Shown here piece by piece: positions 1 through 36,697 of a stretch of DNA of 36,697 nt. The notes under the pieces were generated by a model. It did no database searches and had not been told where the DNA came from. It worked only from the letters and a program-made list of their open reading frames with translations. Location of the stretch: positions 1-36,697 of the forward strand of contig JACPAV010000038.1 of assembly GCA_016180645.1 (NCBI GenBank). The letters run 5' to 3'. Source of the stretch: Nitrospirota bacterium. Its GTDB lineage: Bacteria; JACPQY01. Position numbers and translations under genes: made by a program. Positions within the stretch are counted from its first letter, which is position 1. Each line of letters opens with the position of its first letter.

Positions 1-93
1 CCCCAGGAAGGCGGGGGACCAAGAAATCAAGAACTTGACAAAGAATTCCTATAGCTTAACTTTGGCTGAAATCTGTCCAAACGATGGGGGTAA

Positions 94-3000
94 GCTCCGG
101 CCTTTGAAGATGTCTTCAAATACAAACAGCGTACGCACAAGCGAGCGGACCAAGTCGCAAAACTTCATACCATCCAAAGTACCTTTGAGGGAGACAAAGA
201 CGTCAAGTTCGACCAAGAGAACAGCCCGACGGGCAAGGCGATGACAATCCACGGCATGAAGAACGACCCGCGATGGAAAGGTGATACGCAGACCGGCAGG
301 AAGGGAATCACCGATCTCTTGGAAGAGTTGCGCACAGCCAAGGAACTTGATGACTACGGCCTGCGCAGCGGAACGATTGGCGGCTGGGCCGATTTGAGGA
401 AGGTGTTCCTCAGACTGGAAAAGAAAGCAAAGGATGGAAATCGAGCCCTCACGCGAGATGAATTGGAGAACGCCGTCGAAGATGAGAAGCGAGACAATCG
501 CCAAGGTTTCGGGAGCGACGATTTCTTCAAGAAACTCTGCGAACCTCAATATCATCACCTTTGGTCGGCATCAGCGGAGCGCAACGGCATCCGCGACTTC
601 ATTCCCCATTTCGTTGACTACCATGAGTGGATGGAGGATCTGGGCGATCTGGAAATTCGAGATGAGAACGGCAACGTGACCGTCAAGCCGATCAGCTACA
701 CGTTTCCGGGCACGCAGAATCGGCATAAGAAAACGAGCTACCGGCACTTCAATTTCAAAGAGAAGCTCAACCGACAAATGAAGCTGTCTCTTTTCCGAAA
801 GCACACAGGGAACGGGAGCGTCCGCTATGAGTTGCTCAATGATGTTCCGGTCACGCTTTCCGCGCGGCGGCTGAAAAGGGACAAAGTCATGACAGCCGAT
901 GGCACAAGCATGAATGCAGTGTGGTGTCCGCCGCTCGTGCTGGAGGACGAAAAGCCACGCGCTGGAAAGAAGAAAAGCGGCAGATGGCAACCCGGTGATT
1001 TGCCAGTAAGCTTTTTGCTGATGGTCGAAGACGAGCGCAACGGCGAACCGCAACCAATCCACCTGAAAGTCGCCGTTCCCATCGAATGGGGTGAGCAGAA
1101 GAAGCTTCAAAAGGGAACGATCCGCTGGGAAGCTGGTTCATTGCGCGGTTATGCCAAGAAAGACGAACCTGATGCCGATAAACGGCGTCATTTCAAATGG
1201 CCGGTGGACCTGCAAGAGCAGCCCAGCACCAAAGTATCCACATCCGCCAACGACGAGGAAGGGATCACTGCAACGAGGCTGTGGTGCGGCGATGGAAAAA
1301 AGCCGCTCAACGGCTTCCGTGTGAGAACGGAAGAGGGGAGGACTGCCTCAGAGCTTCACATTCTATCCGTGGATTTGGGCATGCGCTTTTCGTCCGCGTT
1401 TGCGCGCCTGCGCGTTCACTGCGACCCCAACGGCGAAGGACGGGTCATTTCGCCCGATGGTTTTGCCACCCCGATTCGTGCCCACGTCTATCGCAAGGGC
1501 ACGCTGCGGTTACAGGGCGAGAACGCCAAGGTCTGGGATCACAAGCGAGATAGCCAGGGCCATTGCGTGAAGGACATAGAGGGCAACCATGTGTATGAGT
1601 TCCAGACGGAAACCTACGGCAATGACGGGCGCGGACGGTTTCCTAAGCTGGAGGAGATTGGGGCGTTCAGAATGCTGGCCTACCGGATCGTGCCGGAGAA
1701 TGCTTTCCCGATTATTGGCGCAGAGAAGATGACGTACCCGGAAATGGGCGACCATCTCATCATGCGGTTGCGCCGGCGCATCAGCCGGATTCGCTCGTTG
1801 TTCAGTCTGCGCTGGCACGTGAGCGGCACGATGGAACGCGACAACTCAACCGGTGTGTACGACAAGCCGCGCATAGAAGCCGACAAGAAGGAGCATTACC
1901 GGGTGGCCGCGGAGACGCTGGGCAAACTCGCGTTCCCGAAGAAACCATGGCCCGAAGGTGAGGAAGAACATCCCGAAAATGCGAAACTGCGTACTGCTTT
2001 GAATAGCGACAAGCAGGCTTGGGATGCCATCAAAGACGACCTTGAGCCTTGCAAGGAACAAGCCGACGAAAAGCTGCGGTGTCAGCGGCTGGACGCGGCC
2101 ATCAGGGGCTGGAATTGGAACGCTCTGGCCGATGAACTCAACCAGCAATTGAATGAGTACTTCAACGGCAAGGATGCAACATCTGCGTTGCTCGTTGGCG
2201 TCGTTGAGCACTGCTTGCCACTGCGAAAGCGCCATTGGCGCTGGGACGGAAGCAAGCACCGACTCTCAATGGAGCACGGAGAGACTGATCCGCAGCACCT
2301 TCCGCTCGTCCAAGGAATGCGCGGGCTGTCCATGCGGCGATTGGAGCAGGTGTTGAACTTGCGGCAGCGTTGTCAGAGCTTCGCCAAGATGGAGAAACGG
2401 TTCGCCGATGGCGACAAGGGGATCAATCCTCCACCGCCCATGAAGCGGGGCGAAGGCGATGACCCTTGCGAGGACTTGCTGGACAAGAGCAATGAACTCC
2501 GTGACCAGCGCGTAAACCAAACTGCGCACATGATCCTAGCGGAAGCTCTGGGCCTCGAACTGAAAAGTCCCGCTGAAGTAGCCGACAAGAAAGGCCGGAA
2601 GAACACAGTGGATTTGCACGGCGAATATAAGCGGATCACTTACCCGAAAACAGCAAGGCAGATGCCACGCTGTTCCATCATTGTGCTGGAGGATTTGACC
2701 CGGTATCGCACGAGCCAAGACCGGACGCGCAGCGAGAACTCGCGCCTTATGCAGTGGGCACACCGTGCCGTTGTGAAAAAGCTGGCTGACATCGCGAAGC
2801 CGTTTGGCATCACGATCATGCTGGTTGATCCAGCCTTCTCGTCACGGTTTTGCTCGCGGACAGGCTTGCCGGGCATTCGTGTGAACTCCGCGTCGCGTGG
2901 TTTTCACGAGAAGATGCCAAACGCGGCGTGGCTCATGCAGAAGAACATGGACGGCGAGCCGTCCGATCTCGCTAGGAAAGTCACGGCCCTGAAAACATTG

Positions 3001-3588
3001 TTTGAGCAGCACCCGAACTACAACGGGCAACTTCTCATCGCGGCGGACGGCGGAAAGGAGTTCCTGCCTGTGCCCGGCACTGCGGCGGAACGGAACACTG
3101 ACAGCGGATTGATGAACGCAGATGAAAACGCTGCCATCAATATCGGCCTGCGTGCCTTGGCGCATCCCAACCGATGGGATATTTTCCCGCGCCTTCGCAC
3201 GGTGGAAATCTCGGAAGAATCAGTACGCATCCGTAACCGACGCGGCTCGTTTGCCAAGTTGGCCGACGATGACCCAGAAAAATTGCTTGGGAAGGCCGAC
3301 ACATCATCGGCAACTGCTGGGAATGGTTCACGCGGAAATAAGGAAGGCGACGAGGAGCAGAACACGGAATCCTCGCAATATCCTGACTTCTTCCTCAACG
3401 CCTGCAATTTTCCCGGGATGCCGAAGAACGAGAGCTACACACCGCATCCCAACGCCGGGCTGTCGTTCAAGGCGTATCGTCGCGGACTGTTCTTGAAACG
3501 AGTCCAACAGCTTTGTGATGAACGCATCGAAGCCATCAACTCCAAGCGCCTTGAAGATTGGCGCAACAAGAAAGACATCCCGTGGTAG
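94..3588 (+). CDS. cas12b: Cas12b (C2c1) type V-B effector nuclease, N-terminus missing
   Basis: RNA-guided DNA endonuclease of type V-B CRISPR systems, which cuts DNA with one RuvC domain using a crRNA:tracrRNA guide. Numbered from the ATG at 241 (1115 codons), all three RuvC motifs are present: VDLGMRF with D378, VLEDLTRY with E817 followed by ENSRLMQWAHR, and NADENAAINIG with D961. The segments FGSDDFFKKL, AFSSRFCSRTGLPGIR and the C-terminal KKDIPW resemble Cas12b, closest from memory to the large Opitutaceae-type proteins. The family normally has a further 200 or more N-terminal residues (WED/REC1). Frame 1 stays open back to 94 and still reads like Cas12b (FEDVFKYKQ), but stops lie at 52, 67 and 91, while frame 2 is open over 2-93. 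So the true start is not visible, and ATG 241 is internal. A frameshift near 94-110 or a truncation at the window edge would explain this. Nothing visible damages the nuclease core. Confidence 0.93.
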   Translation, partial: APAFEDVFKYKQRTHKRADQVAKLHTIQSTFEGDKDVKFDQENSPTGKAMTIHGMKNDPRWKGDTQTGRKGITDLLEELRTAKELDDYGLRSGTIGGWADLRKVFLRLEKKAKDGNRALTRDELENAVEDEKRDNRQGFGSDDFFKKLCEPQYHHLWSASAERNGIRDFIPHFVDYHEWMEDLGDLEIRDENGNVTVKPISYTFPGTQNRHKKTSYRHFNFKEKLNRQMKLSLFRKHTGNGSVRYELLNDVPVTLSARRLKRDKVMTADGTSMNAVWCPPLVLEDEKPRAGKKKSGRWQPGDLPVSFLLMVEDERNGEPQPIHLKVAVPIEWGEQKKLQKGTIRWEAGSLRGYAKKDEPDADKRRHFKWPVDLQEQPSTKVSTSANDEEGITATRLWCGDGKKPLNGFRVRTEEGRTASELHILSVDLGMRFSSAFARLRVHCDPNGEGRVISPDGFATPIRAHVYRKGTLRLQGENAKVWDHKRDSQGHCVKDIEGNHVYEFQTETYGNDGRGRFPKLEEIGAFRMLAYRIVPENAFPIIGAEKMTYPEMGDHLIMRLRRRISRIRSLFSLRWHVSGTMERDNSTGVYDKPRIEADKKEHYRVAAETLGKLAFPKKPWPEGEEEHPENAKLRTALNSDKQAWDAIKDDLEPCKEQADEKLRCQRLDAAIRGWNWNALADELNQQLNEYFNGKDATSALLVGVVEHCLPLRKRHWRWDGSKHRLSMEHGETDPQHLPLVQGMRGLSMRRLEQVLNLRQRCQSFAKMEKRFADGDKGINPPPPMKRGEGDDPCEDLLDKSNELRDQRVNQTAHMILAEALGLELKSPAEVADKKGRKNTVDLHGEYKRITYPKTARQMPRCSIIVLEDLTRYRTSQDRTRSENSRLMQWAHRAVVKKLADIAKPFGITIMLVDPAFSSRFCSRTGLPGIRVNSASRGFHEKMPNAAWLMQKNMDGEPSDLARKVTALKTLFEQHPNYNGQLLIAADGGKEFLPVPGTAAERNTDSGLMNADENAAINIGLRALAHPNRWDIFPRLRTVEISEESVRIRNRRGSFAKLADDDPEKLLGKADTSSATAGNGSRGNKEGDEEQNTESSQYPDFFLNACNFPGMPKNESYTPHPNAGLSFKAYRRGLFLKRVQQLCDERIEAINSKRLEDWRNKKDIPW

Positions 3589-3791
3589 GTCGGTGGGGCA
3601 TTCCGGGCTCGGGCCGCCGGCCATCGCGCCCTTAGTACCATGTTGCGTAATGATTGGAACAGGTTGGGGGTAGGGTGGCCCTCGGCAACATGGTACATAC
3701 GCCCCGCCTTTGTTCGGATTGGCGACTGGAGAGCGGGGCTAGCGCACCGCGACCAAGCTCGGATCTGTTCCATGAATTCGTCAACGCGGTA
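3589..3791. other. Non-coding interval after cas12b with inverted repeat and anti-repeat-like sequence
   Basis: I see no gene here. A perfect 12-bp inverted repeat (3635-3646 with 3685-3696, arms GTACCATGTTGC and GCAACATGGTAC) encloses a smaller AGGG/CCCT hairpin at 3672-3682. Just downstream, 3704-3736 resembles the reverse complement of the CRISPR repeat with gaps: CCGCCT, GTTCG and CTGG blocks in the right order. It could be a diverged tracrRNA, an old inverted repeat copy, or chance in GC-rich DNA. The stronger tracrRNA candidate is downstream of cas2. Confidence 0.4.
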
Positions 3792-4057
3792 CTAGAGTGA
3801 ATTTATGAGCTGCTGGTACTCGTCATGATTGCCGATCCAAAACCAGGTGTATCCACCGGGCACGGGGGCTGCTAACGCGCGGTGGGTGATGCCGACGCGT
3901 GCCCCGACCAAACATGGAGACCGACCTTCTTGAAATGAAGGCTCGGGTGATGCTGGTTGCTCTTCAACAGACGGTAGTTCTTGATCGCGAGACGTTGAAC
4001 CCGCCGCGGCAATTTTCGATAGGCTTCCCAAAATTCCGGGCCGGCATGGCTGATCAA
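3792..4057 (-). pseudogene. RelE/ParE-like toxin, probably frameshifted
   Basis: The first part, from a TTG start at 4057, reads FWEAYRKLPRRVQRLAIKNYRLLKSNQHHPSLHFKKV. This is typical of small RelE/ParE-superfamily toxins, which usually cleave mRNA at the ribosome or poison gyrase. The expected C-terminal half (ARVGITHRAL, then TWFWIGNHDEYQQLI) continues in a different frame and ends at 3792. The switch falls at a run of four C on the plus strand (3902-3905); one extra base there would restore a toxin of about 88 residues. So this is either a real loss-of-function mutation or a homopolymer sequencing error. The start overlaps the stop of the upstream antitoxin as TTGA, a normal antitoxin-toxin arrangement. 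Confidence 0.75.
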
Positions 4058-4272
4058 GGAAGCGGGCGAGTACGCCCCGCGCGGAAATCCTCAATGGCTT
4101 TCTTGGCCAATCTCTCCAGCGGGCCTCCGGACCTCGCGTCCTTCTCGATTTGGCTGTCCCAAAGCCGGGCCTCGTACTCCTCGAGCCACCTGGCCATGTG
4201 CCGCACCTTGTCGGGCGACAGCCGGGCGATTTCCTTTTGGATACGCGCGATATCGCTTCCACCCTTGCTCAT
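4054..4272 (-). CDS. Antitoxin partner of the RelE-like toxin
   Basis: A 72-residue, highly charged helical protein (SDIARIQKEIARLSPDKVRHMARWLEEYEARLWDSQIEKD in part). It resembles the short antitoxins that precede RelE/ParE-like toxins and carry an LSP...WL..YE..LWD..IE.D pattern. It would neutralise the toxin by binding it and probably repress its own promoter. The stop overlaps the toxin start. A strong promoter on the reverse strand (TTGATA, 17-base spacer, TAAAAT) ends exactly 6 bases before the ATG, so the mRNA is predicted to be leaderless. The pair interrupts the CRISPR locus between cas12b and cas4-cas1, and points against it. The assignment rests on size, pattern and context; no catalytic signature is expected. 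Confidence 0.72.
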   Translation of the reverse strand: MSKGGSDIARIQKEIARLSPDKVRHMARWLEEYEARLWDSQIEKDARSGGPLERLAKKAIEDFRAGRTRPLP

Positions 4273-4278
4273 GGCTCC

Positions 4279-4307
4279 ATTTTACGAACCGCGACTGCCC
4301 TTATCAA
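4279..4307 (-). promoter_or_regulatory. Promoter of the RelE-like TA pair, leaderless type
   Basis: On the reverse strand TTGATA (4302-4307) is followed by a 17-base spacer and TAAAAT (4279-4284). Six bases (4273-4278) then separate it from the ATG, so initiation would fall at the A of the start codon. Confidence 0.65.
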
Positions 4308-4315
4308 GCACGGGC

Positions 4316-4344
4316 TTGACATCGTGAATCCCTTCATGGATACC
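4316..4344 (+). promoter_or_regulatory. Possible promoter for cas4-cas1 and cas2
   Basis: A consensus -35 TTGACA (4316-4321) is followed after 17 bases by a weak -10 GATACC (4339-4344). It would be divergent to the TA promoter and give a 5' leader of about 155 bases containing the 16-bp inverted repeat at 4378-4419. The -10 is poor, so this is only a candidate. Confidence 0.3.
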
Positions 4345-4377
4345 CCGCCGTCTCTACCCCTCTCGCCCCGCCCCGCT

Positions 4378-4419
4378 TGGTCGTGGGCCTTGCATGGCTT
4401 CGCGCAAGGCCCACGACCA
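4378..4419. repeat. Perfect 16-bp inverted repeat upstream of cas4-cas1
   Basis: Arms 4378-4393 (TGGTCGTGGGCCTTGC) and 4404-4419 pair perfectly around a 10-base loop. No T-run follows on either strand, so it is not a classic intrinsic terminator. It may be a palindromic REP-like unit or a hairpin in the 5' leader of the adaptation genes. Confidence 0.7.
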
Positions 4420-4505
4420 GGCAGTCGCGGGACGGCCAAGCCATCCTGGCGCCGCCCCGGCTTCCGGATTCCCGCCGGGAGCGGACAGAGCCATCCGCCC
4501 TTGTC

Positions 4506-6203
4506 ATGAGCGACGCCCCCGTTCAAACCCAAGCCGGACTTGAAGCGCAACCGCCGATGCCGGTGCGGCGGCTCCACAACTTCCTCTACTGCCCGCGCCT
4601 CTTCTACTACCAGTGGGTCGAAAATATCTTTCAGGAAAACGCGGATACGGTGGAAGGATCGCACGCGCATCGGAACGTGGACCGGCCCTCCCGCATCGAA
4701 GACCCGACGAAGCTCGATCTGCCGGAAGGGACGCAGATTCGTTCTCTTCGGCTTGCGAGTGAGAAGCTGGGACTCGTCGGTGTGGTCGATCTCATCGAAG
4801 GCGGTCCCGAAGGGGCCGTGTTGATCGATTACAAGAAAGGCTCGGCCCGTCGGGACGAAGCCGGAGAGCGCGTGGCGAAAGAGCCGGATGCGATGCAGCT
4901 CGTGGCTCAGTCTATGCTCTTGCGCGAACACGCCATCAGCGTCAAGGAGGCGTTCGTCTACTATGCCGCCGACAAGCGGAGGGTGCCTGTAGACGTATCA
5001 GAGGAACGGACCCGTGAATGCCTCGAAAAACTCGATCAGGCCAAAGCCCTCGCCGCCGAAGGCCGCTGCCCACCGCCGCTCCAGGATGATCCACGGTGCC
5101 TCTATTGCTCGGCCTATCCGATCTGTCTCCCCAATGAATCCGAGTTCTGGCGCGAACCGAAAGGTGAACCGATTACCGTCAAGCGGCCTCCGAGGCCGGA
5201 GGACGACGACGGCGAAATCCTCATCGTCCAGAGGCCCGGCGCCCAAATTGGCTTCAGGGGAGGGCAGATCGTGGTGGTCCTCAAAGGCGATACGATACGA
5301 GCGTTGCCATCCATGCAGGTGCGCGCAGTCTACGTCTACGGCGCGGTGCAAATTACAACGCAAGCGACTCATGCTTTCTTGGAACAAGGGGTCTCGGTGT
5401 CCTATTTTTCACCGTCCGGGCGTTTCCTCGGCATGCTGAACGGACTCCCCGCCTCCGGCGTGGACACGCGACGCGGTCAGTACCGTCTGTTCGATCAACC
5501 CACCACCTGCCTCGCGGTCGCGAAGGAGATGATTCGAGCCAAAATCCACAATCAACGCGTGATGCTCATGCGCAACGGCGAGCCTCCGGAGAAAGCGGTC
5601 TCGGAAATGATGCAGCTTCGGGATCAAACCTCGGAAGCGCATACCATGACCGAACTGCTTGGCCTGGAAGGGATGGCGGCGGCGCTCTACTTCGGGAACT
5701 TCGCTGGGATGCTGAAATCTTCCGACGGCGCCGGAGTCGATTTCTCATCGCGGAACCGTCGCCCTCCACGCGACCCCGTGAACGCGCTTCTTTCGATGGG
5801 ATACAGCGTCCTTTGCAAGGAGCTGGCGGGAATTTGCCACAGCGTGGGGCTCGATCCCTTCCTGGGGGTGATGCACCAGCCTCGTTACGGTCGGCCCGCC
5901 CTCGCGCTCGATCTCATGGAAGAGTTCCGGCCCCTGATCGTGGATAGCGTGGCGGTCAGCCTGATCAATCGCGGGGAAATCGCGAAGGATGACTTCATTT
6001 CCGGTTCATCCGGGGTGTTCATGAACGAAGACGGGCGCAAGGCTTTCTGGGAGGCGTATGGTCGGCGGATGGACACGGAAGTTTCCCATCCGCAGTTTGG
6101 CTACAGCATGCCGTACCGGCGTATGTTGGAGGTTCAGGCGAGACAGGTATGGCGGTTTGTTCGCGGAGAGGCATCCGGATATGTCGGATTCACGACCCGG
6201 TGA
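4506..6203 (+). CDS. cas4-cas1: Cas4-Cas1 fusion, spacer acquisition integrase/nuclease
   Basis: A 565-residue fusion of the PAM-selecting Cas4 nuclease and the Cas1 integrase, as typically found in type V-B and a few type I systems. The Cas4 part (about 18-215) has C29 in FLYCPRLFYY, a RecB-type core (GVVDLIEG followed by LIDYKKG), a QLVAQ helix, and the C-terminal cysteines C198, C201 and C207 that complete the Fe-S site. The Cas1 part (about 235-565) has the metal-binding residues E388 (LGLEGMAA), H457 (GVMHQPRYGR) and D469 (ALDLMEEF). Both halves look intact. I chose the ATG at 4506 because the frame upstream of it runs through the 16-bp inverted repeat and does not look coding. The stop is three bases before the cas2 start, so the two are surely cotranscribed. 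Confidence 0.96.
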   Translation: MSDAPVQTQAGLEAQPPMPVRRLHNFLYCPRLFYYQWVENIFQENADTVEGSHAHRNVDRPSRIEDPTKLDLPEGTQIRSLRLASEKLGLVGVVDLIEGGPEGAVLIDYKKGSARRDEAGERVAKEPDAMQLVAQSMLLREHAISVKEAFVYYAADKRRVPVDVSEERTRECLEKLDQAKALAAEGRCPPPLQDDPRCLYCSAYPICLPNESEFWREPKGEPITVKRPPRPEDDDGEILIVQRPGAQIGFRGGQIVVVLKGDTIRALPSMQVRAVYVYGAVQITTQATHAFLEQGVSVSYFSPSGRFLGMLNGLPASGVDTRRGQYRLFDQPTTCLAVAKEMIRAKIHNQRVMLMRNGEPPEKAVSEMMQLRDQTSEAHTMTELLGLEGMAAALYFGNFAGMLKSSDGAGVDFSSRNRRPPRDPVNALLSMGYSVLCKELAGICHSVGLDPFLGVMHQPRYGRPALALDLMEEFRPLIVDSVAVSLINRGEIAKDDFISGSSGVFMNEDGRKAFWEAYGRRMDTEVSHPQFGYSMPYRRMLEVQARQVWRFVRGEASGYVGFTTR

Positions 6204-6206
6204 CCG

Positions 6207-6497
6207 ATGAAACGAACACGATTTCTGGTTTGCTATGACATTTCCAACCCCAAACGTTTGCGCCGTGTGGCCAAAGTTCTTGAAGGCTACGGTCGTCGGC
6301 TTCAGTTCTCGGTGTTCGAATGTCCGCTGGGCAGTCTGCGTTTTTCCAAGTTGAAGTCCGATCTACAAGGCGTGCTGAATCACGACCAGGACCAAGTGAT
6401 GTTCGTATCGCTGGGTGGGGCCGAGGCAGATGCCGGTCTTGTGATCGAAACGATGGGCCAGCCTTATGTGGCTCACACCCGGATAACCGTGGTCTGA
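6207..6497 (+). CDS. cas2: Cas2, CRISPR adaptation protein
   Basis: A 96-residue Cas2 of normal size. It forms a homodimer that bridges two Cas1 dimers in the spacer-integration complex. The N-terminal strand FLVCYDISNPKRLRRVAKVLEGYG carries the conserved aspartate D11 and the usual ferredoxin-like opening, followed by LQFSVFECPL. It starts three bases after the cas4-cas1 stop and is clearly in the same operon. Its TGA stop at 6495-6497 is immediately followed by the -35 element of the predicted tracrRNA promoter, leaving no room for a terminator between them. Confidence 0.95.
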   Translation: MKRTRFLVCYDISNPKRLRRVAKVLEGYGRRLQFSVFECPLGSLRFSKLKSDLQGVLNHDQDQVMFVSLGGAEADAGLVIETMGQPYVAHTRITVV

Positions 6498-6526
6498 TTG
6501 ACTCATCATGAAGGTGTTGATATCTT
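6498..6526 (+). promoter_or_regulatory. Promoter of the predicted tracrRNA
   Basis: TTGACT (6498-6503), a 17-base spacer and TATCTT (6521-6526) give a good sigma70-type promoter starting the base after the cas2 stop. Initiation would fall near 6533, at the start of the first tracrRNA hairpin. Confidence 0.65.
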
Positions 6527-6531
6527 TCATA

Positions 6532-6600
6532 TTGGCTAAGGCCAACGACCACAACCCTTCCGCCATTGGGGTTGCAGGCTCTTTGAAATCGCGAGTGCGG
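6532..6600 (+). ncRNA. Predicted type V-B tracrRNA
   Basis: Three elements appear in the order I recall for Cas12b tracrRNAs. (1) A 5' hairpin: TTGGC (6532-6536), loop TAAG, GCCAA (6541-6545). (2) A hairpin with stem CAACCC (6552-6557) and GGGTTG (6569-6574), whose loop contains CCGCC (6560-6564), complementary to the last five repeat bases GGCGG. (3) A 16-base anti-repeat at 6577-6592 that pairs with repeat positions 13-28 by 13 Watson-Crick pairs, two G-U pairs and one mismatch. It lies between cas2 and the array on the same strand, with its own promoter. The 3' end is not defined by a visible terminator and may extend past 6600. It is not confirmed by expression data. Confidence 0.8.
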
Positions 6601-6767
6601 AATTGATCGGCAATCAGCCTTGAGACGCTCGAAACACATATCTGGTTGAGAACGCATGATTATTCGAGTTCTGCTGTGGTGACTCGAAGCGGGAAGATCG
6701 GGCGATTCGAGAATGCTCGCAACCCGGTGCCGATCCTGCTGTCTTGCGGGCCGTTTCGAGACGCGCA
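6601..6767 (+). promoter_or_regulatory. CRISPR leader with five TTCGAG motifs
   Basis: A non-coding stretch between the tracrRNA and the first repeat. The hexamer TTCGAG occurs at 6663, 6706 and 6755, and its reverse complement CTCGAA at 6628 and 6683. The 6663/6683 pair forms an inverted repeat with a 14-base gap. I see no convincing -35/-10 for the array, so the pre-crRNA may start from the upstream promoter or from an unrecognised one. The orientation fits a leader, because the degenerate repeat lies at the far end. Confidence 0.6.
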
Positions 6768-6927
6768 GCCGACTCACCAGCGATTTCGAACAGCTTGAGG
6801 CGGAGGACGAAGGGAAAAACGCATACCCACCCCAGGGGCCGACTCACCAGCGATTTCGAACAGCTTGAGGCGGCTTTCGCTTTCGCAATCGCGGCGCGGG
6901 CGGCGGGCCGACTCACCAGCGATTTCG
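6768..6927 (+). CRISPR. Type V-B mini CRISPR array: 2 full repeats, 2 spacers, truncated third repeat
   Basis: Two identical 36-base repeats lie at 6768-6803 and 6838-6873, beginning GCCGACTCACCAGCGATTTC and ending AGCTTGAGGCGG. The spacers are 6804-6837 (34 bases) and 6874-6906 (33 bases). The third repeat starts at 6907, is identical for 21 bases, then runs directly into the hairpin element at 6927. The 36-base length and the 5' segment resemble the Alicyclobacillus type V-B repeat as I recall it, read in the same direction, so crRNAs should be transcribed rightwards like the cas genes. The tracrRNA complementarity supports the same strand. Confidence 0.93.
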
Positions 6928-7000
6928 GGAAATCTGGGGACAGGATACTCATTTCCGACTCGTTCACCTGAAGAATTGGTACACTGTCCCCAGATTTCCC
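6927..7000. mobile_element. GGGGACAG-type hairpin element, copy 1, interrupting the third CRISPR repeat
   Basis: 17-base perfect inverted ends (6927-6943, GGGAAATCTGGGGACAG, and 6984-7000) enclose a 40-base centre. It resembles the GGGGACAG-type palindromic units often linked to REP-associated (Y1) tyrosine transposases; I infer this from memory of the motif. No transposase is present. Its left end coincides with the breakpoint in CRISPR repeat 3. Confidence 0.75.
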
Positions 7001-7005
7001 ACGGG

Positions 7006-7041
7006 TTGACGGTTGATAACACATTGTAATAGAATGTTATC
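7006..7041 (+). promoter_or_regulatory. Promoter and operator palindrome of the vapBC-like cassette
   Basis: TTGACG (7006-7011), an 18-base spacer and TAGAAT (7030-7035) form the promoter, with 6 bases before the ATG at 7042. A palindrome, GATAACA (7015-7021) and TGTTATC (7035-7041), spans the -10 and start region, as expected for autorepression by a ribbon-helix-helix antitoxin. No Shine-Dalgarno is visible. Confidence 0.7.
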
Positions 7042-7266
7042 ATGATTCGAACACAGGTCAGTTTGGGGAGGGGCGACTACGAGGCGGCCAAGACAGAGGC
7101 CAGGCGGCTGGGTATCCCCTTCGCGGAGCTGGTCCGGCGGGCCCTGCGAGGCATCTTGCCGGTCCGGTCGAAAAAGCCGTGGATGAAATATGCCGGCATG
7201 GTGAGATCCGGAGACGCCGCCTCAAGCCGGACAATCGACGAAGTGGTCTACGGCCATGAGCGATGA
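7042..7266 (+). CDS. vapB: VapB-like ribbon-helix-helix antitoxin
   Basis: A 74-residue protein with a short N-terminal strand (MIRTQVSLGRGDYEAAKTEARRLGIPFAELVRRALR). This fits a ribbon-helix-helix (CopG/MetJ-like) DNA-binding domain over residues 1-40, followed by a toxin-binding tail (WMKYAGMVRSGDAASSRTIDEVVYG). It would bind and inhibit the PIN toxin encoded next and repress the shared promoter through the palindrome at 7015-7041. Its end overlaps the toxin start by 11 bases, typical of translational coupling. The ATG is placed exactly where transcription should begin, so the mRNA is probably leaderless. The family is clear by pattern; the exact vapB subfamily is not. Confidence 0.85.
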   Translation: MIRTQVSLGRGDYEAAKTEARRLGIPFAELVRRALRGILPVRSKKPWMKYAGMVRSGDAASSRTIDEVVYGHER

Positions 7267-7663
7267 ATGCTATGTGGACACCTCCGCATTCATCGCCTTC
7301 CTCGACGGTTCGGACTCCTTCCACTCGTTGTTCCAGAGGCTGTTTGCCGATCCGCCCCGTCTCATAACGTCTCCCCTCGTGATCGCCGAGGGCCACGGCT
7401 GGTTCCTCCGGCGGTACGATGCCCCGCGCGCCTTGCAATTTCTCCGCTTCATCGAAGCGCTGGCGACTCTCCAGATCATGGCCGTCGGCCCGGAGGAGAT
7501 TCGCGCCGGCGAAAAGTTCCTTCGGAAATTCATGGATCAGAGAATTACACTGACCGACGCCGTGGGACTGCTGATCATGGAAAAACGCCGCCACAAGATC
7601 TGCTGGAGTTCGGACGCGCACCTCGGTCTCACCGGCGCCCGCCTGGTCATCCACTCATCGTAA
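7256..7663 (+). CDS. vapC: VapC-like PIN-domain ribonuclease toxin
   Basis: A 135-residue PIN-domain toxin. PIN toxins are Mg-dependent endoribonucleases, often cutting tRNA or rRNA. The acidic active-site residues are all present: D8 (YVDTSAF), E45 (VIAEGHGW), D101 (ITLTDAVGLL) and D120 (WSSDAHLGL). Length and motif spacing are normal, so the toxin should be active when free of its antitoxin. The start lies inside the end of the antitoxin gene. The pair is flanked by two related hairpin elements in the same orientation and sits directly beside the broken end of the CRISPR array, so it may have arrived as a cassette. Confidence 0.93.
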   Translation: MSDECYVDTSAFIAFLDGSDSFHSLFQRLFADPPRLITSPLVIAEGHGWFLRRYDAPRALQFLRFIEALATLQIMAVGPEEIRAGEKFLRKFMDQRITLTDAVGLLIMEKRRHKICWSSDAHLGLTGARLVIHSS

Positions 7664-7673
7664 ATCCATGCGA

Positions 7674-7763
7674 GGAAATCCGGGGACCGCCTACTCATTT
7701 CCAAATCGTTCACCTGAAGAATGGGTACACTGTCCCTGGATTTTCCTGTCCCTGGATTTCCCC
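7674..7763. mobile_element. GGGGACAG-type hairpin element, copy 2, degenerate
   Basis: An imperfect direct copy of the element at 6927-7000, sharing TACTCATTTCC, CGTTCACCTGAAGAAT and TACACTGTCCC. Its right end is duplicated (7730-7746 and 7747-7763, each TGTCCCTGGATTTTCC-like). It bounds the toxin-antitoxin cassette on the right and ends eight bases before the apt stop codon. Confidence 0.7.
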
Positions 7764-7771
7764 GGGGGACA

Positions 7772-8308
7772 TCAATACCGGACGATCGAGAAGGCTTTGT
7801 GGGGTTTGAGCTTGTCCCTGCCGTGGAGGAAGGTGAGTTCGATTAGGAATGCACACTCCACGACTTTTCCGCCGCTGCGCGTCACGAGTTCGATCGCGGC
7901 GCGGGCGGTCCCGCCGGTGGCCAGCACGTCATCCACAATGAGCACGCGATCTCCCGCCGAGATGGCGTCCTGGTGGATCTCGACGGTGTCTGTTCCGTAC
8001 TCCAGTTGATACTCCACCGAGTGCGTCTTGTAGGGTAGTTTGCCGCGCTTGCGCATCGGGATGATGCCGGCGCGCAGCCGGAGCGCGAGAGGTGAGGCAA
8101 AGAGGAAACCCCGCGCATCCACGGCGAGCACCAGGTCGATGCGTTTGCTCTTGTAGTGATTCGCCAGTGTGTCGATGACGCCCCTGAAGGCCCGGGTCGA
8201 TTTCAGAAGGGGAGTGATGTCCTTGAAGATGATCCCGGCCTTCGGGAAATCCGGGATGTCACGGATGTAGAGCTTGGGATCTAGGGGTCGCGGTCGTTTC
8301 CGACTCAT
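7772..8308 (-). CDS. apt: Adenine phosphoribosyltransferase
   Basis: Converts adenine and PRPP to AMP in purine salvage, in the cytosol. The 178-residue length is normal. The family signatures are visible: the N-terminal DIPDFPKAGIIFKDITPLL, VLAVDARGFLFASPLA, and the PRPP-binding loop VLIVDDVLATGGT. The ATG overlaps the stop of the upstream REC-GAF-GGDEF-PilZ gene by 4 bases, making it the last gene of the reverse-strand operon. A GC-rich stretch on its complementary strand (7893-7908) happens to match 16 bases of CRISPR spacer 2. No terminator is obvious beyond its end, though the hairpin element at 7674-7763 could serve. Confidence 0.96.
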   Translation of the reverse strand: MSRKRPRPLDPKLYIRDIPDFPKAGIIFKDITPLLKSTRAFRGVIDTLANHYKSKRIDLVLAVDARGFLFASPLALRLRAGIIPMRKRGKLPYKTHSVEYQLEYGTDTVEIHQDAISAGDRVLIVDDVLATGGTARAAIELVTRSGGKVVECAFLIELTFLHGRDKLKPHKAFSIVRY

Positions 8309-10242
8309 GAGGCAGCCACCTGTACCTTTCCTGAGACTTTACGGACGGAGGTGATTTCGAGAACGTGGAGTTTGTCTGAAATCCGTTTGGAGAATTCGTG
8401 GAAACGGATGCCGACTTCATAGTAGCCGGGGGCATGGTCTCCGGCTTCCTGGCACCAGACGAGTTTACCCCTGAGGGAGATCATCTTGGCGTCATGAGGC
8501 AGGAGGAGATCGCAGGAGACCTCTCGGCCCACCCGCACGCTTGAAGGAATGTACAGGTTCAAACCCGCGGGACTGATGTTCTTGAGGAGGGCTTGCCCCG
8601 GGGAAGATTGCCGGGTGGCCTGCCACACCATGCGCCCTTCGGTGGTCAGGCGCGTGTAGAGCCTTCGTTCCTGGAAGCGGACCACGCGGTTTTTCCCCGT
8701 TTGCTTGGCCTCATACATCGCGAGGTCGGCGAGGCGGATGAGCTCGTCCTTCGTGTCGGCCTTGATCTCGGGGTAGGACACGACGCCGAGGCTGATGGTT
8801 TGATGAATGGGATGCTGCTCGGTCTTGAAAATGTTCTTGTCCACCGTGCGCCGGATTCGTTCGGCGGTGATGAGCGCACCCTTGAGCGGGGTCTCCGGAA
8901 GGATGATCGCGAACTCCTCGCCGCCGTAGCGTGCGATCTGGTCCACGTCGCGAAGATTCGATTTCATGATCTTTGCCGTTTCGCGCAGAACGTGGTCGCC
9001 GGTGAGATGACCGTAGCGGTCGTTCACCTGCTTGAAGTTGTCCAGGTCGATCATGAGGAAGGACACGGGCCGCCCGTAACGCCGGGCCTTTTTGTACTCG
9101 GTGTCGAGCAGAGTATGGAGGTGTCGGTGATTGTAGGTTTCCGTGAGTCCGTCCAGGTAGGACAGGCGTTCCAGTTGCGAGTGGGAGGTCGCATTGGAAA
9201 TGGCGCTGGCCAGATGGTCCGCTACCTGACGAATGGAGCTGGTGTCCTTGTCGGTCAGATAACCTTGCGGATGGTCGTTGACGTTGAGTACGCCGATGCT
9301 GCCGATGCCGACCTGAAGGGGCACACACAGGGCGAAGGGCGACATGTATTTCTTGCGCAGCCGGCCGTGGTAGTAGGAGCTCTTGGCGAAATCGGCTTCG
9401 TAGATCGCCTGACGCTTTTGCATGGCATCGAACATCAGGTTTCCATCGGTGAAGCGAATCCGCAGGTCATCCCGAAGTTGTGGATGGTTGTGTGCGAACA
9501 GGCGGAGGATGCGGGTGTCGTGGTCGTACAGAAAGAGGGTGAAGAGGCGAATGCCGAGCACTTCGGCAAGTTGGTCCCGCACCGCCCTCCGAATTTCGTC
9601 GAGATTGAAGGAGTTGGTGTTCTGGCTGAAACGGGAGAGGAGGTCGGTGCGCATGAGATCGTCGGCCAGGGACAGCCGGTACCGTTCCGCCTGCTCTTTT
9701 TCCCGGCCGAGCTGGCCGTTCTTCTCGCGCAATTCGTCGTTGAGGATCTCCAGCTCCAAGTTGCGTTTTTCGAGGTCTCTCTTCAGTTCATTGATCCGGT
9801 CGTACGCGGTCTTGAGGGAGAGGAGGTTGCGGATGCGGAGTTCGAGGATGTTGAGGTCGAACGGTTTCTGGATATAGTCGTCCGCGCCGACTTGGAGGCT
9901 CTTCATTTTTCCCTCGGTGCCTTCGAGGCCGCTCACGAGGATGACGGGGGTGTAGTGCTCCTCTTTTCCGCGCACCCAGTCGCAGAGCTTGTAGCCGGAG
10001 AAATCGCCGAGGATGGCGTCCAGCACCAGAATATCGACGGACTCCTTCTTCAGCATGGAGAGAGCCGTCTTGCCGGAGTCTGCTGTGATGACGTGATACT
10101 CCCTGGAGGAGAGATAGTCGACGACAAGTTTTGAGAACGCGGGATCGTCGTCGACCACGAGGATGGCGGGCCGCTTTTCCGGCGTAACGGCGGCCTCGCG
10201 GTCGCAATCCGAAACCGGGCCGTCCTGTTCGGGGTCTATCAT
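8305..10242 (-). CDS. Response regulator diguanylate cyclase with GAF and PilZ domains
   Basis: A 645-residue signalling protein predicted to make c-di-GMP from GTP. Domains in order: receiver (about 25-140) with phospho-acceptor D75 in ILVLDAILGDFSG and conserved lysine in YIQKPFD; coiled coil (about 147-195); GAF-like sensor (about 215-370); GGDEF catalytic domain (about 385-520) with active-site GGEEF and an inhibitory I-site RDVD five residues before it; and a C-terminal PilZ domain with RRLYTR and NISPAG, the two c-di-GMP contact motifs. It therefore both makes and senses c-di-GMP. It overlaps apt and accA by 4 bases each. The adjacent chemosensory cluster is a plausible source of phosphorylation, but that is inference. 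Confidence 0.93.
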   Translation of the reverse strand: MIDPEQDGPVSDCDREAAVTPEKRPAILVVDDDPAFSKLVVDYLSSREYHVITADSGKTALSMLKKESVDILVLDAILGDFSGYKLCDWVRGKEEHYTPVILVSGLEGTEGKMKSLQVGADDYIQKPFDLNILELRIRNLLSLKTAYDRINELKRDLEKRNLELEILNDELREKNGQLGREKEQAERYRLSLADDLMRTDLLSRFSQNTNSFNLDEIRRAVRDQLAEVLGIRLFTLFLYDHDTRILRLFAHNHPQLRDDLRIRFTDGNLMFDAMQKRQAIYEADFAKSSYYHGRLRKKYMSPFALCVPLQVGIGSIGVLNVNDHPQGYLTDKDTSSIRQVADHLASAISNATSHSQLERLSYLDGLTETYNHRHLHTLLDTEYKKARRYGRPVSFLMIDLDNFKQVNDRYGHLTGDHVLRETAKIMKSNLRDVDQIARYGGEEFAIILPETPLKGALITAERIRRTVDKNIFKTEQHPIHQTISLGVVSYPEIKADTKDELIRLADLAMYEAKQTGKNRVVRFQERRLYTRLTTEGRMVWQATRQSSPGQALLKNISPAGLNLYIPSSVRVGREVSCDLLLPHDAKMISLRGKLVWCQEAGDHAPGYYEVGIRFHEFSKRISDKLHVLEITSVRKVSGKVQVAAS

Positions 10243-11207
10243 GACCTCCCCATCCCAGGGACATGCCCCATTTGGCGGAACTTTTCAAGACGCTGCTGGA
10301 CCAGGAGGTCGGGATCGAGGCCGGCGAGTGCGTCGAGATGCGTGACGATCGCGGCCTTGAGCTCCCGCGCCATCCGGGTTGGATCGCGATGCGCGCCTCC
10401 GGTGGGCTCCGTCAGGATCTGGTTGGTCACGCCCAGCCGGAGGAGATCCTGCGCGGTCAGTCGGAGTTCTTCCGCCGCGCGTTGCGGGTTCTCGCCGTTC
10501 TTCCAGAGAATCGCCACGCAGGCTTCGGGCGAGATCACCGAATAGACCGAATGCTCGAGCATGATCAGGCGGTCGGCCACCGCGATGGCCAAGGCGCCAC
10601 CGCTTCCTCCCTCGCCGATGATCGCGGTCACGATGGGAACTTTGAGAAGAAACATGTCGCGGATATTATGGGCGATCGCTTCGGCTTGTCCCCGTTCTTC
10701 GGCTTCGATCCCCGGATAGGCTCCAGGGGTGTCCACCAGCGTGACGATGGGTTTGCGAAAGCGTTCGGCCATTCGAAAGAGCCGCAGGGCCTTTCGATAT
10801 CCTTCGGGCTGACTCATTCCGAAATTGCGGTGGACGCGCTCCTTCGTGCTTTTTCCCTTGGAATGTCCGAGAACGAGGACCTTGTGGCTCCCCAGCCGGG
10901 CGAACCCACCGACGATGGACGGATCCTCACCGAACGAGCGGTCGCCATGAAGCTCCATGAACTCTTCGCACATGTCCCTGAGATAGTCGGGGGACTGGGG
11001 CCGGTCCGGATGGCGCGCCACGAGAGTCTTTTGCCAGGGAGTGAGCCGGCCGTAGGTCTCGGCCAGGGCTTTGTGGAGGCGGTCGCGCAGTTTCTGGACT
11101 TCCCGCGGGGCGGCGGTCGGGTGGCCGGGAACGCTCAACTCCAACTCTTGGAGTTCGCGTTCCGCTTCTTCGATGTCCTGTTCAAACGGAAGGTAGTGTT
11201 GAACCAT
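10239..11207 (-). CDS. accA: Acetyl-CoA carboxylase carboxyltransferase subunit alpha
   Basis: The alpha half of the carboxyltransferase that moves the carboxyl group from biotin to acetyl-CoA, the first step of fatty-acid synthesis; it works with AccD, which is not in this window. The 322-residue length is normal. The family pattern is clear: LELSVPGHPT at the N-terminus, MELHGDRSFGEDPSIVGG, NFGMSQPEGYRKALRL, TLVDTPGAYPGIEAEERGQ, and IIGEGGSGGALAIAVADR. The start overlaps the end of miaA by 26 bases, and its stop overlaps the next gene by 4, so translation is probably coupled. There is nothing odd in the sequence. Confidence 0.96.
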   Translation of the reverse strand: MVQHYLPFEQDIEEAERELQELELSVPGHPTAAPREVQKLRDRLHKALAETYGRLTPWQKTLVARHPDRPQSPDYLRDMCEEFMELHGDRSFGEDPSIVGGFARLGSHKVLVLGHSKGKSTKERVHRNFGMSQPEGYRKALRLFRMAERFRKPIVTLVDTPGAYPGIEAEERGQAEAIAHNIRDMFLLKVPIVTAIIGEGGSGGALAIAVADRLIMLEHSVYSVISPEACVAILWKNGENPQRAAEELRLTAQDLLRLGVTNQILTEPTGGAHRDPTRMARELKAAIVTHLDALAGLDPDLLVQQRLEKFRQMGHVPGMGRS

Positions 11208-12183
11208 GCTTTTCCAGGAAAAGTCTTGCCTCCCCGAGGATTACATCATACCTGTCGGGAGATATCCAATTCGCGCCTTTTTCCTTTCGATACCAGGTGG
11301 TCTGTCGGCGGGCGAATTCGGAGGTCTCCTTTTGGATGAGGGAAACGGCTTCCTCCAAAGAGAGATCTCCCCGGCAGACTCGAAGAAGCTGCGCGTAGCC
11401 GATGGAGTGGAGCGGACGGCATCGCTCGTCATAGCCGCGATTCAGGAGTTCTTGCACTTCCTCCACCCATCCCTCGCTCAGCATGTGCTCCACCCGGCGG
11501 TCAATCCGCTTCCTGAGTTCCTCCCGCGGGACTTGGAGAACGAACAGCCGGGGATCGAAGGGGTGTTCGGCGAATCGGTGGTCCTCCCGCCATGCGGAAA
11601 TGGGACGACCCGTGGAGAGCCAGACTTCAAGGGCGCGAACGAGGCGTTGTGAGTCGTTCGGATGAAGCTTCCCCGCGGTGGCGGGATCGGCAACCCGCAG
11701 TTCCGCATAAAGGGAAGCGGAGCCTTCGGCCTTGAGACGTGACTCCAGTCGGGCGCGAATCTCCGGGTCGCGTCCCGCGCCTTCGAACAGGCCGTAGAGC
11801 AGCGAGCGGATGTAAAAGCCCGTCCCCCCAACCACGATGGCCGAATGGCCCCTGTCCAGAATGGATCGAATGGCCTCCGCAGCGAGGCGGCGAAACTGCT
11901 GGGCATCGAACGGTTCGTCGGGGTTCCGGATATCGAGCAGATGGTACGATCGCTCGCTTCGCAGTCCGGACGAAGGTTTGCCCGTTCCCACATTGACGTG
12001 CCGATAGATCTGGACCGAGTCGGCGTTGACCAGCTCTCCATCGAGATCGAGGGCCAGGCGATGGGCGATGGCCGTCTTGCCGGTGGCGGTGGGCCCCGTG
12101 ACGACAATGATCCGTGGCGCTCGGTTTGCGATCCGGTCTTCTATGGCCGGGTCACCAGGTTGCGAGGGCCGCAACTCTTCCAT
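11182..12183 (-). CDS. miaA: tRNA dimethylallyltransferase
   Basis: Adds a dimethylallyl group to N6 of A37 in tRNAs that read codons starting with U. The P-loop GPTATGKTAIAHRLAL, the substrate-specific segment NADSVQIYRHVNVGTGKP, the HLLDIRNPDEPFDAQQF segment and VVGGTGFYIRSLLYG are all typical. I chose the ATG at 12183, giving 333 residues. The alternative at 12234 would overlap mutL by 43 bases and add 17 residues with no family match. Neither start has a clear Shine-Dalgarno. Placement directly after mutL is a common bacterial arrangement. Confidence 0.94.
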   Translation of the reverse strand: MEELRPSQPGDPAIEDRIANRAPRIIVVTGPTATGKTAIAHRLALDLDGELVNADSVQIYRHVNVGTGKPSSGLRSERSYHLLDIRNPDEPFDAQQFRRLAAEAIRSILDRGHSAIVVGGTGFYIRSLLYGLFEGAGRDPEIRARLESRLKAEGSASLYAELRVADPATAGKLHPNDSQRLVRALEVWLSTGRPISAWREDHRFAEHPFDPRLFVLQVPREELRKRIDRRVEHMLSEGWVEEVQELLNRGYDERCRPLHSIGYAQLLRVCRGDLSLEEAVSLIQKETSEFARRQTTWYRKEKGANWISPDRYDVILGEARLFLEKHGSTLPSV

Positions 12184-12191
12184 CCGCGGGG

Positions 12192-13964
12192 CTATTTTCT
12201 TTTGAATGCTTTTTCCAGTGCGTCGAACGTCCATTCGAGGAGAACCGGGCGTCCGTGTGGGCAGGTGTAGGCCGACGGGGAGGAGTAGGTTTGCGCGACG
12301 AGCGATTCCAGCTCGGCCGGGTTCAGCTCATCTCCGGCTTTTACGGCGGCGCGGCACGCGATGAGATCCAGGAGGTGCTCGCGGGGATCTCCCGTCTTGT
12401 CGCCCGGCGCATCGCTCCACTCGCGAAGGAGATCGCGCAGAAAGGATTCCGCGTGGGGGACGTTCAATCCGGAAGGAATCGACTTGATGGCAAAAGCCGA
12501 GCCCATGGGCTCGATGTCCATTCCGGCGCCGTCCAGCATCGGGATGAGTTCGTGGAGGATCACGGCTTCCTGGGGCGCGGCCTTGAAAATCTCCGGCATC
12601 AGGAGCGCCTGATGAGTCACGCCTCCGTTCTGAAGCTGTCCCTTCAGCTTCTCGAAAAGGACGCGCTCGTGCGCCGTATGTTGGTCGATCACCAGGAGGC
12701 CCTGTGGACCTTCGCAGAGGATGAACGTGTTGCGCACTTGCCCCAGAACCACGGGGAGGAGGGCAGACTCCATGCCCTGAGGGGAGGTGGGCGAAACTCG
12801 ATCGGTGGATCCCATCGACGTGGCGTCCGACGCCACCGGTGCATTCGCGTCGGCTGCGGGACCTGCGAAAGTGGGGGCCTGCGGAACCGAGGCGTGGTGA
12901 AGGAGCGGCAAGGAGGGTGCGGGGGGCGCGGGTGTCACCTCCGCTCCTGGGGCGAGAGGGGAAGGGGAGAAGAGCCGCGGTCCCAGCGCTTCGAGGGTGG
13001 CGGTGCGGACGACGCGATAGATTTCCGAAGTGTCTCTGAATCGAACTTCGATCTTCTGCGGGTGCACGTTCACATCCACCAGTTTGGGATCGATGTCGAG
13101 CATGAGTACGCCGATAGGGAATCGCCCCGGCGGAATCGCCTGGGAAAAGGCGTCGCAAACGGCGTGCACGAGAACCCGGTCGCGGAAGTATCGCCCGTTG
13201 ACATAAAGATATAGGCCCGCGGAATTCGGCCAGTGAAGGAGCGGACTTCCGGCGAAGCCCCCAACCTTCAAGGGCCCTTCCTCGTGATCCAGCTTGAGGA
13301 GCTTGTCTTCCACTCGCTCTCCGAGCACGTCCGCCGCGCGCCTCGCCTGGGAGGCCCGGGGAAAATCGAGCAGGGAGCGGTCTTGATGGTTGACGCGAAA
13401 CTCCACGTCGGGCCGGGCCAGCGCCAGACGGGAGACGATCTGGGCGCAGGCCCCAAGCTCGGAGCGTTCCGATTTCATGAATTTGCGGCGGGCGGGCGTG
13501 TTGAAAAAGAGATCAGCCGCGGTGATCCAGGTTCCTTGCGGCATGGCGGTAGGTTCTTCCGCGACGACTTTCGGCCCTTCCACCGAGAATCGGAAGCCTT
13601 CGTTGGCGTCGGCTGGCCGTGTGCGAAGGGTGAGGCGGGATACAGCGGCGATGCTGGGAAGCGCTTCTCCGCGGAAGCCGAGCGTGCGCACCGCGAAGAG
13701 ATCATCTTCGCTGGAGATCTTACTCGTGGCATGCCTCTCGATGGCCAGCTTGGCGTCGGCGGGAGTCATGCCGATTCCGTCGTCACGGACCTCGATGGTT
13801 CGGAGGCCGCCGGCTTCGAGTCGGACGTCGATCGATTTCGCCATGGCGTCGAGCGCATTTTCGACCAATTCCTTCACGACCGATGCGGGCCGCTCCACCA
13901 CTTCGCCCGCGGCGATCTTCGCGATGAGCTCTTCCGGCAGCCGCCTGATCTTTCCCTCGGTCAA
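12192..13964 (-). CDS. mutL: DNA mismatch repair protein MutL
   Basis: Couples mismatch recognition by MutS to strand removal. The 590-residue protein has the GHKL ATPase domain: IAAGEVVERPASVVKELVENALDA, VRDDGIGM and GFRGEALPSI. A proline- and alanine-rich linker occupies about residues 340-400. The C-terminal domain has DQHTAHERVLFE, ACRAAVK and CPHGRP. These three C-terminal motifs mark the endonuclease-active type of MutL, the kind found where MutH is absent. The ATG overlaps the hisS stop by 4 bases. Confidence 0.96.
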   Translation of the reverse strand: MTEGKIRRLPEELIAKIAAGEVVERPASVVKELVENALDAMAKSIDVRLEAGGLRTIEVRDDGIGMTPADAKLAIERHATSKISSEDDLFAVRTLGFRGEALPSIAAVSRLTLRTRPADANEGFRFSVEGPKVVAEEPTAMPQGTWITAADLFFNTPARRKFMKSERSELGACAQIVSRLALARPDVEFRVNHQDRSLLDFPRASQARRAADVLGERVEDKLLKLDHEEGPLKVGGFAGSPLLHWPNSAGLYLYVNGRYFRDRVLVHAVCDAFSQAIPPGRFPIGVLMLDIDPKLVDVNVHPQKIEVRFRDTSEIYRVVRTATLEALGPRLFSPSPLAPGAEVTPAPPAPSLPLLHHASVPQAPTFAGPAADANAPVASDATSMGSTDRVSPTSPQGMESALLPVVLGQVRNTFILCEGPQGLLVIDQHTAHERVLFEKLKGQLQNGGVTHQALLMPEIFKAAPQEAVILHELIPMLDGAGMDIEPMGSAFAIKSIPSGLNVPHAESFLRDLLREWSDAPGDKTGDPREHLLDLIACRAAVKAGDELNPAELESLVAQTYSSPSAYTCPHGRPVLLEWTFDALEKAFKRK

Positions 13965-15262
13965 ATCCCGAGCCTCTTCATCAAGTGTGGAACGAGGTCG
14001 TCCTTGAGTACTTCCTCCTGTTTGGACGCTTTCATGTCCCGGACGATGACCCTCCCGTTCTTCATCTCCTCATCGCCGAGGATGACGGTGTACTCGCATC
14101 CCAGAGATTGTGCCTCGTCAAGCTGGCGCCTGAACTTGCGGTCCTCCAGGTCGAGTCTGATTCGGACTGGCTTCGGGGATTCGGCGAAGTGCCTTCGGAG
14201 GCGTTCAGCCAAATCGGATGCCTGGGTCCGCATCGCATCGCTGGTGGCGCCGATGTACAAACGGGGGGTTTGGGGTGATTCCCTCGGAGAGACGAGCATC
14301 GCCAGCCGTTCGACGCCGATCGCGAAGCCGAGTGCGGGGGTGGATGGACCTCCCAGCGCCTCGACCAACCCGTCATACCGGCCTCCCGCGGCCACGGCGT
14401 TTTGAGATCCGAGGCCATCCTCGGCCGCGACTTCGAAGACGGTACGCGTGTAGTAGTCGAGGCCGCGGACGAGCCAATTGTTCCAGGTCGGTGTAATCTT
14501 CAATTCCTCCAGACCCCCGTTGAGGCCGTCGACTTTCGCTCTGCACGGGTCACACCAAAAGGTCGTCAAATTGGGCGCATCGATAAGGACTTTTCGGCAG
14601 CCCTCATTCTTGCAGTCCAGGACGCGCATCGGATTGGAGGCGAGCCTCCTGCGGCAATCCTCGCAAAGGGCGTCCCGCTGGGCCTGAAGAAAGCCCAACA
14701 GTTCCCGCGTAAAGTTGGGCCGGCAGACGGGGCAGCCAAGCGAATTGACCACGAGCCTTAGGCGTGCGCCATCGGCAACCGACCTAAGGAACGCCCACAA
14801 CATTGCGATGACTTCCACGTCCGCACGGACATTTCCCACACCGAACATTTCGGCGCCGATCTGATGGAACTGGCGATAGCGTCCCTTCTGCGGCCGTTCA
14901 TTCCGGAACATCGGCCCCGTGTAGTAGAGTCGTTGGATCGGATTCGACATGTGGAGGCCGTTCTTGATGTAGGCGCGCACCGCGGACGCCGTCCCTTCAG
15001 GTCTCAAACACGATTCCCGGGCGCCGGTGTCCTCATGTCCATCGGTCACGAAGAACATTTCTTTCTCGACAATGTCGGTGGTGCCGCCGACGCTTCGAAC
15101 AAACAGCTCGGCCGGTTCTACAATGGGTAAGATGATGGGACGGTAGTCATACGCCTTAAAGGTTTTCCGGGCCGAATCTACCAGTCTGTCCATTCGCTCG
15201 GCTTCCTCTCCAAGGATGTCGCGGAACCCTCGCTCGGTCTCCACATCGGGTTTCATGCTCAT
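13961..15262 (-). CDS. hisS: Histidyl-tRNA synthetase
   Basis: Charges tRNA-His with histidine; class II synthetase, about 433 residues, normal length. Visible signatures: ETERGFRDILGEEAERMD, class II motif 2 (LYYTGPMFRNERPQKGRYRQFHQIGAEMFG), the histidine-specific LVRGLDYYTRTVFEV, and motif 3 (PALGFAIGVERLAML). A cysteine-rich insertion in the middle (CPVCRPNF, CEDCRRR, CKNEGC, WCDPC) looks like a zinc site, seen in some bacterial HisRS. The start is at 15262 or six bases further in; both lie just after the stop of the upstream GGDEF gene. A weak reverse-strand promoter (TTGCGT, 17 bases, TAAAGT at 15270-15298) ends 7 bases before the first ATG. Confidence 0.95.
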   Translation of the reverse strand: MSMKPDVETERGFRDILGEEAERMDRLVDSARKTFKAYDYRPIILPIVEPAELFVRSVGGTTDIVEKEMFFVTDGHEDTGARESCLRPEGTASAVRAYIKNGLHMSNPIQRLYYTGPMFRNERPQKGRYRQFHQIGAEMFGVGNVRADVEVIAMLWAFLRSVADGARLRLVVNSLGCPVCRPNFTRELLGFLQAQRDALCEDCRRRLASNPMRVLDCKNEGCRKVLIDAPNLTTFWCDPCRAKVDGLNGGLEELKITPTWNNWLVRGLDYYTRTVFEVAAEDGLGSQNAVAAGGRYDGLVEALGGPSTPALGFAIGVERLAMLVSPRESPQTPRLYIGATSDAMRTQASDLAERLRRHFAESPKPVRIRLDLEDRKFRRQLDEAQSLGCEYTVILGDEEMKNGRVIVRDMKASKQEEVLKDDLVPHLMKRLGI

Positions 15263-15272
15263 GGGGCTGACT

Positions 15273-16634
15273 TTATTCCGCGGTGAGTTCGGACGCAAGA
15301 TACACCATGTTCCGGCCGCGGGACTTGGCTTTGAACATGGCTTTGTCGGCGTAATCGAGAAGCGTCTGTTTCGTCGTCCCGTCCGAAGGAAAACACGCCA
15401 CGCCGATGGAGACGGAAGTCCGCAGGGATAGCCGTTCACGCGCAAGGAACTCATGGGACGCGACGCGCTCCCGGAGGCGTTCGGCCACGCGGATGGAGTT
15501 ATCCCGGCCCGTCCCCGTGAGCAGGGCGGTGAATTCGTCGCCTCCGTAGTGAACCATCACGTCCGATTCGCGGAGCGCGGCCTTGAGCACCCGGCCCAGC
15601 TCAATGAGCACTTTTCGCGCGGCGAGGTGGCCGTGAGCATCGACCACGGACTTGAACCGGTCGATATCGATAAAGAGAAGCCCGAATTCCAGCCCGTTCG
15701 CCTGTGAGCGGGGAATCTCACGGTCGATCACCGTATTCAGGTACCGGTCGTTGTGCAAGCCCGTGAGGTCGTCGACGAAACTCAAGGCCTGGACATCCTT
15801 GAAACGCTCCGCGTTCTCCGCCGCGAAGGCGATCTGGTCCCGCAGGAAGACGATGCGGAGCAGATCCTCCGACGTGAATTCGCCCGACGCGCGACCCACC
15901 CAGAGGGCGTGAAACCGATGGGCGGCGCCATAGAGCAGCACGCTGACGCACTTGAATCGGCGACCCGCGAGCGTGACCGCGCGTTTTTCCGGGGGCGCGA
16001 GTGACGGGGGGGGGGAAGCGGCGGCGGCCGCAGCCATCGTTTTCTGCATGTCCGGGTCGAGTCCGCTCGCCCCCGCGATTTCCATGCCTTCGGCATTGCC
16101 TGCCGTAACGGCTGTGAAATCGCAGGCCACGATCTGGCTCGCGACTTCCGCGGCCCGGCGATAGAGCTGATCCGGTTCCAACAGCGCGGTCAGGCTCCGC
16201 GTCCTCTCCAGGAGGTCCAGATGGCTCCGCAGAACACGGTCCTTCTCGATGGATTCGCGGCGCCGGAGGCATCGCCGCACCGTCAGGATCAATTCATTCG
16301 GTCCGAAGGGTTTCAGAAGGACGTCGCCTACCCCGACCCTCAGAGCACGGACGAGCAGTTCGACCGAGACGTTGCGCGCGGTCACGATCACCTGGCCGAG
16401 CGGGTCGGTCTGCCGCGCCTCCTGCAGGAATTGAACGCCGGGCATGCCCGGCATGATGAGGTCGGCGATGATGATGATCCCGGAGCGCCCACGCAGCCAT
16501 TCGAGTGCGGCCTCCGGGTCGGAGAAAAACTCGGTGGCCAGCCCTTCGGTGGACAGAATGTCACGGACCTGTTTCCGATAGCCTGCGTCGTCTTCGATGA
16601 TGCAGAGCGGAGAGAGGGCGGATGGAGTGGCCAC
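15273..16634 (-). CDS. Response regulator diguanylate cyclase (REC-GGDEF)
   Basis: A predicted c-di-GMP synthase. The receiver domain (about 1-125, LCIIEDDAGYRK, IIIIADLIMPGMPG, DVLLKPFGP) is followed by a variable sensor-like middle region with an alanine- and proline-rich stretch, and then a GGDEF domain containing FVDDLTGLHNDRYLN, the active site YGGDEF and an I-site RESD five residues before it. I set the start at the GTG at 16634 because a good promoter (TTGAGG, 17 bases, TAGAAT, reverse strand 16642-16670) ends 7 bases upstream; the TTG at 16670 lies inside that promoter's -35. It is the first gene of the hisS-mutL-miaA-accA-apt run and is divergent from cheY. Confidence 0.92.
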   Translation of the reverse strand: MATPSALSPLCIIEDDAGYRKQVRDILSTEGLATEFFSDPEAALEWLRGRSGIIIIADLIMPGMPGVQFLQEARQTDPLGQVIVTARNVSVELLVRALRVGVGDVLLKPFGPNELILTVRRCLRRRESIEKDRVLRSHLDLLERTRSLTALLEPDQLYRRAAEVASQIVACDFTAVTAGNAEGMEIAGASGLDPDMQKTMAAAAAASPPPSLAPPEKRAVTLAGRRFKCVSVLLYGAAHRFHALWVGRASGEFTSEDLLRIVFLRDQIAFAAENAERFKDVQALSFVDDLTGLHNDRYLNTVIDREIPRSQANGLEFGLLFIDIDRFKSVVDAHGHLAARKVLIELGRVLKAALRESDVMVHYGGDEFTALLTGTGRDNSIRVAERLRERVASHEFLARERLSLRTSVSIGVACFPSDGTTKQTLLDYADKAMFKAKSRGRNMVYLASELTAE

Positions 16635-16641
16635 GGCCCGG

Positions 16642-16670
16642 ATTCTATCGATTCGGACCCCGCCCCTCAA
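16642..16670 (-). promoter_or_regulatory. Promoter of the reverse-strand REC-GGDEF/hisS operon
   Basis: Reverse strand: TTGAGG (16665-16670), a 17-base spacer and TAGAAT (16642-16647), ending seven bases before the GTG start at 16634. No Shine-Dalgarno lies between, so the transcript would be leaderless or nearly so. Confidence 0.6.
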
Positions 16671-16722
16671 GCGAGGAGATCACGGGGGATGCCGAGTGCG
16701 TGAAGCAGCCAGTGGTTTCGGC

Positions 16723-16751
16723 TTGTTAACCCAGGGACGCTGTGATACTTT
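16723..16751 (+). promoter_or_regulatory. Promoter of the chemosensory operon, leaderless type
   Basis: TTGTTA (16723-16728), a 17-base spacer and TACTTT (16746-16751), followed by exactly six bases and then the cheY GTG at 16758. This predicts initiation at the start codon. Confidence 0.55.
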
Positions 16752-16757
16752 TCCGGT

Positions 16758-17126
16758 GTGTACAAGATCCTCGTTGTGGATGACTCTGCCGCTACGCGAT
16801 CCGCCCTGACTTCCGCCATCGAAAGGCTCGACGCTTCCACCGTGGTGGCCTCGCCGAACGCCTACGAGGCACTCAAGCTTCTTCCGCGGGAGCGGTTCGA
16901 TCTCATCATCACGGACATCAACATGCCGGACATTAACGGGCTCGAACTGATTCACTACATCCGGGCCAACCCTCTCTACAAGTCCACTCCCGTTTTCGTC
17001 GTTTCCACCGAGGGCGCGGAACGCGACCGCCGGAAGGGTCTGGAACTGGGCGCGAACGAATACGTGGTGAAACCGTTCGATCCGGACGAGCTCCTCGCCC
17101 TGGTGAAGAAGTACCTCACCGCCTGA
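16758..17126 (+). CDS. cheY: CheY-like single-domain response regulator
   Basis: A 122-residue receiver-only protein that would take phosphate from the CheA encoded next and carry the signal to an output such as a motor or pilus. Conserved residues are all in place: the acidic pair D8 and D9 (LVVDDS), phospho-acceptor D53 (LIITDINMPDING), S83 in VVSTEG, and K105 in YVVKPFDP. The start is GTG; a longer form is not supported, because the promoter ends six bases upstream. It is followed by a 76-base gap before cheA. Confidence 0.93.
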   Translation: MYKILVVDDSAATRSALTSAIERLDASTVVASPNAYEALKLLPRERFDLIITDINMPDINGLELIHYIRANPLYKSTPVFVVSTEGAERDRRKGLELGANEYVVKPFDPDELLALVKKYLTA

Positions 17127-17202
17127 ATCGTGCCCGCCCTCCGCGCGCCCAAGGATTTGGAATCTCAAATCTCGAATTTGAAATCCACAGGGTAGGGATC
17201 AG

Positions 17203-19416
17203 GTGCCTCGCGACCCCTCCGACAAAGCCCTCCTCGATTTCATCGCGGAGGCTGAAGAACTGCTCGAATCCCTGGAGCAGGACATCCTTCTCCTTGATGA
17301 AACCGCCCAGGAAGGTGAACTTTCCCGGGAGGTTCTAAACCGGATTTTCCGCTCCGCCCATACGCTGAAGGGGGTGTCGGGCATGTATGGGTTCGATCGC
17401 ATGAGCCGGCTCGGGCATGTCATGGAGGAAATCTTCGACGCACTGCGCATGGACCGTATCGTCTACTCCGGAGATTTGAAAACCCCCTTGCTCGGCGCGC
17501 TTCAGGTGTTCAAGGAGGTCATCAAGCGGAGAAGCGATGAGGACAAGGACTTGGAACCCCGGTTCGCGGATTGGCACGACCGGCTCAGCGCGGCGGTCCA
17601 TTCGCCGCCTCCCGCCGAGGTGGCCCCCGCTCCCGGCGCGTCGCCGCCGAAGTCTGCGGCGGACGATATTCAGATCGATCCGGAAATTCTCAAGGTCCTG
17701 ACGGAATACGAGGAGCACGTCCTCAAGAAACACATCAAGGCGAACCGTGCGATCTACAAGGTCCATTGCGCCTTCCCGATTGACGCGTTTGACAAGGGGC
17801 TCGAAAAAGTTACGGAGCAGCTCAAGTCGGTGGCGGATGTGATCAGCGTTCTCCCCAGCACCAGCACGGGGGACGAAAACAAACTGGAGTTCGACATCCT
17901 TGTGGCTACGGACCGGCTCCAGCACACGCTCCTCAGCGCCATCGATCCCCAGTTCAGGCTCGAAGATTTCATCCTGCCGAGGAAGTCGGAGCCGGCGGCG
18001 GTGGCAAAACCCCGGGCCGCGGCCCCGGTCCTTCCCCCCGCGCCCGCTCCGGCGCCGGCGCCGCATCCCGCCGCGCTGGAGGAGCGGGGCGAGACGAAGG
18101 TCGAATCCGTCAGCCTGAAGAGCGTGGCCGAAACGGTCCGCGTGGACATTCATCGCCTCGACCAGCTCATGAACATTGTGGGGGAGCTGATCCTGTATAA
18201 GACGATGCTCAACCAGGCTTCCACGGAAATTTCCGTCCGGTGGGAGGCGCTGGCCAAGGAGATTGCGGAGAGGTTCAATCTCGGCCCCTCCTCCCATGAA
18301 GTTCTCGCCCGCTCGATGGCCAAGGCCCTCCCTCCGACCTTTGTGAAGGCGAACAAGGAACTGGACCGGCGGCTGAAAGAGCTTCAGAACCGCATGATGG
18401 AAGTGCGCCTGGTTCCGCTCAAGCAGGTGTTCTCACGCCTGATGCGCGAGATCCGGAAGCTCCGCGACCAACTCAACAAACAGATCGATGTGCGCATGGA
18501 GGGCGAGGAAACGGAGTTGGACAAACTGCTGGTGGAGGAGTTGGTGGACCCGCTCATGCACCTCGTGCGAAACGCCGTGGACCACGGCATCCCTTCGCGG
18601 GGCACGGTTTCGCTGAAAGCCTCCCAGATCGGAAACCATGTCGTGGTGGAGGTGGCGGACGACGGATCGGGCATTGATCCGGCGAAGGTCTTGAAGGTGG
18701 CTTTGGAGCGCAAGATGCCTCGGGGCTTGGAACTCAAGGCGGAGTTGGACCGGCTGGCGGCCGCGGAGACCGCGAAGGGGCAGGCGCAGGAGAGTGTCTG
18801 GAGAAACCTGCTGCAAGACAAGAAGAGCGAGATCTTTTCCTTCCTCTTCGAGCCGGGATTCAGCACCAAGACGGAGGTTTCGACCCTCTCCGGGCGTGGA
18901 GTGGGTCTGGATGTGGTCAAGCGGAACATCTCACGCCATTCGGGCATCATCGAGGTCAAGAGCGAGGTGGGACAGGGGTCCACCTTCACCATCACCCTTC
19001 CCATCACGCTGGCGATCATCCAGGTGCTTCTGGTGCAGGTCGAGAATCACCAATTTGCGATTTCCCTTTCGTCCGTCCTGGAGACCCGCGAGCTTCCCAC
19101 CGCGGACATCCGCACGATCGAGCGCAAAGAGGTGATGCAACTGCGGGAGAGGACGCTGCCGCTGGTTCGTGTGCGCTCCTTCCTGGGATTGAACGGGACC
19201 GTTCCTGAAAAACAGTTTGTCGTGGTGGTCGGATACGGCGAGAAGGTCATGGGCCTGATTGTGGATGAGCTTCATGGCCAGCAGGACGTGGTCATCAAGT
19301 CCCTGGGCCGGCTCCTCCGCGGGATACGCGGCTTTGCCGGCGCCGCCGACCTCGGGTCGAAAACGATTCTCGTTTTGGACGTGGGCCACATCATCTCGAC
19401 CAGCTACAGGATGTAG
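17203..19416 (+). CDS. cheA: Chemotaxis histidine kinase CheA
   Basis: A 737-residue kinase that reads receptor arrays and phosphorylates CheY. HPt domain at about 1-110 with the phosphorylated H53 in FRSAHTLKGVSGMYGF. An atypical middle domain (about 160-255) sits where P2 usually lies, followed by an alanine-proline linker. Dimerisation domain begins at RVDIHRLDQLMNIVGELIL. ATPase domain has LVRNAVDHGI, DDGSGIDP and GRGVGLDVVK, and carries an extra charged insertion between the last two boxes. A C-terminal CheW-like domain covers about 600-737 (ITLAIIQVLLVQVENHQFAI onward). The GTG start follows an AGGGA Shine-Dalgarno. The next cheW gene begins within about 10 bases of the stop. Confidence 0.96.
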   Translation: MPRDPSDKALLDFIAEAEELLESLEQDILLLDETAQEGELSREVLNRIFRSAHTLKGVSGMYGFDRMSRLGHVMEEIFDALRMDRIVYSGDLKTPLLGALQVFKEVIKRRSDEDKDLEPRFADWHDRLSAAVHSPPPAEVAPAPGASPPKSAADDIQIDPEILKVLTEYEEHVLKKHIKANRAIYKVHCAFPIDAFDKGLEKVTEQLKSVADVISVLPSTSTGDENKLEFDILVATDRLQHTLLSAIDPQFRLEDFILPRKSEPAAVAKPRAAAPVLPPAPAPAPAPHPAALEERGETKVESVSLKSVAETVRVDIHRLDQLMNIVGELILYKTMLNQASTEISVRWEALAKEIAERFNLGPSSHEVLARSMAKALPPTFVKANKELDRRLKELQNRMMEVRLVPLKQVFSRLMREIRKLRDQLNKQIDVRMEGEETELDKLLVEELVDPLMHLVRNAVDHGIPSRGTVSLKASQIGNHVVVEVADDGSGIDPAKVLKVALERKMPRGLELKAELDRLAAAETAKGQAQESVWRNLLQDKKSEIFSFLFEPGFSTKTEVSTLSGRGVGLDVVKRNISRHSGIIEVKSEVGQGSTFTITLPITLAIIQVLLVQVENHQFAISLSSVLETRELPTADIRTIERKEVMQLRERTLPLVRVRSFLGLNGTVPEKQFVVVVGYGEKVMGLIVDELHGQQDVVIKSLGRLLRGIRGFAGAADLGSKTILVLDVGHIISTSYRM

Positions 19417-19427
19417 GGTTGGAGCGC

Positions 19428-20051
19428 ATGACGGATCGGCCGATCTCAAGCGCGATGGTTCCCGGCGCGTCGAAGGGGGGGGAAGACGAAGCTCCGCCTC
19501 GCGCGATCTTCACGTTCTGGCTCGGCGATGAAGAGTACGGAATCGAGCTGGCCGCCGTGAAGGAGATTGTGAAGCACAAGGATCTCACGGTGACGCGCGT
19601 GCCGACGGCCCCGCCCTTCATCCCCGGAATTCTCAGTCTCCGCGGTGAAGTGATCCCGATGCTGGATCTCAAGATGCGGCTGGGGCTGGGCGCGGAGGCC
19701 GGAGCCGAATCGGGGACCGGCGGCCGCATCGTCATCTGCGAGCACCGGGGAAGTTCGTTCGGTGTCATCGTGGACCGCGTGGGCGGGGTGGTCCACGTGC
19801 CGGAGAGCCGCCTGGAGAAGGCCCCGGCACACATTGGCGCGGCGGAAGCCGAGTTCATCGAGCGATTGGGGAAGTACGATGCCCACGAGCGAAGGCGGGC
19901 GGGAGAGTTTGTCCCCGGTGAGTTCAGCCAGGAGGAGGCAGGCGAACAAGGCGAGTTGGAGGAAATGAAGATCGTGGCGATTCTTCACGTTCCCAAGATC
20001 GTGGATTTCGGGCTGGAGGAGGAGGGGGAGATTGACGAAGCCGGTGGATGA
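19428..20051 (+). CDS. cheW: CheW-like coupling protein, first copy
   Basis: A 207-residue coupling protein linking receptors to CheA. The CheW fold is clear at about 25-150: FTFWLGDEEYGIELAAVKEIVKH, the GILSLRGEVIPMLDLKMRLGL core motif and FGVIVDRVGGVVHVP. After the CheW core comes a long acidic extension (about 150-207, rich in Glu: QEEAGEQGELEEMK, EEEGEIDE) that is unusual for the family. The ATG at 19428 is preferred; a TTG nine bases earlier is also possible. Its last 20 bases overlap the second cheW, and the glutamate-coding GAGGAG run doubles as that gene's Shine-Dalgarno. Confidence 0.92.
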   Translation: MTDRPISSAMVPGASKGGEDEAPPRAIFTFWLGDEEYGIELAAVKEIVKHKDLTVTRVPTAPPFIPGILSLRGEVIPMLDLKMRLGLGAEAGAESGTGGRIVICEHRGSSFGVIVDRVGGVVHVPESRLEKAPAHIGAAEAEFIERLGKYDAHERRRAGEFVPGEFSQEEAGEQGELEEMKIVAILHVPKIVDFGLEEEGEIDEAGG

Positions 20052-20577
20052 GGAGAGCCAATACGCCTTGATCCGGGTCGGCTCCGAGAAGTACGCCATC
20101 GACATCATGCGCGTCAAGGAGATCCTCCGTCCGCTGAAGGTCACGGCCGTCAAGCGAACGTTCAAGTTCGTGGAGGGCGTCATTGATCTCCGGGGGGAAG
20201 TTATTCCGGTGGTGGATCTGCGCAAACGGTTGGGGGCCGGGGAGGAATCCGACGCGGAAGTCACGGGAGGCGAATTCGAGTCGAGATTTTCTCGCTCGCG
20301 GACGAAAGCCGTGCCGGGCGCCGTTCGGAAGAAAGAGCGAATCGTGGTGGTGGGATGGGATGAAGGGAAGCTGGGGTTGATGGTGGATGAAGCGAGCGAG
20401 GTTTTCCGATTGCCCGCCGACCGCATCCAACCGCCGCCCCCTTCGGCGGCGGGTGAAGATCCGCTCTATGCAGGGATCGTTCCCTTTGCGGGGGACTTGA
20501 TCATGGTGCTGGATCTCGATCACCTTTTTTCGAAACACGAGCGGGGCGAACTGGAAGCCTCGGAGCTGAAGGAATGA
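20032..20577 (+). CDS. cheW: CheW-like coupling protein, second copy
   Basis: A 181-residue CheW paralogue: YALIRVGSEKYAIDIMRVKEILRP, FVEGVIDLRGEVIPVVDLRKRLG and LGLMVDEASEVFRLP, ending LIMVLDLDHLFSKHE. A basic insertion in the middle (ESRFSRSRTKAVPGAVRKKER, about residues 83-103) interrupts the fold. The TTG start at 20032 sits just after a very strong GGAGGAGGAGGGGG ribosome site, inside the end of the first cheW; a GTG twelve bases later is an alternative. Two different CheW proteins may join different receptors to the same kinase. Confidence 0.92.
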   Translation: MTKPVDEESQYALIRVGSEKYAIDIMRVKEILRPLKVTAVKRTFKFVEGVIDLRGEVIPVVDLRKRLGAGEESDAEVTGGEFESRFSRSRTKAVPGAVRKKERIVVVGWDEGKLGLMVDEASEVFRLPADRIQPPPPSAAGEDPLYAGIVPFAGDLIMVLDLDHLFSKHERGELEASELKE

Positions 20578-20612
20578 TCGCCCGTATTCCTCCCCCAGGC
20601 AGGATCTGATCC

Positions 20613-23156
20613 ATGGTGCGCCTGATCCGCCAAGGGATGATCTTTTGGAACGCTGTGGCCAGCGTCATGGGAGGTCTGGTCTTCCTGCTGACCTACATCA
20701 CCGCCGCCGATCTGAACGTCCAGCAGCTCATCGCGGCCGTTGGGGGGGGAGCGGTGCTGCTGTTCCTGGTCACCGGGCCCATCCAGTACGGCTCAAATGA
20801 GATTTGGTTCCGTCCGATCTTCCAATTCATTCGGAAACGTGAGCGGCGTGAGACCGTACCGGAAGAGGTGCTGGAAGCGGCCTACTCGGGAGTCCTTCGC
20901 TTTCCGATCCGCGCGGCTTTCGTGTCCCTCGCGATGTGGACGATTCCCACGGCGTTTTTCGTCTTCGTGTTTCTCGACCGGTTTGGGGTGAGCCGTCGCC
21001 AGCAGGTCTATCTCTGGGCGGCTTTGGCGAACGCCGGTCTGGTCGGACTGGTGTTCCAGTTCTTTCTTTTCAAGCGCGCCCTGGCTCCCGTTGCCGGTGA
21101 GTTGGCCCATCTCCTGCGGCAACTCCCATCCGCCATCACCACGCAGCCGCCCATTCTGAGTATCCGGCTGAAGATCTACGTGTCCTTCCTGGCCCTGCTG
21201 TCCTTCTCTCTCATCTTCTTGTCCCTTTTGAGCTTCAGCCGATTCGAGAAAGTTCACTCGGAACACATCAAGAGCCTCGCGCTCCAGGAATTGTCCAACA
21301 TCCGGGGCGTCCTCCTCCCCGTGCACGAATCACCTTCGGATGAGTGGGCCCACGCGGTGCGTTCGGTGCGATTGACCGGCCAGGGTCGGCCCTTTCTGCT
21401 GGAGGTGTCTGGGAAACCGATTTCGGGACCTCCGGTTCCGCTACCCGCTCTCCGAGTCGATGAAGCCTGGTCGAAGACCTCCGCCGAGGAGGTGTGGGTG
21501 GCCACCCGGCTGCTCTTGCCGCCGGTCGTTCTGGGGATCGTCTATCCCCGGTCGGAGTTTGTAGCGGTCGGGAGAGATTTCGCTTTTGCCACCATCGGGG
21601 TGGGGCTGTTTACGCTGGCGTTCGGATTCGTGATCGCCTTCCTGGCTGCGGTGCATGTGTCGGGGCCGGTGAAGGAGCTGGGCCAGGGGCTCTCGCGCGC
21701 CGCAAGGGGATATTTCGGGGAGCCGCGCGTGTACCTCGGAGGCGATGAAGTGGACGGGCTCAGCCGGTCGATCCGAAGCATGGTCCGCCGGATGCACGCG
21801 CAGCTCAGCCATGTGCGGGAGGGAGCCGTGGGCATGGCGGAATCGGCGCGCCGTACGTTTACCGCCTCGCGCGCGATTCATGCCGAGAGCCGCGGGCAGC
21901 TGATCGATGCGGAAGACGCCTCGAAGCTTTCCGGCATGATTGCGTCCAACACCGAGATGATGAATCGTGAGGTGAAGGGACTCCGCAAGGTGGCGGAGGA
22001 CATTCTGGGGTTCTTCACCTCGCTCGTAGGGGGGATGGATCGCGTGGACCATTCGGGCGCCGACCTGAGGGCTTCGATCCAGGAGTTTTCACCGATGATG
22101 GAGAAGGTCATGGGCATCGCCGACCAGATGAGCGGTCAAACCGGTGAGCTGGCCCGGTTTTCGGACGAAACGGCCGCCGCCACCACGCAGGCGCATGCCA
22201 GCGCCCGGAACGTCGAGAGGGTTGCTTTGGAAGCGTCCGCTTTGATCCTGAGCGTGCGGGAGGCGGCGGAGCGGGGAGAAGAAGCCATCCGGTCGATTGC
22301 CGCCGGAATGGGGCGCATCCAACAGGCCGGCGAGAGCGTGTTGACGCTGATCGAGGAATTGGACGGACTCTTCAGGGAGGTGAAGTGGATCATCCATCTC
22401 ATCGGGGAAGTCGCCGAGGACGCGGACATCCTGGCTCTCAATGCGGAAATCATCTCCGAGCAGGTGGGAGAGCGAGGGGGGGGATTCTCCATCGTGGCCC
22501 AGGAGGTGGGAAACCTGGCCTACAACACACAGTCCTACACCCGGACCGTTACGGGCCATCTCGAGCGTGTCGAGCGCATGGAGAAATCGACGCTGATCAA
22601 GGTGGGCGAGATGAACAAGGTGATTCAGGAGGCGATCTTTTACGCGAATGAGCTTTCCAAAACCTTCCAGCTCGTTCTCGAGCATACTCAGCGGAATGCC
22701 GGAGTGGCGCAGGAAATCGCCAATGCATGCAGAGAGCAGGCCACGGGGAGCGAGCGCATCACCACCGCCATGGTGCAGATGAACCAGACGGTGGAGCAGA
22801 TCTCCTCGGACGCCGAACGGATGCGCGCGTGCGTGGAAAGGATCCGGACCATTGCCGGGAGGCTGAACGAAGGGTCGGAGGCCCTCTCCGAACGGTCGCG
22901 CCGGCAGAAAGCGGCATCGGAGGAGGCCCGGACCACTCTCTCGCCGCTGCTGGAGCTCGTGGACTCGATTGCGCGCGCTTCGAACGAACAGGGAGCAACC
23001 ATGGGAGCGTTTCAAGAAAACGTGAATCGCCTCGTGGATGCCGCGTCGCAGAACGCGACCACCACGGATGGCCTCGAGAACGCCTGCGCCCGCATCGAGG
23101 GCGGCGCCGAACAGCTCGAGGCGCAGACGGCGCGCATCTACCTGGAGAAAGCATGA
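20613..23156 (+). CDS. Methyl-accepting-chemotaxis-like receptor 1, multi-pass membrane type
   Basis: An 847-residue receptor-like protein. Instead of the usual two, the N-terminal half shows about six membrane segments (near residues 8-33, 40-60, 98-122, 130-155, 184-210 and 323-347). A short periplasmic region lies between the last two, followed by a HAMP-like region and a long coiled-coil signalling domain. The tip sequence is diverged: DADILALNAEIISEQVGERGGGFSIVAQEV, where most receptors have NLLALNAAIEAARAGE. It should still contact CheA/CheW but may be tuned differently. It starts 35 bases after cheW2 with an AGGA ribosome site, and its stop overlaps the next receptor start as ATGA. Confidence 0.85.
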   Translation: MVRLIRQGMIFWNAVASVMGGLVFLLTYITAADLNVQQLIAAVGGGAVLLFLVTGPIQYGSNEIWFRPIFQFIRKRERRETVPEEVLEAAYSGVLRFPIRAAFVSLAMWTIPTAFFVFVFLDRFGVSRRQQVYLWAALANAGLVGLVFQFFLFKRALAPVAGELAHLLRQLPSAITTQPPILSIRLKIYVSFLALLSFSLIFLSLLSFSRFEKVHSEHIKSLALQELSNIRGVLLPVHESPSDEWAHAVRSVRLTGQGRPFLLEVSGKPISGPPVPLPALRVDEAWSKTSAEEVWVATRLLLPPVVLGIVYPRSEFVAVGRDFAFATIGVGLFTLAFGFVIAFLAAVHVSGPVKELGQGLSRAARGYFGEPRVYLGGDEVDGLSRSIRSMVRRMHAQLSHVREGAVGMAESARRTFTASRAIHAESRGQLIDAEDASKLSGMIASNTEMMNREVKGLRKVAEDILGFFTSLVGGMDRVDHSGADLRASIQEFSPMMEKVMGIADQMSGQTGELARFSDETAAATTQAHASARNVERVALEASALILSVREAAERGEEAIRSIAAGMGRIQQAGESVLTLIEELDGLFREVKWIIHLIGEVAEDADILALNAEIISEQVGERGGGFSIVAQEVGNLAYNTQSYTRTVTGHLERVERMEKSTLIKVGEMNKVIQEAIFYANELSKTFQLVLEHTQRNAGVAQEIANACREQATGSERITTAMVQMNQTVEQISSDAERMRACVERIRTIAGRLNEGSEALSERSRRQKAASEEARTTLSPLLELVDSIARASNEQGATMGAFQENVNRLVDAASQNATTTDGLENACARIEGGAEQLEAQTARIYLEKA

Positions 23157-25771
23157 TGTCCCTGAGTGAACGGTTCTTGTCCTGGAGGGTCTCGCGCCGG
23201 CTGATGGTGGGAGGCCTGGTCACGTCGTTCGCCTCGGTCCTCCTGGTGGGAATCTACTTCTACAACTTGTTCCGCAACGTGGTCCAGCAGGAATCCTATC
23301 TGGTCCTGGGTGTCCTGTCCGGATTCCCGCTGTTTGTCCTGCTTTACCTGCGGATGCTCCGGCCCCACGTGAGGAAGGTCACCCGGGCGGCGGCGGAGGC
23401 GCGAAAAGGGGCGATGGCCGACCCGGAGACGCTGCAGGCCGGCCGCGATGAACTCCTCCGCCTCCCGTTCCGTGCATTTGCAGCGGGGCTGTCCTGCTGG
23501 ACGCTGGGCGGCGTGATCGTGTCGATCTTCTGCTATGTCGTGGTCGGCCTGACCGTTGCCCAGACGGTCAAGGCCGGAACGGCATGCGTTTTCGGCGGCG
23601 CCATCGGCTCGCTGACCGGACTCTTTGTGGTGAAATTCCTGCTGTCACCGGAGTACCAGGTCTTGGCGGCCGCGGACGGGGGAGGCGAACCGTCTCTGGT
23701 GGTATCCCTTCGGAGCAAACTTCTCCTGACCTTCATTCTCATCCTCACGTTCACGATCGTCTTCACCATTATCCACCATCACACCAAGTCCGAGGACGTT
23801 CTGAAGCGCGAGATCGCGCGGTTCGCGGTCTCCGAATTGACCCGCCGATCGAAACTGATCGGATACACGGCCGAGGACCTGGCGAAGTGGTCGGTCCGGG
23901 CAGGGGCCGGGCTCCGGCGGGAATGGTTTGTCGTGACGGGAGGAGGAACGTGGGTGGCCGGTTCGGACGGCGCAAAATCGGATGTCCTGGGACTTTGGGA
24001 AACGAGGTCGAGAACCATCATGGGCGAGTGGATCGGCCGGGCCGTGGGTCGCTCCCGTCCGCCGACCGACGTCCAGATGTCCATCGAACTGACCCAGGGG
24101 GACTTGGCCACCTACATTCCCGTGCCGGGCCATGACCTCCTGTTCGGCGTGGTCATACGGGACAACGAGCTGACGCCCGCGGTGCATCCCCTGCTCATGA
24201 ACTACGTCTGGATCCTTCTCTTCTGCATTCTTGTTTCGATCCTCATCACCGTCCTCACCTACCAGGATATCGTCCACCCGATCCGGCGCGTGCGAAGCTT
24301 CGCGGCAACCGTGGCGGCGGGCGATTTTTCCGGCCAGCCTGAAACGATCTCGGAGGACGAAACGGGAATCCTGGTCGTGGCGATGGCGCGGTTCACGGGA
24401 GCCTTGGAGCAACTGGATCGGGGATTGCGGCAGGTTGCCGGTGAGGTTGATTCTCTCTCCGGTCAGGCGGAACGCCTGTCGCGGGAGATGGATCAACGAA
24501 GCGAGCAGCAGTCGGAGTGGATCGAGAACTCGGAGCAGATGGGCGCCACCGGCCTCCACCAAATCGAGGATCTGTTGAAAGCTTCGGCGGATCTCCAGGA
24601 TCGGATCGTGCGGTCGATGGGGCGGATCGGAGGGATCGGCGCCGGTCTGGATGAGATGCGGAAACAAGGGGAGGAGTTCCGCGGCGGTTTCCGCGAGCTG
24701 GAACAACTGGCCGAATCGCTCGAGAAACATGGCAAGAATATCGGGCAGGCCCTGGAATGGGTGGGATCGCAGGGCGACGAAACCGCGGCGGCTGCGAATG
24801 AGATTGAAATCTCCGTCAGAAGCATCCGGGAGAACGCCGGGGAAACCGAGAAGCTGATCCTGGCCATCGAGAAGGCGGGGAAGAGGGGGACCGATATCTT
24901 CGGGGCCCTTCAGAAGCTGATGGAGGCGGCGGGAGGATTGTCACGCGAGGCGACGGAAGAACTCCGCATGCTTACGGTGGAAGGCGACAAGATCAACCGG
25001 ATGATCCAGGGTATCGAGGATGTGGCCGAGAACACCAACCTCCTGTCCCTGAACGCGGCGATCATTGCGGCCCACTCGGGCGAGTTCGAGCGGGAGTTCG
25101 CCGTGGTGGTGGAGGAGATCAAGGCCCTGGCCCAGCGGTCCACCGGCTACGCCGAGGAGATCAAGGGCATCGTCAAGAACATTTCCCTGAAAACCCAACG
25201 GAGTTACGAGGCATCTCAGGAGGGCCACCATGTCATTGACGAAGGGATTCAAGCCGCATTGCGGGCGCAGGCCGGATTCCGTGATATTCTGGCGCAGAAT
25301 GAGCAGAGCCGATTCGTCATCAAGCGCATCCTCGACGCCAGCCAAGAGCAGCAATCTTCAGCCCAGAGGGTCAACGAGTACATGGTGAAGTTGAATACCG
25401 GTTTTGAGGTGATCACCGAAGGGGCTCGTGGACAGGCGGACGTCATGTTGGGGCTGGGAGAGGGTGTGGAGAGGATGAAGTTCGTTGAGGCCTCCGTGGC
25501 CAGGGAGCTGGGGGGCCAGAAGGGCGCCGTGCAGAAGGCGGCTCTGATGGCGCCGTCGATGACCCGCGTGGTGGAGGCCCTCCGCCATTTCGGATGTTCG
25601 CAGGTGCCCAGCCTCGAAGAGATCCGCGACCGGATGGGTAAATTGAGAGAAAAGTGCCGGGCGAACGAGGCGCAGGCCGAGATTCTTGGCCAGGGCATTC
25701 GGGAATTCCGAAGCCGCTCGATGGATCTGTTGAAACCGGCGGCAGGTGACGGTAAAGGAAGTGGGTCATGA
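23153..25771 (+). CDS. Methyl-accepting-chemotaxis-like receptor 2, multi-pass membrane type
   Basis: An 872-residue paralogue of the preceding receptor, with the same layout: about six membrane segments (for example SFASVLLVGIYFYNLF, LSCWTLGGVIVSIFCYVVVGL, LLLTFILILTFTIVFTII, YVWILLFCILVSILITVL), one extracytoplasmic region, HAMP-like segment and coiled-coil signalling domain. The tip reads ENTNLLSLNAAIIAAHSGEFEREFAVVVEEIKALA, nearer the canonical form than receptor 1. I chose the ATG at 23153 because it overlaps the previous stop (ATGA) and immediately precedes the first membrane helix; the frame upstream is only the shadow of receptor 1. Its own stop overlaps the third receptor start by 4 bases. 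No methylation-site consensus was confirmed. Confidence 0.88.
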   Translation: MMSLSERFLSWRVSRRLMVGGLVTSFASVLLVGIYFYNLFRNVVQQESYLVLGVLSGFPLFVLLYLRMLRPHVRKVTRAAAEARKGAMADPETLQAGRDELLRLPFRAFAAGLSCWTLGGVIVSIFCYVVVGLTVAQTVKAGTACVFGGAIGSLTGLFVVKFLLSPEYQVLAAADGGGEPSLVVSLRSKLLLTFILILTFTIVFTIIHHHTKSEDVLKREIARFAVSELTRRSKLIGYTAEDLAKWSVRAGAGLRREWFVVTGGGTWVAGSDGAKSDVLGLWETRSRTIMGEWIGRAVGRSRPPTDVQMSIELTQGDLATYIPVPGHDLLFGVVIRDNELTPAVHPLLMNYVWILLFCILVSILITVLTYQDIVHPIRRVRSFAATVAAGDFSGQPETISEDETGILVVAMARFTGALEQLDRGLRQVAGEVDSLSGQAERLSREMDQRSEQQSEWIENSEQMGATGLHQIEDLLKASADLQDRIVRSMGRIGGIGAGLDEMRKQGEEFRGGFRELEQLAESLEKHGKNIGQALEWVGSQGDETAAAANEIEISVRSIRENAGETEKLILAIEKAGKRGTDIFGALQKLMEAAGGLSREATEELRMLTVEGDKINRMIQGIEDVAENTNLLSLNAAIIAAHSGEFEREFAVVVEEIKALAQRSTGYAEEIKGIVKNISLKTQRSYEASQEGHHVIDEGIQAALRAQAGFRDILAQNEQSRFVIKRILDASQEQQSSAQRVNEYMVKLNTGFEVITEGARGQADVMLGLGEGVERMKFVEASVARELGGQKGAVQKAALMAPSMTRVVEALRHFGCSQVPSLEEIRDRMGKLREKCRANEAQAEILGQGIREFRSRSMDLLKPAAGDGKGSGS

Positions 25772-27888
25772 AACAACGAGGCGGGATCCGCGCAAAAGTG
25801 TTCACCGCCCTTGGGGTGCTGTGGATCATCACTCTGGCGAGTCTCCTCGCCAGCCTCAAGTACTTCGAAAGCATCTACGAGCGCGTCCTCGTGGAAAAAG
25901 CGAACATTGTGGGCTTGAACCTCCGGAGCGATATCAATGAAATGCTCTCCCTGGGCCTCTCCATCGGGGAGCTCGAAGGGCTTCAGAAAGACGTGGGTGA
26001 TCTCGTGTTCAAAGGCTTGGGCCATGGCAAAGGGACGACGGTCCTGCGAACGAACCTCGCCTATGTTTTCATCACCGATCCTACCGCAAAGGTCCTTTAC
26101 CACAGCCATGTCTCCGAAATCGGCAAGACGTTTACAGATCCCTTCACACTCCGCACGATTTCGGCACGGGAAAGCCTGACCGGCCACTCCATGTTCCAGG
26201 GGCACGAGGTCCTGGACATTTCCATCCCGATTGTGAGCGATCAGGTGGGCGAGGGCATTCTGGGGGTCGTTCGACTGGGCATTCCAGAGGATGAAATCAA
26301 CAAACAGACGCGTCCGCTGTGGATGATTACGATCGCCCTCCTGGCCACCGTCGGCCTTGCGGCCTTTTTCCTGATGTGGTTTCTTTCACGCTCGTTGATC
26401 ATGCCGCTCACGCATCTGATTCGGAACGTCCTGAACGTGGCGGAAGGGGATTTGTCTGAGGAGATCACGATCCAGACGCGGGACGAACTCGGCCACCTGT
26501 CCACCAGCTTCAACAGCATGGTCCAGCGGCTCAATTTCATGTTTCAGCAGATCAAGGGAGCGGCGAAGAAGGTGTACGATGCCTCCGATACGATCACAAA
26601 CTACTCCCGGCAGGTGAACGAGGGTTCGCAGCTTCAGAAGGAATCGGTCGTGGAAACGTCCACCCATATCGATTTCATGAAAAAGAGCGTTACCGATGTG
26701 GTGGACAAGGTGAACAGCCTGAGCGACAGCCTCACGCGAACGTCGTCCGTTCTGCTGGAGATGCAGGCGGGGGTGGAGGAAATCGGCGATTCCGCGGATC
26801 ACCTCCTGGGATACGTCGAGGAGACGTCGTCCTCCGTGGTGCAAATGTCGGCGGCCACCAAGCAGATATACGAGAGCTCGTCTCAACTCTCCAGGATGGC
26901 GGAGGACACGGCCTCCTCCATGCAGGAAATGGCGGTGTCGATCCGCGAAGTGCAGCAGCAGGCCACGGAGACCAGCGAGATGGCGGACCAGATGGCGGAA
27001 CGCGCGAACCTGGGGCGCGAGCAGGTGCAGTCGTCGATACGTGGAATCAAGCAGATTGAAACCGCGTCTCAAGAGGCCAGCCACGTGATGGTGACACTCC
27101 GGGAGCGAACGGAGGAGATCGGGAAGGTGGTGAAGGTCATTTCCGACGTGGCGGAGCGGACGAACCTTCTGGCCCTCAACGCGGCGATCATTTCGGCCCA
27201 AGCCGGCGAATATGGACGGGAGTTTCGTGTGGTTGCCGATGAGATCAAGGCGCTGGCCGATTTGACCTCCCAGAAGACCAAGGAGATCAGCGGGATCATC
27301 ACCACCGTGCAGGACGAGAGTGAGAGGGCGAAGAACTCTGTGGGCGCCATCGTGAGTTATGTGAATGAGGGTGTGAGGCGGGCGCAGATGTCCGGGGAGG
27401 CGCTCGAGCGGCTCCTCGAAAGCATCAAGAAGACGCGTGAGCGGATGATGTTCATTGTGAATGCGACCAAGGAGCAGAGCCTGTCCAGCCGGAAGGTGAA
27501 CGAGGCCGCGAACGAGACTTACAGCATGACCCAGGCCATCGTGACCTCCACCAAGGAGCACGTGGCCACCGGCGAGCACATCAAGAAAGCCACGGAGGAG
27601 ATGCGGGAGAAGATGATGCAGGTGCGCGAGTCGATCCAGGGGCACATCAAGTCGGCGGGCCTGATCATGGAAACCTTCAGCGCCGTGAAGACCCTGTTCG
27701 ACGAAATCACCCGGGCTGTCCGTGAGCAAGTAACGGGGGGTGAGCGGATCACACGGGAGATCAGCAAGATTCAGGCGATCAGCGCGCGCCACGGCGAAAC
27801 CGTGGACAAGCTCCAGAACCTGGTGAACGTGTTGATGGAGCAGGCCAGGCTGCTCGAAGAAGGAGTCGGCCGTTTCAAGACGAGATAG
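25768..27888 (+). CDS. Methyl-accepting chemotaxis receptor 3
   Basis: A 706-residue receptor of conventional layout: a first membrane helix (about 11-31), a periplasmic sensor domain of about 155 residues with a single-Cache-like pattern (VFITDPTAKVLYHSH, DISIPIV, GILGVVRLGIPE), a second membrane helix (about 188-210), HAMP (PLTHLIRNVLNVAEGDLSEEI) and a signalling coiled coil. The tip reads ERTNLLALNAAIISAQAGEYGREFRVVADEIKALA, close to canonical but with II in place of the usual IE. The ATG overlaps the stop of receptor 2. It is the last gene of the chemosensory run. Confidence 0.93.
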   Translation: MKQRGGIRAKVFTALGVLWIITLASLLASLKYFESIYERVLVEKANIVGLNLRSDINEMLSLGLSIGELEGLQKDVGDLVFKGLGHGKGTTVLRTNLAYVFITDPTAKVLYHSHVSEIGKTFTDPFTLRTISARESLTGHSMFQGHEVLDISIPIVSDQVGEGILGVVRLGIPEDEINKQTRPLWMITIALLATVGLAAFFLMWFLSRSLIMPLTHLIRNVLNVAEGDLSEEITIQTRDELGHLSTSFNSMVQRLNFMFQQIKGAAKKVYDASDTITNYSRQVNEGSQLQKESVVETSTHIDFMKKSVTDVVDKVNSLSDSLTRTSSVLLEMQAGVEEIGDSADHLLGYVEETSSSVVQMSAATKQIYESSSQLSRMAEDTASSMQEMAVSIREVQQQATETSEMADQMAERANLGREQVQSSIRGIKQIETASQEASHVMVTLRERTEEIGKVVKVISDVAERTNLLALNAAIISAQAGEYGREFRVVADEIKALADLTSQKTKEISGIITTVQDESERAKNSVGAIVSYVNEGVRRAQMSGEALERLLESIKKTRERMMFIVNATKEQSLSSRKVNEAANETYSMTQAIVTSTKEHVATGEHIKKATEEMREKMMQVRESIQGHIKSAGLIMETFSAVKTLFDEITRAVREQVTGGERITREISKIQAISARHGETVDKLQNLVNVLMEQARLLEEGVGRFKTR

Positions 27889-27925
27889 GCGCGGGGAGCG
27901 GGGTTCGAAAAAGGGGGCATGCAAA

Positions 27926-28174
27926 ATGAATGATGACAAACCGCAGATTGCTCAGAAAGCGCCGTGCGTCGTGACGCTCGAGCCGGGAAAGAAATATTGG
28001 TGGTGCCGTTGCGGTCGATCTCAGAAACAACCCTTTTGCGATGGATCGCACAAAGCCACGAGCTTCAAACCGGTGCCCTTCGAGGTTTCGGAGAACAAGA
28101 CCTACTACCTTTGTGGGTGCAAACACACCGGGACCCAGCCCTATTGCAACGGATCGCACAAGACGCTTGCCTGA
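27926..28174 (+). CDS. Tandem CDGSH iron-sulfur domain protein
   Basis: An 82-residue protein with two CDGSH-type [2Fe-2S] motifs. The first, CRCGRSQKQPFCDGSH, is canonical; the second, CGCKHTGTQPYCNGSH, has N in place of D. Each supplies three cysteines and one histidine for a cluster. Small bacterial proteins of this kind are linked to redox or iron-sulfur handling, but no specific role is shown by the sequence. A GGGGG ribosome site precedes the ATG. It starts 37 bases after the last receptor and may be cotranscribed with it. Confidence 0.92.
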   Translation: MNDDKPQIAQKAPCVVTLEPGKKYWWCRCGRSQKQPFCDGSHKATSFKPVPFEVSENKTYYLCGCKHTGTQPYCNGSHKTLA

Positions 28175-28277
28175 CCGGTGTGCCGGCAGGAGAGCCATTT
28201 TGATTTCCGTCCCCGTCCCCGGTATCCTTCCTCCCTGGCTGATAGCTGACTGCTGAATGCTCCCAGGCTCAATTCAC

Positions 28278-28350
28278 TCCAGCGTAGCTCAACCGGCAGA
28301 GCGGCCGGCTGTTAACCGGCGGGTTGTAGGTTCGAGTCCTACCGCTGGAG
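28278..28350 (+). tRNA. tRNA-Asn (GUU)
   Basis: A full cloverleaf can be drawn. Acceptor TCCAGCG (28278-28284) pairs with CGCTGGA (28343-28349). D stem GCTC/GAGC. Anticodon stem GCCGG/CCGGC with loop CTGTTAA and anticodon GTT (28311-28313). T arm GTAGG-TTCGAGT-CCTAC. The discriminator base is G and CCA is not encoded. Confidence 0.96.
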
Positions 28351-28373
28351 CGATCTTCTCGCTCTCGCGCGGC

Positions 28374-31300
28374 CTATGGAAGGTTCTGAACTTGCACAGG
28401 GGTGTGGCGATCCACGGTGGTGCCGTCGCCGAGTTGGCCGTAGAAATTGTAACCCCAGCATTTCACCGTGCCGTCGGAAAGAAGGGAACAGGTGTGTTCG
28501 TAGCCATTTGCGACGGTGACACCGCCCGACAGGCCGCTCACGGCCACGGGGGTCGTCCTATCCGCCGTCGTCCCGTCGCCGAGTTGGCCGTAGAAATTGC
28601 GCCCCCAGCATTTCATCGTGCCATCGGAAAGAAGGGAACACGTGTATTCGCGGCCCGCCGCTACGGCGACACCGCCCGACAAGCCGCTCACGGCCACGGG
28701 GGTCGTCTTGTTCACCAGCAGCGTCCCGTCCCCAAGCTGACCATATTGATTATTCCCCCAGCATTTGACCGTGCCATCGGATAGAAGGGAACAGGTGTGA
28801 TCATAGCCCACCACGATGGCCACACCGCCGAACAGTGAAGACACGGCGATGGGCGTTAGGCGATTAGCGGTCGTCCCGTCCCCAAGTTGACCGCTACTGT
28901 TGAGCCCCCAGCATTTGACCGTGCCATCGGATAGAAGGGAACAGGTGTGCCAGTAGCCCACCGCGAGGGCCACGCCGCCGGACAATGAAGACACGGTGAT
29001 GGGCGTTAGGCGATCGGCGGTCGTCCCGTCCCCGAGCTGACCGGAGGGGTTCCACCCCCAACATTTCACCGTGCCATCGGAAAGCAGGGAACAAGTGTGA
29101 TAGTAGCCCCCCGCGACGGCCACGGCACCCGACAGGCCGATCACGGCCGCGGGGGTCGTCTTATTCACCGTCGTCCCGTCCCCGAGCTGGCCGTAGAAAT
29201 TGTATCCCCAGCAATCCACCGTGCCGTTGGAAAGAAGGGAACAGGTTTGATTTCCGCCCCCCGCAACGGCCACGCTGCCCGACAGGCTGCTGACGGCCAC
29301 GGGGGTCGTCTTATTCGCCGTTGTACCATCCCCAAGCTGCCCAGACTGATTGTTCCCCCAGCATTTGACGGTGCCGTTGGAAAGAAGGGAACAGGTGTGA
29401 TAGCCGAAATGGTTCGTTAGACCTTCGCGCCACGGGCGGGCGGGGGCGCCGGAGGCGGAACCTTCGTGGTGGAGGCGGGGGAGCTTGACGCCGAGGGGAC
29501 CGGTGAGACTCGTGACGGCCGTGGGTGTTGTCTTGTACGTCGTTGTTCCGTCTCCGAGTTGGCCGTACCCATTGTTGCCCCAGCATTTCAGGGTACCGTC
29601 TGAGAGGAGAGAACAAGAGTGCTGGTAGCCCCCCGCGACGGAAACGGCATTCGACAAGCTGGAAACGGCGATGGGCGTTAGGCGTTGGGTGGTCGTCCCG
29701 TCCCCAAGCCCGCCGAAGCCGTTGCTCCCCCAGCATTTCACCGATCCGTCCGAGAGAAGAACACAGGTGTGATAGAGCCCCCCCGCGATGGCCACGGCAT
29801 TCGACAAGGTGGAAACGGCGATGGGCGATAGGCGATCGACGGAGGTGCCATCCCCAAGTTGGCCGAAACCGTTGTACCCCCAGCATTTCACCGACCCGTC
29901 TGAGAGAAGAGAACAGGTGTGATATTCGCCTGCCGCGACGGCCACAGCTCCAGAGAGTGCGCTCACCGCCACGGGCGTTGACTTTTTCGCCGTCGTCCCG
30001 TCCCCAAGCCCGCCGTAGATATTGTTTCCCCAGCATTTCACCGTGCCGTCCGAGAGAAGGGAACAGCTGTGATAGGAGCCCCCCGCGATGGCCACGGTGT
30101 TCGAGAGATAGGAGCCCCCCGCGATGGCCACGGTGTTCGAGAGAGAACTCACGGCCACGGGGGTCGTCTTGTCCACCGTCGTCCCGTCCCCCAGTTGACC
30201 AAACATGTTGGATCCCCAGCATTCGGCCGTGCCATCCGAGAGAAGGGAACAAGTGTGAAAGTAGCCCTCTGAGAGGGCCACCGCACCCGAAAGGGAAGAG
30301 ACGGCAACAGGCGCTAGGCGGTTGACGTTGGTTCCGTCCCCAAGTTGGCCGGAGTTATTGTGCCCCCAACATCTTACCGTTCCGTCCGAGAGAAGGGCAC
30401 AGGTGTGTCTGCCCAGATGATTCGTCACGGCTTGGATGACACCAGCCACTGGGGGTGAAGAAGTCGTGGCTGTTTTTTCGACGGTGTTGGTATCGGTGTT
30501 GCCCGCCTCATCCTCCGCACGGGCGACGAAGTAGTAGGCGGTGGTGGCGTTGAGCGCGGTGACGCTGTAGGAGGTGGCGCTGGCGGAGGTCGTGTAGGTG
30601 ACCGTGAAGCTCGTCTGGCAGGTCCCCGCCGTTGTGCTTTGGCAAATTTTGTAGATCAAGGAAGACGCGGGACTCACGGCGTCGGACGCGGCAGACCAGG
30701 AAAGGTCGATCTGGGAGGAGGAGACGGCGGTGGCTGAAGCAAGGCCGGCAAACGTCGGCGCGGTGTTGTCGAACGTAAAAGAAGCATTGGCGGTCGGACT
30801 TTGGGCGTTGGCGGCGTTATCGGTCGCCTTCGACTGAACCGTATACGCCGATCCACTCGCCCACGCCGGCAAGCCGCTCGACTTGCTCCAAGAAGTCGTG
30901 CCGGTTGCCGCGAGCCACGCGACGCCCGCGCCCCAGGCGCTGCCGTCCCAGTACTGGCTGTCCGAATTTCTCTGAATCGTAATCTCCACGGTCTGAACTC
31001 CGCTTCCCGTATCGCTTGCCGATCCGGTAACGGAGGAGAGTGCAGACAGTTTGGCGCCGTTGGCGGGCGCCGTAATCGATGATGTCGGCAAGCTGTAATC
31101 AACCATCACGCTGTTGGAGGCCGCCCACGCAGAAGCGTTTCCCGCATTGTCCAGCGCCCGGACGCAGTTGAAATACGAGGCGCCAAGCGCCAGGCTCAAG
31201 GCGCCGGTCGATTTGGAAGTGACGTTGCCCAGGTTGGCGGTCGCCAGCGTATCGCCCGCGCATGAGCCGGCCGTGCTGATGTTGTAGTCGTAGGACGCTA

Positions 31301-34300
31301 TCCCGTTGGCGTCGGAAAAGCCGCTCCAGTTCGCGGCCATCGTGGTGTTCGAGATTTGATAGGCCACGTCCGCACCTGTCCCGTCGTTCACCGCGCCACC
31401 CGTCGGAAGGGTGGTGTCCAGTGTGATGGTCGCGCTTACCGAGGGGCCTGTGTTGACGTTGCCGCCTGCATCCTTCACCCACGCGTAGACCGTGTGCGAC
31501 CCTTCGACGGCGCTCAGCGTGAACGTGGTGGGCTCCGTTCCCGCGAAACACGCATGGGCCGCGGCCGGAGCGGTCGACTGCGTCTCAGATAGACACCACC
31601 CGACGGCCTGGGCGTCATTCCCGATCGTTGCGTTGACCGGATTGTTGTTCGTGTAGCCCGCCGAAGCCGGGGTCGGGTCGGAGATCGACAGAGTCGGATT
31701 GGGCGGCGGCGTCTTGTCGTTGATCTTGATCGTAACGGAACTCGTGTTCCCGGCTTGGTCCGTCTGTGTGACGTAAATCTGGTCCGAGGCGTCGCCTTGG
31801 TTGTCGCCGATGGCGTAGGCGGCGAAGCTGCCATCGCCCAGTGCTGAGGACTGACCGATGAGTACCGTGAGAAGACCGTCGGAGTAGACCTTGACGGTCG
31901 CGGAGCCTTCCACGGCGCCCACGGCGCCGCTGAGAGTGTCGTTCGTCCCGGACGGATTGGCCGTGACGGCGAGATTGGCTCCCACAGGGGTGGTCGGAGC
32001 GATGGTGTCCAGTGTGATGGAGGCGCTGATGGCCGGGCCCGGGTTCACATTTCCCGCCGCGTCGCGCACCCAGGCATAAACCGTGTGAGGCCCTTCGACG
32101 GCGCTCAGGGTGAACGTGGTGGGTTCCGTCCCCGCAAGGCAGCCGGCCGACTCGGCCGGCTGGGCGGACTGGCTCTCGGACAGGCACCAATGGGAGACGC
32201 CTGCGTCGTTTCCGACCGTCGCATTCACGGGATTGTTGTTCGTGTACCCCGAAGTGGTCGGCGAAGGATCGGCGAGGCTGAGCGTCGGATTGGGCGGCGC
32301 GGCCGTATCGAGAGCGATGGAAGCTGATACGGCGGGACCGCCGTTGATGTTGCCCGCCGCGTCCTTGATCCAAGCGTAGACGGTGTGCGATGTGTCGCCG
32401 GCGCTCAGGGTGAAGGTGGTTGGCTTCGGCGAGACGAAGCAGGCGTCGGCCTCAACCGGAGCGGTGGTCTGAGTTTCGGAGAGGCACCACTTTGAGGCTC
32501 CTGTGTCGCTCGTTATGGACGTGTTGACCAGTGTCGAATTGGTTGATGCCCCGCTTCCGGACGTGGCGTCCGACAACGCCAAGGCTGGGTTGGGCGGCGC
32601 GGTGGTATCCAGCGTGATGCTTGCGCTGACGGCCGGACCCGCATTGATGTTTCCGGCTGCATCCTTGATCCACACATATGCTGTCTTGCCCCCATCTCCC
32701 GCGATCAGCGTCAATGTGGTCGGTTCAGGCGAAACGAAGCACGACGACAGTTCACCGGGGGAGGCGGACTGCGTTTCGGACAGGCACCACGTCGATGCTC
32801 CGGTATCTCCCGTGATGGAGACGTTGACGGTCGCGGCGTTCGTGGCTGTGGCGCTGCCGGAAGTTTGATCGGACAGGCCGAGTGTTGGATTCGGAGGTGC
32901 TGCTGTGTCCAGCGTGATGCTTGCGCTGACGGCCGGACCCGCATTGATATTCCCGGCAACATCCTTGATCCAGATATAGACTGTGTGCGATCCGTCGCCG
33001 GCGCTCAGGGTGAACGTTGTGGGCCTGGGAGAAGTGAAACAGGATGACAACTCGGCTGGCGATGCGGATTGGGTTTCCGACAGGCACCAGAAGGCGGCTT
33101 CCGCATCCCCACCGATGGAGGCGTTGACGGATGTCGAGTTGGTCGTCCCGGTGCTGGACGAGGTTTGATCCGCGACCGATATTGTCGGATTGGGGGGGGC
33201 CACGGAATCCAGCGTGATGGAAGCGGAAACCGCCGGTCCGGGGTTCACGTTCCCCGCGGAGTTCTTGGTCCAGACGTAAAGGCTGTGTGAGCCTTCGACC
33301 GCGGTCAGGACAAACGTTGAGGGTTCCGGACTCGTGAAGCACGGATCGGAGGACGCGGGCTGCGAGGACTGCGTTTCTGAGAGGCACCAGGCCGTGGCAT
33401 CGGCATCATTGCCGATGGTGGCGTTGACCGTTGTCGAGTTGGTGTAGCCCGTGCTGCCGCTTGTCTGGTCCGCCGGCGTGAGCGTCGGATTGGTCGACCC
33501 CGATGTGTTGTTTGTCTTGCTGATGGAGGCCGATGCGTTGCCTGCGGCATCGGTGGCGGTGATGTAGACGGTCGTGTAGAGGTTATCGCCAATGGTCAGA
33601 GCACCGAACGAACCGTTTGCCCCCGCCGCGACCGAAACAACCAGGTTGGTCAACCCCGAATCGCTGTAGATCTTCACGGTTGCAGAGACCTCCACGGCGC
33701 CGAGCGACCCTTGAACGCTGTCCGGGGTTCCCGGAGGATTCTGATTCACGGTGATATTGCCCGATACCGGTGCGGCGGGCGCCGTGGTGTCGACCATCCA
33801 CACGTAGGAAGCGGGAGTGGCGTCGACGTTGTTCGCCTGATCCTTGGCGCGGACGTTGATCGTGTGGGCTCCCGAAGAGAGCGGTCCGGCGATCAAGTGA
33901 GGCGAAGTGCACGAGGCGAAGGCGGCGGCATCCAGGGAGCACTCGAAAGTCGCGCTTGCATCGTTGCTGGTGAAGGACGCGGACAAGCTCGTGGAATTGG
34001 TCGGCGTCACGGAGGGCGCGGTCGATGCGAGGGTGGTGTCCGGCGGCCCTGTATCGAGGACGATGGTATCGCTGACCTGGCTGCTTAAGTTGCCGGCCGC
34101 GTCTCTGAACCTGGCATAGACCGTTTTCGTGCCGTCGCCGGCCGTGAGCGTCCATGGAAAAGACGTGGCGTACGGTTGGTAGGCGCCGTAGGTGAGATTG
34201 TCATTGGAGAAAGCCATTTCCGTGGCTCCCGTGGCCGAAAGGGTCAGCGTAACGGCGGTCGTCGAAGTGAAGGTGGCTCCGGCGCTGATGATGACCGAGG

Positions 34301-36697
34301 TCCCCGTGGGGGCGGCGATGTCATTCGCGACGGTCGTGACCGACGAGACATTCCCTGCCGCGTCAGTCGCCGTGACGTACAGGGTTGGCGCCGCATTATC
34401 TCCTACGCTGATCGATGCAAACGATCCGTTTGCCGTGGCGTCTGTGGAAGCGAGCAGATTGGTCAGCAAGCCATCGGCATACACCTTGACTTGGGCGCCA
34501 CCCTCCACGGCGCCGGCGGTGCCGGAGAGAGTGTCCTGGCTCCCAGGGGGGTTCGTGTTCAGCGTGAGGAGTGAGACGTTGGGCGCGAGGGGAGAAATGG
34601 TGTCTACGGTCCAGGTGTACGACGCCGCGGACGAAACATTCCCGGCGGAGTCTGTCGCTTGCACCTGAAAGGTATGGCTACCCTGGGCGAGCGGCAACAG
34701 CGCGAGGGGTGAGGCGCAGGACGAATAGGCCGCGGAGTCGAGAGTGCATTGAAATGCGGCGGCGGCATCGGTCGAATTGAACGTGAATGACGCTGATGCC
34801 TGATTGACGATAGCAGACGGCTTGGCGCCGATCACCACCGTGGGCGGGGTCAGGTCGATGCTCCAGGCGCGGGTGGCGGGAGAACCGTCCACGTTGCCTG
34901 CGGGGTCGACCGCCCGGACATCGAACGTGTGGCTTCCGCCCGTAAGGGCTGAGAGGGTGAGGGGTGAAGCGCAGGAGGCAAAGGCGGCGGAGTCGATGGA
35001 GCACTGAAACGCGCAGTCTGTCTCGTTGCACGTGAACGTGAACGTGGCGGAAGTCTGATTGCTGATGGCAGGTAGCTGACTGCCGACACCTGTTTCCGGT
35101 GCCAGGGTGTCCACGGTCCACGTAAGTGCGGCAGGCGTAGCGTCCTTGTTCCCCGATTTGTCCACGGCGTAGACGGTGAACGTGTGGGCTCCTTCCGCGA
35201 CAGGTGACAAGGTTGCAGGTGACACGCAAGAGGTGGGGGTGCCGATGTCGAGTTGGCAGAAGAAGGAACAGGGGCCAGGGGGAAGGGTCCCGGGGTCAGA
35301 ACAGGAGAAGGCAATCGTGGCGGATGTCTCGTTGCTGGGTGTTGACGGTTGAGTGCTGATGACAGTTTCTGGAGCCATGGTATCGCGTTCAACCTTCACG
35401 ACGATGCCGGCCAGGGCGCTCGCTTTCTTAGGGTCCTCCGAGACCACGCTGATGCTGCACGTCCCCTCGGACGATGGAGCCTTCCACGCGACCAAGGGGC
35501 CGCCGTCCGATGGGCTTGGATCATTCTTTCCAGGCTGAGGCTTCGGCTTCGAGAAGTCGCCGCAACCTGCGGCCCACGTGTAGCTGAGGCGATCTCCCTC
35601 CGGATCAGAAGCGCTTACCGAGATGGTGATCTCCTCCCCTGCGAGGACGACGGACTTCGAAGGTTCCACCCTGGTGATGACCGGTGGCTCATTCACTTGG
35701 ATCGATCTGTTCACGATCATGCAGCTTCCGCCGCATTGTTCCGCGCCGGTGGTCTCGATTTCCTGTTCTTCTTCCGTCTCACTTCCGCCACCGTTCCTGC
35801 CGGAGGCCGAGTGCTTGAACTTGAGCCGGACCTTCTGCTGGGCGGGCGCCTCCAAGCAGTAGGCCCCATCCGCGGACGTCATCACCATCCGGGATCCGGC
35901 GCGGACCGAAACACCGGCCAGGGGCCTGGCCTTCTGGTCCGTCACCGTCCCGCTTACGCAACTGGGGCCGAGGACCAGATCGATGTCCGCATGCGCGCAT
36001 TTCTTTTCTCCGCCTCCGCAATAACCACCTCCCACGATCTGGATCGGCAATCTCTTGTTGTGCGTTCGCCCCTGCCCACGGTCGTAGTAGTTGAAGACCA
36101 GATCGGTCTGAGACGGATTGGATTCAAGGCAGTAGTTCCCGCCGGTATCGGTCTGAACGACGGCGCCGCCCGCGGCGAGTGTCGCGCCGGAAACGGGAGT
36201 TCCATTTTCGTCTCTCACCTTTCCCCGAGCACAGCCCAGTGCCGGCTCCAGTCGGATCGTTCCCAAATCAACAGGCAGCACGTCCTCGCATCGGTTCGCC
36301 GGGCTGATCCCTGGCACATGCACGGTCAAGTTGGCCCGGCCGAACTTGACGCCGCGTGGGTGAGCAACGGTCAACATCAAGTCCTCGGCCCGGGCCGATT
36401 CCAACCTGAACCTGCCCTGGGCATCTGTTGGGGTGAGGGTTCCTCTCAAGACAACGGTTGCGAATTGGACGGGAAGGTTCTCGGAGTCCACAACGCTGCC
36501 CATCACCGTCCGCGTGTCGGGGCTTATCTCAAGGTCTCCGAGATCCTCACAATTCGACACAAGTTTTGCACACGTCCCTTCCGTCCCCGGTATGACGACC
36601 GTTTGCGTTCTGAAGGTGTTGTCAAACGAGAAAGTGGACCATCCCCACGTTCCCCCTCTTCCCACCTGGAGTTCAATCGTGCTGCCCTTGAGAGCGT
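28374..36697 (-). CDS. Giant secreted/surface protein with Ig-like repeats and 13 RCC1 repeats, 5' end outside the window
   Basis: More than 2770 codons, open to the right edge with no stop, so the true start and any signal peptide are not visible. In reading order: three carboxypeptidase-regulatory-like beta domains (about 36560-35800, such as VMGSVVDSENLPVQFATVVLRG and CVSGTVTDQKARPLAGVSVRAG); a PKD/Ig-like domain (ITISVSASDPEGDRLSYTW); many Ig-like repeats of the DTTAP...AGN type, including six of about 105 residues with the paired-cysteine motif WCLSETQS...CF (about 33500-31400); an FN3-like domain (about 30770-30480); and 13 RCC1-like repeats (CWG..N..GQLGDGT, 30420-28374) ending at QVQNLP. 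No sortase or autotransporter anchor is seen at the C-terminus. Probably an extracellular adhesin or interaction protein; the role is inferred from architecture only. Confidence 0.88.
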   Translation of the reverse strand, partial: ALKGSTIELQVGRGGTWGWSTFSFDNTFRTQTVVIPGTEGTCAKLVSNCEDLGDLEISPDTRTVMGSVVDSENLPVQFATVVLRGTLTPTDAQGRFRLESARAEDLMLTVAHPRGVKFGRANLTVHVPGISPANRCEDVLPVDLGTIRLEPALGCARGKVRDENGTPVSGATLAAGGAVVQTDTGGNYCLESNPSQTDLVFNYYDRGQGRTHNKRLPIQIVGGGYCGGGEKKCAHADIDLVLGPSCVSGTVTDQKARPLAGVSVRAGSRMVMTSADGAYCLEAPAQQKVRLKFKHSASGRNGGGSETEEEQEIETTGAEQCGGSCMIVNRSIQVNEPPVITRVEPSKSVVLAGEEITISVSASDPEGDRLSYTWAAGCGDFSKPKPQPGKNDPSPSDGGPLVAWKAPSSEGTCSISVVSEDPKKASALAGIVVKVERDTMAPETVISTQPSTPSNETSATIAFSCSDPGTLPPGPCSFFCQLDIGTPTSCVSPATLSPVAEGAHTFTVYAVDKSGNKDATPAALTWTVDTLAPETGVGSQLPAISNQTSATFTFTCNETDCAFQCSIDSAAFASCASPLTLSALTGGSHTFDVRAVDPAGNVDGSPATRAWSIDLTPPTVVIGAKPSAIVNQASASFTFNSTDAAAAFQCTLDSAAYSSCASPLALLPLAQGSHTFQVQATDSAGNVSSAASYTWTVDTISPLAPNVSLLTLNTNPPGSQDTLSGTAGAVEGGAQVKVYADGLLTNLLASTDATANGSFASISVGDNAAPTLYVTATDAAGNVSSVTTVANDIAAPTGTSVIISAGATFTSTTAVTLTLSATGATEMAFSNDNLTYGAYQPYATSFPWTLTAGDGTKTVYARFRDAAGNLSSQVSDTIVLDTGPPDTTLASTAPSVTPTNSTSLSASFTSNDASATFECSLDAAAFASCTSPHLIAGPLSSGAHTINVRAKDQANNVDATPASYVWMVDTTAPAAPVSGNITVNQNPPGTPDSVQGSLGAVEVSATVKIYSDSGLTNLVVSVAAGANGSFGALTIGDNLYTTVYITATDAAGNASASISKTNNTSGSTNPTLTPADQTSGSTGYTNSTTVNATIGNDADATAWCLSETQSSQPASSDPCFTSPEPSTFVLTAVEGSHSLYVWTKNSAGNVNPGPAVSASITLDSVAPPNPTISVADQTSSSTGTTNSTSVNASIGGDAEAAFWCLSETQSASPAELSSCFTSPRPTTFTLSAGDGSHTVYIWIKDVAGNINAGPAVSASITLDTAAPPNPTLGLSDQTSGSATATNAATVNVSITGDTGASTWCLSETQSASPGELSSCFVSPEPTTLTLIAGDGGKTAYVWIKDAAGNINAGPAVSASITLDTTAPPNPALALSDATSGSGASTNSTLVNTSITSDTGASKWCLSETQTTAPVEADACFVSPKPTTFTLSAGDTSHTVYAWIKDAAGNINGGPAVSASIALDTAAPPNPTLSLADPSPTTSGYTNNNPVNATVGNDAGVSHWCLSESQSAQPAESAGCLAGTEPTTFTLSAVEGPHTVYAWVRDAAGNVNPGPAISASITLDTIAPTTPVGANLAVTANPSGTNDTLSGAVGAVEGSATVKVYSDGLLTVLIGQSSALGDGSFAAYAIGDNQGDASDQIYVTQTDQAGNTSSVTIKINDKTPPPNPTLSISDPTPASAGYTNNNPVNATIGNDAQAVGWCLSETQSTAPAAAHACFAGTEPTTFTLSAVEGSHTVYAWVKDAGGNVNTGPSVSATITLDTTLPTGGAVNDGTGADVAYQISNTTMAANWSGFSDANGIASYDYNISTAGSCAGDTLATANLGNVTSKSTGALSLALGASYFNCVRALDNAGNASAWAASNSVMVDYSLPTSSITAPANGAKLSALSSVTGSASDTGSGVQTVEITIQRNSDSQYWDGSAWGAGVAWLAATGTTSWSKSSGLPAWASGSAYTVQSKATDNAANAQSPTANASFTFDNTAPTFAGLASATAVSSSQIDLSWSAASDAVSPASSLIYKICQSTTAGTCQTSFTVTYTTSASATSYSVTALNATTAYYFVARAEDEAGNTDTNTVEKTATTSSPPVAGVIQAVTNHLGRHTCALLSDGTVRCWGHNNSGQLGDGTNVNRLAPVAVSSLSGAVALSEGYFHTCSLLSDGTAECWGSNMFGQLGDGTTVDKTTPVAVSSLSNTVAIAGGSYLSNTVAIAGGSYHSCSLLSDGTVKCWGNNIYGGLGDGTTAKKSTPVAVSALSGAVAVAAGEYHTCSLLSDGSVKCWGYNGFGQLGDGTSVDRLSPIAVSTLSNAVAIAGGLYHTCVLLSDGSVKCWGSNGFGGLGDGTTTQRLTPIAVSSLSNAVSVAGGYQHSCSLLSDGTLKCWGNNGYGQLGDGTTTYKTTPTAVTSLTGPLGVKLPRLHHEGSASGAPARPWREGLTNHFGYHTCSLLSNGTVKCWGNNQSGQLGDGTTANKTTPVAVSSLSGSVAVAGGGNQTCSLLSNGTVDCWGYNFYGQLGDGTTVNKTTPAAVIGLSGAVAVAGGYYHTCSLLSDGTVKCWGWNPSGQLGDGTTADRLTPITVSSLSGGVALAVGYWHTCSLLSDGTVKCWGLNSSGQLGDGTTANRLTPIAVSSLFGGVAIVVGYDHTCSLLSDGTVKCWGNNQYGQLGDGTLLVNKTTPVAVSGLSGGVAVAAGREYTCSLLSDGTMKCWGRNFYGQLGDGTTADRTTPVAVSGLSGGVTVANGYEHTCSLLSDGTVKCWGYNFYGQLGDGTTVDRHTPVQVQNLP
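30071..30142 (-). repeat. Exact 36-bp tandem duplication inside an RCC1 repeat
   Basis: Positions 30071-30106 and 30107-30142 are identical, adding twelve residues (the segment containing SNTVAIAGGSY is doubled) in frame. It is a recent slippage or recombination product in the second-to-third RCC1 repeat region. Confidence 0.9.

Follow-up and report, generated by a model that had tools for sequence, protein, structure and literature searches.

A REPIN-like hairpin at the truncated distal repeat of a type V-B CRISPR array with a split cas12b

The CRISPR array of a Nitrospirota bacterium stops inside its third repeat, at the outer end of a 74-bp palindromic element. We consider it likely that a non-autonomous, REPIN-like hairpin inserted into the distal repeat of this short type V-B array, and that the 15 bp of repeat on its far side were later lost or decayed. 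The window analysed here (36,697 bp; GenBank assembly GCA_016180645.1, JACPAV010000038.1) is the whole of contig C38 of a 4.7-Mb genome assembled in 65 contigs and 97% complete. An initial annotation from the letters of the window had described the cut array. It missed two further copies of the element, one at 7674-7746 (86%) and one on contig C35 (84%), and also the splitting of cas12b by an insertion sequence (IS) at the contig end. This split is a larger lesion than the cut in the array, and the hairpin is not the most damaging event at the locus.

Results

The array ends in a partial third repeat

The coordinates of the locus are collected in Table 1. The two complete repeats are identical at 36 of 36 positions (6768-6803 and 6838-6873), and both spacers retain a complete upstream repeat. 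A third copy matches the first 21 bp of the repeat with 0 mismatches (6907-6927), after which identity ends abruptly at the outer end of the hairpin element; G6927 is ambiguous and may be assigned either to the repeat, as its base 21, or to the element, as its first base. The repeat 21-mer occurs at these three places only in the window, even with three mismatches allowed (0 expected), and has no further copy in the genome at up to two mismatches. The initial annotation was thus accurate in its description of 21 matching bases running into a 74-bp hairpin with 17-bp inverted ends, of the absence of the rest of the repeat beyond it, and of two remaining spacers.

The array reads away from cas2. 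Because the leader and a predicted tracrRNA lie between cas2 and repeat 1, and because the repeats are oriented as in L037, the closest of the relatives described below, the cut repeat 3 is the distal one.

Beyond the element, the missing 15 bp of repeat 3 are unrecognisable. The best match over 12 registers is 8 of 15 bases, a level reached by 27% of window positions when 12 registers are allowed, and a degenerate remnant found in this way is indistinguishable from chance. If only the register that a clean insertion would leave is considered, 7000-7014 matches the missing 15 bases at 8 positions; the background for this fixed register is 2.6%, so a strongly decayed remnant of repeat 3 is possible. 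A search for the missing 3' half elsewhere, which the initial annotation had proposed as a check, found no copy in the 97%-complete genome with up to one mismatch.

No convincing target was found for either spacer. Spacer 1 matched nothing in phages, plasmids or viral contigs; spacer 2 has no self-target with up to three mismatches and a single weak phage match (E 0.3). The CRISPR repeat is absent from the viral contigs.

Table 1. Coordinates of the CRISPR-Cas locus, the hairpin elements and neighbouring genes; positions refer to the window unless another contig is named.
Feature	Position	Strand	Remark
Right end of the multicopy insertion sequence splitting cas12b	1..98	+	followed by target duplication GGC (99-101)
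3' part of cas12b	99..3588	+	5' part on contig C41 (35530-36551)
cas4-cas1 fusion	4377..6203	+	62% identical to L037; the listed TTG probably lies upstream of the true start
cas2	6207..6497	+	PF09827; 60% identical to L037
Predicted tracrRNA	6516..6640	+	between cas2 and array; boundaries approximate; anti-repeat pairs with repeat
CRISPR repeat 1	6768..6803	+	36 bp, leader-proximal
Spacer 1	6804..6837	+	34 bp
CRISPR repeat 2	6838..6873	+	36 bp, identical to repeat 1
Spacer 2	6874..6906	+	33 bp
CRISPR repeat 3, first 21 bp only	6907..6927	+	accounts for much of the predicted pairing with the tracrRNA
REPIN-like palindromic element, copy 1	6927..7000		74 bp, 17-bp perfect inverted ends
Small ORF, 74 aa	7042..7266	+	antitoxin-like by position only
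PIN-domain protein, 135 aa, probable VapC-type toxin	7256..7663	+	PF01850
REPIN-like element, copy 2	7674..7746		86% identical to copy 1, same orientation
Extra right half-unit (CTGTCCCTGGATTTCC)	7746..7762		directly after copy 2
REPIN-like element, copy 3	C35:28981-29054		after pyrG; 84% identical to copy 1

The hairpin belongs to a dispersed family

The inverted ends of copy 1 (6927-6943 and 6984-7000) pair perfectly over 17 bp each, and the element is predicted to fold at -38.7 kcal/mol. Three copies are present in the genome. The 8-mer GGGGACAG is by itself unremarkable in the window (2 found against 1.6 expected); the significance of the element lies in the 74-bp palindrome and in its family, which consists of dispersed GGGGACAG-KATACT-MATTTC units in inverted pairs. 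When about 85,000 genomes were scanned for GGGGACAGKATACTMATTTC, exact matches came up in 27 stretches, many of them as inverted pairs. One Caulobacter metagenome-assembled genome (MAG) holds seven stretches, each of them an inverted pair around a variable middle, with the right unit of one pair carrying a single change. One Rhodospirillales MAG holds five stretches with the unit. At locus L070 of a planctomycete MAG, a Y1_Tnp gene of RAYT type (PF01797, E 3e-11) is closely preceded by the unit, and at the Rhodospirillales locus L056 the unit stands shortly before the start of a RAYT-like gene that is cut by the contig end. These observations support the assignment of the element to a dispersed family of mobile hairpins which is RAYT-associated in other genomes.

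In the present genome, none of the seven Y1_Tnp genes carries or is flanked by the element unit. Inspection by eye of the window and the listed family members showed neither GTAG nor GTGG at the 5' foot, and for want of the canonical GT[AG]G tag we call the element only REPIN-like. No target-site duplication is visible at it. IS200/IS605-type elements make no target-site duplication, and its absence is therefore not diagnostic.

Copies 1 and 2 have the same orientation and frame a PIN-domain gene with a small upstream ORF (7042-7663), which together are probably a toxin-antitoxin pair. The 74-aa ORF gave no Pfam, NCBIfam or PADLOC match. A 12-mer within it (7216-7227) is complementary to the repeat end, which we judged a chance match.

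Adaptation genes and a predicted tracrRNA are conserved

From its matches to the Cas12b, Cas4-Cas1 and Cas2 models, the locus is assigned to type V-B; it is the only cas1 locus of the genome. Gene models for cas4-cas1 and cas2 bear out the earlier remark that the adaptation genes look intact, and we conclude that they are. Six further V-B loci, retrieved through their Cas12b, served for comparison; L037 is the closest of them. The region from cas2 to the array is conserved in L037, with GGCTAAGGCCA-CGACCA, TTCCGCCATTGG and CTTTGAAATCGCGA in common, and a stem in the tracrRNA region differs on both sides (CAACCC/GGGGTTG here versus CCTTTC/GAAAGG in L037). The duplex of anti-repeat and repeat is predicted at -40.5 kcal/mol, against -23.5 +/- 3.0 for shuffled sequences (0 of 200 as low) and -40.2 in L037. 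When the first 9 kb are scanned, the anti-repeat site ranks first outside the array, with a margin so small (next site -39.6) that conservation in L037 is the stronger evidence for the predicted tracrRNA. The 21 bp that remain of repeat 3 can still pair with it (-23.1 kcal/mol versus -14.7 +/- 2.8 for shuffles).

In all three relatives with a visible array end (L036, L037 and L038) the terminal repeat is intact and of full length. The visible arrays of the relatives hold 5 to 40 repeats, that of the closest relative five. The comparison of array ends that the initial annotation had called for could thus be made with these V-B relatives, whereas no close relative with an empty site was found; a scan of genome contigs with Cas12b gave no match, and the one same-family genome compared has no Cas12b match.

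Two peculiarities were noted among the relatives. In L037 the same gene start (MNILFIGDIVGKPGRHVAAGL) occurs twice, at 7064-8008 and 15633-16418, flanking the CRISPR-Cas locus as if this had inserted with a duplication. The 1552-aa Cas12b frame of L036 (G030:C6:53580-57914) contains, in tandem, two stretches that each resemble the N-terminal region of the Cas12b model.

An insertion sequence splits cas12b

The Cas12b ORF of the window (241-3588) matches NF033949 with an E value of 1e-118; it contains the RuvC D, E and D motifs in the alignment and is without the N-terminal part, which lies on contig C41. C41 terminates in a sequence found identically at the ends of C30 and C23, and C38 opens with one that C14 and C6 have in identical form. 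All six contigs break at the same multicopy IS, giving three left and three right ends with related inverted termini (TTACCCCCGTTTTTTGGACA / TGTCCAAACGATGGGGGTAA). GGC stands on both sides of the IS as a 3-bp target duplication, and the frame across the empty site is stop-free and 1502 aa long, compared with 1409-1552 aa in relatives with clear frames. From the N-terminal part on C41, the shared IS ends, the GGC duplication and the continuous frame, we conclude that cas12b is split by the IS at residue 340, with C41 and C38 presumably linked across the unassembled IS body. Counting window positions 1-98 and G000:C41:36552-36650 among its ends, at least three copies of this IS are present.

Just upstream of the split cas12b lies a 65-aa ORF (G000:C41:35322-35519; L028 1396-1593) that aligns with the N-terminus of Cas12b from L037 at 73% identity over 56 aa. 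The N-terminus of the resident Cas12b is unlike it. The ORF looks like what is left of an effector that came earlier or was replaced.

Discussion

Origin of the truncated repeat

Insertion of the hairpin would have occurred after base 20 or 21 of the distal, trailer-end repeat and was most likely the work of a RAYT (Y1/HUH) transposase acting in trans. Against a plain insertion stands the observation that the last 15 bp of the repeat should remain beyond the element, yet are unrecognisable; they would have been lost or have decayed later. That neither a close relative with the empty site nor a RAYT gene flanked by units in this genome was found also tells against this reading. The hairpin would then now cap an array in which repeats 1 and 2 and both spacers are complete, the only loss being the repeat handle that would lead a third spacer. 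The main alternative, though an unlikely one, is ordinary degeneration of a terminal repeat whose 3' end was already lost, so that the hairpin merely adjoins it. In Escherichia and Salmonella a terminal repeat nearly always shows degeneration of its 3' end (PMC2886076), and the 8 of 15 matches in the clean-insertion register are what a degenerate remnant would give; the same score is, however, commonplace once 12 registers are allowed. The abrupt end of the repeat at the element, the intact adaptation genes and the intact terminal repeats of the three V-B relatives make simple terminal decay the less likely account. A misjoin of the array end to a copy of the repetitive element from elsewhere is highly improbable: the assembly does break at repeats, but the longest exact word that copy 1 shares with copy 2 or any other copy is 17 bp, too short for a misjoin at usual k-mer lengths.

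Insertion of the hairpin may have been followed or accompanied by more extensive loss. The initial annotation held that insertion or recombination at the element had removed the distal array. The part of this that stands is that an element of a mobile family abuts an abruptly ended repeat; as no trace of a lost distal array was found, its removal is only a possibility, and a rather doubtful one, which would extend the insertion reading and not exclude it. Same-orientation copies 746 bp apart would allow homologous deletion in principle, and the relatives' longer visible arrays fit a once longer array here. On the other hand, neither an orphan repeat half nor an extra repeat turned up in the genome, the closest relative is also short, a 17-bp exact word is short for homologous recombination, and few spacers may simply reflect a broken effector. 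If repeat 3 was already terminal, no spacer was lost. It is improbable that the whole stretch of hairpin, PIN-domain toxin pair and hairpin (6927-7762) arrived as a single composite unit: the direct-orientation copies do flank exactly one probable toxin-antitoxin pair, but past 7762 the rest of repeat 3 is likewise absent, copies that differ by 14% are not a recent pair, and none of the other genomes encountered here showed such an arrangement. We also give little credence to the idea that selection has retained the hairpin as a useful array cap, in which the 5' part of the repeat would pair with the tracrRNA and help to process the last crRNA while the hairpin provides a stable 3' end or terminator of the CRISPR transcript.

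Relation to known systems

With two inverted REP-like units that form a hairpin around a short variable middle, the element resembles REPINs and RAYT-associated REP (TnpA-REP) sequences of roughly 50-75 bp (PMC3116915, PMC6006769). Like these, its family is dispersed, extragenic in the cases looked at, present in multiple copies in some genomes, and in some located beside Y1 transposase genes. Unlike REPINs, it has no GT[AG]G at the foot, and this genome holds only three copies and no unit-flanked RAYT gene. The host locus likewise shares with type V-B systems a Cas12b match with RuvC motifs, a Cas4-Cas1 fusion, Cas2, 36-bp repeats, 33-34-bp spacers and a tracrRNA, predicted only, that is complementary to the repeat and lies between cas2 and the array; it differs in that its large cas12b is split by an IS, in having only two spacers and in its cut distal repeat. 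A mobile element also interrupts the CRISPR2 array of E. coli ATCC 8739, which is disrupted by an IS (PMC2886076). In contrast to that case, the present element is a non-autonomous hairpin in the last repeat and no full IS, and no array is seen beyond it. The literature searched, which covered few subscription journals, held no earlier report of a REPIN-like hairpin inside a CRISPR repeat. What we describe nevertheless looks like known things in a new instance, a REPIN-like insertion in a decaying V-B locus, and not like a new mechanism.

Implications for the locus

Apart from the hairpin in a repeat and the record of decay, the region shows ordinary genome wear. The locus appears to be a V-B system in mid-decay, its effector broken by an IS while the adaptation genes and the predicted tracrRNA are conserved. 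The intact effector gene needed for functional V-B immunity is not present, and with cas12b split, interference is probably dead. Uptake may persist, with Cas4-Cas1, Cas2 and the leader side of the array intact: as V-B spacer uptake in E. coli does not require Cas12b (PMC9419969), the locus could in principle still gather spacers that are unusable without the effector.
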